Positions 1 to 64,000 of a stretch of DNA of 64,000 bases are shown here, piece after piece. The notes beneath the pieces were generated by a model that had not been told where the DNA came from, did not search any database, and was given only the letters and a program-made list of their open reading frames with translations. Location of the stretch: assembly GCA_013360915.1 (NCBI GenBank), contig JABWAT010000005.1, positions 1 through 64,000 on the forward strand, in the 5' to 3' direction. Position 1 is the first letter of the stretch. Every line of letters starts with the position of its first letter. Origin of the DNA: Bacteroidota bacterium (GTDB taxonomy: Bacteria > Bacteroidota > JABWAT01). Made by a program: the position numbers and the translations under genes.

Positions 1-1
1 C

Positions 2-622
2 GAGTGGGGACAGGGAATCGGCATCGAGAAAATTTCCAACGCCTCCGACGGTCATTCTTTCAGCATTGTGGCCCGTCCGCTGGATGATACGCTGGAATAT
101 TACTTTTCCATCGATCCATCCGGGCTCGATTCGGTGGTGATCGATACATTGGGTGTCTGGCAACTGGCCGTCCGGGCAGGAGAGGCATCGGCAGAACTGG
201 CCAGTGATCTGAAACATGTAGGCCGGGTTTCTCTCTCATCCACCGGGGAAAGCATCACCTTCACTCCCAATACAGCCCGTTACGATTACTGGGTGGTCGA
301 TCCGGTCGGCAACAAGTTCCGTCTGGGACGCGATGGGGAGGCAGGTCAACGCGAGGTGACTTTCAAACATTCAGTGTCCATTTATCCGAATCCGTTCAAT
401 CCGGCCACCACATTCCGGGTTACGCTGGCCGGGCCGGAGACCCTTTCGGTCAGAGTCTTTAACCTGCTGGGACAGGAAGTGGCGGTGCTGGCATCGGGGT
501 GGCATGATACCGGTGAGTATGCCTTCCAATTTAACGCATCCACATTGGCAAGTGGGGTGTATGTGTATCAGGTGCAGATTGGCCGGGAGGTTCAAACCGG
601 GAAACTTCAGTTGCTGAAGTAA
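2..622 (+). CDS. C-terminal part of a T9SS-exported protein (5' end outside window)
   Basis: The frame is open from base 2, so the gene begins before the window; a GTG at 68 lies inside the frame and need not be the start. The last ~85 residues form a type A sorting domain of the type IX secretion system: a YPNPFNPATTF motif, a central VRVFNLLGQEV strand and a closing SGVYVYQVQ strand ending in LQLLK. In this family that domain directs export across the outer membrane and is then removed. The upstream part is beta-rich with no recognisable catalytic motif, so the function of the mature protein cannot be told. A strong hairpin terminator follows 20 bases after the stop. Confidence 0.8.
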   Translation, partial: EWGQGIGIEKISNASDGHSFSIVARPLDDTLEYYFSIDPSGLDSVVIDTLGVWQLAVRAGEASAELASDLKHVGRVSLSSTGESITFTPNTARYDYWVVDPVGNKFRLGRDGEAGQREVTFKHSVSIYPNPFNPATTFRVTLAGPETLSVRVFNLLGQEVAVLASGWHDTGEYAFQFNASTLASGVYVYQVQIGREVQTGKLQLLK

Positions 623-642
623 AACGCAGCCTCGGGAAACGC

Positions 643-670
643 AAAAAGTCCGGCCACCAGCCGGACTTTT
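643..670 (+). terminator. Rho-independent terminator after the T9SS-exported gene
   Basis: An 11/10-base stem (aaaaagtccgg at 643-653 with ccggactttt at 661-670) closes a 7-base loop. The flanking A run and T run make it usable on both strands. It lies 21 bases after the stop of the upstream gene. Confidence 0.8.
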
Positions 671-721
671 GAGTTTAATGGTGGGTGGAAAAACCGGACC
701 GAGCAAAGAAATCAGAAAACT

Positions 722-790
722 AGAGAACAGAAATACCCGGGCCTGAGGCTCCCGAAGGGGGCGGGTATTTCAAAGCAAAAATTCAACAGA
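722..790 (+). repeat. Intergenic hairpin repeat, copy 1
   Basis: These 69 bases match 3027-3096 almost exactly in the same orientation, with one extra base and one C/T difference. Inside is a 10-base inverted repeat, gaaatacccg at 730-739 and cgggtatttc at 762-771, around a GC-rich loop. Similarity weakens but continues to about 850: a second hairpin (ccctctcc/ggaggag) and then AATTCTG-like sequence. The copy lies just past the 3' end of the blaR1-like gene. Confidence 0.75.
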
Positions 791-860
791 TCCGAACCCC
801 TTCCCTCTCCTGCGGAGGAGAAGAAATTCGGAATTCTGAATTCTTCCTCCTGCCTTTTCC

Positions 861-2531
861 TTACTCTCCCAATTTGAATTTCACAGGCAGAATCACGTCG
901 GCCGTAACAGCTTTACCATCTTTAAAGGCTGGTCTGAACTGGATTTTCTGAGCGGCATCCATGGCAGCCTGATCCAGGTCGGTAAAACCAGAGGACTTTG
1001 CAACGGACACTTTCATTACAGTCCCGTTTTCACTGACCTGAATGGAAAGCACCGTCATTCCACTTCGTCCTTCCTTCTTTGCCTCTGCCGGATAGATGAT
1101 GTTCTTCAGGACCGATCCGATTCCTCCGATGGGTTCCGGTTCTGAAGTGACCTGTTCCGGTTTTTCTTTCCGGGCAGTATTTGGTTCATTCTGCAGTTTA
1201 AACTTGAAAGGCAGTTTCATTTCCGATTCAACCGGCTGACCATCCTTCATGGCTGGTTTAAAGGTCAATTCCTGAGCTGCCACCACCGCCTGTGCATCAA
1301 GCGTTGCTGACCCGGTTGATTCCAGTATCTGAACGGACTTAATAGCACCGGTTTTTGAAATGACCAGATTCAGCAGGACGCGGCCCTGAATTCCCTGCTG
1401 CTTATCCATTTCCGGGTACCGGATTTGCTGACTGATTTTTGCCAGCGCATCCATCCCACCCGTTAATTCAGGCGGAGTGACAGTGGTGCTGTCTCCGGTG
1501 GCAGATTCCTGCCTGGGTATCGTTGGAAAACTGGCATTGGAAGTGGCCAGCACCGAAGAAACAAGCAAAGCGGTAAATCCAACCGCAACCAGCGATTGTA
1601 GCCACTTGTTTTGGCCGGAAGTCGGGTATGTTTTCATGTGAACAATCCTTTCTTTCAGATTTCGGGTTGAGTGGGCCATGGCCGCTGCAACGCCGGTCGG
1701 AGCTGTCGGTTCTTCCAGATGCGTCAGCAGCAGGGTTGCATACTCACGTTTCTGATCAGGACAGGAAGCTACCACCCGCTCATCACACACCATTTCCCGG
1801 AAGTTGCTGATTTGCCGGGTGATCAGATGCAGAAGCGGATTCCAGAAGAAAAGAAATTTCAAGGCTTGTTCGAGGATCTGTTTAAGGTAATCTCCATTGC
1901 GAATGTGCATCAGTTCATGACGGAGAATCAGATCGAATTGAATCGGATTGGCTGAGTATCCGGCCGGAATAACAATTTTGGGGTACAGAATTCCAAAGGT
2001 AAACGGTGTTACAAAACCGTTTGACCGGTAAACGGTTATGGGAATCCGGACTCCACAGTCACGTGCAATCTGCCGGATGTGTTCCGTCTCGGGAATCCAC
2101 TCGAGATATTGATGATAACGGGCTAACCGGTGAAACAGGATGAGATAACCCTTCAGAAATGAAAAACCAGCCAGAAGGGAAAGTCCGGTTATCCACCCGA
2201 TCAGTGGCTTCCAATCAAGAGCAATTCCGTTTGTTGGTGCTGTCAGAGTTGTTACCGGTTCTGATACAAGCCATGCAATGGGTTCGGGTATAATGAGGTA
2301 ACCGGAACCTGGTTGAGTCCAGGCAACATTTAAAAGGATATGGAGAAAAATGGATGCGGGAAGTCCCCACAGAAGCAACAGCCGGGCCCGGGTCTGAAAA
2401 TCAGGGTCGGATGGAAATAAAAAACGCAATGTCCACAATAAAGGAAGACAACCGAGAGACCAGAGCACCACCGGAAGGAAAATGCGGTCAAACAGCCAAT
2501 ACCCTGATTCGGGCGACAGCAACAGGTCCAT
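861..2531 (-). CDS. BlaR1-type M56 membrane metallopeptidase with two TonB C-terminal domains
   Basis: The 556-residue protein has four predicted membrane segments (about 13-40, 48-70, 107-135, 312-330). Between the third and fourth lies a zinc protease core with HELMH at 205-209 and FREMVCDE downstream, as in the M56 (BlaR1/MecR1) family. In that family the protease senses an envelope signal and cleaves or inactivates the BlaI repressor. In place of a penicillin-binding sensor domain the C-terminal half carries two TonB C-terminal-like domains (about 357-447 and 468-555), each with a GG, a YP and an LDxxA helix. Its start codon overlaps the blaI stop (TAATG), so the two are co-translated. 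The ligand sensed is unknown; no beta-lactamase gene is in the window. Confidence 0.85.
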   Translation of the reverse strand: MDLLLSPESGYWLFDRIFLPVVLWSLGCLPLLWTLRFLFPSDPDFQTRARLLLLWGLPASIFLHILLNVAWTQPGSGYLIIPEPIAWLVSEPVTTLTAPTNGIALDWKPLIGWITGLSLLAGFSFLKGYLILFHRLARYHQYLEWIPETEHIRQIARDCGVRIPITVYRSNGFVTPFTFGILYPKIVIPAGYSANPIQFDLILRHELMHIRNGDYLKQILEQALKFLFFWNPLLHLITRQISNFREMVCDERVVASCPDQKREYATLLLTHLEEPTAPTGVAAAMAHSTRNLKERIVHMKTYPTSGQNKWLQSLVAVGFTALLVSSVLATSNASFPTIPRQESATGDSTTVTPPELTGGMDALAKISQQIRYPEMDKQQGIQGRVLLNLVISKTGAIKSVQILESTGSATLDAQAVVAAQELTFKPAMKDGQPVESEMKLPFKFKLQNEPNTARKEKPEQVTSEPEPIGGIGSVLKNIIYPAEAKKEGRSGMTVLSIQVSENGTVMKVSVAKSSGFTDLDQAAMDAAQKIQFRPAFKDGKAVTADVILPVKFKLGE

Positions 2532-2905
2532 TATAAATCCCCGATGAGTTTCTTCAATTCTTCAATCTCGGCAGTTGACAGATTTTCACGTTTTACAAGG
2601 GTCTGAACCAACTGGACCCGGGAATTGCCGAAGACAGAGGAAACGAAAGAACCAGCCAGTTCCGCTTTCACTTCCGCTTCGGTCCGGGTGGGGAAATACC
2701 GGTAGGAAACCCCCTCCTTTTCGATGCGGAGCAATCCCTTATCCGCCAGTTTTTTCATAATCGTCATCACCGTGGTATAGGCCACCTTCCGGTAGGACCG
2801 CATCGATTCATGCACATCGGATACAGTGGCATTCTGTAGCCGCCACACATGATTGAGCACTTCCATTTCAGTTTCTCCGAGACCGGCTACGGATCGCTTC
2901 TGCAT
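2531..2905 (-). CDS. blaI: BlaI/MecI-family winged-helix transcriptional repressor
   Basis: The ~124-residue protein has the family layout: an N-terminal winged helix (LGETEMEVLNHVW, then TVSDVHESM and a YTTVMTIMKKLADKG recognition region) and a C-terminal dimerisation helix region. The frame is open to 2929, but AGGAG lies six bases before the ATG at 2905 and three bases before the adjacent ATG at 2908, so one of these two is the likely start. In this family the dimer represses its own operon until the BlaR1 protease is activated. A near-perfect dyad at 2941-2958, just upstream, is the probable operator. It is translationally coupled to the M56 peptidase gene downstream. Confidence 0.88.
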   Translation of the reverse strand: MQKRSVAGLGETEMEVLNHVWRLQNATVSDVHESMRSYRKVAYTTVMTIMKKLADKGLLRIEKEGVSYRYFPTRTEAEVKAELAGSFVSSVFGNSRVQLVQTLVKRENLSTAEIEELKKLIGDL

Positions 2906-2936
2906 CATTTTCTCCTGACAAATCAGCAACTAAGTC

Positions 2937-2966
2937 AAAAGTACTACTATAATAGTACGTTGTCAA
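2937..2966 (-). promoter_or_regulatory. Probable blaI promoter with BlaI-type operator dyad
   Basis: Read on the minus strand, TTGACA (2966-2961) is a perfect -35 box. It is followed by an 18-base dyad, gtactattatagtagtac (2958-2941), in which 16 of 18 positions are symmetric. With a 17-base spacer the -10 would be the poor hexamer TACTTT (2943-2938). A dyad lying between -35 and -10 in front of a BlaI gene is the usual arrangement for autorepression. The assignment is inferred from position and symmetry, not from a matched consensus. Confidence 0.5.
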
Positions 2967-2983
2967 TAGTAAGACGGTGAATA

Positions 2984-3004
2984 GTGAGTGGTGAGTGGTG
3001 AGTG
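2984..3004. repeat. Heptamer tandem repeat (GTGAGTG)3
   Basis: Three perfect copies of GTGAGTG run from 2984 to 3004, preceded by a related GTGAATA. The tract lies in the region between blaI and pheA, just before hairpin repeat copy 2. Confidence 0.85.
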
Positions 3005-3026
3005 GAAAAACGAGTGAACAGTAATC

Positions 3027-3096
3027 AGAGAACAGAAATACCCGGGCCCTGAGGCTCTCGAAGGGGGCGGGTATTTCAAAGCAAAAATTCAACAGA
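3027..3096 (+). repeat. Intergenic hairpin repeat, copy 2
   Basis: This is the partner of 722-790, in direct orientation and about 2.3 kb away, with the same 10-base inverted repeat (gaaatacccg / cgggtatttc). It is followed by a second hairpin, ccctct (3109-3114) with agaggg (3122-3127). That hairpin occupies the same place in copy 1 with a different but still pairable sequence. Confidence 0.75.
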
Positions 3097-3130
3097 CCCT
3101 CACCCATTCCCTCTACGGTGGAGAGGGTGA

Positions 3131-3179
3131 AATTCTGTATTCTGAATTCTGAATTCTGAATTCTGAATTCTGTATTCCT
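3131..3179. repeat. Heptamer tandem repeat (AATTCTG)n
   Basis: Seven consecutive 7-base units of AATTCTG, or TATTCTG/TATTCCT variants, run from 3131 to 3179. They end the second copy of the intergenic repeat. A shorter, degenerate AATTCTG tract ends the first copy at about 825-845. Confidence 0.85.
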
Positions 3180-3225
3180 TCTTCTGTCTCCTGTCTCCTT
3201 TCCTCTTCATTTCGTATTTTCGTTC

Positions 3226-4083
3226 ATGATCCGCCCAGAACAGATTTTTTACCAGGGAGAGCCGGGAGCTTACAGCCAACTGGCCGCATGGTCGGTTTTC
3301 CCGGGAAGCAAGCCGGAAGGGCTGCCTGCCTTTGCCGATGTCTTCGACCGGCTGGCCACTGTGAAGGGGAACGTGGCAGCCGTCCTTCCCATTGAGAATT
3401 CCATTTACGGATCGGTTCACCCGGTCCTTGATCTCCTTCAAACCAATCCGTTTCCCATCGTTGGCGAATACAAACTGCGGATTCAGCATTGTCTGCTCGC
3501 CCATCCGTCCACGCCTGTATCTTCCATCCGTGAGGTGTATTCCCATCCGCAGGCACTGGGACAGTGTGAAAGCTTTTTCCGGCAGAATCCGCAGATGAAA
3601 CCCGTACCCTGGCCCGACACTGCCGGTGCTGCCCGGTATCTGGCCGACCATCCGGAGCTGACCACCACCGGTGCCATTGCCTCTGAACAGGCCGGATTGG
3701 AGTATAAACTGGCCGTCCTGCAGAAAAATATCGAAAGTTTCGATCATAATTTTACCCGTTTTGTGGTGGTCACCCCCCAACCGGAGCCGGTTCCTGATGC
3801 GAATAAAACGTCCATCTGGTTCGAGGCCAAGGATTTACCAGGAAGTCTGTATAACTGCCTCGGCTGTTTCGCCTCGAGAGAAATCAACCTGATTAAAATT
3901 GAAAACCGTCCCGTCTGGGGGAAAGCCTGGAAACAGATTTTTTATCTGGATATCACCGGCGGACTTCATCAGCCAGCCATCCGTGAAGCCATTGAAGAAC
4001 TTCATGCTTTCACCGAATCGGTTCACATTCTGGGTTCGTACCGTGAAGATCAATCCGAAAAAGGACATGTATCGGGCTTATGA
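3226..4083 (+). CDS. pheA: Prephenate dehydratase with ACT domain
   Basis: The 285-residue enzyme converts prephenate to phenylpyruvate in phenylalanine synthesis. Residues 1-185 form the dehydratase fold: an N-terminal QGEPGAYS, the PIENS loop near 55-59 and the catalytic TRF triplet at 177-179. Residues ~194-275 form the ACT regulatory domain, where ENRP at 226-229 stands for the phenylalanine-binding ESRP motif, so feedback inhibition is expected. There is no chorismate mutase part, so this is the monofunctional type. No clear ribosome site precedes the ATG. The stop overlaps the ftsX start by ATGA. Confidence 0.93.
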   Translation: MIRPEQIFYQGEPGAYSQLAAWSVFPGSKPEGLPAFADVFDRLATVKGNVAAVLPIENSIYGSVHPVLDLLQTNPFPIVGEYKLRIQHCLLAHPSTPVSSIREVYSHPQALGQCESFFRQNPQMKPVPWPDTAGAARYLADHPELTTTGAIASEQAGLEYKLAVLQKNIESFDHNFTRFVVVTPQPEPVPDANKTSIWFEAKDLPGSLYNCLGCFASREINLIKIENRPVWGKAWKQIFYLDITGGLHQPAIREAIEELHAFTESVHILGSYREDQSEKGHVSGL

Positions 4084-4955
4084 GTTTATCCTACATCATC
4101 CGTGAAAGTCTGTCGGGTTTTAAGCGGACCAAACTTTCCAGTTTCGTCAGCATTTCAACCATTACGCTCAGTCTGGTTCTGCTGGGCACCTTTCTGCTGC
4201 TGGCGGTCAATGCACAGAGACTGGTGACCGAACTTCGGGCACGACTCGAAATTGAAGTCTTTCTTGAAAAATCGGTCAAGCAGGATGAAATCAAGTCGAT
4301 CGGGGATTATCTCGGCGGAATCAAAGGGGTGAGGGAAACCCGTTTCATATCCCGCGAGGAAGCAGCGGCGATTTTTGAGCAGGAGTTCGGTGAGAATGTG
4401 TTCGACATTCTCGACACCAATCCGTTTCCGCCCAGTTTCCGCGTATTTGTCCGACCGGAATATGGGGTGATGGATTCGCTGATGCTGATTATTCCGCAGA
4501 TAAAAAAGCTGGCTGCTGTCACCGATGTGAATTTTAACGAACAGTACATTTCGGCCCTGGATAAAAATGCACGCATTCTGTGGGGACTCACAGCAGGCAT
4601 TGGCCTGATAGTGGGTCTGGCCTCAATTTTTCTGGTCAGCAACACCATCCGGCTGGCCATTTATTCACGTCGTTTTCTCATTCAGACCATGAAACTGGTG
4701 GGAGCAACGGCCGCCTTTATCAGAACCCCGTTTCTGATTGAAGGATTTCTGCAGGGGGTGCTGGGCGGTCTGATTTCCGGATTGACCATTTTCGGATTGC
4801 TCACCCTGACCGATCAGCGGATATTTCCCGTATTCCAGTACATCGTGTTGTCCCCTTCCTTTTTCCTGACTCTCATTGTGACCGGAGCAGTTTTTGGATT
4901 GCTGGGTTCTGTGATTTCGGTACGGAAATTTATTTCCATGAGGATCAGTGAATAA
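4080..4955 (+). CDS. ftsX: Cell division protein FtsX (permease-like)
   Basis: The 291-residue protein has the FtsX layout: one N-terminal membrane segment (~22-45), an extracytoplasmic domain (~46-165) holding the segment FRVFVRPE, then three membrane segments (~170-280). FtsX pairs with the ATPase FtsE and couples divisome activity to cell-wall hydrolases. No ftsE gene lies in the window, so the ATPase must be encoded elsewhere. The gene overlaps pheA by 4 bases and the following dipeptidase gene by 8, so the three are likely one transcript. Confidence 0.88.
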   Translation: MSLSYIIRESLSGFKRTKLSSFVSISTITLSLVLLGTFLLLAVNAQRLVTELRARLEIEVFLEKSVKQDEIKSIGDYLGGIKGVRETRFISREEAAAIFEQEFGENVFDILDTNPFPPSFRVFVRPEYGVMDSLMLIIPQIKKLAAVTDVNFNEQYISALDKNARILWGLTAGIGLIVGLASIFLVSNTIRLAIYSRRFLIQTMKLVGATAAFIRTPFLIEGFLQGVLGGLISGLTIFGLLTLTDQRIFPVFQYIVLSPSFFLTLIVTGAVFGLLGSVISVRKFISMRISE

Positions 4956-6015
4956 CCCGGTTTCCTTTGCCGACGCACACAATGATTTGCTTCAGCGGGC
5001 ACTGGCAGGTGATGCCATTCACCAGCGTTTACCCGATGGACATTCCGATTTTGTCAGAATACGTGAAGCCGGTGTGGTTTTACAGATTTTATCGGTCTGG
5101 GTTCCGGTCCGGTATGAACAGGAAGGAAAATCACCCGACCAGGCTCACCGTCTGATTGATGCCTTTGAAAAGTCCATCAGTCAGGCCTCCGATATTGCTG
5201 CCACCCGTTCTTCCCCGGGAAAAACCACTTACCTGCTTGGCATGGAAGGATCGCATCCTCTTGCAAGCGATCCACGTCAGGTGGAAGTGTTTCGTCGCCG
5301 CGGAATCCGGTATTTGTCTCCCACCTGGAACAACAGTGTCTCCTGGGCCACCAGTGCCCGCGATGAACATTCACCGGGGTTTTCCGGTCCGAAGGGACTA
5401 AGTGGGGCGGGTCGCGAAATGATTGCAGAATTTAACAGGGTTGGCATTGTTCCCGATGTGAGTCATGTGGGAGAAAGAACCTTCTGGGACATGATTGATG
5501 TGAGCAAAGGCCCCCTCATGGCCTCCCACTCGGCCTGCATGGCGCTGTGTTCCCATCCGAGAAACCTGACCGATGAACAGATCAGGGCCATTGCCATGAC
5601 CGGCGGGGTGGTCTGCATGAATTTTTTCAGTGGATTCCTGGATCCCTCCTATTTCACCCGCCGGAATGAACGGCTGACGTCCATCCGGGCTGAGCGGAAA
5701 GGACCGGTTGAGTCCGATTTCCCGAACTACGAAGCTTTTTTCACTCACGAGGACCGTTGGATCGGCCGTGAAGTGGCCGACCTGAGACCCTCCATTGATC
5801 TCCTTACCGACCACATTCTTCATGCCCTGCGGATTGCTGGAGAAGACCATGTGGCTCTCGGCAGCGACTTTGATGGAATCGAAACAGCACCTGCCGGTAT
5901 GGAGTCCGTTCTGGATCTTCAGAAAATTCCCGGCCTGCTCAAGGAACGGGGGCTTAGTGACCAGACCATCTCAAAAATCTGTTCGAAAAACCTGATCCGG
6001 CTTTTCACGGACTGA
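4948..6015 (+). CDS. Membrane dipeptidase family M19 (renal dipeptidase-like)
   Basis: The 355-residue protein keeps the binuclear zinc ligands of the M19 family: H11 and D13 in ADAHND, the bridging E100 in MEGSH, H173 in DVSH, H194 in ASHSA and D307 in GSDFDG. Family members cleave dipeptides, often with a D-residue at the C-terminal side. No signal peptide is seen, so it is probably cytoplasmic. The start is a GTG overlapping the ftsX end by 8 bases, with GAGG at 4940-4943. The length is normal for the family. The physiological substrate cannot be deduced; recycling of wall peptides would fit the ftsX neighbour but is a guess. Confidence 0.9.
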   Translation: MNNPVSFADAHNDLLQRALAGDAIHQRLPDGHSDFVRIREAGVVLQILSVWVPVRYEQEGKSPDQAHRLIDAFEKSISQASDIAATRSSPGKTTYLLGMEGSHPLASDPRQVEVFRRRGIRYLSPTWNNSVSWATSARDEHSPGFSGPKGLSGAGREMIAEFNRVGIVPDVSHVGERTFWDMIDVSKGPLMASHSACMALCSHPRNLTDEQIRAIAMTGGVVCMNFFSGFLDPSYFTRRNERLTSIRAERKGPVESDFPNYEAFFTHEDRWIGREVADLRPSIDLLTDHILHALRIAGEDHVALGSDFDGIETAPAGMESVLDLQKIPGLLKERGLSDQTISKICSKNLIRLFTD

Positions 6016-6047
6016 TCAAAACAATCTTATCCACACCGGAGCGCCAC

Positions 6048-8747
6048 ATGAAATACATCACTCTTTTTCTGGCTGGTATATTCATGAGTCCGGTTGCGGC
6101 CCATTCACAATCCACCGGTAATCTTGGAACCCTCAATTTCTGGAATGCGACCAGCACCACCTGGACCGGTTCGTTTACGGGGGCCACTCTTCGTATCCGG
6201 TCGGTGAGTGATTCCATTTTTCAGATTGCCTATGATGACGGGGCAGACGCACCCACCGTCATGATTCAGACACCGCTTGCTGAAGGCCCAGACCTGACGG
6301 TGACCGAACTGGCCGACCGGATCACCCTGAATAACGGAACCCTCCGGATCGACGTGGCGCTTCCCGGCGGACTGCTGACTTTTCTCCGGTCCGATGGGTT
6401 GCTCATTACCAGCGAATCATCGTCCAGCCCGTATTCCAAATCAGGAGATATCACCCGGTTCACTTTTACTGAAGGCCCGGGACAGGTGTTTGGATTCGGG
6501 GAAAAAGGCATGTCCCTTAACCGGAAGGGACAATTTTTCGATACCTATAACCGGGCCAATTACGGATATTCCTCTGCGCTGAAAACCATGAAAGTAAACA
6601 TCCCGCTGATGACCACCACCGAGGGATATGGTGTCTTTTTTGACTCATCCTATCCGGCGAATGTCGACCTGCGTTCCGGTTACAGTTACCAATCCCTTGG
6701 CGGACCCATGGTGTTTTATTTCTTCACTGGTGATCTGCGTGCACAAATTCGGCATTATTATCAGCTAACCGGCTTCCAACCCCTTCCTCCACGTTGGGCA
6801 TTGGGATTTATTCAGTCCAAATATGGCTATCAGAATGAAACGGAAGTCAGGCAGATTGCATCCACCTTCCGGTCGAAGAACATTCCGGCCGATGCCATTG
6901 TTCTCGATTTATACTGGTTTGGCCAGGAAAATAAAATGGGAGATCTGCAGTGGGATCTGAACCGGTTTCCCGATCCTGCAGGAATGGTGGCCGATCTTCT
7001 TGATGATGGATTCCGGGTGATTCCCATACAGGAAACCTACTTTGTCAACGGAACACGCCTGTACAGCCTGTTCTCGGCATACGTGGGGAAAAAACCTGCC
7101 GGCGGGGCTTATACGTTCGGATTCTGGGCCGGCGATGCCCGGTTGTTCGATGTCACCCATGCGAGCGCGCCGCATTTGTGGTGGTCTCAATCCAAGGCCA
7201 TCATGGAATCGGGAATTGCCGGCTGGTGGACCGATCTGGGTGAACCGGAGACCCATCCTTCCGACATGATTCATGCCGGCGGAAGTGCTGCCAAAGTTCA
7301 TAACATTTACAATCTGATCTGGGCGAAAATTCTCTGGGACGGATTTAACAAGGACTATCCCGGAAAACGGTTTTTTAATCTGACCCGGTCGGGAACGGGT
7401 GGCATGCAACGGTTTGCCACCTTCCCCTGGTCGGGCGATGTGGACCGGTCTTTTGACGGACTTAGTCTTCAGCCCGGGATCATGCTGGGCATGTCCCTTT
7501 CAGGAATCGGATATGAGCATTCCGATCTGGGCGGATTTGCCGGGTCCCCCGCTTCGGCTGAATTGTACACCCGTTGGATGCAATTCGGTGCGTTTACAGG
7601 AATCATGCGTGCTCACACCTCCCATCAGAATCATGAGCCGTGGGCTTTCGGTTTGGTTACCGAACGCATCACCGGTAACTACATCAGAATCCGTCACCGG
7701 CTGAATCCCTATTTCTACACCGCCGCCTGGAATCATTCCATCCACGGTGAATTGCCCATCAGGCCGTTGCTGCTCGATTTTCCCGATCTGCCGGGTGTTT
7801 CTGACCGGACAGACGCATTTTTCTTTGGTCCTTCCCTGCTGGTAATGCCCGTTCTGCAACCGGATGTTACCTCGGTTAACACCGACCTTCCTTCGGGGAC
7901 CTGGTACGATTTTTATTATCCGAATGCCGTCGTTCCGGCCGGTTTTCAGACCTTGGCCGCACCCTTGCAACAGATTCCGGTACTGGTTCGCGGCGGATCG
8001 GTCATTCCTCAGCGACCCGATGGCCGGACGGTGGCAGATGAATGGGGCGATACCCTGCTTCTCAGCGTCTTCCCGGACCGGGAAACCGGGCTGGCTTCCG
8101 GCTCCCTGATAGAAGACGACGGTCTCACCACCCAATCTCTTGCCGGTGAACGTCTGGAAACCCGGTTCCTCTGGGAGGAAACCCGGACCGATTCCATGAC
8201 CGCACAGTTGACCTCGGTGATCTCGGGAACCGGATATCCATCCCTTCCAGGATCACGGATGACTCATATCCGGGTGGCCCGCCATGGATCCTGGACCCGG
8301 GTTCAATCGGGAACCACCCATCTTCCCTACATCGCCGATTCAACCCTATGGGCACAAAGCAACGAACCCGCCTGGACTCAAACCAGCACCCATGGTATGA
8401 TCCGTACAACCGGCACTCCCTTTTCACCCCTGAATCTTTCCATCAGAGGTTCCCTTTACACATCAGTCCGTTCCGAACAACCGGCTGACTGGTCATTGGG
8501 AACGTTGTATCCCAACCCATTCAATCCGTCTGTGAACATTCCGGTAACCATTGCATCGCCCGGATCCCTGCGCCTCGTCGTACACAATGTATTGGGTCAG
8601 CAGGTGGCAGAAAAAATCTTTGTTTTTACAGTTGCCGGACCTCAAACCCTTTCATGGGAACCTCATCAGTTAACCTCGGGGCTGTATCACCTCACATTTA
8701 TCAACGGATCAAAGCGTGAAACCCGCCGGGCGGTCTATCTGAAGTAA
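6048..8747 (+). CDS. Secreted glycoside hydrolase family 31 enzyme with T9SS sorting domain
   Basis: The 899-residue protein starts with a signal peptide (~1-20). It has a beta-rich N-terminal domain (~25-240) and a GH31 catalytic barrel (~245-590). The nucleophile D396 lies in GWWTDLGEPE and the acid/base D464 in FPWSGD. Further beta domains follow, and a T9SS type A sorting domain closes it (YPNPFNPSVNI to the end). GH31 enzymes are retaining alpha-glycosidases, mostly alpha-glucosidases or alpha-xylosidases; which one this is cannot be read from the motifs. It should act at the cell surface or outside. The receptor-like kinase gene begins 3 bases after its stop. Confidence 0.92.
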   Translation: MKYITLFLAGIFMSPVAAHSQSTGNLGTLNFWNATSTTWTGSFTGATLRIRSVSDSIFQIAYDDGADAPTVMIQTPLAEGPDLTVTELADRITLNNGTLRIDVALPGGLLTFLRSDGLLITSESSSSPYSKSGDITRFTFTEGPGQVFGFGEKGMSLNRKGQFFDTYNRANYGYSSALKTMKVNIPLMTTTEGYGVFFDSSYPANVDLRSGYSYQSLGGPMVFYFFTGDLRAQIRHYYQLTGFQPLPPRWALGFIQSKYGYQNETEVRQIASTFRSKNIPADAIVLDLYWFGQENKMGDLQWDLNRFPDPAGMVADLLDDGFRVIPIQETYFVNGTRLYSLFSAYVGKKPAGGAYTFGFWAGDARLFDVTHASAPHLWWSQSKAIMESGIAGWWTDLGEPETHPSDMIHAGGSAAKVHNIYNLIWAKILWDGFNKDYPGKRFFNLTRSGTGGMQRFATFPWSGDVDRSFDGLSLQPGIMLGMSLSGIGYEHSDLGGFAGSPASAELYTRWMQFGAFTGIMRAHTSHQNHEPWAFGLVTERITGNYIRIRHRLNPYFYTAAWNHSIHGELPIRPLLLDFPDLPGVSDRTDAFFFGPSLLVMPVLQPDVTSVNTDLPSGTWYDFYYPNAVVPAGFQTLAAPLQQIPVLVRGGSVIPQRPDGRTVADEWGDTLLLSVFPDRETGLASGSLIEDDGLTTQSLAGERLETRFLWEETRTDSMTAQLTSVISGTGYPSLPGSRMTHIRVARHGSWTRVQSGTTHLPYIADSTLWAQSNEPAWTQTSTHGMIRTTGTPFSPLNLSIRGSLYTSVRSEQPADWSLGTLYPNPFNPSVNIPVTIASPGSLRLVVHNVLGQQVAEKIFVFTVAGPQTLSWEPHQLTSGLYHLTFINGSKRETRRAVYLK

Positions 8748-8750
8748 CGC

Positions 8751-11700
8751 ATGAAACGCCAGCCACTGCTTTTTCCCTTTCTGCTCATCCCTTTCCTGCT
8801 GCAGGGGCAGGAACTGATTCCGTTTTTCGAACAGAAGGCGACCAATGTGGCTCAGGTGATGTCAACTCCCGATGGCGACCGGTGGGCTGCCGTCCGTGGG
8901 GCCGGATTCGAAACGGCCGGCGGATTTTACCGCTACCGAAACGGATCCTGGTCGGTTTCCATGGCGTTCCCTTACTCAGATTCCCCGCTGCTGAAAGTCT
9001 TCTCTCCCCGGTCGGTTTACGGACTTCACCACGAAACCCACTTCGGTCATTGGCGGTATTTGTTTTATCACTTCGATGGCAGTCACTGGACCCGTCAGGA
9101 CATTCCGCTGAAAAAGTGGGACGCCACGGATTATGTGATTATTCACTCCATGGATGGCAGGTCAGAGGCAGATTTGTGGCTGGTTGGTCAGAAGGCCACC
9201 GTACTCAGGCGGGTCAACGGAAACTGGGTGCCGGTGCGGTCTCCGGTGATCTGGAAAGAAGGGGAAGATGACTTTGCCAAGGATTTCCTGTCGGTCCTTA
9301 CCGGCCGGAATGGCTACGTCTGGGTCGGTGGAAAAAACGGCATTCTGATCCGCTTTAACGGGTCAGAAGGAACCAGTATTCCGCTTCCCATCCGGTCAGC
9401 CGTGGTCTCCCTGGCCGAAGATGAAACCGGGTTGCTCTGGATCGGAACCGATAAAGGTGAGGTGATCACCTGGGATGGCACCCGATTCAACCCGGTACCT
9501 TCACCCGCTGGTGAAAAACGGATCCAGCAGATGATCAGCCGGTTGAATGGCTTGTTTGTCCTTTCCGGCGACCAGATTTTTCAATGGGATCCTTCAAGGC
9601 TGGCATGGTCCGCCCGCATGAATCTGACCGAACCCGGTGTTCCCATCACCTCATTTGATCTGGTCAATCCTGCCGATACAACCAGCGGATTCATCATCGG
9701 AACCACCACAGGACTGTTTGGAACGACGACCCGCGGAACCGTGAGCTTTCGTGATGTGACCAGTGCCTCGGCCATCTCTGCAAAGGCTCGCGGCGGATTT
9801 TTCCTCCAGGCCAATGACGATACCCACCCAGACCTGTACCTGACCGGGGAGCCCGGACTCCCCGACCAGTTGCTGATCAATACCGGAACCGGTCCGTTCA
9901 CCGACCAGACCTATGAACGCGGACTTCTGGTTTCGAGCAACGGATCGCTGGCCGGAACGGCAGGCGATATCGACGGCGATGGAGATCAGGATCTGTTGGT
10001 TATCCGGCACACCGATCACAAAGTCTCTGTTTTCAGAAACCGTGATCAGATCCGGTTCGATGACATCACCGGTTGGTCCGGTCTCGATGCCATGAACGTT
10101 CCGGAACCGGAAACTTTCTGGGGCCACAGCATCCGGCTGCTCGATGCCGATCTGGATGGTGATCAGGATCTGTTTGTTTCATCCTGGGAAGCCGGGATTC
10201 AATGGTTTCAGAATGATGGTGTCGGGCGGTTTACACCCGGTGATTCAACCCTTTTCCAGGCATTGAATCAATTGGATAACCACCGGTTGATGGGATGGGT
10301 TTTGCTTCCCGGAACGAAGGAAGGTCTGGCCAGCCTGGTTGCGGTAACCGATAACGCCGGAACCTTTCTTTTCACCCTGTCACGTCCGGGTTTCAGCCTT
10401 CAGTCTGTTCGCCAGCATCCATCGCTGAAAAGCATTTCTGTCAATATTCTGACTCTCCCCGATACCGGTGAGCCGGTTCTTTTTCTTCCTGACCGGAATC
10501 TGGTCAATCGCATTGCCAGAGTTTCGGGGGATTCGCTGGTGGTCTCCTCCATTCCGGTCCGGATACCCTCCATACCAGCCTTTCCGGGATTTCCAGGTGG
10601 GTTCTGTCTGATTACCGATGCCGATGGAGACGGGGCGGATGATATTCTTTTTGGCAGTCATCTGCTCAGATGGGATGGTTCACGATGGGTGAGTGTGAAG
10701 GAAACAAGTGGTCTGACCCTCGATGGAAATTCCATAACAGGCGATGCCGATTCGGATGGAGACCCCGATCTGGTATTGTGCAGAGGGAGTGAGTTTGGAG
10801 CCTATCCGGTTACATTTTACCGGAATGAAGGAAAACCTGCGGCCGTCAGTCGTCTGTTTCTGACTGGTCTGAGTGATCCTGGTTTTCAGGTCAGCATAGA
10901 AACTGCCGATTCCGTTGGTAAACCGTTCCGGGTAAACGGCTGGTCGGGACAAACCGCTTTATCAACCGTGACCGCCATGCCGCTTGTTGTTCCGGTCGCT
11001 TCCGGTCGACAGGCCACGGTCACCGGACCGGGCGGAAATTCATGGTCCGGAAGGTTGTCTGGTCCGATGACAACTATTCAGGTCAACCCGGCAGGCAACG
11101 GGATCCTGCCAGAAGCCATCGTGAGTCCGCTCATCCGGACCTGGCTTTATCTTTCTTTGTGGCAGGAACTCTTGAAACTGCTGTTTATCGGGACCGGGCT
11201 CTGGTTTCTGAACCAGCGGAGCAACCTGACCGGCTGGATCGGGTATGCCCGTCAATGGTGGGCCTGGATACCGGGAGTTGTGCTGTACTGGGTGCTTTTC
11301 CTGAGAACCGCTCAGCATCCGCTGGCCGTTCATTTACTGGGTCCGGTTGCCGGGTCACTGCTTCTCTGGACATTAATTGCCACCGTTGTTTATTTCTGGG
11401 TCACCTACCTGCGGACTTCCCGAATCGGACCATACCGGTTGGGAAGGCTTCTGGGCGAAGGATCGAGCGGTAAAGTCTGGGAAGCCTGGAGCACCTCGGA
11501 CCGGAAACCCGTTGCCATCAAAGTCTTTCACGACCGGGCTTTCGATACCTCAGAAGGTCAGATCCGGTTTCAGCGGGAAGTGGCGGCAGGAACGGCTCTT
11601 TCTCATCCTGCCATTGTTAAAATTTTCGGTCAGGGTGTACATGGCCGGCAACGGTATCTGGTCATGGAACTGGTTGAAGGAGAGAACCTGCGTGCATGGC

Positions 11701-12230
11701 TGACCCGGGACGTGTCGCCGGGTCAGGTCGTTCGGTGGCTTGCCGATCTGTGTGAGGCGATTCAGGTTCTTCACGATGCCGGCATGATTCACCGCGACAT
11801 CAAGACCGAAAACATCATGATCAGTCCGGATGGGCATCCCAAAATCATGGATCTTGGCTTGGCAAAAGCGGCGGTTTTCGCCACCATGACCCGCCTTGGA
11901 ACCAGTGTGGGAACCCTGGCCTACATGTCGCCGCAGCAGGCTGTTGGGATGCCGCTCGATGCCACCGCCGATGTGTATTCGTTGGGTGTGGTCGGTTATG
12001 AACTGCTTACAGGCGGTACCTTGCCGGTGACCGGTGATCATGACATGGCCTTTGTTTACAATATTTTTAATCAGGTGCCGGTTCCCCCTTCGGTCTATAA
12101 CCATCTGGTTGACTCCGACCTCGATTCCATTATCATGAAATGTCTGGCCAAACAACCTGGTGACCGGTGGGCCAGTGCACAGGAAGCCGGGAATGCATTC
12201 GGCAACTGGCTGAAGACCTCAGCTGAATAA
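8751..12230 (+). CDS. Receptor-like Ser/Thr protein kinase with propeller and FG-GAP-like repeats
   Basis: The 1159-residue protein has a signal peptide (1-20), then a large extracytoplasmic part. Residues ~20-390 contain propeller-like repeats such as LLWIGTDKGEVITW. At least four calcium-loop FG-GAP/VCBS-like motifs follow (DIDGDGDQDL ~402, DADLDGDQDL ~465, DADGDGADDI ~622, DADSDGDPDL ~664). Three membrane segments span ~795-885. A cytoplasmic kinase domain occupies ~892-1155: glycine loop GEGSSGKV, lysine ~924 in VAIKVF, HRDIKTEN with D1016, and DLG (for DFG) at ~1034. All core catalytic residues are present. Most bacterial kinases of this class carry the kinase domain at the N-terminus; here the order is reversed. 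The ligand and substrates are unknown. Confidence 0.88.
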   Translation: MKRQPLLFPFLLIPFLLQGQELIPFFEQKATNVAQVMSTPDGDRWAAVRGAGFETAGGFYRYRNGSWSVSMAFPYSDSPLLKVFSPRSVYGLHHETHFGHWRYLFYHFDGSHWTRQDIPLKKWDATDYVIIHSMDGRSEADLWLVGQKATVLRRVNGNWVPVRSPVIWKEGEDDFAKDFLSVLTGRNGYVWVGGKNGILIRFNGSEGTSIPLPIRSAVVSLAEDETGLLWIGTDKGEVITWDGTRFNPVPSPAGEKRIQQMISRLNGLFVLSGDQIFQWDPSRLAWSARMNLTEPGVPITSFDLVNPADTTSGFIIGTTTGLFGTTTRGTVSFRDVTSASAISAKARGGFFLQANDDTHPDLYLTGEPGLPDQLLINTGTGPFTDQTYERGLLVSSNGSLAGTAGDIDGDGDQDLLVIRHTDHKVSVFRNRDQIRFDDITGWSGLDAMNVPEPETFWGHSIRLLDADLDGDQDLFVSSWEAGIQWFQNDGVGRFTPGDSTLFQALNQLDNHRLMGWVLLPGTKEGLASLVAVTDNAGTFLFTLSRPGFSLQSVRQHPSLKSISVNILTLPDTGEPVLFLPDRNLVNRIARVSGDSLVVSSIPVRIPSIPAFPGFPGGFCLITDADGDGADDILFGSHLLRWDGSRWVSVKETSGLTLDGNSITGDADSDGDPDLVLCRGSEFGAYPVTFYRNEGKPAAVSRLFLTGLSDPGFQVSIETADSVGKPFRVNGWSGQTALSTVTAMPLVVPVASGRQATVTGPGGNSWSGRLSGPMTTIQVNPAGNGILPEAIVSPLIRTWLYLSLWQELLKLLFIGTGLWFLNQRSNLTGWIGYARQWWAWIPGVVLYWVLFLRTAQHPLAVHLLGPVAGSLLLWTLIATVVYFWVTYLRTSRIGPYRLGRLLGEGSSGKVWEAWSTSDRKPVAIKVFHDRAFDTSEGQIRFQREVAAGTALSHPAIVKIFGQGVHGRQRYLVMELVEGENLRAWLTRDVSPGQVVRWLADLCEAIQVLHDAGMIHRDIKTENIMISPDGHPKIMDLGLAKAAVFATMTRLGTSVGTLAYMSPQQAVGMPLDATADVYSLGVVGYELLTGGTLPVTGDHDMAFVYNIFNQVPVPPSVYNHLVDSDLDSIIMKCLAKQPGDRWASAQEAGNAFGNWLKTSAE

Positions 12231-12236
12231 ACAAAA

Positions 12237-12260
12237 AAGGCTGCCTTTTCGGGCAGCCTT
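12237..12260 (-). terminator. Terminator of the two-component operon
   Basis: A perfect 9-base stem, aaggctgcc (12237-12245) with ggcagcctt (12252-12260), closes a 6-base loop. On the minus strand it is followed by a run of six T. It lies 26 bases after the response-regulator stop, and just after the convergent kinase gene, which it may also serve. Confidence 0.8.
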
Positions 12261-12285
12261 CGTGTCAAACTTTTCCTGTCTGGTA

Positions 12286-12975
12286 TCAGGGATTTGGTAT
12301 CAGTTTATATCCGATTCCGTGAATCGTAATGATGTTTTTCGGATGTGCTGGATCTTCTTCCATCTTCTGCCGGATTTTCAGAATGAAATTATCCACGGTC
12401 CGGCTGCTGATGGAATCATCATATCCCCACACGTTGGTCAGCAGATCATCACGGCTGACTGTCTGGTTCCGGCGTTCCCACAGGTATTTCAGTACTTCCA
12501 CTTCCTTGGGAGTCATTGGAATGTTTTCACCGTTGCGGGTAGCTGCGTAATTCGAGAAATCCACCACCAGAAGTCCGATGGTCACCGGGGCCATCACATT
12601 GCCGGTAAGCGGAACCTGACGCCGTAACACAGCCTTTACACGGGCCATCAGTTCACGCAGGCTGAATGGCTTGGTCATGTAATCGTCAGCACCCAGTTCA
12701 AGACCGAGGACCTTATCAATTTCATCTGCCTTGGCAGTCAGCATGATAATCGGGGTGGAATTTCCTTCGAGACGAACCCGGCGAAGCACATCAAAACCCG
12801 ATAAACCCGGTAACATCACATCCAGAATAACCAGATCGAAGTCGCCTTTCTTGATATGATCGTACCCGTCGGTGCCAGTCAGGGCCAATTGGACCTGATA
12901 CCCTTCCATTTCGAGGTTGTCCTTCAGACCAAGGGCAAGCTGGGCTTCGTCTTCAATAATAAGAATCTTACTCAT
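12286..12975 (-). CDS. OmpR/PhoB-family response regulator
   Basis: The 229-residue protein has a receiver domain (1-120) with the acidic pocket E8/D9, phospho-acceptor D52 in LVILDVMLPG and a TKPF lysine motif. It is joined to a winged-helix DNA-binding domain (~135-229; MTPKEVEVLKYLWE and a SSRTVDNFILKIRQK recognition region). The histidine kinase gene lies 95 bases upstream on the same strand, so the two form a cognate pair. AGGA before the ATG supports the start. The signal and target genes are unknown. Confidence 0.93.
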   Translation of the reverse strand: MSKILIIEDEAQLALGLKDNLEMEGYQVQLALTGTDGYDHIKKGDFDLVILDVMLPGLSGFDVLRRVRLEGNSTPIIMLTAKADEIDKVLGLELGADDYMTKPFSLRELMARVKAVLRRQVPLTGNVMAPVTIGLLVVDFSNYAATRNGENIPMTPKEVEVLKYLWERRNQTVSRDDLLTNVWGYDDSISSRTVDNFILKIRQKMEEDPAHPKNIITIHGIGYKLIPNP

Positions 12976-13070
12976 AGATGGATCCTAAATGGGGACAAAG
13001 ATAGCCTAAATATCTGGTTTTTTCCGGTTTGGGTGCAACATGGTGCACAAATAACGGCCATACCGGGTTA

Positions 13071-14609
13071 TTAACTCTCTTTTGCAGCAGGAATCCAGAT
13101 GGTGAAAACCGATCCTTTACCCACAGCACTTTCCAATTCAATGATGCCATCGTGATGGTTGATGATGTGAGTGGTAATGGCCAGTCCCAGGCCCGATCCC
13201 TTCGATTCATGAACCAGTCCGCTGGAAATCCGGAAAAATTTGTCAAAAACCTGACGGTGGTATTTCTGATCGATACCGATCCCTCGGTCTTCCACCCGGA
13301 TTCCCACCAGTCCCCCTTTCCTGATTGTTTCGATCCGGAGGTACTTGCGGTCACGGCTGTATTTAATGGCGTTGTCGATCAGGTTGTTCACGGCTTCACC
13401 AAGTGCATCGGCATCGGCCAGGACTCTGGGCACCGGATTCAGGATCACATCGGCCTGAAAACCATCCTGTTCGATCTGCAGCTGATAAGGCTCCAAAACC
13501 CGACGCACAATTTCGCCCACATCTACCAGGGTTTTCCGGTAGGTGGGTTTGACACTTTCCGTGCGCGAAAAATTCAGGATGTTATTGATCAGCCGGCTCA
13601 ACCGCTCCGTTTCTGTCAGAATTATGCGGTAATATTCTTTCTTGCGGTTTTCGTCGGTGGTCCGGTTCATACTCAGGGTTTCGGCATACATCCGGATCAG
13701 GGCCAGCGGGGTTCGCAATTCATGTGACACGTTCGAGACGAAATCGGTTTTTAACCGGACCAGATCCATTTCCTGCCGGATGTAACGGAATACAATAAAA
13801 ATCCCCACCAGAACCAGGACACCCAGCACGGTGATGATGGAAATATTCAGGATCAGCCGGTTACCCAGCCAATCATCAATGGCCCGGTTTTTAAAACGGA
13901 TTCCCACCTGATATTCCGGAATAATCCACAAAGGCTTAGAGACCCTGAATCCGCCGGGGTCAGAATCAGAAGTGGAGAAAATCAGCGTTCCACCATCGCG
14001 GTACTGTATACCAAGGTCATACTGTTCACCAGAAATTTCATTCAGCCGCGGACGGAGTATGTTTCTGATTAACTGATAGCCGTCAATGGTCAGGGCAGCC
14101 AGTTTCTTACCCGACCCGGGAGAATCGAACAGAAAGACAATGGCAATCAGCGGATCACGGACATCCGGTTTTGATAAGCGGATGGGAAGTAATTTGCGGT
14201 ATCCGGTTTTCAGAAAGGAATACAGTTGCCTGATGCTTTCCGGGCGTCTCTTGAGACTATCCAGAATAACCGCGTTGGGTTCATAGAAGGTGGATCTCGC
14301 AGTCACCGTGCGGACGTTCACCCAGCTCGTATCCATATACAGAATCGAGTGAACAGCCGGATGGTTATTCAGAAAAAACCGCAATGCCCGCTCTTCGCCG
14401 GGCGGAATGCGTGCCACGTCATTGGCCCAATTATCCACCGCGCTCCAGGCATACTGATTCAGATTCAGGAGGACGGCCGCCAACTGCTCATCATACAGGT
14501 CCTTCAGAATCACTTCGTTACTGCTCAGGGTGTTGGCAAGATACCCGATATAGAGCAGAACCGGCAGGATGACCGAGGCGATAAACCAGAGTGTGATGCG
14601 TTTGATCAT
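13071..14609 (-). CDS. Membrane sensor histidine kinase
   Basis: From the ATG at 14609 the product is 512 residues. A membrane segment (~6-25) and an extracytoplasmic sensor region (~26-240) are followed by a second membrane segment (~247-270). Then come a HisKA domain with NVSHELRTP (phospho-histidine near 296) and a HATPase domain with NLIDNAIKYS, DRGIGI and GSGLGLAI motifs. The frame extends to a TTG at 14624, but the ATG leaves a clean gap to the divergent glycosyltransferase gene. It should phosphorylate the response regulator encoded 95 bases downstream. The sensor part matches no domain I can name. Confidence 0.9.
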   Translation of the reverse strand: MIKRITLWFIASVILPVLLYIGYLANTLSSNEVILKDLYDEQLAAVLLNLNQYAWSAVDNWANDVARIPPGEERALRFFLNNHPAVHSILYMDTSWVNVRTVTARSTFYEPNAVILDSLKRRPESIRQLYSFLKTGYRKLLPIRLSKPDVRDPLIAIVFLFDSPGSGKKLAALTIDGYQLIRNILRPRLNEISGEQYDLGIQYRDGGTLIFSTSDSDPGGFRVSKPLWIIPEYQVGIRFKNRAIDDWLGNRLILNISIITVLGVLVLVGIFIVFRYIRQEMDLVRLKTDFVSNVSHELRTPLALIRMYAETLSMNRTTDENRKKEYYRIILTETERLSRLINNILNFSRTESVKPTYRKTLVDVGEIVRRVLEPYQLQIEQDGFQADVILNPVPRVLADADALGEAVNNLIDNAIKYSRDRKYLRIETIRKGGLVGIRVEDRGIGIDQKYHRQVFDKFFRISSGLVHESKGSGLGLAITTHIINHHDGIIELESAVGKGSVFTIWIPAAKES

Positions 14610-14721
14610 GATGTTGTTGTGCAAATATCATGAAATAGTCTGGCCATTCACATCCTGCCTGTCTTCGCCTTTCCGGATTTCATGTATGATATTTACGTTT
14701 TTTAATGGGTGGCCATCCGGA

Positions 14722-15825
14722 ATGAACATACTTTTCATCAATTCCATCGGGGTAAACAAATTAGGTGGTGGCGAGAAATGGATGGTTCGTGCCGCTCGCG
14801 GACTCCTGAGCAACGGTCACCGGGTTTTTCTGGCGGGCAAGCCAGGCAGTGAAATTCTGGCCGAGGCCACCCGAGCAGGTGTTCCGACCCGGGTATTCAA
14901 CATCCGGGCCGATATCAGCCCCATTGCCACCTGGAAAATTTACCGTTTTCTCAAAGCAGAACAGATTGATGTGCTGGTCTGCAATCTGAATAAGGATGTC
15001 CGGGTGGCTGGTCTTGCCGCCCGCCTGGCAGGTCATCCGGTGGTTCTGGCCCGTCATGGAATCCTTCTGGCTGGTAAAAAGTGGAAGCACAAGGTCACCC
15101 TGACCAATCTGGCTGATGGCATTATCACCAACTCAACCACCATCCGCGATGCGTACCGGGGCTACGGTTGGTTCCCCGACGGATTTGTACGGGTGATTTA
15201 CAACGGCATTGCAGATAAATCTCAGGTGATGGCCCATGATTTTTCTAAAGACTATCCCGGTAAAACCGTGATTTTCTCGAGTGGCCGTCTGGCTGAACAG
15301 AAGGGATTTGATGATCTGATCACTGCCTTTGCTCAGGTCCATGCTCAGCGACCCGAAACAGTTCTGGTGATTGCAGGAAAGGGAAAACTCGAACAGGACC
15401 TCAGACAATTGGCCTCCCGCCTTGGGGTTGCCGGATCGGTTCATCTGATCGGATTTCTTGACAATCCGGATCCTTACACCAAAGGATGTCACCTCTTTGT
15501 GCTTTCCAGCCTGTTTGAAGGCATGCCCAATGTGGTGATGGAAGCCATGGCCCTGGGTAAGCCGGCCATTGCCACCGATGTAAATGGCGCCCGTGAACTG
15601 ATGGGTGATACCGGGTGGATTGTTCCGCCAAAAAATCCATCCGTTCTGGCTGAAACAATTCTGAAGGTTTTATCAGATCCCACTGCCATGGACCAGGCAG
15701 GTAAGGCTGGTCTGGAACGGGTGCGATTGCATTTCACCATTCCCGCCATGGTAAGCCAGCTCGAACAGTTTTTTCAGGAAAAGTGTCGTGAAAAACAGCA
15801 GCGAACCCCTGAAAAAAACCATTAA
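14722..15825 (+). CDS. Glycosyltransferase family 4
   Basis: The 367-residue protein has the GT-B fold of family 4: an N-terminal GGGEKWM glycine-rich acceptor loop, a middle FSSGRLAEQKGFDDLI strand, and the donor-binding EGMPNVVMEAMALGKP with its EX7E pair. The frame is open from 14569, but the upstream 51 residues read through the region between divergent genes, so the ATG at 14722 is preferred. It opens the polysaccharide locus and resembles the GT4 at 29713-30804 that closes it. The sugar and acceptor are not predictable. It overlaps the next gene by 38 bases. Confidence 0.88.
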   Translation: MNILFINSIGVNKLGGGEKWMVRAARGLLSNGHRVFLAGKPGSEILAEATRAGVPTRVFNIRADISPIATWKIYRFLKAEQIDVLVCNLNKDVRVAGLAARLAGHPVVLARHGILLAGKKWKHKVTLTNLADGIITNSTTIRDAYRGYGWFPDGFVRVIYNGIADKSQVMAHDFSKDYPGKTVIFSSGRLAEQKGFDDLITAFAQVHAQRPETVLVIAGKGKLEQDLRQLASRLGVAGSVHLIGFLDNPDPYTKGCHLFVLSSLFEGMPNVVMEAMALGKPAIATDVNGARELMGDTGWIVPPKNPSVLAETILKVLSDPTAMDQAGKAGLERVRLHFTIPAMVSQLEQFFQEKCREKQQRTPEKNH

Positions 15826-16840
15826 CCGGAAAAACAAACGGTTGCTTATCGACCTGATGGGGTTGTTTGCACGCCGCCGGAAAAGGGTCAGCCATTTCGA
15901 AGGACCCCTGGGTTCCGTTCTGATTCTGGCTCAGGAAAAACTGGGGGACTGCCTGTTACTGACTCCGCTTCTCAGACAGCTGCGTGACCGGTACCCCGAC
16001 CTGGTGATTCACGTGGCTTGTTTCAGCGCCACTTCGTCAGATTTTTTCCGTCAGGAACCGGTCGTGAATCAGGTATTCAGGGTTAAAACCGATCTGTGGG
16101 GTTTTTTCCGTCATGGCCGGCGGTTTTCCTATGACCTTTTGTTTAACACCAAGGATCATCCCTCTTTTAACTTCATGCTCCAGAGCCTGCTGGTTAAGGC
16201 CCGGATCAAGGTGGGAATAGCCCATCCGAACCATCAGCGTTACTTTGATTATGAAATCGGTGGTGACTTTTACCGTCACATGCTCTCCAAGTATCTCGAT
16301 TTTCTGCAATTTCTGGGGCATTCGCTTCAACCAGCCGATCTGAAACCCGCCCTTCCGCCTGTCCCCGTGTCACCGGCGGTTCAGACTTTTGCAAGTCAGC
16401 TGCCCGCCAGCACTGTCATCCTGAATCTGTCCGCCGGATCACCCGACCGTGAATGGACAGAAAGCCAGTGGGGTGCTCTTATCTGCCGGCTGAACAGTCC
16501 GCTCGTTCTGCTGGCGGTCGGAGAGCAGATGGCCGTGCGTTCCCGGCTCGAAAAGCGGTTCAGTCAGATTCTGCCCTGCCCCGATACCAAATCGCTTCAG
16601 GAAGCAGCAGCCATTCTGGAAAAGGGCAGACTGCTGGTCTCTCCCGACACCTCCATGATTCACCTGGCAGCTGGCGCCGGAATCCCGGTTGTGGGTCTGT
16701 ACCAGAAAGGCGATCTTCATCTGGCCCGTTTTTCTCCCTGGCAGGTCACCTGCCGGATTGTTCAAAGTTCAACCCTCCGGGTGGCGGATATCGATCCCGA
16801 CCTGGTCTGGCAGGCTGTAAAGGAATTATGTCCCGACTGA
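15788..16840 (+). CDS. Glycosyltransferase family 9 (heptosyltransferase-like)
   Basis: The 350-residue protein begins with a basic tail, then the GT9 nucleotide-fold start (VLILAQEKLGDCLLLTPLL). The C-terminal donor site has LLVSPDTSMIHLAAGAGIPVVGLY, the SPDTSxxHLA motif of ADP-heptose transferases. Such enzymes extend the inner core of lipopolysaccharide or related glycans. The GTG start at 15788 has AGGA about eight bases before it and lies within the end of the preceding gene (38-base overlap), so coupled translation is likely. The donor may not be heptose. Confidence 0.87.
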   Translation: MKNSSEPLKKTINRKNKRLLIDLMGLFARRRKRVSHFEGPLGSVLILAQEKLGDCLLLTPLLRQLRDRYPDLVIHVACFSATSSDFFRQEPVVNQVFRVKTDLWGFFRHGRRFSYDLLFNTKDHPSFNFMLQSLLVKARIKVGIAHPNHQRYFDYEIGGDFYRHMLSKYLDFLQFLGHSLQPADLKPALPPVPVSPAVQTFASQLPASTVILNLSAGSPDREWTESQWGALICRLNSPLVLLAVGEQMAVRSRLEKRFSQILPCPDTKSLQEAAAILEKGRLLVSPDTSMIHLAAGAGIPVVGLYQKGDLHLARFSPWQVTCRIVQSSTLRVADIDPDLVWQAVKELCPD

Positions 16841-17970
16841 TTGAACGCATTCTCATTTTATCGGAAGACTACCCGCCGTATCCGGGCGGCATTGCCCAAT
16901 GGGCGCGGGGAATGGCACGTGGACTGGCAGGTGCATCGGGTGCCGATGTTCGGGTTCTGTACCGTCCGCGCAAAGAATTCAAGGTTCCCCCTGTCGATTC
17001 CGGTCTGACTCTGATACCGATTCAGGGAAAGCGGTGGAAACAATTCCGCACCTGGATCTGCCGGAAAGCCGTCCGCGAAACGATCAGTTCCGGGTTCCGG
17101 CCCGATCTCATCATCGCCACCACATGGAATGTGGCCCGTGGTCTCACCGGATTGAAGGAAAAACATGGCTTCCGGCTGGTGCTGGTGGTTCACGGTCTCG
17201 AAATCACCCGCCCGATGCCTGCACTGAAACGGTGGTGGCTTTCCGAAACGCTGGAAAAAGTGGATCAGATCATTTCGGTCAGTCGGTTCACTGCCGGACG
17301 ACTGATTGCAGGATACCCCGATGTTGAATCCAAAGTCAGGGTGCTTCCCAATGGGGTTGATCCCGCCGATTTTCAGACCTCTGGCCTTATTCCATCTCTG
17401 AGGCAACGTTTCAACCCCGACGGCCATCCTTTGTTACTGACTTTTGCCCGTGTCATTGAACGGAAAGGACATGATACGGTGATCCGTGCACTGCCTGCCA
17501 TTATCAGGGAAACCGGACCGGTTATTTACCTGATTGCAGGAAAGTGGGAGGAGTCCTGGTATCAGCAACTCACCCAATTGGTAAAGGATCTCCAACTGGA
17601 ATCGGTTGTCCGCTTCACCGGCTATGTCACCGACGAGGAAAAAGTGGCTATTTATCAGATGGCCGATCTGTATGTCATGATGAGCCGGGAACTGGACGGT
17701 GATACCGAGGGATTCGGCATCACCTATCTCGAGGCCAATGTATGCGGGAAACCCGTCATTGGTGGTCGGTCGGGCGGCGTGGCCGATGCCATCGTGGATG
17801 GTGAAACCGGTTTTCTGGTCGATCCCACCGATTCTGACCGTTTGGCAGATCGCTGCATCGGATTAATTAAGGACCCCGGACTCCGGTCCCGGTTGGGTGA
17901 AAACGGCCGCAGCCGTGTAAGGACCACCCTCACCTGGCAGGCATTGGCCACCCGGTTTCTGTCGGAATAA
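16828..17970 (+). CDS. Glycosyltransferase family 4
   Basis: The 380-residue protein starts at an ATG overlapping the GT9 gene by 13 bases and preceded by AGGAA. The frame is open far upstream, but that part only mirrors the GT9 gene. N-terminal SEDYPPYPGGIAQW is a typical GT4 acceptor loop. FARVIERKGHDTVIRALP and EGFGITYLEANVCGKPVIG mark the donor half with the EX7E pair. It resembles PimB-like mannosyltransferases in motif layout, but the donor is not certain. Confidence 0.88.
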   Translation: MSRLIERILILSEDYPPYPGGIAQWARGMARGLAGASGADVRVLYRPRKEFKVPPVDSGLTLIPIQGKRWKQFRTWICRKAVRETISSGFRPDLIIATTWNVARGLTGLKEKHGFRLVLVVHGLEITRPMPALKRWWLSETLEKVDQIISVSRFTAGRLIAGYPDVESKVRVLPNGVDPADFQTSGLIPSLRQRFNPDGHPLLLTFARVIERKGHDTVIRALPAIIRETGPVIYLIAGKWEESWYQQLTQLVKDLQLESVVRFTGYVTDEEKVAIYQMADLYVMMSRELDGDTEGFGITYLEANVCGKPVIGGRSGGVADAIVDGETGFLVDPTDSDRLADRCIGLIKDPGLRSRLGENGRSRVRTTLTWQALATRFLSE

Positions 17971-17975
17971 ACGGC

Positions 17976-18866
17976 ATGCCCACGGTCAGCGTCATTATCC
18001 CCTGCTTCAACTACGGACACCTGCTCCCCGAAACGCTGAGTAGTCTTCTGGCACAAACCTTCCCCGATTGGGAAGGGATTGTTATTGATGATGGTTCCAC
18101 TGACAACACCTCAGAGGTTGCAAAGGAGTTTGTTAAAAAGGATCCCCGTTTCCGGTATCATTACCAGACCAATGCAGGTCTTTCTGCTGCCCGGAACACC
18201 GGCCTGGATCTGGCAACCGGTGAGTTTATTCAGTTTCTCGATGCCGACGATTACCTGTTCCCAACCAAATTTGAACGTCAATTGGAAAATTGCCAGACTA
18301 ACAAATCAGATATTTCAATTTGTGATTACCATAAGTCTGAGTTTGAGAACTTATTTACATTGACCCCAGAAAATATACACAGGATTCACTTAAACAGGGA
18401 GTATCCCTTACTAGACCTTTTTTTTAACTGGGAAAGAACTCTAAGCATACCCTGCCATTGCTTCTTTATACGTCGTTCACTTTTAATTAAAGGAAATCTG
18501 AGATTCAATACTTCACTTCCCAACCATGAGGATATTGATCTCTGGTTACGACTTTTTTCTGAAAATCCCTCATTCTCAATTGTCCATGATGTATTAGCTG
18601 TTTATAGAAAAACACCCGGTGGCATGACTAAAAATATCAAAAAAATGAGGGCAGGATATACAGAAGTTCTAACCAACCTTAACATTCCACAAACAAAGGA
18701 TGCGAATTTCCAGAAACTATTGGCAAGAAAGATTAATCTTGTCAATCGAAAGGTTGCATTTAAATCTACTTTTCTTGCTTCGGTTTTCTACCATATCCAG
18801 AAAATAACCGGACCTTCAGTCATCAATCGATTTCTGCTTGGTGATCTTCCCAGAAACATCAGATAG
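17976..18866 (+). CDS. Glycosyltransferase family 2, compositionally mosaic
   Basis: The 296-residue GT2 enzyme has the GT-A start VSVIIPCFNYGHLLPETL, DDGSTDNT, and the metal-binding DADDYLFP near residue 91. The first ~90 codons share the ~50% GC of the neighbours (29 of 60 bases G/C at 18061-18120; 33 of 60 at 18181-18240). From about 18255 composition drops sharply (16 of 60 at 18301-18360). The break falls just after the conserved nucleotide-binding half, which suggests recombination between glycosyltransferase genes. The reading frame is intact. The sugar is unknown. Confidence 0.88.
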   Translation: MPTVSVIIPCFNYGHLLPETLSSLLAQTFPDWEGIVIDDGSTDNTSEVAKEFVKKDPRFRYHYQTNAGLSAARNTGLDLATGEFIQFLDADDYLFPTKFERQLENCQTNKSDISICDYHKSEFENLFTLTPENIHRIHLNREYPLLDLFFNWERTLSIPCHCFFIRRSLLIKGNLRFNTSLPNHEDIDLWLRLFSENPSFSIVHDVLAVYRKTPGGMTKNIKKMRAGYTEVLTNLNIPQTKDANFQKLLARKINLVNRKVAFKSTFLASVFYHIQKITGPSVINRFLLGDLPRNIR

Positions 18867-19920
18867 ATAATGAATACCATTTTCTTTACAGCTGATTACC
18901 ATCAGACAATGAGCAGAAACAGATATCTGGCAGGAGCACTGATCAGGGATGGGTTCCATGTTATAAAAGGAGTCCCCACCAAAAATGATACGGGATCAAT
19001 CTGGTTTCACGGTCTAAGCTTAAACGAGAAGCATCCGATTTCACCCGGTATCATTGACCATCTACGTCAATTTGAGGGTCGGATCGCCTTTTTTATGAAT
19101 GATGATCATGAATTCTTTCATTGGAGTAAAATAGACCGGCAGCTTACTGAAAAGGCAGTTGGGTTTTATAAAAATCACTGGACCGATAAAAGTTTTCCTG
19201 CAGACTCAGCCATTATGGATAAAATCGGATTTGTAAATCCGGTACTTTCTCCACTTTCCTGTTATCCGGGGAACGATATTTCAAAAAGAAAACAACGAAT
19301 TTTTTTTATCGGGAAGTTAACAGGTAATTCTATTTCTGATATCATCAGAAATCAGCGATTTGAAATTGTGAGCAAACTAAAAGCATCAGGACTTCCATTT
19401 GCTGGCGGACTAATCCAGACAAGAGACTTCCGAATTCCGGATGAACTGATTACCGACCCGTTAAAGCAAACAGACTTTCATAATGAGTTATCATCAAGTT
19501 CAATTGTTTTAGCCCCATGGGGTTTTTGTCCTCTTACTTACCGGTTCTGGGAGGGGTTAGCAAATCGATGTTTAGTGGTTGCACCTGATTTTAGTAATTA
19601 CAGATTCGCATTTCATAATTTAGTCCCGAATGTTCATTATGTATCAATCCGACCAGATCTCACCGACTTACTTGATGTATGTGAGTACTATCTTATGAAT
19701 CCAGATAAGGCTCAAGCGATTGCTGACAATGGGTATAATTGGTTCTCGGAACATGCCAGTTTTCGAGGTATATCCCTAAATTACCATATATCTGACATCA
19801 TCTATGATTCATGGAAGAATCTGGAGTTACAGAAAGTCAATCGTTCTGGATTTCGCTTTTCGGCACGTGCCCTTTATTGCAGATTAAAAAAGCGTTGGTA
19901 AGTGTTAGCTAACGAAGTCA
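18255..19920. other. Low-GC segment inside the polysaccharide locus
   Basis: From inside the GT2 gene at about 18255 to the end of the exostosin-like gene at about 19901 the DNA is visibly AT-richer, with A/T-ending codons (TTA, ATA, AAA). Composition returns to normal within the next GT2 gene. No repeats or mobility genes mark the edges. The segment is best read as an exchanged cassette. Confidence 0.55.
18870..19901 (+). CDS. Exostosin-like / GT-B glycosyltransferase-like protein
   Basis: This 343-residue protein is not a standard GT2 or GT4. The C-terminal half has VLAPWGFCPLTYRFWEGLA followed by NRCLVVAPDF. This resembles the donor-site block of exostosin and related GT-B proteins, in which a conserved glutamate follows R-(F/T)-W. 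It begins 3 bases after the GT2 stop and lies wholly in the low-GC segment, so it probably came with it. A role in adding one sugar to the surface glycan is inferred from context. Confidence 0.6.
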   Translation: MNTIFFTADYHQTMSRNRYLAGALIRDGFHVIKGVPTKNDTGSIWFHGLSLNEKHPISPGIIDHLRQFEGRIAFFMNDDHEFFHWSKIDRQLTEKAVGFYKNHWTDKSFPADSAIMDKIGFVNPVLSPLSCYPGNDISKRKQRIFFIGKLTGNSISDIIRNQRFEIVSKLKASGLPFAGGLIQTRDFRIPDELITDPLKQTDFHNELSSSSIVLAPWGFCPLTYRFWEGLANRCLVVAPDFSNYRFAFHNLVPNVHYVSIRPDLTDLLDVCEYYLMNPDKAQAIADNGYNWFSEHASFRGISLNYHISDIIYDSWKNLELQKVNRSGFRFSARALYCRLKKRW

Positions 19921-19923
19921 TCC

Positions 19924-20955
19924 ATGAAACAACAGCAAAGCAACCTGACTCCACTTGTATCGGTCATTATTCCGGTCTACAATACGGAGGGCACCATCAA
20001 AAAGGCTGTTGAAAGCATCGTAAAACAAACTTATCAACATCTTGAAATTATTCTCATCGATGACGCCTCCTCTGATCGGTCTTTTCAGGAAATAGCAAAT
20101 CTGAATGACAGCCGCATCCGGATCCTTCGCAACGAAACCAATCTGAAAACCGCTGCCACCCTGAACCGCGGCATTGCTGAATCAAATGGAACACTCATTG
20201 CACGGATGGATGCTGACGATGTCTCCCACCAGGACCGGATCAGGCTGCAGGTCGGGTTCATGCAGTCACACCCGGATGTAGATGTGCTGGGAACAGCTTT
20301 CCGTAAACTTCCATCAGGCAAAAAAATCACCCAGCCACTTACTCACGAAGAAATTGATGTGGCCATGCTGGTCAGGAATCCCATCGCACATCCGTCGGTT
20401 ATGATCAGAAAATCCCTCCTTGGTTCCGATTCGTTGTATAATCCTGATTTCCCCGCTGCACAGGATTTCGAACTTTGGCAGCGATTGATTTCAAAGGCTC
20501 GTTTTGCAAACCTACCCGACGGTTTACTGGATTATTACATTCACGCTAACCAGATTTCCACCGGACAGAAGGATAAACAGAACCGATTTGCTGATCTGGT
20601 CAAATTAAAACATCTTAGTACGCTACATTCCATTTCGGATGATGAAACCAAGACACTTTACCTCCGATTCATAAACAAGGATTTTCAATTCACTCCGGCT
20701 GAAACAAGAGAAATCGGGAACCTTTTGGTGGAACTGATTCAGAAAAACCGCACAATCAAAAGATTCGACCCGGTCAGGTTTGAAAGACTGTACGGCCGGT
20801 TGTGGTTTCAACTGAATCAGTCTGTTTCTTCAAAAACCGGCTGGGACGCCTCTGGATTTTTTCTCCCCGTCTTTTCATCAGGTCAATCGGTTCACCGTTC
20901 AGAGTATGCAAAGATTCGATTAAATCAGTTTAAGAGTTGGATACGGAATTTTTAA
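19924..20955 (+). CDS. Glycosyltransferase family 2
   Basis: The 343-residue protein has VSVIIPVYNTEGTIKKAVES, IDDASSDRS and the metal-binding ARMDADDVS near residue 98. The later DFPAAQDFELWQRL block carries the typical (E/D)D-x-x-x-W acceptor motif. It is a cytoplasmic GT-A enzyme using a nucleotide sugar. Its C-terminal FERLYGRLWFQLNQS resembles the remnant encoded at 25428-25655. GC is near normal in the first half and lower towards the end. Confidence 0.9.
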   Translation: MKQQQSNLTPLVSVIIPVYNTEGTIKKAVESIVKQTYQHLEIILIDDASSDRSFQEIANLNDSRIRILRNETNLKTAATLNRGIAESNGTLIARMDADDVSHQDRIRLQVGFMQSHPDVDVLGTAFRKLPSGKKITQPLTHEEIDVAMLVRNPIAHPSVMIRKSLLGSDSLYNPDFPAAQDFELWQRLISKARFANLPDGLLDYYIHANQISTGQKDKQNRFADLVKLKHLSTLHSISDDETKTLYLRFINKDFQFTPAETREIGNLLVELIQKNRTIKRFDPVRFERLYGRLWFQLNQSVSSKTGWDASGFFLPVFSSGQSVHRSEYAKIRLNQFKSWIRNF

Positions 20956-20967
20956 AGGAGCAAATCA

Positions 20968-21396
20968 ATGATCATCCATGTGCGGATTCAGAATGAATTA
21001 TACGCTATAATTGTAAAGGCAAGTTTCAGAGATCCGGGTATCAGGTTTTTTACCGATAATGAATTCTCCCAACAACTCGCCTTTATGAAGCATCCGGCAG
21101 GGAAACTGATACAACCTCATGTTCACAATCAGGTGCCCCGCCAGGTACAGTATACACAAGAGGTTTTATTCATCAGAAGTGGCCAGCTTCGTGTGGATTT
21201 CTTCGATGAAAAACAGGTTTATACAGAAAGTTATATTCTGGAGTCTGGTGATGTGATTCTGCTGATCAAAGGAGGGCATGGTTTCGAAGTCCTTTCCGAT
21301 CTGGAAATGTTCGAGGTAAAACAAGGTCCCTATGTTGGAGAATCAGACAAAACCCGGTTTCAATCACCATCTATTGAAATAAACCTGAAGTCATGA
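20968..21396 (+). CDS. Small cupin-domain protein
   Basis: The 142-residue protein carries one cupin barrel with the metal set H51, H53, E65 and H104 (PHVHN, QEVLFI, KGGHGF), so it probably binds one metal ion. A strong AAAGGAG precedes the ATG. It overlaps the DegT aminotransferase gene by ATGA. Cupins beside such aminotransferases are often isomerases or epimerases of nucleotide sugars (FdtA- or WbuC-type). No such enzyme can be assigned exactly here. Confidence 0.75.
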   Translation: MIIHVRIQNELYAIIVKASFRDPGIRFFTDNEFSQQLAFMKHPAGKLIQPHVHNQVPRQVQYTQEVLFIRSGQLRVDFFDEKQVYTESYILESGDVILLIKGGHGFEVLSDLEMFEVKQGPYVGESDKTRFQSPSIEINLKS

Positions 21397-22529
21397 CAAC
21401 GAACTATACACCTGTTCCAGTAAATGAACCCGATCTGTCGGGAAATGAAAAAAAATATCTGAATGAATGCATCGATTCCGGGTGGATTTCTTCAGAAGGT
21501 CCCTTTGTTAAAAAATTCGAGGATCTTTTCGCTGAGCGGGTCGGCAGAAAATATGGAATTGCTGTCGCAAATGGGTCAGTTGCACTCGATCTCGCGGTGG
21601 TGGCACTTGGAATTGGTCCAGGTGATGAAGTAATCGTACCGGCCTTTACCATTATCAGTTGTCTCGGTGCCATCGTCCGTGCCGGGGCAACGCCGGTTCT
21701 CGTCGACTCAGATCCGGTGACATGGAACATGGATGTCAGCCAGATCGAAGCAGTCATTTCAAAAAAGACGAAAGCAATCATGGTGGTGCATATTTACGGA
21801 TTTCCTGTTGATATGGACCCTGTCCTTGAACTGACGAAAAAGTATGATCTGTATCTGATTGAAGATGCGGCTGAAATGCATGGTCAGACTTACCGCGGCA
21901 AACCCTGCGGAAGTTTCGGCACTATTTCCACATTCAGTTTTTATCCCAACAAACATATTACCACGGGCGAAGGTGGAATGGTTGTTGTGAGCGATCCCCT
22001 CCTGGCCGACACCTGCAGAAGCCTCAGAAACTTGTGTTTTATCCCGGAAAAACGATTTTATCATGAAGATCTTGGATGGAATTTCCGGATGACCAATCTG
22101 CAGGCTGCTCTTGGAGTTGCTCAGTTGGAACGTCTGGATTCATTTGTTCAGAAGAAACGTCACATGGGTGCATTGTACAGACAACTTCTGGGTAATAACC
22201 CACACCTTGAACTTCAGCCTGAACGGTTACCTTATGCCTCTAATATTTATTGGGTTTTTGGTATTGTTCTTAGTGATACGGTTCCATTCAATGCCGCTGC
22301 AGTCATGAAAAAACTGGCAGCAAAACAGGTGGGAACACGACCGTTTTTCTTTCCGATGAACCTTCAGCCGGTTTTCCATAAATCAGGATTGTTCAGGGAT
22401 GTATCCATGCCTGTGGCTGAACGCCTGGGCGAAAGGGGATTCTATGTACCAAGCGGATTGGGACTGACCGATCATCAGATACATGAGGTTTCAGGCCGGT
22501 TGCTGGAGACTTTACATGAATCCCTTTAA
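21393..22529 (+). CDS. DegT/DnrJ/EryC1/StrS-family PLP aminotransferase
   Basis: The 378-residue enzyme is a sugar aminotransferase of the perosamine synthase type. The PLP lysine is K187 in FYPNKHITTGEGG, the ring-nitrogen aspartate is D158 in IEDAAE, and the N-terminal GWISSEGPFVKKFE block is typical of the family. It would convert a 3- or 4-keto nucleotide sugar to an amino sugar. No dehydratase supplying the keto sugar is in the window. It overlaps the cupin upstream by 4 bases and the methyltransferase downstream by 14. Confidence 0.92.
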   Translation: MTTNYTPVPVNEPDLSGNEKKYLNECIDSGWISSEGPFVKKFEDLFAERVGRKYGIAVANGSVALDLAVVALGIGPGDEVIVPAFTIISCLGAIVRAGATPVLVDSDPVTWNMDVSQIEAVISKKTKAIMVVHIYGFPVDMDPVLELTKKYDLYLIEDAAEMHGQTYRGKPCGSFGTISTFSFYPNKHITTGEGGMVVVSDPLLADTCRSLRNLCFIPEKRFYHEDLGWNFRMTNLQAALGVAQLERLDSFVQKKRHMGALYRQLLGNNPHLELQPERLPYASNIYWVFGIVLSDTVPFNAAAVMKKLAAKQVGTRPFFFPMNLQPVFHKSGLFRDVSMPVAERLGERGFYVPSGLGLTDHQIHEVSGRLLETLHESL

Positions 22530-23289
22530 AGACTATGCGGCCTATTACAATCTGATCTATCGCGACAAGAATTACGAATCTGAAGCCGACTACATCATTT
22601 CACTGCTAAATAAAACCGGAAAATCGGTTCAAACCATTGCAGAACTGGGTTGCGGAACCGGCGGACATGCCCTGTGTTTTGCGAAGAAAGGATTTCGGGT
22701 CGACGGCTTTGACTTAAGCAGCGATATGATTGGGATTGCCAGGTCGTCCCTGACAACAAGCGATTCATCCGTAAAAGAACAAGTGACCTTTTCTGTCGGT
22801 GATATCAGGTCACTGGACGTCCGCAGTAAACGAGACATGGTCCTGTCATTGTTCCATGTTATGAGCTACCAAAACAGCAATACTGATCTGATCAGTTCGT
22901 TCCGGACCGCTTCAGATTTCCTGAATCCAGGAGGTGTTTTCATTTTCGATTGCTGGTACGGTCCGGGGGTTCTGCGCGATCTCCCTGTTCGTAAGGAAAA
23001 AAACTTTGAAAATGATCATTTAAAAATCACCCGGTTAACCGTACCCGAAATGAAGTACAATGAAAACGTGGTGGATGTCCATTTTTATCTGACTATCCTC
23101 AATAAATTGAATGGCTCTCTGAATGAGCTTCATGAAATTCATCCGATGCGGTATTTCTTCCTACCCGAACTCACCCACTTTTTAGACCTGTGCGGATTCA
23201 GAATTCTTAATGCAAGAAACTGGATGACCGATCAGGCCCCAGATGAAAATTGTTGGTATTTGTGTGTTACTGCAGAGAAAGTGGCCTGA
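22516..23289 (+). CDS. Class I SAM-dependent methyltransferase
   Basis: From the ATG at 22516 the protein has 257 residues. The frame opens at 22483, but the first 11 codons only mirror the aminotransferase end. Motif I is AELGCGTGGHA followed by the acidic strand end VDGFDLSSDM, the SAM-binding pair of the Rossmann fold. Context with a sugar aminotransferase suggests N- or O-methylation of an amino sugar or of the growing glycan. The residues that would set the acceptor are not diagnostic. Confidence 0.83.
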   Translation: MNPFKDYAAYYNLIYRDKNYESEADYIISLLNKTGKSVQTIAELGCGTGGHALCFAKKGFRVDGFDLSSDMIGIARSSLTTSDSSVKEQVTFSVGDIRSLDVRSKRDMVLSLFHVMSYQNSNTDLISSFRTASDFLNPGGVFIFDCWYGPGVLRDLPVRKEKNFENDHLKITRLTVPEMKYNENVVDVHFYLTILNKLNGSLNELHEIHPMRYFFLPELTHFLDLCGFRILNARNWMTDQAPDENCWYLCVTAEKVA

Positions 23290-23295
23290 TCCGCA

Positions 23296-24366
23296 ATGAA
23301 AGTGAATCTGATCAGTTATGAAAATGTTAATGAGTGGATACTGGGGAAATTTGCACTCAGGATGAATGACCACCTGATTTCAATGGGTATTCAATCGGTC
23401 ATTTCTTCGACACCCGATCCTGAAGCCGACATTAATCATCACATTTATTATGAACATGTGATTCCTGATCATAACCGTCAGTCGGTTGAGACCATGATGA
23501 TCACGCATGTTGATCAGGATAAAAAGCTTAAAAAACTGAAGCACCAACTGGTAACAATGGATGCAGGAATCTGCATGTCAGCCGAAACCATGAATTTACT
23601 GGTTGCCCATGGTTTGGACAAAAAACGACTGACCTGGGTGTATACTCCTCAGGATGGAGTTATTAAACCCAGAAAAAAAAACATTGGCATCACAACCCGG
23701 TTGTATGCAGATGGCAGAAAACGTGAATTTCTCATCGACCGGCTGATCATGACTCTGGATCCGGAGTTATTCAGTTTTACCATCATGGGAGGTGGATGGG
23801 AGTCGCGGGTTTCCAGAATGAAAGAAGCCGGTTTTTCCGTCAGTTGGTTTCCCGATTTCGATCTGGACTCCTACCAGCGGCTGATCCCCGGATTGGACTA
23901 TTATCTGTATACAGGAGAGGATGAAGGGCAAATCGGCGTACTGGATGCATTGGCAGCAGGGGTGTCGGTAATCACCACCCCGCAAGGGTATCATTTAGAT
24001 GTAGCCTCCGGTGCAATTCCATTTTTTTTCCGGTCAGAGAATGAATTGATATCTGTTTTCGATTCTATCACTGCCGAAATCCGGCAACGGACCGGTTCGG
24101 TAAGTGACTGGACCTGGGAGAAGTATACCAAGAAACATCTTGAAATCTGGTTATATCTTCACAATAAAGCACATCACAAATCCGTTGCTTTCAGCCAGTT
24201 TCAAAATCCGGATGGATTGAATGGTTTAATCAATGTTCAATCGGTAACCCTGACCCAAAAATGGGTTCTTTTACAAAAAAACTGGAAAATTCGTTGGAAA
24301 GGTAAAATACGGACCAAAAGGAAATACCGGTTTTTACGTCCATTTCTGCGGTTCCTGGAAAGCTGA
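23296..24366 (+). CDS. Glycosyltransferase, GT4-like
   Basis: The 356-residue protein has a weakly conserved N-terminal half and a clearer GT-B donor half: GITTRLYADGRK, the FTIMGGGWE strand and YLYTGEDEGQIGVLDALAAGVSV-type donor binding with an EX7-type spacing. It lies 6 bases after the methyltransferase gene. The last ~80 residues are basic and may contact the membrane. The donor sugar is unknown. Confidence 0.7.
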   Translation: MKVNLISYENVNEWILGKFALRMNDHLISMGIQSVISSTPDPEADINHHIYYEHVIPDHNRQSVETMMITHVDQDKKLKKLKHQLVTMDAGICMSAETMNLLVAHGLDKKRLTWVYTPQDGVIKPRKKNIGITTRLYADGRKREFLIDRLIMTLDPELFSFTIMGGGWESRVSRMKEAGFSVSWFPDFDLDSYQRLIPGLDYYLYTGEDEGQIGVLDALAAGVSVITTPQGYHLDVASGAIPFFFRSENELISVFDSITAEIRQRTGSVSDWTWEKYTKKHLEIWLYLHNKAHHKSVAFSQFQNPDGLNGLINVQSVTLTQKWVLLQKNWKIRWKGKIRTKRKYRFLRPFLRFLES

Positions 24367-24396
24367 TAAAAATTACCGGTATAATAACACTGATTC

Positions 24397-25431
24397 ATGA
24401 AAAAAAAGCTTAGAATTTTGTCTGAGTGGGTGCGAACACTGTTTTCACCTTCAACAAACAGTCATCCTGAATCAATTACCTGGATTCAGACGACCAGCCT
24501 GGGTGATGCAGCCTTGCTGCTGCCGGTTTTGTATGTCTTTCAGTCCCGGGGCTACAGACAAACAATCATTTGTCAGCCTGCTTTGACAGATTTCTGGGAA
24601 TCATTGCTTCCGAGTGTCAAAGCAGTGGGGATTGGCAACCCGGCAGTTTATCGTTCCCTTGCACCTTCCCGCTACATCATATCGTCATCTATCAGTCCGC
24701 AGGCAGCGGTAATCGCATTACAGGTTCCGGGTACTTACCGCTACGGAATGATTGAAGAAAGACGTTATTACACAGGAAGCCGACTCGCATTTAAAAAGGT
24801 ATATATGGCCGGACGGAATGAACACATCAGCAACCGGTTCAGAGGTCTGGTAAGTTTGATTCCGCAATTTGCAGACTGGTTCGGAAATGGACTCTCCTAT
24901 CAGGTATTTTCTTCCTCATCAAATAAGCACATTCTGATCCATCCGGGTGGAAAGTGGAAACCACGCCGGTGGCCGGCAGAAAATTACAAGGAACTGATCA
25001 GCAAATTGGTGAATCAGGGAAACCAGGTCCGGGTTCTGATTCACGAAACTGAGAAGGATCTTATCACAGAATTTGGAAAGCAAACAGGTGCCACCGTAGC
25101 TCTGACAAGATCTGTTCAGGACCTGATCACAGAAGTAAGTGCATGCAGTGTATTTATCGGTAACGATTCGGGACCCGGGCATGTGGCCAATTTGTTCGGA
25201 AAACCAGTCATTATACTTTGGGGGCCCGGAAACCTGGATCGTATTAGTCCGGTTGGATCGTTAGTCCGGGTAATCTATAACCCGATTGAATGTCGTCCCT
25301 GCAGGCAATACATTGATCCGGATTTTTGTGAACGGGGTGAGAACAGGTGCCTGACCCAAATCAGTGTAACCCGGGTTCTGACTACAATCAAAGAGCTACA
25401 ACTTCTTTACCCGGTTTCCACAGATGAATAA
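24397..25431 (+). CDS. Glycosyltransferase family 9 (heptosyltransferase-like)
   Basis: The 344-residue GT9 protein shows ILIHPGGKWKPRRWP (beginning of the donor domain) and FIGNDSGPGHVANLFGKPV, the (N/S)DSGPxH motif. Near the end a cysteine cluster (CRPCRQYIDPDFCERGENRC) resembles the C-P-C region seen in many heptosyltransferases. It is the second GT9 of the locus. AT-richness just upstream and the remnant downstream suggest local rearrangement. Confidence 0.86.
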   Translation: MKKKLRILSEWVRTLFSPSTNSHPESITWIQTTSLGDAALLLPVLYVFQSRGYRQTIICQPALTDFWESLLPSVKAVGIGNPAVYRSLAPSRYIISSSISPQAAVIALQVPGTYRYGMIEERRYYTGSRLAFKKVYMAGRNEHISNRFRGLVSLIPQFADWFGNGLSYQVFSSSSNKHILIHPGGKWKPRRWPAENYKELISKLVNQGNQVRVLIHETEKDLITEFGKQTGATVALTRSVQDLITEVSACSVFIGNDSGPGHVANLFGKPVIILWGPGNLDRISPVGSLVRVIYNPIECRPCRQYIDPDFCERGENRCLTQISVTRVLTTIKELQLLYPVSTDE

Positions 25432-25655
25432 CCCTGGCAGACAGGAAAGATTCCGGAACAACACCGCTTACTGATTGGTTATCGGCCGGTTGCTCCTTAT
25501 TTTCAGACCTGAGCGGGATCAACCGGGAACCCGGTGATCTGAATCAGGCGATGTTTGTACGATTTCTGGGACGATTCTGGTTTTCAATCTGTTACCAGTT
25601 CCCCGACCGAACCCTGGCACAGAAGTCCTATTTTGCACATCCCCTTTCCGCATAA
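25428..25655 (+). pseudogene. Remnant of a glycosyltransferase C-terminus
   Basis: The 282-base gap before the next GT2 gene holds a 75-codon open stretch without a convincing start, beginning right after a TGA. Its translation includes FVRFLGRFWFSICYQ. This aligns by eye with FERLYGRLWFQLNQS near the C-terminus of the GT2 at 19924-20955. The conserved N-terminal GT2 half is absent. I read it as the tail of a deleted glycosyltransferase gene, though a chance open frame cannot be excluded. Confidence 0.4.
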
Positions 25656-25713
25656 CCGCGATCATTTTTTTCTGAACCTATGAAAATGAGGCTTAATCGC
25701 TTTCACTGATTTT

Positions 25714-26631
25714 ATGTCCGGTACCCCTCTTGTCTCGGTTGTCATTCCGGTTTATAACGGTGAGTCATTTCTCACTTCCTGTCTGAACAGTGTCCTCGAT
25801 CAGACCTGGCCCAATCTGGAAGTGGTTATTGTTGATGACGGATCCACCGACCGGTCCCTCGATGTTGCCAATGCCTTTACAGGTCGCAAACAAGTGATCA
25901 GCATGTCCAATGGGGATGTGGCCCGTGCCCGGAACGCAGGCATTCTGGCTGCAACCGGTGAGTACATCGCCCTGCTCGATCAGGATGACATGTGGAAACC
26001 AACCAAAACAGAAAAACAGATGGCCGTTTTTCTGGCAGAACCTGAAATTGATCTGGTGTTTACAAACCTGACCAAATTTTTCAACAGTGGCAAAACCCAT
26101 CTTTCTCGTGACAAGGATATAGCAGCACGCAACCTCACCGACCGGAACCTGTTTGGGAATCTGGTAATGAAAAATGTTCTCATGCCAAGCGCTGTGATTG
26201 CCAAAAAGAAAAGCCTGATTGACGCCGGCCTGTTTGATGAAACTTACCGCACCGCCGGGGATTATGAACTTTGGTTACGGATGGCTGCCCGCGGTATGAA
26301 ATTCCGCTACATCCCCGAACCCCTGACTTTGTACAGGTATCACGGCGGCAATACATCCCGGAAAACCCAACTGATGCATGAGGATCGTGTAAGGGCCGTT
26401 CAAAGCATTTTTAACTCCGGATTGGTCCCCGCGAAATGGATGTACCTTAAAAACCGGGCATTGGGACAGGTCCACATGATTGGTGCACAAACGTTCTACT
26501 CGGACCGCAACTATGAAAAGTTTCTCGAAAACTTCTATCTTGCACTCCGGTACAGTAAAACATCCCTGACCTTCAAGGCCGCCAAACGGTGGCTAAAAAC
26601 CAAGTTGTTCCGTAGACAGCGCCGGTTCTGA
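25714..26631 (+). CDS. Glycosyltransferase family 2
   Basis: The 305-residue GT2 enzyme has VSVVIPVYNGESFLTSCLNS, VDDGSTDRSLD, the ARNAGILAATGEYIALLDQD block with a DQDD metal site near 89-92, and the GDYELWLRMA acceptor motif. No membrane segment is apparent, so it acts at the cytoplasmic face. Normal GC resumes here, unlike the segment at 18255-19920. The family is certain, the sugar is not. Confidence 0.9.
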   Translation: MSGTPLVSVVIPVYNGESFLTSCLNSVLDQTWPNLEVVIVDDGSTDRSLDVANAFTGRKQVISMSNGDVARARNAGILAATGEYIALLDQDDMWKPTKTEKQMAVFLAEPEIDLVFTNLTKFFNSGKTHLSRDKDIAARNLTDRNLFGNLVMKNVLMPSAVIAKKKSLIDAGLFDETYRTAGDYELWLRMAARGMKFRYIPEPLTLYRYHGGNTSRKTQLMHEDRVRAVQSIFNSGLVPAKWMYLKNRALGQVHMIGAQTFYSDRNYEKFLENFYLALRYSKTSLTFKAAKRWLKTKLFRRQRRF

Positions 26632-26660
26632 CAGGCAGGTTCCCAGAAAGGCCGCCCCCG

Positions 26661-27863
26661 TTGAATTCCACTCCATCCACTGTGGTGTATGTGAACAAAG
26701 TCCACCTGGATGATGCGCTTCCTGCCGTCAATTTTACGTTATTCAATGCCATTGGTCTGGCACTTGCCGGTGCTGATACCCACCTGTTTGTTCAGGTCTG
26801 GCAGGATTACCCCGACGGAACCGGCTGGTTGAAAAAGTTTGGTTTCAACGACCCCCTGTCGCTATCCATTCACCAGATCCCCGACCGGCGATTCTTCGGA
26901 ATCAAGTCGAATCAGTGGTTTTATCTGAGAACGTTCCGGGCAATCAGGAAATTACACAAATCCAAACCGGTCTCGGCTGTTATTTCCCGTGATCCTGGTG
27001 CACTTCCCTACCTGGTCAGACTGAAAAAACGCCTAGGAATTCCGGTTTTTTACCAACCCCATAATTTTTATCTCGATCTGTCCCTTCAACCAGACATCAA
27101 TCCGAAAAATGCGACGAAATACCACCGGTTAGAAACCACTTATCTCCCCGGTGTGGATGGCCTGCTCTGTTTACAGGAAGCACAAGCAGACTGGTACCGT
27201 CGTTACCTTCCGGATCAGCAGGTAGTGGCCTCTCGGCCAGGACTGGTCAGTCACCGGTTTTCAGATCAGGATCGGTTGAAAAATCCATTGATCGGTTACA
27301 GCGGTTCGCTGCAATTAAAAAAGGGAATCCGGGTATTGTTGCAGGCCCTCCGTCTTCTTCATGATCGCGGAAGAAAAGTGCCGCTCGTTCTCATCGGCGG
27401 TAGAAATTCCGATGAAATTATACCCGTGCAGGAAGAAATCGCCACGCTCGGGCTGACCAATGCGGTTACCATTACCGGCTGGATTCCTTTCCCCGAGGTT
27501 GAAGCCTGGCTGGATCAGGTAACCATCGGTGTGCTGCCCCTGACCACCGGATTTTATAATCAATATCTGACAGCCCCCAATAAATTGTTTGATTATCTCT
27601 CCCATGGCATCCCGGTCGTTGCCAGCGACCTTCCGTCTGTCCGCGACTTCTTCCCGGATGGTGTTCCCGGTGACCTGGTCCCTCCGGACGATTCCCATGC
27701 GCTGGCCGCCGCCCTTGAATCTTTACTGAACAATCCTGATCAGTACAATTTTGCCAAGGATCGTTCCAGACAATTGGCCTTACAATACCATTGGAAAAAT
27801 CAGGGAGCCATCATGCTTGGTCATTTAACCCAACTGATTCTAAAGAAGTCAGCTCACGTATGA
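26661..27863 (+). CDS. Glycosyltransferase family 4
   Basis: The 400-residue protein has YSGSLQLKKGIRVLLQAL and LIGGRNSDE in the donor half. A TAPNKLFDYLSHGIPVVASD block takes the place of the usual EX7E segment and retains LFDYLSHGIPV, as in many GT4 proteins. The start is a TTG with AGAAAGG eight to nine bases before it; no ATG fits. The stop overlaps the ABC exporter start by ATGA, which links it to export of the product. Confidence 0.85.
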   Translation: MNSTPSTVVYVNKVHLDDALPAVNFTLFNAIGLALAGADTHLFVQVWQDYPDGTGWLKKFGFNDPLSLSIHQIPDRRFFGIKSNQWFYLRTFRAIRKLHKSKPVSAVISRDPGALPYLVRLKKRLGIPVFYQPHNFYLDLSLQPDINPKNATKYHRLETTYLPGVDGLLCLQEAQADWYRRYLPDQQVVASRPGLVSHRFSDQDRLKNPLIGYSGSLQLKKGIRVLLQALRLLHDRGRKVPLVLIGGRNSDEIIPVQEEIATLGLTNAVTITGWIPFPEVEAWLDQVTIGVLPLTTGFYNQYLTAPNKLFDYLSHGIPVVASDLPSVRDFFPDGVPGDLVPPDDSHALAAALESLLNNPDQYNFAKDRSRQLALQYHWKNQGAIMLGHLTQLILKKSAHV

Positions 27864-29716
27864 ATCTGTACCTGAAAGTCCTTGCTTTTGCCAAACCTTA
27901 CTGGAAACACATTCTTTTCAGTTTTGGACTCACCCTTTTTTACATTCTGTTCAACTCGGTCTCCCTGTGGGTCTCAGTGGATTTTATCCGTGAATTGTTC
28001 CTGCCTGCCTCCTCGGGTGCGGGAACGGCAAAAGACCTGACCGGCCTGGTGGATACTCAGGGTATTTATGACAAAATCAGTAACGGATTCAGGTCCCTGC
28101 TGATACGGGATTCCAAATTCGATACTCTCTGGATGGTCTGTATGGTCATCCTGCTCAGTTATCTGTTTAAAAACATTGTCGAATATTACCGGAAAATCCT
28201 TCTCAGTTACATCGAGCTGAAAATCATCACTGCCATGCGTGACCGGCTGACGGCTGCGCTGGTGACATTCCCCCTAAGCTTCTTTGAACGGAATAAAACC
28301 GGAGAGCTCACTTCCATCGTTTTCAATGATGTCAGTGCGGTGAATTCGATGATCAACAACAGTTTCGGCCGGATGCTGCTGGCCCCTTTCCAGATTCTGG
28401 TCAATGTGCTCATCATGTTCATCATCAACTGGCAACTGGCCCTTATTACCGTTACCGTGATTCCGCTTTCAGCTCTGTCGATCTGGTACATCGGAAAAAG
28501 CATCCGCCGCCGAAGCCGCCGGGTCTTTTCAAAAATCGGATTGGTCTACAGCCACTTTCAGGAAATGGTCTCGGCCATCCGTGTGGTGAAAGCATTTACC
28601 AGTGAAAAAAGAGAGTCAGAAAAGATTGTTCACTCAAACCGCGAATTTTTTAAAGCCAATTTCCGTGCCACCCGGCTCAGCCACCTGACCTCTCCGCTGA
28701 ATGAAGTTCTGATTGTTATCGTTCTGGTATTTCTATTATGGTATGGCGGCAACATGGTTTATACCAGCCAGCTGAACGCCGAAGATTTCATCCGGTTCCT
28801 CATTTTCATGATCACCATCTTTCAGCCGCTGAAGGAACTGACTCAGGTCAACAACGTGATTCAGAATGGAATGGCTGCAGCAGAGCGGATAGTCGGAACC
28901 CTTGAAACAGTACCTGAAACATACGATAAGCCAGGCGCTTCCGATATGAAGCCTCTCTCTGGTTCCATCGAATTTCAGTCCGTCCGGTTCAGATATTCAC
29001 CCGATGGGCCGTTGGTTCTGAAGAATGTAAACCTCACGATCAGGAAAGGTCAGACAGTCGCTTTCGTCGGCCATAGCGGAGCCGGAAAAACCACCATGGT
29101 AGACCTGGTTCCCCGCTTCTATGATCTCGATGGAGGAAAAATTATCATTGACGGCATCGATATCCGCGACTACCGACTCGATTCCCTCAGGAAACAAATC
29201 GGGATCGTGGCCCAGGAATCGGTTTTGTTCAATGAAACCGTCCGGTACAACATTGGTTATGGCATGGAAAATGTAACCGATGAGGCCATTATTGAGGCAG
29301 CCCGGTCGGCCAATGCCTGGGAATTTATCCAGAAAATGGAAAATGGCCTCGAAACCATCACAGGTGAACGCGGAGTAAAACTATCGGGCGGTCAGAAGCA
29401 ACGTCTTTCCATCGCACGGGCCATTCTTAAAAATCCACCCATTCTGATTCTGGATGAAGCCACCTCGGCACTTGATACTGAATCGGAAAAACTGGTCCAG
29501 GATGCCATTTACAAACTCATGAAAAACCGGACCGTTTTGGTCATCGCTCATCGTCTTTCCACGGTGGTACATGCCGATCTGATCGTGGTCATGTCGGACG
29601 GGGAGATTGTTGCAACCGGAACGCATCAGGAATTGCTGGATCATTCTCCCGACTACCGGAAATTGTACACCCTTCAGTTCCAGACCGGTTCTACCGATCA
29701 ATCACAGAATCAATGA
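27860..29716 (+). CDS. ABC exporter, fused permease and ATPase (MsbA-like)
   Basis: From the ATG at 27860 the protein has 618 residues: six membrane segments in ~1-330 and an ATPase domain in ~370-610. The ATPase carries Walker A GHSGAGKTT, signature LSGGQKQR, Walker B ILILDEATSALD and an AHRLS switch histidine. As a homodimeric half-transporter of this type it would flip a lipid-linked substrate, either lipid A-core or a polyprenyl-linked glycan. Overlaps with GT4 genes on both sides favour the product of this locus as substrate, though it could be the chromosomal msbA. Confidence 0.9.
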   Translation: MNLYLKVLAFAKPYWKHILFSFGLTLFYILFNSVSLWVSVDFIRELFLPASSGAGTAKDLTGLVDTQGIYDKISNGFRSLLIRDSKFDTLWMVCMVILLSYLFKNIVEYYRKILLSYIELKIITAMRDRLTAALVTFPLSFFERNKTGELTSIVFNDVSAVNSMINNSFGRMLLAPFQILVNVLIMFIINWQLALITVTVIPLSALSIWYIGKSIRRRSRRVFSKIGLVYSHFQEMVSAIRVVKAFTSEKRESEKIVHSNREFFKANFRATRLSHLTSPLNEVLIVIVLVFLLWYGGNMVYTSQLNAEDFIRFLIFMITIFQPLKELTQVNNVIQNGMAAAERIVGTLETVPETYDKPGASDMKPLSGSIEFQSVRFRYSPDGPLVLKNVNLTIRKGQTVAFVGHSGAGKTTMVDLVPRFYDLDGGKIIIDGIDIRDYRLDSLRKQIGIVAQESVLFNETVRYNIGYGMENVTDEAIIEAARSANAWEFIQKMENGLETITGERGVKLSGGQKQRLSIARAILKNPPILILDEATSALDTESEKLVQDAIYKLMKNRTVLVIAHRLSTVVHADLIVVMSDGEIVATGTHQELLDHSPDYRKLYTLQFQTGSTDQSQNQ

Positions 29717-30804
29717 ACATCGGTTTTCTGAATTCAGCCCGCTCCTGGGGCGGGAATGAGCGCTGGATGCAAATGGCTGCCGGTGAACTTTCAGCCAGTC
29801 ATCAGGTTTTCCTTTTCTACCGCAGCCCGGTCATCGGCGATCGCTTTTCAAACAGAAAATGGCGCTTCCCCATGCTTTCCGAAGCCGATTTTCTTTCCAT
29901 CGGACTTCTGGTCTGGAAGATTCTTACTCACCGGATTGATGTGTTAATCCCAACCAAACGGAAAGACATTGTTCTGGCTGGGATTGCTGCACGCCTGACC
30001 CGCCGGTACTCGGTGCTCCGTATCGGGATCCTACGCCAATACCAGCCAACCATCTGGAACCGGCTTATGTATGACTGGCTCGCCGATGGCATCATCGTCA
30101 ACGCCCGCGCCATCCGGACCCAACTGACCGACACCCGGTTTGTAAATCCGGAAAAAATCCGGGTTATCTACAATGGTCTCCTGATGGAGGACATTCTGCA
30201 GAAGGCAGCAGAACCCACCGATCCGTTTACCGGATTTCAGGTGATTTCGGTGGGTGAACTTTCGGACAGGAAAGGACATGATCATGCCATCCGCGGATTT
30301 TCATCCTTTCTTCAGAGGCTGCCCGGGGAACAACGTTCCCGGTGTCGGCTGGTCATCGCAGGTTCCGGGCAAGCTTTGCGATCTCTGGAATCATTGACCG
30401 AATCCCTCGGCATTGTCAATCAGGTCAGTTTTGCCGGATTTCTGAAAAACCCCTATCCCTCCATCCGTCAATCGTCTGCCTTCCTGATGGTCTCCAGATC
30501 AGAAGGGCTTTCCAATGCCCTCCTAGAGGCCATGGCCCTGGGAATTCCCGTTGTTTCAACCGACGCAGGTGGTGGGGCAGCCGAAATAATTGACCATCAG
30601 AAGAATGGATGGCTGCTCCCCGATGCAGAACCGGAATCCATCGCCGAGGCCTTGTTCTTCCTTCATAACCACCCGGCAGATGCCAGGCAGATGGCTTTGA
30701 ATGGAACCGAAACCATCCGGAATCAATTTGATCCCAAACGCATGGGACGGGAAATAGCCAGCTTTCTTTCCGGCATTGTAACCGGAACCAGATCTCCTGC
30801 GTAA
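29713..30804 (+). CDS. Glycosyltransferase family 4
   Basis: The 363-residue GT4 resembles the first gene of the locus (14722-15825) from its N-terminus on: MNIGFLNSARSWGGNERWM against MNILFINS and GGGEKWM. The donor half has VGELSDRKGHDHAIRGF and SEGLSNALLEAMALGIPVVS with the EX7E pair. It overlaps the ABC exporter gene by 4 bases and is the last glycosyltransferase of the locus. The two paralogs probably add related sugars. Confidence 0.88.
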   Translation: MNIGFLNSARSWGGNERWMQMAAGELSASHQVFLFYRSPVIGDRFSNRKWRFPMLSEADFLSIGLLVWKILTHRIDVLIPTKRKDIVLAGIAARLTRRYSVLRIGILRQYQPTIWNRLMYDWLADGIIVNARAIRTQLTDTRFVNPEKIRVIYNGLLMEDILQKAAEPTDPFTGFQVISVGELSDRKGHDHAIRGFSSFLQRLPGEQRSRCRLVIAGSGQALRSLESLTESLGIVNQVSFAGFLKNPYPSIRQSSAFLMVSRSEGLSNALLEAMALGIPVVSTDAGGGAAEIIDHQKNGWLLPDAEPESIAEALFFLHNHPADARQMALNGTETIRNQFDPKRMGREIASFLSGIVTGTRSPA

Positions 30805-30828
30805 ACCACCATTATTTAAACGGAGCTG

Positions 30829-31524
30829 ATGATGCAAAACAATCCCAAACCTCCCAAAATCGGATTTGCTGTATTCCTGATCATTCTCGGATTGTTCCTT
30901 TTACTGGATCAGGCCGAGGTGTATGATTTCGGCGAACTGATCAGAATCTGGTGGCCGCTCATTTTTGTGTACTTCGGGGTTCTCAGGATCTATACCAGTC
31001 AATCGCTCTCCGATTGGTTCAACTGGATCCTTATCGGTGGTGGTGCTCTTCTGATCCTTGACCGTCTTGATGTTCTGCCCATGGACCTTTCCGGATTTAT
31101 CGTTCCCGCAGCCATTATCCTGGCCGGAATCTGGATTCTGATCAGGTCACGGGCACCGATCACTTCCTTACCTTCCACCGATACCTCTGCGGCCGGAAAT
31201 GTCCTGCAGGAGCAGGTTTTTATGTCAGGTACTAAAAAATACTACACTTCCACCTTTTCACGGGGATCGGTCAGTGTCATCATGGGCGGAATCGAAATTG
31301 ATCTTCGTGAAGCAGAACCAACCCCCGGAGCCACACTGGATCTTCAGGTCCTGATGGGAGGATGCGAAATTTATCTGCCCGCCAACTGGACCATCGAATA
31401 CCGGACCCAGACTTTCCTGGGTGGAATTGAGGATTCGCGGAAAAACCGTCCGGAAAACGATACCCGGCACCTGGTGATTGTAACAGGAACGGTTATCATG
31501 GGTGGAATAGAAATCAAAAACTGA
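30829..31524 (+). CDS. LiaF-like membrane protein
   Basis: The 231-residue protein has three or four N-terminal membrane segments (~12-110) of the LiaI/LiaF type and a soluble C-terminal domain (~140-231). The C-terminal domain repeats a short beta motif: VIMGGIEIDL, VLMGGCEIYL, FLGGIED and VIMGGIEI. This is the pattern of the LiaF C-terminal (cell wall-active antibiotic response) domain, which probably forms a small beta-helix. Family members modulate envelope-stress signalling. GGAG precedes the paired ATGs. It is followed by a strong terminator. Confidence 0.8.
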   Translation: MMQNNPKPPKIGFAVFLIILGLFLLLDQAEVYDFGELIRIWWPLIFVYFGVLRIYTSQSLSDWFNWILIGGGALLILDRLDVLPMDLSGFIVPAAIILAGIWILIRSRAPITSLPSTDTSAAGNVLQEQVFMSGTKKYYTSTFSRGSVSVIMGGIEIDLREAEPTPGATLDLQVLMGGCEIYLPANWTIEYRTQTFLGGIEDSRKNRPENDTRHLVIVTGTVIMGGIEIKN

Positions 31525-31544
31525 CCCCTTTCCTCTTTATTTTG

Positions 31545-31580
31545 AGGCCGGACCGGTGATGACCGATCCGGCCTTTTTTT
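31545..31580 (+). terminator. Rho-independent terminator after the LiaF-like gene
   Basis: Stem aggccgga (31545-31552) pairs with tccggcct (31567-31574), followed by seven T. It lies 20 bases after the stop and probably ends the polysaccharide-locus transcript. Confidence 0.85.
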
Positions 31581-31687
31581 AATCCCACCTCAGATCCTTC
31601 CATTATAATTTAATTAGGTTTCCGAAAATGGTGGTGCAAACACAAAAAAAAGAGTAGATTGTACCCAAATTCTCGGGAGAACCGTCT

Positions 31688-32953
31688 GTGAAAGAGACCA
31701 TGGCCATCATTCTGGCAGGCGGAAAAGGCGAACGACTTCATCCGCTCACCTCCGACCGAAGCAAACCATCGGTCTATTTCGGAGGCATTTACAGGATTAT
31801 TGATGTGGTGTTAAGCAACTGCATCAATTCGGGTATTTACAACATCATGGTCTTTCCCCAATACAAGGGACAGTCCCTGATGGACCACATTGATGACGGC
31901 TGGAACATCTTCAATCATGAATTGGGTCACTTCATCCGGATTGTCCCCCCGCAAATGCGCGTGAGCAAGGAATGGTACAAAGGTACCGCCGACTCGGTTC
32001 GTCAGAACCTGTATACCCTGCATACGCTTCCCTTCACCAATTTCCTGATCCTGTCCGGCGACCATATCTACAAAATGAATTATGAGATTTTTCAGCAGTT
32101 TCACGAAGAAAATGCCTCATCACTGACCATCTCCTGTTACGAAGTACCCATTCAGGAAGCAGGACGTTATGGAGTACTCGAAGTAGATGCCGAGTGGAGA
32201 ATTGTGGGATTTGAAGAAAAACCAAAGGAGCCGAAACCAATCCCAGGTAATCCCGATAAGGCATTGGTTTCCATGGGAATTTATCTGTTTAACCGGGAAA
32301 CCCTGTTCGAGTCACTTGACACCATTCAGGGTGATGATTTTGGTAACCACATCATTCCCAGGCTGGTTGGGAATGAACGGGTATATGCCTATCCCTTCAA
32401 CCGGCTGAACCGGATCAGGGATTACGTTTTTAAGACTTACCCGGATGGGACCCGTGAAAGGGTGATTGATACACAAACGGGAGATTCATCCTATTGGCGC
32501 GATGTCGGGGACATTGATTCTTACTGGGCAGCTAATATGGACCTGACCGGTATTGCACCAGCCTTTAACCTCTACAGTGTATTGTGGCCTCTGCGAACAG
32601 CCCCTCGCAATTACCCACCGGTTAAAACCATTTTCAAGTCTGAAGCAGAAGGTCGGGTTGGACTGATGACCGATTCTGTGGTTGCGCCGGGTTCACTCAT
32701 CTCAGGGGGGCGGGTCGATCAGTGTGTCCTGCACTACGATGTACGCGTCAACAGTTGGGCCGATGTTCACCAATCTGTGATTTTTCCGCATGTGGATATT
32801 GGTCGTTATTGCAAAATCAAACGGGCCATTATTGACCGCGATAACCACATCCCACCCGGCACTGTGATTGGCTACGATCTGGAAGAAGACCGGAAAAAAT
32901 ACACAGTGTCCGATGGGGGTGTGGTGGTAATCGGGAAGAAATTCTTCGCTTAA
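31688..32953 (+). CDS. glgC: Glucose-1-phosphate adenylyltransferase
   Basis: The 421-residue enzyme makes ADP-glucose from glucose-1-phosphate and ATP. The N-terminal nucleotidyltransferase domain has IILAGGKGERLHPLT and SKPSVYFGGIYRIID (substrate lysine region), then GTADSVRQNL and the FEEKP sugar-phosphate lysine. A left-handed beta-helix follows (~295-420). The start is a GTG with GGGAG upstream; an ATG four codons later is possible. No glycogen synthase is nearby. Its stop shares the bases TTAA with the stop of the convergent permease gene. Confidence 0.95.
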   Translation: MKETMAIILAGGKGERLHPLTSDRSKPSVYFGGIYRIIDVVLSNCINSGIYNIMVFPQYKGQSLMDHIDDGWNIFNHELGHFIRIVPPQMRVSKEWYKGTADSVRQNLYTLHTLPFTNFLILSGDHIYKMNYEIFQQFHEENASSLTISCYEVPIQEAGRYGVLEVDAEWRIVGFEEKPKEPKPIPGNPDKALVSMGIYLFNRETLFESLDTIQGDDFGNHIIPRLVGNERVYAYPFNRLNRIRDYVFKTYPDGTRERVIDTQTGDSSYWRDVGDIDSYWAANMDLTGIAPAFNLYSVLWPLRTAPRNYPPVKTIFKSEAEGRVGLMTDSVVAPGSLISGGRVDQCVLHYDVRVNSWADVHQSVIFPHVDIGRYCKIKRAIIDRDNHIPPGTVIGYDLEEDRKKYTVSDGGVVVIGKKFFA

Positions 32954-34125
32954 CCCTCTGCCCGTAAAGCGGAAACAATATTCAGGCGGGCTGCTCTGAC
33001 GGCCGGTAAAAATCCGCCTACCAGACCCATGACCAGCGCAAAAATAAACGTGCTGATGATGGTTGAAGTACTCATTGAGAACCCGAAGGCCAATTCGGAA
33101 AACGTTCCGAAATTGGTGGTTGAGAACGTCACAGCCTGAAGTCCCGACGCTAAAACCAACCCGACAGCACAGCCAATCAGGGCAAGAACAACAGCTTCCA
33201 CCAGAAATGCAGTGAGGATGCTTCTTCTTTTAAAACCCAGTGCCCTCAGGGTCCCGATTTCGGTGGTCCGGTTAGAAACCGCTGCATACATGGTGATCAT
33301 GGCTCCGATCATGGCACCAAAACTGAATATGATGGTAACCACCAGTCCGAGAGCAGTGATAAATGTGGCCATGAACTGGGATTGTTCAAGGTAATAATCC
33401 TGCTCACGTTTCACCTCCAGATCCTGAAGTCGTTTCTCGGAACTCAGCCGGGTTTTAATCACCTCGAAATCATCCTGATTTCCCAGATGGAAAGTGAAGG
33501 TTGAAAAGGCATTGGCCCGGTTGTATTCATTCAGAATCAGGTCGGCATCGGTCCAGATTTCAGAAGCAAACCCGGTTTTGCCGGCATCCAGAATTCCAAC
33601 AACCAGCAGTTTCCTGCTGCCGATTTCAATCTCCCTGCCAACTTCGGCGCCCTGAAACAGATCATGAACTTTATTACCCACCACTGCTTCTGCCTGCCCG
33701 GGCCGGAACCACCGACCTTCAACCAGCTTCACCTGTGGACGAATGTTGTTGGCTGGGTTTGCCATCCCCCTCAGGTAGATGTTACCCATATCACCGCTGC
33801 CCTTTTTATCCAGATTGATCATGGTCACCACATCAGCGGTTGCCATGATTGAGCCATCGGCATGTTTCTGCATTTCCGGGAATGTGGAAACCAGGTCGAT
33901 CTGTTCACGCATGACCACACTTAATAAGTCAGAAGTCGACCCTTTTCTGATGATAATTAAATTGTCTTTTGAACCGGTGGCCACCATGGTATCCCTGATT
34001 CCTTCCGAGAGCATCAGAACGGCTGCAAAAACAAATACCACCAGTGAGATACCGGTAACCGTCAGACCAGTGGTCAGTTTTCGGGCCCATAGATTTCGCC
34101 AGTTGTAACTGAATGGAACTTTCAT
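32950..34125 (-). CDS. FtsX/MacB-type ABC transporter permease
   Basis: The 391-residue permease begins at an ATG with AGGAG eight bases upstream; 21 upstream codons in frame are discarded. It has one N-terminal membrane segment (~20-42), a periplasmic core (~45-265) and three C-terminal segments (~275-390) in the FtsX fold, with the RTTEIGTLRALGFKRR coupling helix that meets the ATPase. It forms the last gene of an adaptor-ATPase-permease-permease operon. Such systems carry lipoproteins, peptides or drugs through the periplasm rather than importing. Confidence 0.88.
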   Translation of the reverse strand: MKVPFSYNWRNLWARKLTTGLTVTGISLVVFVFAAVLMLSEGIRDTMVATGSKDNLIIIRKGSTSDLLSVVMREQIDLVSTFPEMQKHADGSIMATADVVTMINLDKKGSGDMGNIYLRGMANPANNIRPQVKLVEGRWFRPGQAEAVVGNKVHDLFQGAEVGREIEIGSRKLLVVGILDAGKTGFASEIWTDADLILNEYNRANAFSTFTFHLGNQDDFEVIKTRLSSEKRLQDLEVKREQDYYLEQSQFMATFITALGLVVTIIFSFGAMIGAMITMYAAVSNRTTEIGTLRALGFKRRSILTAFLVEAVVLALIGCAVGLVLASGLQAVTFSTTNFGTFSELAFGFSMSTSTIISTFIFALVMGLVGGFLPAVRAARLNIVSALRAEG

Positions 34126-34136
34126 GGTTAATCTCC

Positions 34137-35300
34137 TTATTCGATCTGGCGTAAACCGTCTACGATGGTGGTCCGGCCCGATTTCCATGCAGGAAAGGCC
34201 GAAGCAAGCAACCCGACTCCCAGTGAAAATCCGACCGAGAGAATCATGGTAACCGGCATCACTTCAAAGACAGGGAAAATGGTCGGGAATGCCTGACCGA
34301 ATGCATTGGCAATCGGAAAGGTCAATGCCAGACCAATCAGTCCGCCTGCGAATCCGATCAGCACCGATTCCCCGATAATTAAACCCGATACCAGAGCTGA
34401 TGAAAATCCCAACGCTTTCAGAACGGCATATTCTCTGATCCGTTCCCGGGCCGACATGATCATGGTATTTCCAAGAACCAGAAGGATGATACCTATGATA
34501 ACAAAGGAAATGATCTCGAGGGAAGCCAGAATGGCACTCGACATGGAAACAAATCCCTGCTGAAAGGCTTTTTCTGTTTCGGTTTTGGTTTTGGCGGAAG
34601 AGTTACTGAACAACCCATCAATCGACTCTGAAACCATTCCAGCCTGGTTGGCCTTATCAATGGCTACAATATACCAGCCCACATAACCCACACGGGAGGG
34701 CGAGGTTTCCTTCAGTGATTCATCCAGGTAAGCCCATTGAATGATCATCTGAGTCTCATCGACTGTTTTGTCGCGCCCAGAGTAAATACCGGTCACCACA
34801 AAGTCCCACATCCCAGGGAAAATATCGCCCTGCATGGTAATGATATCCCCGATTTTAAATCCGAACTGGTCGGCAATTTTCTTACCCACCACACACCCGT
34901 TCCGTTGAGAGATGAAAGCCTTCAACTGATCATCGGGCAGGATAAATTCGTTATAAACCGGGAAAAATGATTCCGGATCCACCGCAAACCGGGGGAAGAA
35001 AGCATCGGGGGCATTGTCTTTATAAACACCACCGAACCAGGTTGCAAAGGAAACCTGCTTAACACCCGGAATCTGGGCAATCTGGTCGCGGTAATTATAG
35101 GGTAGCGGAAAAATAAACGAGACCGCATGTCTGGTGATCAGGCGGGTCGACGAAGAGGCATCCACGCCGTAATTCCAGGCGGTCACCACAGTACGAAGCA
35201 GGCCAAATGCCATAACAGCAATGGCCAGACCAAGGATGGTCAACGCCGTCCGCAATTTGTGCCGGAAGACGTTTTTAACAATAAATTTGGTGATAATCAT
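34137..35300 (-). CDS. FtsX/MacB-type ABC transporter permease
   Basis: The 387-residue protein has the same fold as its neighbour: an N-terminal membrane segment (~15-38), a large periplasmic domain (~40-250), three C-terminal segments, and the coupling helix RIREYAVLKALGFSS. The two unequal permeases likely form a heterodimer with the ATPase encoded 8 bases upstream. The substrate is not predictable from sequence. Confidence 0.88.
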   Translation of the reverse strand: MIITKFIVKNVFRHKLRTALTILGLAIAVMAFGLLRTVVTAWNYGVDASSSTRLITRHAVSFIFPLPYNYRDQIAQIPGVKQVSFATWFGGVYKDNAPDAFFPRFAVDPESFFPVYNEFILPDDQLKAFISQRNGCVVGKKIADQFGFKIGDIITMQGDIFPGMWDFVVTGIYSGRDKTVDETQMIIQWAYLDESLKETSPSRVGYVGWYIVAIDKANQAGMVSESIDGLFSNSSAKTKTETEKAFQQGFVSMSSAILASLEIISFVIIGIILLVLGNTMIMSARERIREYAVLKALGFSSALVSGLIIGESVLIGFAGGLIGLALTFPIANAFGQAFPTIFPVFEVMPVTMILSVGFSLGVGLLASAFPAWKSGRTTIVDGLRQIE

Positions 35301-35308
35301 GGAGAACC

Positions 35309-35986
35309 TCAGCTTGCCATGAGCTCACCTTTTTCAAGGTGGCGAATGGTGTGTGCCCGTTCAGCTGCATGGGGGTCGTGGGTGACCATGATAATGGTTT
35401 TTTGTAGTTCCTTATTCAGTCGCTCAAGCAAGGTGAGAATGTCACCTGCCGACTTGCGGTCCAGATCTCCGGTTGGCTCATCACCAATCAGAATGGCCGG
35501 ATCGGTTACGATGGCACGTGCAATGGCCACCCGCTGCTGCTGCCCGCCCGACAGTTGCTTGGGATAGTGATCCATTCTGTCGCCCAGACCCACCAGATTG
35601 AGCATGGCTTCCACCCGCTCTTTTTTCTGTTTCTTGCTCAGCGAGGTCAGCTCAAGCGGCAACTCCACATTTTCATAGGCTGTGAGAACGGGAATCAGGT
35701 TATAAAACTGGAAAATAAATCCCACATTCCGGCTTCTCCAGACAGCCAGCTGAGACTCTGACAGAGTGGCGATGTCGGTTCCTCCCACCATAATCGAGCC
35801 GCTGGTGGGACGATCAATTCCTGAAATCAGGTTCAGCAGGGTGGTTTTTCCCGATCCTGAAGGACCCATCAGGGCCAGAAATTCCCCGGATGGAACCGAC
35901 AGATTCAGGTTTTGCAGTACCGGAATCTCGATGGATCCCCGATAGTATAATTTCGTCAGACCACTGACAGTTACAATATCACTCAT
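35309..35986 (-). CDS. ABC transporter ATPase, LolD/MacB type
   Basis: From the ATG at 35986 the protein has 225 residues with Walker A GPSGSGKTT, Q-loop FQFYNLIP, signature LSGGQQQR and Walker B ILIGDEPTGDLD. FYNLIPxLTAxENV and the DLD ending are typical of the LolD/MacB/FtsE branch, which powers mechanotransmission rather than import. The longer frame to 36037 overlaps the adaptor gene and is not preferred. It lies between the adaptor and the permeases. Confidence 0.92.
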   Translation of the reverse strand: MSDIVTVSGLTKLYYRGSIEIPVLQNLNLSVPSGEFLALMGPSGSGKTTLLNLISGIDRPTSGSIMVGGTDIATLSESQLAVWRSRNVGFIFQFYNLIPVLTAYENVELPLELTSLSKKQKKERVEAMLNLVGLGDRMDHYPKQLSGGQQQRVAIARAIVTDPAILIGDEPTGDLDRKSAGDILTLLERLNKELQKTIIMVTHDPHAAERAHTIRHLEKGELMAS

Positions 35987-36014
35987 TGCTTTGTCCTTTT
36001 TTTCGATCCACAGA

Positions 36015-37244
36015 TTACTCGGTTGCCATCTGATCACCTGATTTCAGTGTCTCAGCGGGGCGGAGAATCACCCGTTCACCGGCCTGAACACCCGACAGGA
36101 TTTCAATTCTGGAACCGGATGCTTCACCAGTGGAAACCACACGGCGATCGACGATTCCATTCGCAATCACAAACACCACTTTTTCACCGTCACGGTCCGT
36201 CACGGCGGTAATGGGAACGGTCAGCTTGGGAACCGATGCCTTTGCATCCCCCACCGACTTTTCATTAAGAAAATTCACTTTTGCCCGCATTTCCGGAAGC
36301 ACTTTTTCATCCAGCGTTCTGAACCGAACCTTAGTAAGGACCGTGGCCTTTGCACGATCAGCGGTGGGAACCACCTTGTTCACAAAACCATTGTAACGGA
36401 CCGATGGATAAGCATCCAACATGATTTCACAATTCATTCCTTCGCGGATGGATTGAATGCTTGATTCTGAAACTTCCGCCTCGACTTCAAGAGAAGTCAT
36501 ATCGGCGATGGTCACCACGGCACCACGGCTACCGGCAGCAGCACCAAACGGAGAAATCACCTCGCCAACATTTGCATTCTTGGTCAGCACCACTCCGTCG
36601 AACGGAGCACGGATACGGGTATTTTCGACTGCAACCGAGGCCGCTTTCAGATTTGCCTCTGAAACCTGAACAGATGCTTCCGCAGAAAGATAGGCCGCTT
36701 CAGCCCTGCGGAGCCGGAAATCGGCCAATTCCATTTCACTTTTTGAGATCAGATTGGTCCGAAACAGTTCAGCCTGACGTTTTTGAAAAAGAATGGCCTC
36801 TTCTTTTTCCACCTGAGCAGTGGAAAGGGTGGCACGGCTGATGGAAACCGAGGCAGACGCCTGATCATAAGCGGCCTCCACATCTCCCGATTCGATCCGG
36901 CCTATAATCTGACCCTGTTTGACACGATCACCTTCAATGACCGATAATTCCTCCAGCCGTCCGGTTCCTTTGCTGGCAACGGCTGCTTTCCGCTGGGCCA
37001 CCACATAACCGCTCGATGTCAGAAGGGTGTTTTCCTGGGCCGGCGTCGTCAGAACCGCCAGTCCGGTTTCGGTTTTACCGGCTGTTTCACCGCCCGTCAG
37101 CAGCCAGATCAGACCCACCACAATCAGTACAATGGCTATGGCCAATCCCCCCACAAGCAGGGGCCGGCGTTTGGGTTGGTCCGGCTCCCGTGCCTCACGG
37201 TTCATTTTAAGAAAAGACAGATCGGTATTTTGGGCATCCGACAT
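36015..37244 (-). CDS. Periplasmic adaptor (HlyD/MacA-type membrane fusion protein)
   Basis: The 409-residue protein has one N-terminal membrane anchor (~28-50), then the split lipoyl domain (VASKGTGRLEELSVIEGDRVKQGQIIGRIESGD and TRIRAPFDGVVLTKNANVGE) around a helical hairpin (~125-205). Beta-barrel and membrane-proximal domains follow. Such adaptors link an inner-membrane ABC transporter to an outer-membrane channel. It starts the four-gene efflux-type operon. No TolC-like gene is in the window. Confidence 0.9.
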   Translation of the reverse strand: MSDAQNTDLSFLKMNREAREPDQPKRRPLLVGGLAIAIVLIVVGLIWLLTGGETAGKTETGLAVLTTPAQENTLLTSSGYVVAQRKAAVASKGTGRLEELSVIEGDRVKQGQIIGRIESGDVEAAYDQASASVSISRATLSTAQVEKEEAILFQKRQAELFRTNLISKSEMELADFRLRRAEAAYLSAEASVQVSEANLKAASVAVENTRIRAPFDGVVLTKNANVGEVISPFGAAAGSRGAVVTIADMTSLEVEAEVSESSIQSIREGMNCEIMLDAYPSVRYNGFVNKVVPTADRAKATVLTKVRFRTLDEKVLPEMRAKVNFLNEKSVGDAKASVPKLTVPITAVTDRDGEKVVFVIANGIVDRRVVSTGEASGSRIEILSGVQAGERVILRPAETLKSGDQMATE

Positions 37245-37263
37245 TCCAGAATCTCCAGAAAAT

Positions 37264-37283
37264 GTCCGGTATACGATCCGGAC
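37264..37283 (-). terminator. Weak hairpin between the MscS and adaptor genes
   Basis: A 6-base perfect stem, gtccgg (37264-37269) with ccggac (37278-37283), is followed on the minus strand by ATTTT. The short stem makes it a weak or attenuating terminator at best. Confidence 0.35.
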
Positions 37284-37299
37284 GTTAATTTGTTACCTG

Positions 37300-38412
37300 T
37301 CAGGAAGGAAGTTTTCCCTGAAAATGAACCACCCGCTGCGGATAGGGAACGACCACACCAGCCGACCGGAGTGCTTCATTGATCTGAACACGCAATTCTT
37401 CGGCCACGCGGAATTCATCGCGGTAGTTAGCAACCCGGCTGATTACAGTCAGCAACAACCCATTCTCCTGAAACTCGAGAAAATAACATCTCGGAACCGG
37501 GTCTTTCATAATTTCCGGATGTGCAGCCGCGGTGGTTTCCAGTAATAACTTGACCTTTTCCAGATCGGTTCCGCTTGCCACAATCACATCAATCTTGACC
37601 CGGGCAGCCGGATCTGGGTAACTGTAATTGATCACCTGACTTTTTGCAATCTCTGCATTGGGAATAATAACCGTGTGGTTCTCAAAATTCAGAATCTTGG
37701 TGGACCGAAGCCCGATATGAATAACATCCCCGACCAGACCACTTGCCACCAGCCGTACGCGGTCTCCCACCCGGAATGGACGATCAATCATGATCACAAA
37801 TCCGGCAATCATGTTCGACAAGGTATCCTGAGAGGCAAATCCGACTGCAAATGAAACAGCCCCGGCAAAAATGGCCAGACCCGTAAGATCAATCTGGAAA
37901 TAATTCAGGACGAAGGCCACGCCGCCCACGTATATGACGATTTTAACAAGTCGCTCCACCAATGGAGCAAATTCCTCATCAACCGACGTTTCGGTTTTTG
38001 AAGCAATCGATTCCACATACCATTGCATGATAATATCGAACAATTTCACCAGGAACCGGCAAACGAGATAGGAGAAGATGGTTACCGACAGACCGATAAG
38101 CACGCTTTGGGTGGTTTCAGAAAAATGTCCCCTGATCTCATCGAAGGACAGGTAGAAGGCAATGATGAAAATGATCTGATCGATGGATTGGCTGATCAGG
38201 GTAAGAATTTTGTCGTCAAGGGTGGTTTCGGTTTCGCGGGTGATAAACCGCTCAATCACCACAAAAATCAGTTTGACCACCAGTACCAGCACACCGGCAG
38301 CGGCCAGCGCAAGAGCCAGAAAGGAAAAATCGGCCCAGACATCATCGGTTATGTAACCGGAAATCCATTGTCTGATGTCATTCAGACCCGAGATTAAAAA
38401 GAAAGGTGCCAT
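37300..38412 (-). CDS. MscS-family mechanosensitive channel
   Basis: The 370-residue protein has membrane segments at ~28-52, ~72-90 and ~103-125, and the pore helix region ~165-200 (GLAIFAGAVSFAVGFASQDTLSN-like, rich in alternating G and A). Then comes the MscS beta domain with DRPFRVGDRVRL and NAEIAKSQVINYS. Such channels release solutes on osmotic downshock. It overlaps surE by 19 bases. Confidence 0.9.
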   Translation of the reverse strand: MAPFFLISGLNDIRQWISGYITDDVWADFSFLALALAAAGVLVLVVKLIFVVIERFITRETETTLDDKILTLISQSIDQIIFIIAFYLSFDEIRGHFSETTQSVLIGLSVTIFSYLVCRFLVKLFDIIMQWYVESIASKTETSVDEEFAPLVERLVKIVIYVGGVAFVLNYFQIDLTGLAIFAGAVSFAVGFASQDTLSNMIAGFVIMIDRPFRVGDRVRLVASGLVGDVIHIGLRSTKILNFENHTVIIPNAEIAKSQVINYSYPDPAARVKIDVIVASGTDLEKVKLLLETTAAAHPEIMKDPVPRCYFLEFQENGLLLTVISRVANYRDEFRVAEELRVQINEALRSAGVVVPYPQRVVHFQGKLPS

Positions 38413-39161
38413 TTTTTCAGTTCATCCAGAAATTGATAAGAAGTTAAATCGAATTGAATCGGGGTTACCGAAATAAAATTATTCAATACAGCAATTTCAT
38501 CCTGATCATCGGCATCATCCACCATGATCATTTTTCCGGTCAGCCAGTAATAGGTGTTGTTGTGCGGATCCTTCCGGCGGTCATAGTCATCATCCCAGAC
38601 CGCATTCCCCATTCTGGTGACTTTGATTCCTGCGATTTCAGATTTTGGCACCGGGGGAATGTTCACATTCAGGAGAACGCCGGCCGGTAATTGGTTTTTC
38701 AGGACCAGCTTACTGAACCCGGGAATAAAATCTGCGGCAGGACCAAAATCGGGGATGCCGAATGTTGCCAGGGAAATGGCCACCGAAGGAATCCCCATAA
38801 ACGTTCCTTCCGTTGCAGCCGACACGGTTCCGGAATACATGATTGAAGTCGATGTATTAGCCCCGTGATTAATACCCGACACAATCAGATCGGGTTTTTC
38901 CTTCATGATGGATCGCAGGGCAAGTTTCACGCAATCTGCCGGTGTGCCATTAACCGCATGACCGAAAAATTCACCATTGATCCGGTGTTCCTGAACTCTC
39001 AGGGGAGATTGAATGGTGATGGCATGACCCACTGCCGACATTTGTTTATCAGGAGCGACCACTGTTACATTGAAATGATCTTTCAGCGCCTGTGCTAGTG
39101 CATAAATACCCGGTGCATTGATTCCATCATCATTGCACACCAGAACCCGTGGTTTATTCAT
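38394..39161 (-). CDS. surE: 5'-nucleotidase SurE
   Basis: The 255-residue enzyme is a metal-dependent nucleoside monophosphate phosphatase. The N-terminal VLVCNDDGINAPGI carries the metal-binding pair D11/D12 with N10. PDKQMSAVGHAIT and NGTPADCVKLAL are hallmark blocks, and VSGINHGANTS carries the active-site asparagine. The length is normal. It lies 8 bases after panB. Confidence 0.96.
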   Translation of the reverse strand: MNKPRVLVCNDDGINAPGIYALAQALKDHFNVTVVAPDKQMSAVGHAITIQSPLRVQEHRINGEFFGHAVNGTPADCVKLALRSIMKEKPDLIVSGINHGANTSTSIMYSGTVSAATEGTFMGIPSVAISLATFGIPDFGPAADFIPGFSKLVLKNQLPAGVLLNVNIPPVPKSEIAGIKVTRMGNAVWDDDYDRRKDPHNNTYYWLTGKMIMVDDADDQDEIAVLNNFISVTPIQFDLTSYQFLDELKKWHLSF

Positions 39162-39169
39162 AATCGGAA

Positions 39170-39985
39170 TCAGTAACTTTCTTCTGCTGAAGGGAATTTT
39201 TTATTTCGGACATCATCGGCATACCGGCGGGCCGACTCAATGATTCTGGACCCCAGATCATCATAACGCCGGGCAAAGCGCGGCTTGAATTCGGTGAATA
39301 ACCCGAGCATGTCATAACTGACCAGCACCTGACCATCACAGGAGGGTCCGGCACCGATTCCAATGGTCGGAATGGACAGGCTGGCGGTCACCTGTGCGGC
39401 CAGTTGGGCGGGTACTTTTTCTAAAACGATTGCAAAACAACCGGCCGCTTCCAATGCACGCGCATCCGATATCAATTGTTCGGCTTCCGTCTTTTCCTTG
39501 GCCCTGACTTTATAGGAACCAAACTGGTGAATACTCTGCGGGGTCAGGCCGAGGTGACCCATGACCGGTATACCAGCCGACACAATCTTGTTTATGGTAG
39601 CAGCCACGGCTTTGCCACCTTCCAGTTTAACCCCGGAAACCCCCGATTCCTTCATGATCCGTCCTGCGTTGATCAGGGCCTCCTCGGCTGTTACCTGATA
39701 GGACATAAAGGGCATATCGGTAATCACCAGCGCTCGGGTAGTTCCACGGACCACAGCACTGGAGTGATAAATCATCTGGTCGACAGTGACGGGAAGGGTG
39801 GTTTCATAGCCGGCAATCACCATTCCAAGGGAATCGCCTACCAGGAAAATATCGATGCCGGCCCGATCGAGCAGACGGGCCATGGTAAAGTCATAGGCAG
39901 TCAGCATGGTGAGCCGGGTGCCGGTCAGCTTGGCTTCTCTGACGGTTTGCGTGGTTACTTTTTTAAGCGATCCTTCAATGCTCAT
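39170..39985 (-). CDS. panB: 3-methyl-2-oxobutanoate hydroxymethyltransferase
   Basis: The 271-residue enzyme makes ketopantoate from alpha-ketoisovalerate and methylene-tetrahydrofolate, the first step of pantothenate synthesis. [16 protein letters not shown], the metal-binding [15 protein letters not shown] and GHLGLTPQS are family blocks, and [17 protein letters not shown] closes the barrel. No panC or panD is in the window. It overlaps the preceding lipM-like gene by 11 bases. Confidence 0.96.
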
Positions 39986-40772
39986 GGTTCACCCGGAATT
40001 TTTTTGACAGTTGAGCAATCAGTTCGTGCTCTTCCGGTTTCCAGTCCCCCGACTCAACCTTAAAACCGGTTACTTCACCGAACAGCCTGCGAAGATCGGA
40101 ATAAAACACCGGAATAGAAAAACCGGGGTTCGCCTCTGAAAGACATGTTGCTTTCTTTGCGAGCACCGCCCTGGCTGATGCCTTTTCTTCGGGGGAAGTC
40201 CAGTTCAGATAATCAATCACCGCTTCATGGCTGTGATCTACCGGAATCGATCCGTGCTGCAGTATCACGGGACCATACTGCCGCTGGGCGCTGCCCACCA
40301 CTTTTTTTCCGTTCAGCAGCAACTCACTCTGTGCAGAAGAAATGAAGCAGGGAACACTCCGGTATTGCTGATAAATGGCACGGAATTCATCCGATGAAGT
40401 GGTCCGCACAGTTTGAACGGACTGTTTCAGGAGAGCCAGATGAATGGCTTCATGAAGACGCTCGTACCAGTAGGACGGCGGGTGGTCACCCAGCGGAATA
40501 ATGCAGCTGTAGGTAATTTCATTGGCGTGAAACACGGCTCTTCCGCCAGTGGGGCGTCTGACTACCATGGCCCCGGCGGCTCTGAGGGCCTCAAAATTGA
40601 CTTCATCCGGCTTTTGGTGATAGCCAAGAGACAGACACCAGGGGGACCAGTTATAAAGGCGGAAAACGGGTTCTCCCAATCCGCTGATCAGGGACTCGAT
40701 TGCAGCAGCATCGGCCCCCATATTGAACAATCCTGTTTGACCCGATTCCTCCATCCATCGGATGGAGCTCAC
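39975..40772 (-). CDS. LipM-like octanoyltransferase / lipoate-protein ligase family
   Basis: The 265-residue protein has the BPL/LplA/LipB fold: [11 protein letters not shown] (residues 72-82), and [10 protein letters not shown] with the acyl-binding lysine (K157). A cysteine in SVPCFIS (C142) sits where LipM octanoyltransferases keep their catalytic cysteine. This favours octanoyl transfer from acyl-carrier protein to a lipoyl domain over ATP-dependent ligation, but an LplA role cannot be excluded. It overlaps lpxA by 4 bases and panB by 11. Confidence 0.85.
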
Positions 40773-41554
40773 TTTGGTCCCCGGATTATTCCGCGGTCAC
40801 AACTGCGGATAAATTGCACAAAATAAGATACCTCAGGATTGGCAGGAACCTCGGCTTCAATGGCTTTCAGCGCATCACTGACATTGAGTCCCCTGCGGTA
40901 GAGTATCATAAAACAGGTGTCCAGTGATTCGATCGTCTCGCGTGAAAAACCACGCCGGCGCAGTCCGATCAGATTCAGTCCTTCCGCCACCATGGGTTCC
41001 CTTCCGGCCAGCACGTAAGGAGGAACATCCTTGGTTGCACGGAATCCGCCCCCGATCATGGCATGAGCGCCAATCTTAGTAAACTGATGAACCGGTGTCA
41101 TTCCGCCGATGATGGCATGTTCGTGGATTTCCACATGTCCGGCCACCTGAACGCCATTTGCAAGGATAACTTTATTTCCAACCACACTGTCATGAGCCAC
41201 ATGCACATAGGCCATTAACAGGCAATCAGACCCGATTACGGTCTTATTGGAATGAACGGTGCCCCGGTTCAATGAACAGAATTCCCTGATCACCGTCCGG
41301 TCTCCTACCGACAGGATGGTAGGTTCTCCTTTGTATTTCAGATCCTGAGGAGCGGTAGAAACCACTGCTCCGTGATGAACCTTCACCTGATCACCCAGCC
41401 GGGCCCCGTTACCGATAAGGGTACTGCTCCCGATCACACAATCCTTCCCGATGATCACATCATCCTCGATGACGGCAAAAGGGCCCACGCTGGTACCTTC
41501 GCCTAACACCGCCTTTGAGGATACGATGGCTGTTGGATGTATCTGAGATGACAT
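40769..41554 (-). CDS. lpxA: UDP-N-acetylglucosamine acyltransferase
   Basis: The 261-residue protein is a left-handed beta-helix of hexapeptide repeats from IHPTAIVSSKAVLG on. VSTAPQDLKYKGEP and the catalytic histidine region YVHVAHDSVVGN are diagnostic of LpxA, which attaches the first acyl chain in lipid A synthesis. A C-terminal helical bundle (~190-261) completes it. It follows lpxC-fabZ by 10 bases. Confidence 0.96.
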   Translation of the reverse strand: MSSQIHPTAIVSSKAVLGEGTSVGPFAVIEDDVIIGKDCVIGSSTLIGNGARLGDQVKVHHGAVVSTAPQDLKYKGEPTILSVGDRTVIREFCSLNRGTVHSNKTVIGSDCLLMAYVHVAHDSVVGNKVILANGVQVAGHVEIHEHAIIGGMTPVHQFTKIGAHAMIGGGFRATKDVPPYVLAGREPMVAEGLNLIGLRRRGFSRETIESLDTCFMILYRRGLNVSDALKAIEAEVPANPEVSYFVQFIRSCDRGIIRGPK

Positions 41555-41564
41555 TGAAATTTCC

Positions 41565-42962
41565 TCAGGAATTACGTTCGATTATTGAAGCCATCATGTC
41601 TGCCTCGCAGACCACCTGCCCATCCACCAACGCCTTGCCTTTAATAGAGCAGATTTTCCGTTTGCGGGAAACCATTTCGATCTCTATCACCAACTGATCA
41701 CCCGGCGTAACCGGTTTACGGAATTTACAATTATCAATGCTCATGAAATAAACAAGCGTTTCATTCACATTTTCCATTCCGTTGAGAAGAAGAATACCAC
41801 CAGCTTGTGCCATGGCTTCCACGATCAGCACGCCCGGCATTACCGGATGTCCGGGAAAATGCCCATTGAAAAACGGTTCATTCCGGGTCACGTTTTTGAT
41901 GGCTGTGATCTTTTCATCAAGCTTAAACTCGGTGATCCGGTCAATGAGCAGAAACGGGTAGCGATGGGGAAGGATTTTCTCGATGGCCTGGATATCAAAG
42001 ACAATGTTTTCTTTTTTAACATGCTGGAATTTCCTGGTCAGCTTTCTGGCTTCGACCAGTTTTCTGAGTTCCTTCACGAACGCAATGTTGGCGGCATGGC
42101 CGGGACGGGCTGCAAGAACCTGCGCTTTCAGCGGGGCACCAATGAGTGCCAGATCGCCCATCAGGTCAAGGAGTTTATGCCGGGCCGGTTCGTTTTTATA
42201 TCTCAGTTCCTTGTTATTTAAGATCCCGTTTTCTCCCAGAACCAGCTCAGATTGCAATCCGAGCTTTCCTTTTAAACGGTTCAATTCTTCCGGATTGATT
42301 TTCCGGTCTACGATAACCACTGCATTGTCGATGTCGCCACCCTGAATGAGGCCTGCTTCGGCCAGCATTTCGACTTCTGTGAGAAAACAAAAAGTCCGTG
42401 CAGAGGCAAATTCATTTACGAACTCACGGATGTTGAACATACCGGTGTGCTGACTTCCAAGCGCTGGGTTGTTGTAATCCACCATAACCGTCAGACGGAA
42501 ATCATCGCTTGGCAGACCAACAATCTGAATACCCTTTGTTTCATCGACATACTGAATGGTCTGATCAATGACCAGATAATCCCGCATGGCCTGCTGTTCA
42601 ACGGTACCCACGGTCATCAGGGCATCTACAATGGGTTTGGCCGACCCATCCATCACAGGTGGTTCCGGACCATCCAGTTCGATCCGGCAATTGTCGATCT
42701 GCAATCCAACCAGCGAAGCCAGAACATGTTCCACGGTATGAACCCGGGCCTCTCCAAGCTGAATGGTGGTTCCGCGTGCAAGATCCACCACATAGTTCAC
42801 ATCGGCAGGCACTTCGGGGTGTCCGGGTAAATCGACCCGAACAAACCGGTAACCATAATTTTCAGGGGCCGGTTTAAAGGTCAGTGTGGTGTGATGCCCG
42901 GTGTGAAGTCCCACACCGCGGATCGTTACATCACCATTGATGGTCCGCTGTTTTTCGATCAT
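41565..42962 (-). CDS. Bifunctional LpxC-FabZ fusion
   Basis: The 465-residue protein joins two enzymes. Residues ~1-305 are the zinc deacetylase LpxC, the committed lipid A step, with [17 protein letters not shown], the zinc ligands in HTVEHVLA and later [12 protein letters not shown]. Residues ~320-465 are the hydroxyacyl-ACP dehydratase FabZ with [13 protein letters not shown] and [20 protein letters not shown] (catalytic H and E). The fusion is well known from the Bacteroidota/Chlorobiota side and is a good lineage marker. Both enzymes compete for hydroxyacyl-ACP-derived flux, so fusion may balance lipid A and fatty acid synthesis. Confidence 0.96.
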
Positions 42963-42967
42963 ACGAT

Positions 42968-44020
42968 TTATTTTCCTTCAGAAAGTTTAGCTTCCAGGTG
43001 ATGGAGTTTGTCTTCCAGCTCCTTAACCTGCCGAAGCAAGACAGGCAACTGTCGCATGGCACCTTCCTGACGGAAAGCTTCCTTGACAGGCTTTGCAGGT
43101 GTTCCAAAATAGGTAAACCCGCTCTGGGTCAATGATTTACTCACTCCCGATTGTGCACCGATATTGACCTGATTGGCAATTTCAAGATGTCCGGCAATTC
43201 CGACCTGCCCGCCGATCTGACAACCAGATCCGATTTTCACCGAACCAGCCACGCCCACCTGTGCAGCCATGACCGTATTCTCTCCCACATTGACGTTGTG
43301 GGCAATCTGAATCAGATTATCGAGTTTGGTCCCATGTTTAACCACTGTGGCACCCAGTGTTGCACGATCGATGGTGGTATTGGCTCCGATTTCCACATCA
43401 TTTTCAAGAATCACAAAGCCCATCTGCGGAATTTTGCGGTAAACACCGTCTTTTCCAGGTACAAAACCAAATCCATCCGAACCGATAACTGCACCGGCAT
43501 GAATGATCACCCGATCATGAATCTGGACCTGATGATAGACGGTCACATTGGGATACAGCAGACAGTCATCGCCCAGAGAGGTTCCGGGACCAATCACAGT
43601 ATTGGCATGAATCCTGCAACGGTCTCCGATTTTGACCCCTGCATAAATCACCACACCGGGACCAACAAAAACATCCTTGCCGACTGTGGCAGTGCGGTCA
43701 ATAACGGCGCCGGGATGAATACCGGGAACCGACCAGGAAACCGGCGGATTAAACCGTTCAAGCGTAAACAGAAAGGCAGAATAGGGATCATCCACCCGGA
43801 TGGAGTGTTCCGGCCCATGTTCGGGAATGGTGGTATCGTGGGAACAGATGACGGCCGAGGCCCGGGTGTTTGCCAGAAACTTTTCGTACTTCGGGTTCGA
43901 AATAAAGGTGATCTGGCCTTCACCCGCTTCTTCGATTTTGGCGATACCCGTCACTTCAAGCTCGGGATTCCCCTGTAAACGGCCGCCCAGAAAGTCGGCT
44001 AATTCTGCAAGTTTCACCAT
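42968..44020 (-). CDS. lpxD: UDP-3-O-acylglucosamine N-acyltransferase
   Basis: The ~350-residue enzyme has an N-terminal uridine-binding domain (MVKLAELADFLGGRL, FISNPKYEKFL), hexapeptide repeats (~110-320) and a C-terminal helix (~325-350). GSDGFGF and the IAHNVNVGENT histidine region are LpxD hallmarks. The frame extends to 44095, but the ATG at 44020 matches the usual N-terminus and has GGAGG just upstream; the GTG one codon later is better spaced. It heads lpxD, lpxC-fabZ, lpxA. Confidence 0.93.
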   Translation of the reverse strand: MVKLAELADFLGGRLQGNPELEVTGIAKIEEAGEGQITFISNPKYEKFLANTRASAVICSHDTTIPEHGPEHSIRVDDPYSAFLFTLERFNPPVSWSVPGIHPGAVIDRTATVGKDVFVGPGVVIYAGVKIGDRCRIHANTVIGPGTSLGDDCLLYPNVTVYHQVQIHDRVIIHAGAVIGSDGFGFVPGKDGVYRKIPQMGFVILENDVEIGANTTIDRATLGATVVKHGTKLDNLIQIAHNVNVGENTVMAAQVGVAGSVKIGSGCQIGGQVGIAGHLEIANQVNIGAQSGVSKSLTQSGFTYFGTPAKPVKEAFRQEGAMRQLPVLLRQVKELEDKLHHLEAKLSEGK

Positions 44021-44163
44021 GTCCTCCAATCGGATTGGCCTTTTTTCAGGTGATCTGTCCCGGTAAGCCGGTTTTTCAGGCGCCTGATCAGGCATGTGTG
44101 TATGCTAAAATAAAGAACCAACCGAAAAAATCATTATCCGGCCGGATGGCTTTAAATAACAAA

Positions 44164-44196
44164 GGGCTACGGTTGACATCAGTCCCTCCGCAGCCC
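44164..44196 (-). terminator. Probable terminator between ompH and lpxD
   Basis: gggctacgg (44164-44172) pairs with ccgcagccc (44188-44196), eight Watson-Crick pairs and one mismatch or G-U pair depending on strand. On the minus strand it is followed by TTTGTT. It would separate the uppS-bamA-ompH transcript from the lpx transcript. Confidence 0.5.
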
Positions 44197-44221
44197 GTTT
44201 ATTAACAGATTTTAAACTGTC

Positions 44222-44770
44222 TTATTTGCCAGACTTGGGTTTAGCCGGCGCTTTTGCAGTCTTCAGATAGTCCAGTACCTTGAAGGTAATATCCAGGCTG
44301 TCATCGGCATACATCACCACATTGGCAATGCTGTTAGTCTTATCAAGCACAAGGGTTAACCCTTCTTTTTTGGCAACAGCTTCGATGGCAGACATGACCT
44401 TTTCTTCCATTGGTTTGGTCAGTTCAACCTGCTTTTGCTGCAATTCCTGAACTTTATACTGGTTCAGTTGCTGAAGCTCCTGCTGTTTCGATTGCAGTTC
44501 TGACTCGGTCTGCTTACGTTTTTCCGGGGTGAGCAACTCTTTTTTTCTTTCATAGTCGGCGGCTTCTTCCTGAAACTTCTGAACCTTGGTGGCAAATTCG
44601 CTCTCGGCTGCCTCACGCAGCTTCTGCATTTGCTGCTGGATCGATTTGGTTTCGGGAATGTTTTCCAGAATCTGTTGCGAGTTTACTGTCCCGATTTTAA
44701 CCTGGGCAGAAACCGGCTGAGAAAATCCGGCCAGCATAACCAGTGCAAGAATTGCAAGACTGTTTTTCAT
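44222..44770 (-). CDS. OmpH/Skp-family periplasmic chaperone (paralog 2)
   Basis: The 182-residue protein has a cleavable signal peptide (~1-22, ending VSAQ), then KIGTVNSQQILENIPE, the OmpH N-terminal strand. A long charged coiled coil follows (~40-130, many Q, E and K) and a C-terminal strand region (LVLDKTNSIANVVMYAD). Skp-type trimers hold unfolded outer-membrane proteins and hand them to BamA, encoded just upstream. It is one of two adjacent paralogs. Confidence 0.88.
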   Translation of the reverse strand: MKNSLAILALVMLAGFSQPVSAQVKIGTVNSQQILENIPETKSIQQQMQKLREAAESEFATKVQKFQEEAADYERKKELLTPEKRKQTESELQSKQQELQQLNQYKVQELQQKQVELTKPMEEKVMSAIEAVAKKEGLTLVLDKTNSIANVVMYADDSLDITFKVLDYLKTAKAPAKPKSGK

Positions 44771-44785
44771 AGGTGGTTCTTTCTT

Positions 44786-45319
44786 TTATTGATTGTCGAT
44801 GCCGGTAACCCGGATTTTCTTAATGATGGCTTCGGTAAGATCTAGCGAGGGGTTCGCATAAAAAATGGCCAGCTGCGAACTGCGATCAAACACATAGTCG
44901 AGTTTTTCTTCTTCGGCGACCAGTTTCACTGCTTTAAAAATACTGTTCTGAATGGGTTTCATCAGTTCGGATTGTTTGGTGAAGAGTTCACCATTCACTC
45001 CGAATTTCTGATTCTGAAATTCTGCGATTTTTTGTTCCATCGCAATGATTTCATCTTCCTTTTTCCGTCTGACTTCTTCAGAATACAAAAGCTGCTGGGT
45101 TCGGAATGCCTGAAATTTTTCATCCAGTTCTTTTTTCATTTTCTGAATTTCCCGGCGCCATTCATCCGACAGAATATCCAGCTGGGACTGAACGTCTTTC
45201 ACCTCGGGTAATTTTTCCATAACCAGATTGCTGTCAAAGAAGCCGATTTTGCTCTGGGCAGCCCCGGTTAACGGGAACAACATCAGAAATGAGAAGACAA
45301 AAACGAAACGGTTTTTCAT
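44786..45319 (-). CDS. OmpH/Skp-family periplasmic chaperone (paralog 1)
   Basis: The 177-residue protein has a signal peptide (~1-21), the start SKIGFFDSNLVMEKLPEV, a coiled-coil arm (~45-120) and a C-terminal DYVFDRSSQLAIFYANP strand. It lies 15 bases after bamA and 15 before its paralog. The two differ enough to suggest hetero-trimers or separate client sets, which is inference. Confidence 0.88.
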   Translation of the reverse strand: MKNRFVFVFSFLMLFPLTGAAQSKIGFFDSNLVMEKLPEVKDVQSQLDILSDEWRREIQKMKKELDEKFQAFRTQQLLYSEEVRRKKEDEIIAMEQKIAEFQNQKFGVNGELFTKQSELMKPIQNSIFKAVKLVAEEEKLDYVFDRSSQLAIFYANPSLDLTEAIIKKIRVTGIDNQ

Positions 45320-45334
45320 GCTGATACTCCGTGA

Positions 45335-47728
45335 TTATTGACCCTGTCCGAAGGAAAAGGTGAGGGCCCATCCGTTCGGATTCCGGTTGGTGCCAATTCC
45401 ATCCAGACCATACCCGTAATCCAATCCGATCATTCCCACAAACGGCAGGAAAATCCGCACACCTGCCCCAGCCGATCGTTTCAGGTCAAAGGTGGCTGCT
45501 TCATCAAAAGTCCGCCAGGCATTACCTGCATCAAGAAAGGTGAGAAAGTAAACACTGGCCTGTGGATTCAAAGTAAGTGGATAACGCAACTCTGCTGAAT
45601 ATTTATAAAACGATTTGGCACCAATGGGAATACCACTGGCATCCAGAGGACCAACCATCCGGTCATCATAGCCGCGCAATGAAACGGTTTCGAAGGCTGA
45701 TAAACCAGAGCCGCCCATGTAAAAATATTCCTGATAGGGAATGGCTCTCAGATCATTGGGTTTTGTAGTGTGCAACAATCCGAACCGGGAAGACTGAAAG
45801 AGAACCAGATCACCGGCAATTCTTGAATAGCCTTCAAGGAAAAATTTATGTTTTGTGTAGGTAGCCGTTCCGGGTAAGAAGGGCGGTCCTGCAAGCTCCG
45901 TGTATAAAGTCAGGTTCGATCCGCTTCTTGGGAAAATCGGATTATCAAAACTATTTCTTGAAATCACCTGAGTCAGTGTATACTGAGTGGTGAAACCGCT
46001 CAGATAGTAGAGGGAATTATAACCGCCGCTGTAATCATTGCTCTGGTAACGAAATACCCAGTTACCGGAAAAATAGTCATCGGGCCATTTCAGGCGGCGG
46101 CCGACACTGACAGAAAATCCGCGCTGAATCAGCTGATAATAAATATTCTGGTAGGTGTAATACACACTGAAACCAACCGAAGTAGGTGTATCGAGAAACC
46201 ACGGCTCCTGAAAGGAGATGGAGAAGGTGTTGTATCGGTTATTGACACCAAACTGTGCATCGAGGGAGAGGCGCTGAGCATCCCCAACTGGGATCGGACG
46301 CCAGGCACTGCCTTCGAATAAATCACCACCGGCAAAATTGGTGAAAGTGAGACCCACTGCACCCGAAAAACCAAAAGTGGCCGAATAGCCGGCGCTCAGA
46401 TTCAGCTGATCACTCGATTTTTCTTCAACCGTGTAAACAAGATCCACCGTTTCCTGATCCACGATGGGGGTCTGGATATCAATTTTTTCCGGATTAAAGA
46501 AATTCAGCACCGAAATCTGACGCTGGGAACGTACAATGGCATCGCGTGAGAAGGTATAGCCAGGAAGCGTGTACAACTCACGGCGGATTACTTTTTCCTT
46601 GGTTTTTGTGTTTCCGCGGATGTGAACACGGCCGATATTAACCTGATTTCCCTCGGTAATGGTAAAGGTCAGATCCACCGAATCCTGCCCGATTACAGTT
46701 TCCTGTTTATCCACCGAGAAAAACATGTAACCGCGGTCGTAATAAAGCGACCCGATGTCCTTGCCTTCCTGAGTGAAATACAGGTTCTGATTCAGTTTTT
46801 TCTGGTCATACACATCGCCGGAAGCAAATCCAAGCACATCGGTCAGGACGGTATCGGAATACAATTTATTACCGATCCAGTTCACATTGCGAACGTAATA
46901 TTTATTTCCCTCGTACAGGAAAATATCGATGAATAATTCCCGTGGTTTATCGGGATGGTAGTAAACACTGTCACGGATAATACGGAAATCTTTGTAACCC
47001 TGTTCCTGATAGAAATCCTTCAGAATACCTTTGTCTTTCTCGTAATCGTCCTTTTTAAACTTGGGTCCCCCGAAAATCCGCCACCAGCTATCCTGACGGG
47101 TTTCTTTAAATTCAGAAATCAGATCATCATCCTCATAACCGGTATTTCCATGAAATTTGATTTTCTTTACATAGACATCCGGTCCCTCATCAACCTCAAT
47201 AATGAGATTGACTTTTCCCGTGGTGATCGGTTCTTCGGTGAACTTAACCGTTGTTTTCAGATAGCCGTCTTTGGCGTACCGGTTTACAATCAGATTTTCC
47301 CACCGTTTCAGCGTGGCCGGATCCAGCATTTGTCCTTTAATCAGAGTGATTTCCTTTTTAAGGTCATCCTCATCGAGTTCATCCAGACCTTTGAAGGACC
47401 AGGAGTCCATCCGGCTGTACTCCTGAATTTTGATCACCACAAAAATCTGATCACCGATCCGTTTATCTTCCAGAATCTGGATATCACTGAACAGTCGCTG
47501 ACGCCACAGGCGTTTAACGGCGTTGGAAAATTTATCGGAAGGAATGGAAACCTGGTCACCGATGGCGAGACCTGAGTTGGAAATCACGACCTGCGGATCG
47601 CTGAAAACAGCACCTTCAACCGAAATACCGGCGATGGTGAACATTTCCTGTTTGGGTTGACCGAATTGAGCAAATGCGCTGGAGGAAAACAACAGCAGGG
47701 AGAGGAGAAAAACCAACCGGTTTGTCAT
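45335..47728 (-). CDS. bamA: Outer membrane protein assembly factor BamA
   Basis: The 797-residue protein has a signal peptide (~1-20), five POTRA domains (~27-440; repeated G-(N)-x-strand motifs such as KIKFHGNTGYEDDDL and VHIRGNTKTKEKVIRREL) and a C-terminal 16-stranded barrel (~450-797). The barrel contains FMGGSGL-like GGSGLSAFETVSLRGYDDR, the conserved (V/L)RG(Y/F) of the Omp85 lid loop. It inserts beta-barrel proteins into the outer membrane. The last residues (ALTFSFGQGQ) lack a terminal aromatic, unlike the classical signal. Confidence 0.95.
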   Translation of the reverse strand: MTNRLVFLLSLLLFSSSAFAQFGQPKQEMFTIAGISVEGAVFSDPQVVISNSGLAIGDQVSIPSDKFSNAVKRLWRQRLFSDIQILEDKRIGDQIFVVIKIQEYSRMDSWSFKGLDELDEDDLKKEITLIKGQMLDPATLKRWENLIVNRYAKDGYLKTTVKFTEEPITTGKVNLIIEVDEGPDVYVKKIKFHGNTGYEDDDLISEFKETRQDSWWRIFGGPKFKKDDYEKDKGILKDFYQEQGYKDFRIIRDSVYYHPDKPRELFIDIFLYEGNKYYVRNVNWIGNKLYSDTVLTDVLGFASGDVYDQKKLNQNLYFTQEGKDIGSLYYDRGYMFFSVDKQETVIGQDSVDLTFTITEGNQVNIGRVHIRGNTKTKEKVIRRELYTLPGYTFSRDAIVRSQRQISVLNFFNPEKIDIQTPIVDQETVDLVYTVEEKSSDQLNLSAGYSATFGFSGAVGLTFTNFAGGDLFEGSAWRPIPVGDAQRLSLDAQFGVNNRYNTFSISFQEPWFLDTPTSVGFSVYYTYQNIYYQLIQRGFSVSVGRRLKWPDDYFSGNWVFRYQSNDYSGGYNSLYYLSGFTTQYTLTQVISRNSFDNPIFPRSGSNLTLYTELAGPPFLPGTATYTKHKFFLEGYSRIAGDLVLFQSSRFGLLHTTKPNDLRAIPYQEYFYMGGSGLSAFETVSLRGYDDRMVGPLDASGIPIGAKSFYKYSAELRYPLTLNPQASVYFLTFLDAGNAWRTFDEAATFDLKRSAGAGVRIFLPFVGMIGLDYGYGLDGIGTNRNPNGWALTFSFGQGQ

Positions 47729-47744
47729 GTTTACTAAAAAATCC

Positions 47745-48533
47745 TTATGCCGATACCGGCTTTAGTTGCTCACTGACTTTTCCGAATCGCCGTTCCCTGC
47801 GGTTAAAGGCACGGATGGCTTCATACAGCTGGTTTCTGCGGAAATCCGGCCAGAAACAGTCGGTGATGTAAAATTCTGAATACGCTAACTGCCAGAGAAG
47901 AAAATTGGAAATCCTCAGTTCCCCGCTGGTTCTTATCAACAGATCCGGATCAGGAATGCCTGCTGTGGACAGGTTTTCCGATACCGTTTCAGAGGTAATG
48001 TCTTCCGGCCGGATGGTGCCGGCCTTCACTCCTGCTGCAATTTGCTGGCAGGCATGCACCAAATCCCATCGACCACTGTAGGACAGAGCCAGTACCAGGG
48101 TCATCCGGTCATTCTGACGGGTCAATTCCACCGTCTGTTCCAGTTCGAGCCGGACTTTTTCGGGCAGGTCACTGGTATTCCCGATGGTTCTGAGCCTTAT
48201 TTTGTTTTCGTTCAATGTGCGGAGTTCTTTCCGCAGACTGTGAATCAGCAGACTCATCAGGGCGCTGACTTCATCCTTCGGGCGACCCCAGTTTTCGGTA
48301 CTGAAGGCATACAGGGTCAGATAGGAAACTCCGAGTTCCGCACAGGCTTCCACGGCATCCCGGACCGAATCAACACCCGCCTTGTGACCGGTAACCCGTG
48401 GCTGACCCTTCGCTTTGGCCCATCTTCCGTTACCATCCATAATGATGGCAATGTGTGCCGGAATCTGGCAACCAGCCTTTAACTCATCCTGTAACCGGCG
48501 ATCTTCCGGGGTCCGTTTGTCTTTCACAGCCAT
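47745..48533 (-). CDS. uppS: Isoprenyl transferase (undecaprenyl diphosphate synthase)
   Basis: From the ATG at 48533 the enzyme has 262 residues; a GTG ten codons upstream is possible. IIMDGNGRWAKAKG carries the catalytic D33, and LTLYAFSTENWGRP and the C-terminal DLLIRTSGELRISNFLLW are cis-prenyltransferase signatures. It makes the C55 carrier lipid used for peptidoglycan and for the surface glycans encoded at 14722-30804. It lies 16 bases before bamA; the cdsA, dxr and rseP genes often found between them are absent. Confidence 0.95.
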   Translation of the reverse strand: MAVKDKRTPEDRRLQDELKAGCQIPAHIAIIMDGNGRWAKAKGQPRVTGHKAGVDSVRDAVEACAELGVSYLTLYAFSTENWGRPKDEVSALMSLLIHSLRKELRTLNENKIRLRTIGNTSDLPEKVRLELEQTVELTRQNDRMTLVLALSYSGRWDLVHACQQIAAGVKAGTIRPEDITSETVSENLSTAGIPDPDLLIRTSGELRISNFLLWQLAYSEFYITDCFWPDFRRNQLYEAIRAFNRRERRFGKVSEQLKPVSA

Positions 48534-48704
48534 CAATTTTAAGGTAACCTGCAAGTTACCCACCGGTCATTTTAAAGTCAACGAACCTGGCAGCCGCACG
48601 TCGGTTCGGTCGGTCAGAAACGCATGTATCAAAGGTACGATTGGGCAAACCCGTTGTGAATACCGATATTTGTACACCAACTAGTTAGTCTCAGGACCCC
48701 ACTT

Positions 48705-49283
48705 ATGCGTCAGGCCACCATAGACCGGAATACCCGCGAAACCCAGATCCATGTCGAACTGACTATTGACGGCAGTGGCCGGTACAGTGTCGGAACCGGC
48801 ATTGGTTTTTTTGACCACATGCTGGAACAATTCAGTAAACACTCGGGGATCGATCTTCATATTCAGGCCAATGGTGACATCCACATCGATGATCATCATC
48901 TGGTCGAGGATACCGGACTGGCCATCGGTGCCGCCCTGAATCAGGCTCTTGGAGAGAAGAACGGGATCAACCGTTACGGATCGTTTTATGTACCGATGGA
49001 TGAGACCCTTGCCCGCTGTGTGATTGATCTGTCAGGCAGAGCCTACACCGTATTTAATTGCCATTTTGAAAGAGAAAAGATCGGGAACCTCTCCACCGAA
49101 ATGATCAGGGAATTTTTTGTGGCCATGGGAAATACCCTGCGGGCAAACATCCACCTTGAAGTTCTCTACGGCGTAAATGACCATCACAAGGCTGAAGCCC
49201 TGTTCAAAAGCTTTGCCCGCGCTCTCCGGGAAGCTGTCCTGATCAACGGCACCAGCCTGCCTTCCACCAAAGGAATTCTTTAA
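48705..49283 (+). CDS. hisB: Imidazoleglycerol-phosphate dehydratase
   Basis: The 192-residue enzyme carries the manganese-binding histidine blocks GFFDHMLEQFSKHSG, DDHHLVEDTG and NDHHKAEALFK, and DETLARCVIDLSGR. It dehydrates imidazoleglycerol phosphate in histidine synthesis. This is the monofunctional form with no phosphatase domain. No other his gene is in the window, so it stands apart from any his operon. Its stop shares TTAA with the convergent aldo/keto reductase gene. Confidence 0.96.
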   Translation: MRQATIDRNTRETQIHVELTIDGSGRYSVGTGIGFFDHMLEQFSKHSGIDLHIQANGDIHIDDHHLVEDTGLAIGAALNQALGEKNGINRYGSFYVPMDETLARCVIDLSGRAYTVFNCHFEREKIGNLSTEMIREFFVAMGNTLRANIHLEVLYGVNDHHKAEALFKSFARALREAVLINGTSLPSTKGIL

Positions 49284-50254
49284 GGCAGACGCCCTCCCCT
49301 TACCGCCGTATAAAGGGCATACCATTCTTCCCGTGACAACTCGAGAAGCGTGGCCTGTGCGCACGCCCTGATTCGATCCGGATTGGTGGTTCCGATCACG
49401 GCCTGAATGCCTGCCGGAAGCCGAAGCAGCCAGGCCAGCACAATGGCTTCCCTGCTGACCGTGTATTTCCTGCTCAGTTCACCAATCATGCCGATGACCT
49501 TCCGGTAGGATTCATTTTCAGGGCTTGCGTTCTCATTGGTCAGGAGGCCTTTTGACAACGGTCCGTAGGATTGAAGCTGGATTTTATTTCGCTGACAATA
49601 CTCCATGGTACCATGAAAGGCCGAGGAACCCTGCGCAGACCGGTGATTGGCGGTAACTCCCAGATCGAGCCAGTGATGATGAACCAGACTGAGCTCGACC
49701 TGATTGATCATGAGAGGCTGCTCGACAACCGTCTGCAACCAATCCAGCTGCTGCCAGGTAAAATTGCTGACTCCGAAATGACGGACTTTCCCCTGCCGGT
49801 GCAGTTGCGAGAAGGCTCTGGCCACTTCATCCGGTTCCATCAGCGGATCGGGGCGGTGCAGCAGCAGAAAATCCAGATAGTCGGTTTGCAGTCGGGTCAG
49901 GCTCTTTTCCACCGATGAGATCAGGTGGTGGTAGGAAAAATCATACCGGTGGGGCTTCCAGGGATCATCACTCAGGTGAATGCCGCATTTCGACTGGATG
50001 TAAATGGTGGATCGAAGACCCAGGTTTTCCTTCAGCAGCCGGCCAAACACCAGCTCAGCTTTTCCACGGGTGTAAATATCGGCATGATCAAACAGCGTGA
50101 TACCCGCGTTAATGGCCGCTTCTGTGGCGACCCGGGCCTTGTTCACATCGTCGTTGGTTAGAGGGGAATCGTTCCACTCACCGCCCAATCCCATGCATCC
50201 GTAAACGATGGGACCGCATTGGTAACCATACGTGGTCACAGGAAGTTGTTTCAT
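49280..50254 (-). CDS. Aldo/keto reductase
   Basis: The 324-residue protein is a (beta/alpha)8 NADP(H)-dependent reductase with the catalytic tetrad D56, Y61, K89 and H133 (FDHADIYTRG, IQSKCG, LLLHRPDP). KVRHFGVSNF and the C-terminal GTTNPDRI cofactor block complete the family pattern. It is closest in layout to YdhF-type reductases. The substrate is unknown. GAGAAAAG just upstream supports the start. Confidence 0.92.
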   Translation of the reverse strand: MKQLPVTTYGYQCGPIVYGCMGLGGEWNDSPLTNDDVNKARVATEAAINAGITLFDHADIYTRGKAELVFGRLLKENLGLRSTIYIQSKCGIHLSDDPWKPHRYDFSYHHLISSVEKSLTRLQTDYLDFLLLHRPDPLMEPDEVARAFSQLHRQGKVRHFGVSNFTWQQLDWLQTVVEQPLMINQVELSLVHHHWLDLGVTANHRSAQGSSAFHGTMEYCQRNKIQLQSYGPLSKGLLTNENASPENESYRKVIGMIGELSRKYTVSREAIVLAWLLRLPAGIQAVIGTTNPDRIRACAQATLLELSREEWYALYTAVRGGRLP

Positions 50255-50270
50255 GTTCTTTTCTCCTATA

Positions 50271-50981
50271 CTATGGACGTCCGGGCCAGTGATGACCCAG
50301 CAGCACGGCCGGATTTAACTGATCACCACCTGCCTGAATCCGGATCCAGTCAATAATCAGATTGAGACGGAAAACCAACTCTCTGAACTCTCCATCAAAC
50401 ACCCGCTGGTCCTCCACCATGAGTGCCAACCCCGGTTCGGACAACCCGGTGGCCAGCTCACGTTGCAGGATGATCACTTTCCACCGGAAAGTCACGGGAG
50501 GAAGCCAGTGAGTCAGCAACCGGAAATAGGAAAGCCAGAGTCCAGCCCATCGATCAGGCCAGCCATCTATCACCGACCCATGCCAGTGAATGGTATCCAG
50601 CAACCATGGGACCGGCGGAAAAATCAACGCTTCATCATCGGTGCCAGCCGGCACCTGTTCACGGTTCACCAATCCCTGAATACGGGAAGGAACCAGTTCA
50701 TTCCAGGAAACATGCCCGGTAAGAACGTTCAGTGCCTTTCTGATCAGAATTAACCGGCGCGCCGGCACTTCACCGGTCAGCACCATTCCGAGAACCGGCG
50801 GACCAAACAACTCATCGGTGATGGTCACCACCTGTTTCTGAAAGCAATAACTTCCCACCGCCTCCAGATAGTCTCTGAAAAAGGATGAAAGCCACTGCTG
50901 ACCCTCGGGGTCGAAACGGTTCCAGATGGATTCCGGGATGGGTCCGATGGGGTACCACCGGTTCAGTTCTCTGATGGCCAT
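50271..50981 (-). CDS. Hypothetical protein
   Basis: From the ATG at 50981 the protein has 236 residues; the frame continues upstream to 51107 but would then overlap the divergent plsC gene. I recognise no family. It is rich in tryptophan (for example WYPIGPIPESIW and WHGSVIDGWPDRWAG), has no signal peptide or membrane segment and no obvious catalytic motif. It lies 16 bases before the aldo/keto reductase gene and is probably co-transcribed with it. Codon use looks like that of its neighbours. Confidence 0.65.
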   Translation of the reverse strand: MAIRELNRWYPIGPIPESIWNRFDPEGQQWLSSFFRDYLEAVGSYCFQKQVVTITDELFGPPVLGMVLTGEVPARRLILIRKALNVLTGHVSWNELVPSRIQGLVNREQVPAGTDDEALIFPPVPWLLDTIHWHGSVIDGWPDRWAGLWLSYFRLLTHWLPPVTFRWKVIILQRELATGLSEPGLALMVEDQRVFDGEFRELVFRLNLIIDWIRIQAGGDQLNPAVLLGHHWPGRP

Positions 50982-51081
50982 GCACAAAAATACACGGTCT
51001 GTTCGCGGAAGTCCGGATTGGCAACCTGAATGAAACCGCCAACCAGATTGACCCGAACCACTGTTTGGTGCATTTTTGGAT

Positions 51082-51801
51082 ATGAGAACCTTCAGAGCGC
51101 TCCTCAATCTTCTGATACTACCCGGTTATGTGATTCCCGTGCTGATCTGGTTTTACCTCATGATTCACAGCAGGCGATCGTACCGGTTCGAAATTGCATT
51201 AAAGCGACATTGCCGGATTCTCTTTCGCCTGCTGGGTGTGCGGGTCATTGTGAAAGGGAATCTGCAGCCGCTTTACCGGCAAAAGGTTATTATCATGCCG
51301 AACCACATCAGCTATCTGGATCTTCCGCTGCTTTTCGGATTTCTGAAGGTACCGATGTGTGGACTCGAAGATCACCGGCATTTCCGGTATCCTCTGTATG
51401 GAAAAATCATCCGGCGCATCGGAAACTTACCAGTCGACCGGCGCAATCCGGTTCAGAGTTTCAAATCGGCCGAACAATTGCGGATCCATTCGGAAAGTAA
51501 ACAGGTTGTCATCTATCCGGAGGCAGGACGGTCCCGGGATGGTCATCTGATGGAATTGAAACGCATGCCATTTCAGGTGGCAAAGGAATTTGGAAGGCCC
51601 ATTCTGCCGGTTTTTGTTTACGGAATGGCTGATGTGAATACGAAACAATCCCCGCTGATTTATCCCGGCGAAATTGTGATTTTTATCAGACCCGTGGTAC
51701 CGCGTGAGGTGGTGATGAGATCGAACCTGGATGACCTCAGGTCTCAGGTAGCCGCCGAATTGTCCTTCGCGCCTTTTACCAAAAAGCCCACCCGGTCCTG
51801 A
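51082..51801 (+). CDS. 1-acyl-sn-glycerol-3-phosphate acyltransferase family (PlsC-like)
   Basis: From the ATG at 51082 the protein has 239 residues, two codons after an in-frame TTG. An N-terminal membrane segment (~8-28) precedes the acyltransferase motifs: NHISYLD with catalytic H75 and D80, the glycine/arginine block (GNLPVDR) and YPEAGRS in place of PEGTRS. It should transfer an acyl chain to lysophosphatidate or a related lipid at the inner membrane. The plsC role is likely but not certain; ornithine-lipid acyltransferases look alike. Confidence 0.86.
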   Translation: MRTFRALLNLLILPGYVIPVLIWFYLMIHSRRSYRFEIALKRHCRILFRLLGVRVIVKGNLQPLYRQKVIIMPNHISYLDLPLLFGFLKVPMCGLEDHRHFRYPLYGKIIRRIGNLPVDRRNPVQSFKSAEQLRIHSESKQVVIYPEAGRSRDGHLMELKRMPFQVAKEFGRPILPVFVYGMADVNTKQSPLIYPGEIVIFIRPVVPREVVMRSNLDDLRSQVAAELSFAPFTKKPTRS

Positions 51802-51846
51802 CCAGAGAAGAAGTTGCCGGCCCGCGAAGGTTGTTCCGGCAAAAAT

Positions 51847-51893
51847 CAGGGTCCGCCTTCCTGTCTTGCAGCCGAAGACAGAACCCTGCTTTT
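51847..51893 (+). terminator. Possible terminator after the acyltransferase gene
   Basis: ctgtctt (51861-51867) pairs with aagacag (51875-51881), and outer cagggt (51847-51852) with accctg (51883-51888), leaving an uneven bulge. A CTTTT run follows. It lies 45 bases after the stop. Confidence 0.4.
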
Positions 51894-51937
51894 CATGTAT
51901 TTCCGACTAAATCCTGGCAGATTCAGTCGTTTGGTAA

Positions 51938-52633
51938 TCAGGGAACGATTCCGAGCAATTCCACTTCAAACAGCAGAATGGAACCAGGAGGAATTGGTCC
52001 GTTGCCCTGATTGCCATATCCCAGATTTGGAGGGACAATCAGCTCAATTTTTCCGCCTTCTTTCATAAGCAGTATCCCTTCGGTCCAGCCGGCAATCACT
52101 CCATCCAAAGAAAATTCGATGGGTTCGCCCCGTTTATAAGAACTGTCAAACTCCTGCCCATTGGTGAGGGTACCACGGTAATGAACCCGCACTTTTGAAT
52201 CGGATCCCGGCTTCCTCCCCGTTCCTTCCTTCACCATCTTATACATCAGACCGCTGGGTGTCACCTGAATACCGGGTTTTTTTGCCATGGAGTTGAGGAA
52301 TTTTTCGTTTTCCTCTGCCTGTTTCTCGTCGCGTTTTGCCATGGCTTCCATTTGTTTCTGCTGCATGATCATCTGAAATGCTCTGATCAGACCTGCGGTT
52401 TGTTCTTCGGTCAGATGCCCTTCCAGACCTGCAAAACCATCCTGGAAACCACGGGAAACCAGCTCCGGATTCAGGTCAAATTCGTTAACCCTGAAATTTT
52501 TTCCCATATCCTGACCAATGGAATAACTGATGCTGTCGCGCTGATCCTTCATGGATACCGGGCCGGAATTCTGTCCGCAGGCGGTCAACGGAATCAGCGT
52601 CAGTAGCAGGAAGGGAAAGAAATGACTTTTCAT
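51938..52633 (-). CDS. FKBP-type peptidyl-prolyl isomerase, lipoprotein
   Basis: The 231-residue protein has a lipoprotein signal with the lipobox LTAC (C19). An FkpA/Mip-type N-terminal helical dimerisation domain (~30-120) and a C-terminal FKBP domain (~125-231) follow. The latter has VRVHYRGTLTNGQEFDSS, GVIAGWTEG and PPNLGYGNQGNGPIPPGS, with the aromatic pocket residues intact. It should speed folding of exported proteins at the outer or inner membrane. It lies 26 bases after the inactive amidohydrolase gene, in one operon with it. Confidence 0.93.
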   Translation of the reverse strand: MKSHFFPFLLLTLIPLTACGQNSGPVSMKDQRDSISYSIGQDMGKNFRVNEFDLNPELVSRGFQDGFAGLEGHLTEEQTAGLIRAFQMIMQQKQMEAMAKRDEKQAEENEKFLNSMAKKPGIQVTPSGLMYKMVKEGTGRKPGSDSKVRVHYRGTLTNGQEFDSSYKRGEPIEFSLDGVIAGWTEGILLMKEGGKIELIVPPNLGYGNQGNGPIPPGSILLFEVELLGIVP

Positions 52634-52659
52634 GTAGATGTCCTGTTAGTTGTGAAAAA

Positions 52660-53865
52660 TTAGTAGCAGGTCTGGCTGACGATCCGGCCATTGATCAGAA
52701 CGGTGCAGACCCGTGTGGTGTATTCGAACGGATCTCCGGTCAGAACAACCACATCGGCATCCTTACCCGGATCGAGGCTCCCCGTCCGGTGGCCAATGCC
52801 AAGAATGGTTGCTGCATCGAGAGTCAGGGCCTTCAGGGTCCGTTCCAGACCCAATCCGTTTGCTGCATATAACCCGGCCTCAAACAAAACCACACGGGTT
52901 TTGGGAACATATTCTTCATAGCCCGACTGGAAGGCAAACGGAACAGATGCCTCTGCCAGCATCCGGGCCGATTCAAACGTTGAATTCTTTAGATCACCCA
53001 TGGTGCGAACCATGGAGGGCTGCAGCAGAACCGGACAGCCTGCTTTCCGGAGTTCAGGAATCATTTTCCATGCTTCCGCGGCTCCATCCAGCACCAGATC
53101 CAGATTAAACTCCTGTGCAAGCCGGATTGCCGACTGAATATCAGCCTGACTGTTCGCATAAATCAGGGCCTTGTCCTCCCTGCTGAGCAAACGGGAAAGG
53201 GACTCAAGACGCAGATCCGTCGCCGGATATTTCGAAGGATCTTTAGTGGCTTTCTTCTCACGGTATTCTCTGGCTTTGATCAGGTCGGCCCTGAGCATGG
53301 CAATGGCCTTTGCCCGGGTGCCTGGCGATTGAAAATGGCGGGAAGGTCCTTTTCCGACGGTGATGGCCTGCATGGTTTCCTGATCAATCAGATCTCCATC
53401 TGCCGATTCACCCAGGGTCTTCACAATGAAGGTTTGTCCTGAAATCAGGGCGCCGGGGGCATGGCCGGTGTGAATGGTGGTTACGCCAAAGCTCTGCAGC
53501 CATTTTACCAGTTCATCTTTCGGATTGTAGGCATCCACGGCTCTCAATTCGGGTTGAATGGCCGAAGTCAGGTCAAGCTGATCCTGATCATGGGGCTGGT
53601 TCAGCACACCGGTCAGTCCGACAACCGTCCGGGCATCAATAAATCCGGGAGTAACCACTTTTCCACTGATCACCTTGTAACCGGCGGGAATTGAGACCGA
53701 ATCGGCCGGGCCGACCTGTTCAATTTTTCCGTTATTCACCAGAACCACGCCATTGGAAACCGGGGGTTTGCTGACCCGGTAAACCATTTCACCCCGGATG
53801 GCAACCTGCGAAAACAGACTGGCAGGTAATAAAATCAATCCGGTTAAAAAGAAAAATTGTTTCAT
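52660..53865 (-). CDS. Amidohydrolase-like protein lacking metal ligands
   Basis: The 401-residue protein has a signal peptide (~1-19) and the amidohydrolase fold with the C-terminal block GSLDPGKDADVVVLTGDPFEY. Every metal-site motif of its neighbour is altered. The strand-1 HxH is ART (A78, T80), FHTHRHD is IYANSQAD, LHHVSE is LDGAAE and FHTDDP is FQSGYE. It is therefore probably not a hydrolase and may be a structural or regulatory partner. The start overlaps the active paralog gene by ATGA, and the frame is intact. Confidence 0.85.
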   Translation of the reverse strand: MKQFFFLTGLILLPASLFSQVAIRGEMVYRVSKPPVSNGVVLVNNGKIEQVGPADSVSIPAGYKVISGKVVTPGFIDARTVVGLTGVLNQPHDQDQLDLTSAIQPELRAVDAYNPKDELVKWLQSFGVTTIHTGHAPGALISGQTFIVKTLGESADGDLIDQETMQAITVGKGPSRHFQSPGTRAKAIAMLRADLIKAREYREKKATKDPSKYPATDLRLESLSRLLSREDKALIYANSQADIQSAIRLAQEFNLDLVLDGAAEAWKMIPELRKAGCPVLLQPSMVRTMGDLKNSTFESARMLAEASVPFAFQSGYEEYVPKTRVVLFEAGLYAANGLGLERTLKALTLDAATILGIGHRTGSLDPGKDADVVVLTGDPFEYTTRVCTVLINGRIVSQTCY

Positions 53866-55163
53866 TGATGACCTCCGCCGAGATCATGATGATCATACAG
53901 CAAATCGCGGTAAATCTGATATCCGCCGGTGGCATAAGCCTTGTCTGCAGGATTCTGCCTGTCAAACACTTTCTTTCCCTCGACCCACGTTTGTTCCACC
54001 GTTGTGTAAACACTGAACGGGTCACCGGAAAGAATGACCAGGTCGGCTGATTTTCCGGGTGCGAGGGAACCGACTTTCTTTTCAAGTCCCAGCATCTCTG
54101 CCCCGGCAATGGTTAATCCTTCCAGCGCCTTTTCCCTGTTCATGCCGAACCGGACAGCCATGGCAGCAGACCGGAGAAAGAGTCTGGAATCGGTAATCGG
54201 GTCATCGGTATGAAATGCCACACGGGCGCCTGCAGAATCAAGAATGGCCCCGGTCCGCGGACTTAAATTGGCTGCCTCCAGTTTACCGCCGGGCGAGTCG
54301 ATGACAATAATGGAAGATGGAATACCGGCCCTGGCAATTTCACCGGCCACCATCCAGCCCTCAGAGACGTGATGAAGGACGACTTTGAATTGGAATTCTT
54401 TAGATAGGCGGATGGCGGTCATGATATCATCATGCCGGTGTGTATGAAAATGCACAATCCGTTTTCCATTCAGGATTTCCAGCATGGATTCCATCTGCAA
54501 ATCTCTGGCCGGACGTTTGGAGGCATCGCTACCCGCCTGATCCAGTTTCTTTTTATAATCCTGAGCACGGACAAACAAGTCGCGCATCATGGCTGCACTT
54601 TTTGAACGGGTTCCGGGAAAAGGACCGGATGTCCGCATGGAATTTGTTCCATTGGCCATTTTCATTCCGCCGTAAACCGTACGGGTGTCATCGGTGTGGA
54701 TCAGCAAGTCTTCTGCGGTCTTCCCAAACCGCATTTTCAGGTAAACCGTCTGACCACTCATCAGGTGTCCTGAACCCGGCATCACGTTAACGGTGGTGAT
54801 TCCTCCTGCCCTGGCCCGCATGAATGTGTCACTTTGCGGATCAACCGAATCGAGAATCCTTACATCGGGATTCAGTGCGGATGTTCCGTCACCACCATCT
54901 CCCTGTCCGAGATGGGAATGGGTATCGACCAGACCGGGGATGATGACCTTGCCTTTGCAATCAATGATTTCGGCTCCCTCAGGAATCTGAAGAGTCCCGG
55001 CAGCACCCATGGCCGCAATGGTTTCACCCTCGGTAATCAACACTCCATTCTGTATGACCGGTGCTTTCACCGGATGGATGGTTGCGCCGGTAAACACTCT
55101 GGTCTGAGCCAGAACGCCCGAAGCAGCCATGAGGAAAATACAGACCCACGTACCTGACTTCAT
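53862..55163 (-). CDS. Secreted amidohydrolase (imidazolonepropionase-like)
   Basis: The 433-residue protein has a signal peptide (~1-20) and a complete metal-dependent amidohydrolase site: DTHSHLG (H82, H84), HFHTHRHDDI (~235-245), LHHVSEGW (~262) and FHTDDP (~315). The small beta domain closes with GSLAPGKSADLVILSGDPF. Family members hydrolyse amides or cyclic imides; the envelope location suggests a peptide- or wall-derived substrate, but none is shown. It is coupled to the inactive paralog downstream. Confidence 0.9.
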   Translation of the reverse strand: MKSGTWVCIFLMAASGVLAQTRVFTGATIHPVKAPVIQNGVLITEGETIAAMGAAGTLQIPEGAEIIDCKGKVIIPGLVDTHSHLGQGDGGDGTSALNPDVRILDSVDPQSDTFMRARAGGITTVNVMPGSGHLMSGQTVYLKMRFGKTAEDLLIHTDDTRTVYGGMKMANGTNSMRTSGPFPGTRSKSAAMMRDLFVRAQDYKKKLDQAGSDASKRPARDLQMESMLEILNGKRIVHFHTHRHDDIMTAIRLSKEFQFKVVLHHVSEGWMVAGEIARAGIPSSIIVIDSPGGKLEAANLSPRTGAILDSAGARVAFHTDDPITDSRLFLRSAAMAVRFGMNREKALEGLTIAGAEMLGLEKKVGSLAPGKSADLVILSGDPFSVYTTVEQTWVEGKKVFDRQNPADKAYATGGYQIYRDLLYDHHDLGGGHQ

Positions 55164-55232
55164 ATCTTTTCCCGATAGGTAAAGGGGGCAAAGAACGGGA
55201 AGCAGACCGGAGTTTGCAAACGAACCGGCCCG

Positions 55233-56477
55233 TCAGGAAGGGAGGATCGGACGGGGAGTAAAAAAACCCGTTGCCTGCGGAATCGGAAGCGAGTACAGGT
55301 TATCAATCCGTATTTCCAAAGGTGGTTGTGTATCGCCCGATTCAGGGATCGTGAGAGCAAATCCGGCCAATCCCCCCGGATGCGTTCCATCCATCACCGA
55401 AAATCTGGTCCAGGAGGAAGCCGTACAAACCGATAAAACCTGATCACCCCTCACCAGACTGATTGAGGGATGGTTTTTCTCAGGAATCCACACGGTGCCC
55501 GATAAAACACCCGGAAGCCGGTTGTAAATATGAACAACCGGTCCTGTCAGACGGCGTGAGCTTCCGATTTTCCAGCCAGACAGGAACCGGACGAACCGGT
55601 TTTTCCAGATTTTTCCGGGGAAAGGACGGATTTTTTTCCTGAAGGGTACCGGAACCGCTGCCAGCACCAGACTTCTGAGCATCAGGGCCAGCAGGTAAAC
55701 CGTTGCGGTTAAGGACCACTTACCGATTCCCAAAACAGACCAAACCACCTGAATCTGGCGCAGATAAATGGATATGAGGTTCAGGTAGTTGACCGACCAG
55801 GAGGAGGTTGTACTTCCATCCCATTTGTTTTTGATATATACAAAAGAATCGAGCCACCGGAAACGTCCCATGAGAGCCAGTCCGGAGAGCCACACTCTTT
55901 CTGTGTACATTTTTTTCCATGTCGGCCTGAAATAGTGCCCGGCGGCATGAACCGGGGCTGTTCTGAACAAGGCCTTCAGAGCCCCCAGCGCCAGGTGCCA
56001 GTGCTGGAAGAAAACAAATACATCCAGCGACCAGGTTTTCTGCTCAGTGAAACCGGCATAATCCACCGTTTCACCTGCAAGCACCTGCCCATCCAGTTCC
56101 CGACCCCGTGATGGACCGAAAACGGCAATTGCTTCCGGATCGGTTTCCAGGATTGAAACCATTTCCTTCAGGTTGCAGACTGGAAAGTGATCATCATGAG
56201 GAATCCAACGGAAGTAGGTGCCTTTTGCAGACTGCAGCAGCAGGTTATAATTATCAATCCATCCCTTCTGATCAGATGATTTCAGAAACCGGAATCGTGT
56301 ATCGCCGGCATAGCGGGCTTCAAGCCGTTCAATGGTATCATCCAATCCATGACGGTCCGATATGAGAATTTCAAGATTCGGATAGTCCATGGCATCGATA
56401 TTCCGGCAGATATTGTCGAAAAACCGGGCCGACCGGTACAGGGGAATTCCAACCGAAACCATCGGCCATTGAGCCAT
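55233..56477 (-). CDS. Glycosyltransferase family 2 with C-terminal extension
   Basis: The 414-residue protein has a GT-A domain (~1-240): VSVGIPLYRSARFFDNICRN, a divergent ILISDRHGLDDT in place of the usual SDNxSxD, and the metal site WIPHDDHF. A hydrophobic stretch (~245-285) may be one or two membrane segments. The last ~110 residues look beta-rich and match no family I know. It is coupled by TGATG to the FAD oxidoreductase gene. The acceptor is unknown. Confidence 0.75.
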   Translation of the reverse strand: MAQWPMVSVGIPLYRSARFFDNICRNIDAMDYPNLEILISDRHGLDDTIERLEARYAGDTRFRFLKSSDQKGWIDNYNLLLQSAKGTYFRWIPHDDHFPVCNLKEMVSILETDPEAIAVFGPSRGRELDGQVLAGETVDYAGFTEQKTWSLDVFVFFQHWHLALGALKALFRTAPVHAAGHYFRPTWKKMYTERVWLSGLALMGRFRWLDSFVYIKNKWDGSTTSSWSVNYLNLISIYLRQIQVVWSVLGIGKWSLTATVYLLALMLRSLVLAAVPVPFRKKIRPFPGKIWKNRFVRFLSGWKIGSSRRLTGPVVHIYNRLPGVLSGTVWIPEKNHPSISLVRGDQVLSVCTASSWTRFSVMDGTHPGGLAGFALTIPESGDTQPPLEIRIDNLYSLPIPQATGFFTPRPILPS

Positions 56478-57733
56478 CAGACCAGACTCCCGGCCAGAGC
56501 AGACCCGAGTTGTTTTTTTAACTGAAGTGCGTGATACGGTGCGCTGGTGAATTTTCCGGTGGAAATGGAGAAATATCCGTCTTTTTTCTGAACACCGATG
56601 TCATATCGTTCATGTAATTCACTGTCAGGAAGGGTGATATCCTTGTAGGAGCCGCGTGAAAAAATAATTCCGGCATCAACCAGCCCTACCTGAGAGTTTT
56701 CAATTCCAGGTACCAGATGTTTATACACTTCGAAGACGTCGGAAATCAATTGATTTCTGAATTCCTCGGGCGTCAGACCATTGCAGGCTGCTTCCCAGTC
56801 TGAAGGCGTTGAAATATCATTGCTCCAGCCTTTCATCACCACCGGGTACCAGGACAGGTAAGACCATTCAGAATGGGGATAGGTAACCAGGTCCCCATAC
56901 GCACCCAGCACATAAGTGAACGAGTCCCGAACAGGCAATTGGTCAGGTAACCTGATCATTAACCGGTATTTCAGGCGATTCACCCAGTGATAATCGGGAA
57001 CCAGACCCACCTGTTGATCAATCCGGATACGGTCTTCCCACAAACAATTGACAACCAGATCAGACTCATAGGTTTGAAGGGATCCATCAGCAGCAGACGT
57101 AACCACCCGGAAGCCTGCAGGGGAATCATGTACTTCCATCACCTTTTCGTTCAGCCTGATCTGCACGCGATCACCATTCCCGTTCAGCCTGGTCAATAAT
57201 TCCGTCCGGAATCCAACCAGATCCAGTGCGAGTTCACAGGTTTTCGCCCATGCCAGTCCCCTGTCGGGAGCAAATCCGACCGGGCATGAAATCGGTTCCC
57301 AGAACACCGGTTCCCTGAAACCCAGATAGTTCAGTTCAGGATCGGAAAGTTCACGGTGATAATCCTGAGCCAGCTGATCATAACATGCAAACAACCGGTC
57401 GGCCGGTACCATGGTATCGGTCATCACGGTGTAGGTAAACGGATTGGAGACCAGTGATTTCCAGGGAAACGGGGATCCGGTCAGTAAATCAAGACCCGGG
57501 GCAAACCTTAAGGCAGATCGCAGCATGAGAACCGGTGTTTTTCCGGTCGGATCATTGGCATAGACAAAGCCGAGGTGAATTTTTCCCTCATTCCGAAGGC
57601 TGGCCCTGTTGAACAGACTGGCAGCTTTATCGATAATGGTTACAGAAAATCCTTCTGATAGCAGGGCAAAGGCGGAGGAAAGTCCCTGAATTCCACCACC
57701 CAGAATCAATGCTTTTTTCAATTGAACAACCAT
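56477..57733 (-). CDS. FAD-dependent oxidoreductase (DAO family)
   Basis: The 418-residue protein starts with the dinucleotide-binding fold ALILGGGIQGLSSAFALLSEG followed by VTIIDKA. NRASLRNEGKIHLGF resembles the FAD/substrate loop of D-amino-acid oxidase-type enzymes such as glycine oxidase and ThiO. VVNCLWEDRI and the C-terminal RYDIGVQKKDGYFSISTGKFTS complete a single-chain flavoprotein. The substrate is unknown. Its stop overlaps the GT2 start, so it may modify the same glycan or lipid. Confidence 0.8.
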   Translation of the reverse strand: MVVQLKKALILGGGIQGLSSAFALLSEGFSVTIIDKAASLFNRASLRNEGKIHLGFVYANDPTGKTPVLMLRSALRFAPGLDLLTGSPFPWKSLVSNPFTYTVMTDTMVPADRLFACYDQLAQDYHRELSDPELNYLGFREPVFWEPISCPVGFAPDRGLAWAKTCELALDLVGFRTELLTRLNGNGDRVQIRLNEKVMEVHDSPAGFRVVTSAADGSLQTYESDLVVNCLWEDRIRIDQQVGLVPDYHWVNRLKYRLMIRLPDQLPVRDSFTYVLGAYGDLVTYPHSEWSYLSWYPVVMKGWSNDISTPSDWEAACNGLTPEEFRNQLISDVFEVYKHLVPGIENSQVGLVDAGIIFSRGSYKDITLPDSELHERYDIGVQKKDGYFSISTGKFTSAPYHALQLKKQLGSALAGSLV

Positions 57734-57902
57734 TCCTTAAGTGAAAATTGACTGCAAAGTAACGGACAGAGAAAAACCGGAAGCAAAAGGAGACTTCTTG
57801 GTTTTATCCGGAAAGAATTCCCGGTAATCCACCCCAAAGAGACCATTAACAGGAATCGTAAATTCCTGCCTCCGTGGAGAACCATCGATTTTTACGTGCA
57901 AT

Positions 57903-57948
57903 AAAAAACCCGCAAATCATTGAAATTCAACAACTTGCGGGTTTTTTT
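57903..57948 (-). terminator. Terminator of the tRNA transcript
   Basis: cccgcaa (57909-57915) pairs with ttgcggg (57935-57941), with six A before and seven T after, so it can act in both directions. It lies directly after the 3' end of the tRNA-Ser gene. Confidence 0.85.
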
Positions 57949-57950
57949 AG

Positions 57951-58036
57951 CGGAGGAGGTGAGATTCGAACTCACGATACCTTTCGGTATACACACTTTC
58001 CAGGCGTGCGCACTAGACCAACTATGCGACTCCTCC
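57951..58036 (-). tRNA. tRNA-Ser (GGA)
   Basis: On the minus strand the 86-base gene has acceptor arms GGAGGAG and CTCCTCC, discriminator G, a long variable arm (class II) and a GTTCGAAT T-loop. The anticodon GGA is at 58001-57999 within loop CTGGAAA. No CCA is encoded. Confidence 0.93.
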
Positions 58037-58068
58037 GGGAAGGGAATGCTTCCTTTTACAAACTGATG

Positions 58069-58142
58069 TGGGCCCTGCAGGGCTCGAACCTGCGACCAAT
58101 GGATTATGAGTCCACTGCTCTGACCGACTGAGCTAAGGGCCC
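58069..58142 (-). tRNA. tRNA with CAU anticodon, probably tRNA-Ile2
   Basis: The 74-base gene has acceptor GGGCCCT / AGGGCCC, discriminator A and anticodon CAU at 58108-58106 in loop CTCATAA. TTAGCTCAG and TTGGTCGC match the pattern of tRNA-Ile2, whose C34 is changed to lysidine, better than elongator tRNA-Met. The genes lie 32 bases apart and share one terminator. Elongator Met remains possible. Confidence 0.9.
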
Positions 58143-58198
58143 CGAACCCTGAGGGGACCGCAAAGTTAGACAAACCAGTGAATCGATGCAACCGGTTT

Positions 58199-58705
58199 TC
58201 AGAAATTTGACTCATCGGTCCAGCGAACCAGTTTCCAGGGAGAGGTAGCCGTTGGCCGGCCCAGCTGGAATCGGGCAATACCATCCCCCTGAATGACATC
58301 CACCGAAGAAAAAACCACGCGGAGGGTAAATGCCCGCGAGAGAATGGCCTGAACCGAATCGACACGGTAATCCCTGAAATAACTCCACTCCAGTTCCAAC
58401 TGTTCACTGTTCCTGAACAGACCAGCTGTGGTTTTCATGTCCTCAGAACGGCCCCAGGACACATCGATACCCCGCTCGAAATCATAATAATTAAACTGAA
58501 AGCCATCATCCAGCAACTGACCGTAGAGGGTGGTGTCCTGTATCCGGTAGGCAGTTTTAAATGCTTCGTAAAATCCTTCGATCGTGACCTGGTTCCGGGT
58601 ACCCGTGTTCCCTGCATCTGATTCTGTGCCGACAGGAGGTGCAAACGGATTGTGGCAGGAGGTGAGAATCAGAAGACCAGCCAGAAGGAATCTGTTAAAT
58701 ATCAC
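58199..58705 (-). CDS. Hypothetical lipoprotein
   Basis: The 168-residue protein has a lipoprotein signal with LTSC (C17), then a domain of ~130 residues. An early FYEAFKTAYRIQDTTLYGQLLDDGFQF-type helix and a closing WKLVRWTDES strand resemble the NTF2/SnoaL fold. No function can be assigned. It overlaps mobA by 11 bases and is the last gene of its small operon. Confidence 0.75.
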   Translation of the reverse strand: MIFNRFLLAGLLILTSCHNPFAPPVGTESDAGNTGTRNQVTIEGFYEAFKTAYRIQDTTLYGQLLDDGFQFNYYDFERGIDVSWGRSEDMKTTAGLFRNSEQLELEWSYFRDYRVDSVQAILSRAFTLRVVFSSVDVIQGDGIARFQLGRPTATSPWKLVRWTDESNF

Positions 58706-59249
58706 GGATCAGATCCTCGGGTGTATTCAGATTTAAAAAATGCCGTGAATGGCTCTGTGGAACCGGAAGCAGCAAGGGATCAATCAGACCGAAAAAATAA
58801 TCCAGGGACCGGATATCACCTCTTTCGAGCATCAAATGGAGTTTTTTTGCCTGAGTGACCGGGCACAGACTGTGAAGGACCTGCCGGTTACCCTCCTGAG
58901 TGACCGGAATGGTAAGCCGGAGAGGATCAGCTGAGTGCAAGAACCATTTCAGCCCCTCATCAGACAGGCAGGGCAAATCACCAGCAAGAAATAATACCGG
59001 CTCTGATGGGAATTCTTTCAACACCGACACCACTCCTCCTAACGGACCCGGGTAACCAGGCGTATCGTAAAGAATCCGGTCCGGCCCAGGTTCCAGTCCA
59101 TCCTGCTGACCAATCATCCATACCTGCGTGGCGTAAGGTCTGATCTGCCCGAATACCCGTTCAAGAAGGGGAGTTCCATTAATGGGCTCGGCAAGTTTGT
59201 TTCTGCCGAAGCGGGTCGATTTTCCTCCTGCTAAAACGGCCGCAATCAC
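58695..59249 (-). CDS. mobA: Molybdenum cofactor guanylyltransferase
   Basis: From a GTG at 59249 the protein has 184 residues. This start overlaps the preceding gene by GTGA and has AGG seven bases upstream, so it is preferred over the GTG at 59279. LAGGKSTRFGRNKL (nucleotide-binding), the PGPLGG loop and LAGDLPCLS (metal aspartate) are MobA hallmarks. It attaches GMP to molybdopterin. No molybdoenzyme or other moa/moe gene is in the window. Confidence 0.9.
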   Translation of the reverse strand: MIAAVLAGGKSTRFGRNKLAEPINGTPLLERVFGQIRPYATQVWMIGQQDGLEPGPDRILYDTPGYPGPLGGVVSVLKEFPSEPVLFLAGDLPCLSDEGLKWFLHSADPLRLTIPVTQEGNRQVLHSLCPVTQAKKLHLMLERGDIRSLDYFFGLIDPLLLPVPQSHSRHFLNLNTPEDLIRDI

Positions 59250-59719
59250 GCGCGACCTGCTTTCCCCTCTGCCACCCACATCAGTTGAACAAAATCACGG
59301 GCCACCTCTCGGCCATTCTTGCCTTTCAGCACTTGCATCACGGCCTGCTGGAAACTCATGATATACCCCTCTCCTGCAGTCAGTTCAATGGCCTGCAACA
59401 CATCGGCGAGCAGATGGGTGCTGGTCTGATTTTTCCCATCCTTCCGGCCGGAAATTTCCTGTTCTGCACTCAGGTGAAACCACTCCAGATCGGGCCAGGT
59501 TACCGTGACACCCGCTTTTCTGAACCGCTCAGAAAGACGCAGGTAAGCGGTCACCGGAAATTTTTTTGCCTGAAGCTGATAAAACTGAATCAGAGTCAGG
59601 GACAGCCCGCTCCGACGGATCAATTGCCATGGCCAGAAAACCACAAGAAGCAGCATTCCTGCAGCAATTAATGCCACAATTCCTGTCAGAATCATCAACA
59701 TGGTCATCCCATCTCTCAT
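59246..59719 (-). CDS. Small membrane protein, weakly FloA-like
   Basis: The 157-residue protein has one N-terminal membrane segment (~8-30), then a helical soluble domain. I do not recognise it with certainty. The layout RRSGLSLTLIQFYQLQAKKF, AGVTVTWPDLE and then a later AxxxT(A/G)xGYxxSFQQAV helix resembles the N-terminal half of flotillin-like FloA (UPF0365) proteins. It is far shorter and has no SPFH domain. It is coupled to mobA. Three in-frame ATGs (59719, 59707, 59701) could be the start. Confidence 0.65.
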   Translation of the reverse strand: MRDGMTMLMILTGIVALIAAGMLLLVVFWPWQLIRRSGLSLTLIQFYQLQAKKFPVTAYLRLSERFRKAGVTVTWPDLEWFHLSAEQEISGRKDGKNQTSTHLLADVLQAIELTAGEGYIMSFQQAVMQVLKGKNGREVARDFVQLMWVAEGKAGRA

Positions 59720-59804
59720 TTGTTATTCAGAGCAACCAGAAACTTCCGGCACTTTCTCAATACTATAATACGTTGTAACTTAACAGAATTTACTACTTTC
59801 TTAC

Positions 59805-62800
59805 ATGGGAAACCACCAAACATCCCTGTCAGACATCCTGTCAGGATCCATACAACCATTTCGCTCACAGTTAAATTCCTACCGGATTCTGTCGGCGATT
59901 GCAATCGGAGTCTTGCTGATTGGTTGGCTTCTGCATGAGAGTTATGACAATCCCGGTGTCAATCCGGTTATCCTCCGGTTACTTCTTATCGGTGCTTTCA
60001 CCCTGTTTCTGACCGGCACACTGATTTCCCGGTACATACAATCCCGTGCTGCTTTTTATTTTCCGATTCTTCTGGTTTTTCTGAATGCCTGGATATTATA
60101 TCTCGTTCTGATTAACGGATTCCGAATTCAGTTTCTTCCCGGACTGGTTTTTTCTGTGATGCTCACCAGTGCCGTTTTTCAGAATTTCCGGTATCTGACT
60201 GTATACATCGGAGGCCTCACCCTTTTTCTGGTCCCGGGAGCTGCCCTGGCCCCTCAGACAGCCACCAATCAATTTATTTTTATAACGGTGGTTCTGATTG
60301 TTTTTATTGGCATTTACCTGATTCTGTATCTGAGAACCTTCACCAATGAACGGTTTGGTCTTCGCACCGAAATCTTCTCATCCATTTTTATGGATTCAGA
60401 TGCGGCCCTGTTGCTGTTAAATCCAGATAACGGAGAAATCGGATATGTGAATTCGAAGGCCTATGATCTTTTTCATTTGCCCGAAGCCTATTTCAGCCAG
60501 GGTCCGGTGCCCTTCAGTCAGCTTGTTCCTGTTCCGCTCGATCCACAGGCACCCAATCAGTTTTATGAAGTCAGACTGAGCACATTTGATGGCAGTTTGT
60601 TCTGGGGTGACATTTCGGTCAAACCATTCCGAACGGCCAACAGCCGGTTTATTCTTGTCAGAATAATGGATGCCACTCTGCGGAAAGGAGCAGAAGAAGC
60701 AGCCGAACGAATGACTGCCCAACGCAGACGGCTTCTCGATATTGCCCGATCCCTTTTAAACACGCTCAGCCTGGATGATGTGTTTAAAACCATCACCGAT
60801 GCCCTTTCCACTGTGGTCCGTTACAACCTGATTGTTTTGTACTGGCAGGAACCTGGCAGTAAAATCCTGCGTCCGCTTGCCAGCCGGGCCATTGACTGGA
60901 AAGGATATGATCCCGATCAGTTTGTGATTCCGGAGGGACAAGGCATTGCCGGACGTGTGGTGGTGACCGATGAAATTGTGATGATCAATAATTCTCACCT
61001 GGATCCTGAAAGTTTTTATCCATCGGGATATGATCCGGGTGAAGAACACATCATTGCCATTCCGGTAAAAGTCTCCGGAAAAAATGTCGCAGCTTTTTCG
61101 GTTATCCGCACCGGTCCGGTTCCCTTTTCCCCTGATGATTTTGAACTCATCCAATTGCTGGTCACTCACTCCATTTCTGCTATTCAGAACAGCGTTCTGC
61201 ATGAAGAATTCAGACGACGGGCCCGGCACAGCGAATCGCTTGTCCAGGTTACCAAGGCCATTAATTCCACCATGAAGCAGGAAGAATTGCTCGACCTGAT
61301 TGTTGAAAAAGTGCTTGAACTGATTGAAGCCCGTCATGGAGCCCTGTTTCTGCTCGACCCGCAATCGGGCCGGTTATCGGTTGGGGCAAGCCGCGGAATC
61401 GACACGTCCATTATTCCAAGGCTTCAATTTGGCCCCGGTGATTCCATCGCCGGCTGGGTGGCACAAACCGGCCGGGGCGTCATGATTCATGATGTGGAAA
61501 AACATCCGCGTTTTCAGGTGGTGGATCAGAATGAAGTGTTTACCTCCATGATTTCAATACCGCTTAAAATCAAGGACTTGGTGGTGGGAGTCCTCGGTGT
61601 TGACCGGATGGCTGGTGAAAAATACTTTACCGAGAGGGAATTCAATATAGCCTGTGATTTTGCCGAACAGGCCGCCCTGGCCATGGAAAATTCCAGGCTG
61701 TTTAATCAGATCGGGGTTTCTGAAAAGAAATATCGGTCCCTGTTCGAGGAAATAGATGATGCTGTTTTCATCGCTTCCACCGAAGGATTTATTCTGGATA
61801 TCAATCCGGCCGGTTACCAGATGTTCGGGTATACTTCAGCCGCAGACATGTTCAAAGTCAATATCTGGGAAGATTTGTGTATTGACAAAGCCAACCGGGA
61901 TGTTTTTCTGAAAAACCTTTCGCGTATCGGCAATGTTAAGAATTTTGAAATCACCATGAAACGGAAGGATGGCACCGCAATCACCGTTCTGCATTCCTCC
62001 AGCCTGGTAAAAGGTCAGGATGGTGAGGTGCTCTATCTGCAGGGAACGATTAAAGATATCACCGAACAGCGCCGGTTTCAGCAGCAGTTGTTTCAATCAC
62101 AGAAGATGGAATCGATCGGGCAGCTTGCCGGCGGGATGGCTCATGATTTTAATAACATCCTGTCAGGAATCATGGGCTATGCCAGTTTTATCCGCAATCA
62201 AATGGATCCTGACCATCCGCAATTCCGGTACGTGTCGGCCATCGAACAGGCTGCAAACCGCGCAGCCGACCTGATTTCTCAGCTGCTTGCATTTGCCCGC
62301 GGTACCAGTGCCAATAAAATTCCGACACAGATCAACAAAATAATTTCGGATACGCTTCATATTATAGAACGAACCTTCGAAAAACAGGTTACTATCCGGA
62401 CTGATTTTGACGCGGATTTACCGCTGATCATGGGAGATCCTGTTCAGCTACAGCAGGTTTTTCTGAATCTGTGTGTGAATGCAAGAGATGCCGTCCGGGG
62501 AAAAGGAACCATTGTAATCACCACACTCCGCAAAACCATTTTTGCCGATCCTCAGATCCCGGAAGTCAACCCCGGAGAATATGTCATCATTACCGTAACC
62601 GACAATGGAATGGGAATGACAGAGGATGTCAGGAAACGGATTTTCGAACCGTTTTTCACCACCAAGGAAGTCGGAAAAGGAACGGGCCTGGGCCTGGCCA
62701 TGGCCTATGGCGTGGTGAAGAGTCACTCCGGATTTATTCAGGTTCGTTCGGCTCCCGGCGAGGGATCGACCTTTTCGGTATTTCTGCCTGCCCATGTGGC

Positions 62801-63242
62801 CGGGGGAAATGAACCGGCCGATTCAGTTGAGGTGCAGACACAGAATACTCAGGCTGTTCATGACGGATCAGGAGCCAGCATTCTGGTGGTGGATGACGAT
62901 CCTTCCATCCGTGGTCTTATTTCGGATATCCTCACCCACTACCACTACCATATCCTTCATGCAGGAAACGGACTGGAAGCCATTCAGATGATGGACCAGC
63001 ACGGATCGGGAATCCGGTTGATCATTCTCGATATTATGATGCCGCAGATGAATGGAGTGGAGGGTTACTTTGAAATTATTCAGAAGTTTCCCGACGTGAA
63101 AGTCATTTTCTCGAGCGGATACTCACAAACCGATCTGCTGGATGGAATCCTGAAGGAGAAAAGTGTCCGATTTCTCCCGAAACCGTATCATGTCAAGGAC
63201 TTGCTTGATATGGTCAACAGCATGATGGAATCCCCTTCATAG
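59805..63242 (+). CDS. Hybrid sensor histidine kinase (MASE-like membrane part, GAF and PAS domains, receiver)
   Basis: The 1145-residue protein has about six membrane segments (~30-185), a PAS domain (~195-290), two GAF domains (~310-470 and ~485-630) and a second PAS domain (~640-760). A HisKA domain with H780 in [10 protein letters not shown], a HATPase domain and a C-terminal receiver with D1076 in LIILDIMMP follow. The ILSGIMGY H-box places it in the family whose first partner is its own receiver. What the GAF or PAS domains bind cannot be told. Its last 6 bases overlap the convergent DJ-1 gene. Confidence 0.93.
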
Positions 63243-63752
63243 TTTCAGATACCGGATGATTTCACGGCAAAAGGCCGGTAAATCATCGGGCCGTCGGGAG
63301 GTGATGAAATTACGGTCCACCACCACTTCCTCATCGACCCATTCACAACCCGCATTGATCAGGTCATCCATAATTCCCGGAGTTGAGGTAACCCGGTACC
63401 CTCTGACAATTCCCGCTGAAATGGGAATCCACCCGGCATGGCAGATAAAAGCAATCAGCTTTCCGGAGTCATGCATGTGTCGTGTGATGGCTTTTACTTT
63501 GGGTGAGCGACGAAGCTGATCCGGGGCGAATCCACCCGGGATGACCAGCGCATCGAAGTCATCAGGATTCACCGATGGAATGGACACATCGGACCTGCAC
63601 GGATAGCCGTGTTTACCCTCGTAAACATGCCTGGCCTCAGGTCCGGCAACCACCACCTCAGCGTGGGCTTCGATGAGTCTCAATTTCGGATACCAGAGCT
63701 CAAGATCTTCATAAACATGGTCAACCAGCATCAGAACCCGCAGTTTTTTCAT
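63237..63752 (-). CDS. DJ-1/PfpI-family protein
   Basis: From the ATG at 63752, with GGAGG five bases upstream, the protein has 171 residues. AFICHAGW holds the nucleophilic elbow cysteine C104 with H105, and E15/E18 lie near the N-terminus. VIPGGFAPDQLR is the PfpI oxyanion block. Members include proteases, chaperones and deglycases; the activity here is not assignable. An ATG four codons upstream is possible. Confidence 0.88.
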   Translation of the reverse strand: MKKLRVLMLVDHVYEDLELWYPKLRLIEAHAEVVVAGPEARHVYEGKHGYPCRSDVSIPSVNPDDFDALVIPGGFAPDQLRRSPKVKAITRHMHDSGKLIAFICHAGWIPISAGIVRGYRVTSTPGIMDDLINAGCEWVDEEVVVDRNFITSRRPDDLPAFCREIIRYLKL

Positions 63753-63809
63753 GGTTTCCTCCATTTTTCCTGCAAAACAAATCCCCGATCATGTTCATTC
63801 CTGAATCAG

Positions 63810-63838
63810 ATGACAATCGGGAAAAAATTACCTATATT
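63810..63838 (+). promoter_or_regulatory. Possible sigma70-type promoter of the response regulator gene
   Basis: ATGACA (63810-63815) and TATATT (63833-63838) match the -35 and -10 hexamers at 5 of 6 positions each, with a 17-base spacer. It lies 28 bases before the start codon. In Bacteroidota the housekeeping consensus differs, so this is tentative. Confidence 0.35.
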
Positions 63839-63865
63839 CCCAAGAGATAACCAATACAGGGCTTC

Positions 63866-64000
63866 ATGTCAAGACTTTCGGTTCTTTTTGTGGATGATGA
63901 GGAAGCGGTCTGCTCGACGTTTCAGAGCATTTTCAGCCGTTTCTACCGGGTTCACATTGCCAGCAACGGACAGGAAGCACTTGGAATCCTTTCCACCACA
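63866..64000 (+). CDS. Response regulator receiver domain (3' end outside window)
   Basis: Forty-five codons are visible. LFVDDEEAVC carries the acidic pocket D10/D11 of a receiver domain, and VHIASNGQEALGIL is its second helix. The gene runs past the right edge, so the output domain is unknown. It follows a hybrid histidine kinase gene, with the convergent DJ-1 gene between them. Confidence 0.85.
   Translation, partial: MSRLSVLFVDDEEAVCSTFQSIFSRFYRVHIASNGQEALGILSTT

Follow-up and report, generated by a model that had tools for sequence, protein, structure and literature searches.

The window analysed here, a stretch of 64,000 nucleotides from a Bacteroidota contig, encodes a Ser/Thr kinase whose catalytic domain stands at the C-terminus, behind a large exported sensor, and whose gene starts 3 bp past the stop codon of a GH31 glycosidase gene. 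This arrangement raises the question of what such a receptor perceives and on which protein it acts. The preliminary description of the locus had suggested that the ectodomain might sense a glycan or the product of the glycosidase. Our analysis points elsewhere: the protein is probably a receptor Ser/Thr kinase of the inner membrane that shares the layout of a two-component sensor and feeds a transcriptional regulator. The receptor architecture itself is well supported; its parts and neighbours are listed in Table 1.

The signal peptide proposed earlier corresponds to a hydrophobic sequence at residues 5-26, and two distant relatives possess, by eye, lipobox-like N-termini (LFISC, ITSC), likewise an export signal. 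The predicted extracytoplasmic sensor of ~780 residues was also recovered, with Pfam matches to Reg_prop (weak; residues 217-234, 8e-5) and FG-GAP_3 (best stretch at residues 406-476, 1.1e-13) and with four Ca-type motifs. Among 17 sensor homologues, FG-GAP_3 was found in all, PSII_BNR/YCF48 in ten and UnbV_ASPIC in nine; the window protein itself gave no UnbV_ASPIC match, and its ASPIC/UnbV-like domain is a prediction. An ectodomain profile from a 17-row alignment matched CRTAC1 (E 1.3e-31), Ycf48 structures (E ~1e-10) and integrin alpha-V among PDB sequences. The model of residues 21-788, built from the same alignment, reached a pLDDT of 77.4 and a pTM of 0.63, with values mostly of 80-95 over the first ~260 residues of the N-terminal propeller and low confidence in the ASPIC/UnbV part, its weakest region. 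Foldseek placed the periplasmic sensors BT4663 (1.8e-17) and BT4673 (9.7e-17) on top and also retrieved murine CRTAC1 (9etn, 3.1e-15, target TM 0.62); the long alignments to sensors of hybrid two-component systems (HTCS) have an rmsd of ~18-23. Because both profile and fold match CRTAC1 and the periplasmic sensors of HTCS, the ectodomain is predicted to face the periplasm, the protein residing in the inner membrane of a member of a diderm phylum. The sensor once described as outward-facing is thus extracytoplasmic, as stated, but should be called periplasmic. A cytoplasmic FG-GAP part is disfavoured by the signal sequence, the lipobox-like starts in the two relatives and the positive charges that come after the last transmembrane (TM) helix.

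Three membrane segments had been proposed, and the full-length AlphaFold model, built from a 13-row alignment and of moderate confidence (mean pLDDT 73.7, pTM 0.49), has helices at 803-823, 829-853 and 858-889. Hydropathy at the threshold used flagged only the last of them (857-889) in the window protein; relatives with three flagged segments back the three-helix block. In a Foldseek search with the full model, the 50 matches listed were all to kinases.

Judged by its fold and by the Lys, Glu, HRD and DFG-type Asp residues, the C-terminal domain is a Hanks-type kinase, 34-38% identical to PknB in the structure-search matches. The glycine-loop residues G902, G904 and G907, together with K924, E943, HRD 1014-1016, K1018, N1021 and D1034 (DLG), are all present, both in the sequence and as invariant columns. 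The sole departure is in the APE motif, where the conserved Glu is replaced by Gln (MSPQQ) in the window protein and its three close homologues. With the core catalytic residues kept, as the preliminary description had it, the domain looks active. It is the single Pkinase match at E <= 1e-15 in the window's genome.

Table 1 Features of the receptor kinase locus and of response regulator genes beside sensor-histidine kinases (L146-L150: coordinates within each locus)
Feature	Position	Strand	Remarks
Same-strand genes for prephenate dehydratase, FtsX-like protein, M19 dipeptidase and GH31, then the kinase gene	3226-8747	+	
GH31 glycosidase gene	6048..8747	+	signal sequence; T9SS-tail match below cut-off
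Receptor Ser/Thr kinase gene	8751..12230	+	1159 aa, no internal stops
Signal peptide, residues ~1-20	8751..8810	+	hydropathy
N-terminal beta-propeller, Ycf48/Reg_prop-like, residues ~30-335	8838..9755	+	Reg_prop, PSII_BNR/YCF48 and Ycf48 profile matches
FG-GAP propeller, residues ~336-705	9756..10865	+	FG-GAP_3; CRTAC1 and integrin alpha-V profile matches
Ca-type loop 1, D406-D414	9966..9992	+	DIDGDG at 406; D406, D410, D414 invariant in 13 homologues
Ca-type loop 2, D465-D473	10143..10169	+	DADLDG at 465; D465, D469, G470, D473 invariant in 13 homologues
Ca-type loop 3, D623-D631	10617..10643	+	DADGDG at 623; D623, D627, G628, D631 invariant in 13 homologues
Ca-type loop 4, D665-D673	10743..10769	+	DADSDG at 665; D665, D669, D673 invariant in 13 homologues
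ASPIC/UnbV-like domain (predicted), residues ~706-785	10866..11105	+	alignment to homologues
Three transmembrane helices, within residues 803-886	11157..11408	+	AlphaFold model helices
Hanks-type kinase domain, residues 895-1143	11433..12179	+	Pkinase (PF00069) 1.1e-44; nearest solved structures PknB
OmpR-type response regulator	12286..12975	-	convergent neighbour; orthologous neighbour in 2/3 close relatives
Histidine kinase of OmpR-type regulator	13071..14624	-	at most ~11 kb from receptor kinase in 4/4 window-family genomes
L146 response regulator	7132-7776	+	after histidine kinase 3792-7094
L148 response regulator	7424-8056	+	after histidine kinase 3987-7364
L149 response regulator	4859-5488	-	beyond histidine kinase 5687-9100
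L150 response regulator	7763-9151	+	after histidine kinase 4243-7761

The full architecture is present in 13 of 395 genomes of the phylum, and its 13 full-length members are spread across four families, the window's family accounting for four members and three further families for the other nine; in one further count, for the family of G115, a sensor match was obtained in 20/79 genomes, fragments and a partial match in G412 included. The kinase is C-terminal in all 13 members, while most other kinases retrieved from the phylum carry it N-terminally, so the reversed order noted at the outset is real. It is, however, not unique, as Reg_prop-Y_Y_Y-TM-kinase proteins (L070 and relatives) of the same phylum also end in a Hanks kinase of the same catalytic clade; these differ in their Reg_prop and Y_Y_Y ectodomain and in having one TM flagged ahead of the kinase. 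In the catalytic-domain tree, all 16 C-terminal receptor kinase domains formed one group against 26 other kinases (support 99/95), the latter being a non-random sample taken from similarity-search loci, with two long-branch kinases omitted. The Reg_prop-Y_Y_Y kinases fall inside this group, and a grouping of f1 and the distant members without the Reg_prop type was rejected (AU p 0.0014). In the sample analysed, the C-terminal receptor kinase domains therefore form a single clade. Other kinase frames of ~1000-1300 aa in relatives have, by eye, the kinase first or early, never C-terminal. Receptor-type C-terminal kinases were also seen in L142 (8776-11595), L143 (7990-10764) and L144 (6056-8827). 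The L142 copy (as L070) combines Reg_prop and Y_Y_Y in its ectodomain, so that this catalytic clade carries two types of ectodomain. A plasmid search gave no record spanning 80% of the query, and the ten matches listed were kinase-domain matches. Among the titles and abstracts listed by searches of an open-licence library, none described the architecture of the window protein.

Among known systems, the HTCS of Bacteroidota, represented by the periplasmic domains of BT4663 and BT4673, likewise have a propeller-type ectodomain joined through a membrane block to a kinase in the cytoplasm. The output of the window protein is instead a Hanks Ser/Thr kinase without receiver or DNA-binding domain, its second propeller is of the FG-GAP type with an ASPIC/UnbV-like end, and it has three TM helices. 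Where HTCS show Reg_prop propellers with Y_Y_Y, we found one weak Reg_prop and no Y_Y_Y match, so that the likeness is one of fold; where they show a histidine kinase, receiver and HTH, the C-terminus matched Pkinase-type models alone. PknB and PknD, the PASTA and propeller kinases, are likewise transmembrane Ser/Thr kinases with an extracytoplasmic sensor, but the window protein has the reversed domain order, three TM helices and no PASTA, and it scored 247 bits against a cut-off of 450 with the PknB_PASTA_kin model (NF033483) for PASTA kinases (PknB/Stk1). Cartilage acidic protein 1 (CRTAC1) has an FG-GAP propeller followed by ASPIC/UnbV, the order predicted here, and lacks a kinase; the window protein has in addition an N-terminal propeller, the membrane block and the kinase. 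A kinase-less CRTAC1-like protein of 577 aa, with FG-GAP and UnbV_ASPIC, is found in the window's genome as well (L107, 1757-3490); its match to a T9SS sorting tail is below the cut-off.

The same sensor is also found on histidine kinases. The FG-GAP/TM block recurs in five proteins (L102-L106) that terminate in HATPase, four of them with HisKA_3, and their profile matches extend from the sensor into the TM block. In the sensor tree the histidine kinase and Ser/Thr kinase types split with support of 100/99. Four of the five loci have a co-oriented response regulator gene downstream; three of these regulators comprise a receiver and a LuxR HTH and the fourth a receiver and a sigma-54 domain (NtrC type). 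The fifth locus (L147) has no ORF in the ~0.7 kb remaining before the contig end.

Beside the receptor Ser/Thr kinase, each of the nine distant members has a same-strand downstream gene for a GAF/sigma-54 activator of ~577 aa. Gaps between the two genes, measured in seven, are -1, 2, 2, 8, 9, 112 and 728 bp; in G223 the activator adjoins the kinase and is cut by the contig end, and in G034 it lies ~4.4 kb away. Ten genomes fetched later as a test all possess the activator on the same strand (58-89% identity), close to the kinase in eight and at ~2.6-2.9 kb in two, although these ten belong to one family, so that related lineages rather than independent events are counted. Overall, the activator is within 0.8 kb of the kinase in 16/19 genomes. 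It consists of GAF, sigma-54 AAA+ (GAFTGA motif intact) and HTH domains, and the seven activators scanned gave no receiver match. This activator is the likely target of the kinase in the relatives. The window and three close relatives have no activator gene adjacent to the kinase. Identity to the kinase-linked activators is 37-38% for the best match in the window's genome, a candidate orthologue at G000:C19:34911-36317 with no kinase match in the surrounding 15 kb. In four relatives (L138, L139, L140 and L141) a separate ~530-aa N-terminal kinase adjoins a GAF/sigma-54 activator; its Pfam domains, checked in L138, are kinase and PEGA. Given that this sensor sits on a histidine kinase in some relatives, and that others pair the Ser/Thr kinase with a sigma-54 activator, the receptor kinase resembles a two-component sensor in which a eukaryote-type kinase has been substituted. 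At somewhat short of even chances, this amounts to a distinct phospho-signalling design: a receiver-less GAF/sigma-54 activator would be under the control of a receptor Hanks kinase whose periplasmic sensor is of the two-component type, and the pair would replace a histidine kinase and response regulator.

It was this activator, and not a glycosidase, that emerged as the conserved neighbour when the same architecture was followed into distant relatives. The 3-bp spacing, the several same-strand genes ahead of the kinase and the glycan-sensing nature of the HTCS ectodomains that top the fold matches would suit a glycan sensor that detects the product or substrate of the upstream GH31 and controls its operon, but we regard this as very improbable. 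GH31 adjoins the kinase in the window alone among the 13 family genomes, a comparison of neighbourhoods across the 13 loci showed, in the other 12, at most a match to the C-terminal tail of GH31, and PF01055 was undetected in six of the genomes (G030, G034, G069, G123, G263 and G326). The T9SS-like tail would, moreover, separate GH31 from a periplasmic sensor by the outer membrane. With synteny confined to the window and the family undetected in 6/13 genomes, the partnership was dropped; the adjacency is lineage-specific and is weak evidence for function. The profile matches to CRTAC1 and integrin alpha-V would agree with a role in adhesion or matrix binding, as in those proteins, with the kinase reporting contact with a surface or another cell. 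The predicted periplasmic location speaks against it, and the use of the same sensor to drive histidine kinases with response regulators fits ligand sensing, which makes such a role highly unlikely.

Some Hanks kinases phosphorylate Ser/Thr on response regulators, and in the window's lineage the kinase might act in this way on the adjoining OmpR-type regulator. The convergent pair adjoins the kinase in three of the four window-family genomes (window, L028 and L030; regulator ~75% identical), and in the fourth the histidine kinase is ~11 kb from the receptor kinase. This route is nevertheless unlikely: genes in convergent orientation do not share a transcript, the regulator is already served by a histidine kinase of its own, and general local synteny could account for the adjacency. 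Counting against the receptor reading itself, PP2C_2, the phosphatase family searched, was not found in 9/13 family genomes, the window's included; the Gln in the APE motif and the lack of an adjacent activator in the window's lineage weigh the same way. The window further encodes a BlaR1-type M56 peptidase fused to TonB C-terminal domains (861-2531) and a 1145-aa GAF/PAS hybrid histidine kinase with a receiver (59805-63242).

For the receptor feeding a transcriptional regulator, we propose that the Sec-exported periplasmic ectodomain, with its Ycf48/Reg_prop-like, Ca-type FG-GAP and ASPIC/UnbV-like parts, would bind a periplasmic ligand, that the conserved three-helix membrane block would relay the signal to the cytoplasmic Hanks kinase, and that the kinase would phosphorylate Ser/Thr on a transcriptional regulator, in the relatives likely the downstream GAF/sigma-54 activator. 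One periplasmic sensor with its membrane block is combined with kinases of two kinds, histidine and Ser/Thr, and one clade of C-terminal receptor kinases is joined to two ectodomain types. If the pairing with the activator is functional, it would represent a Ser/Thr kinase replacing a two-component system, a testable case with a substrate predicted from gene order.
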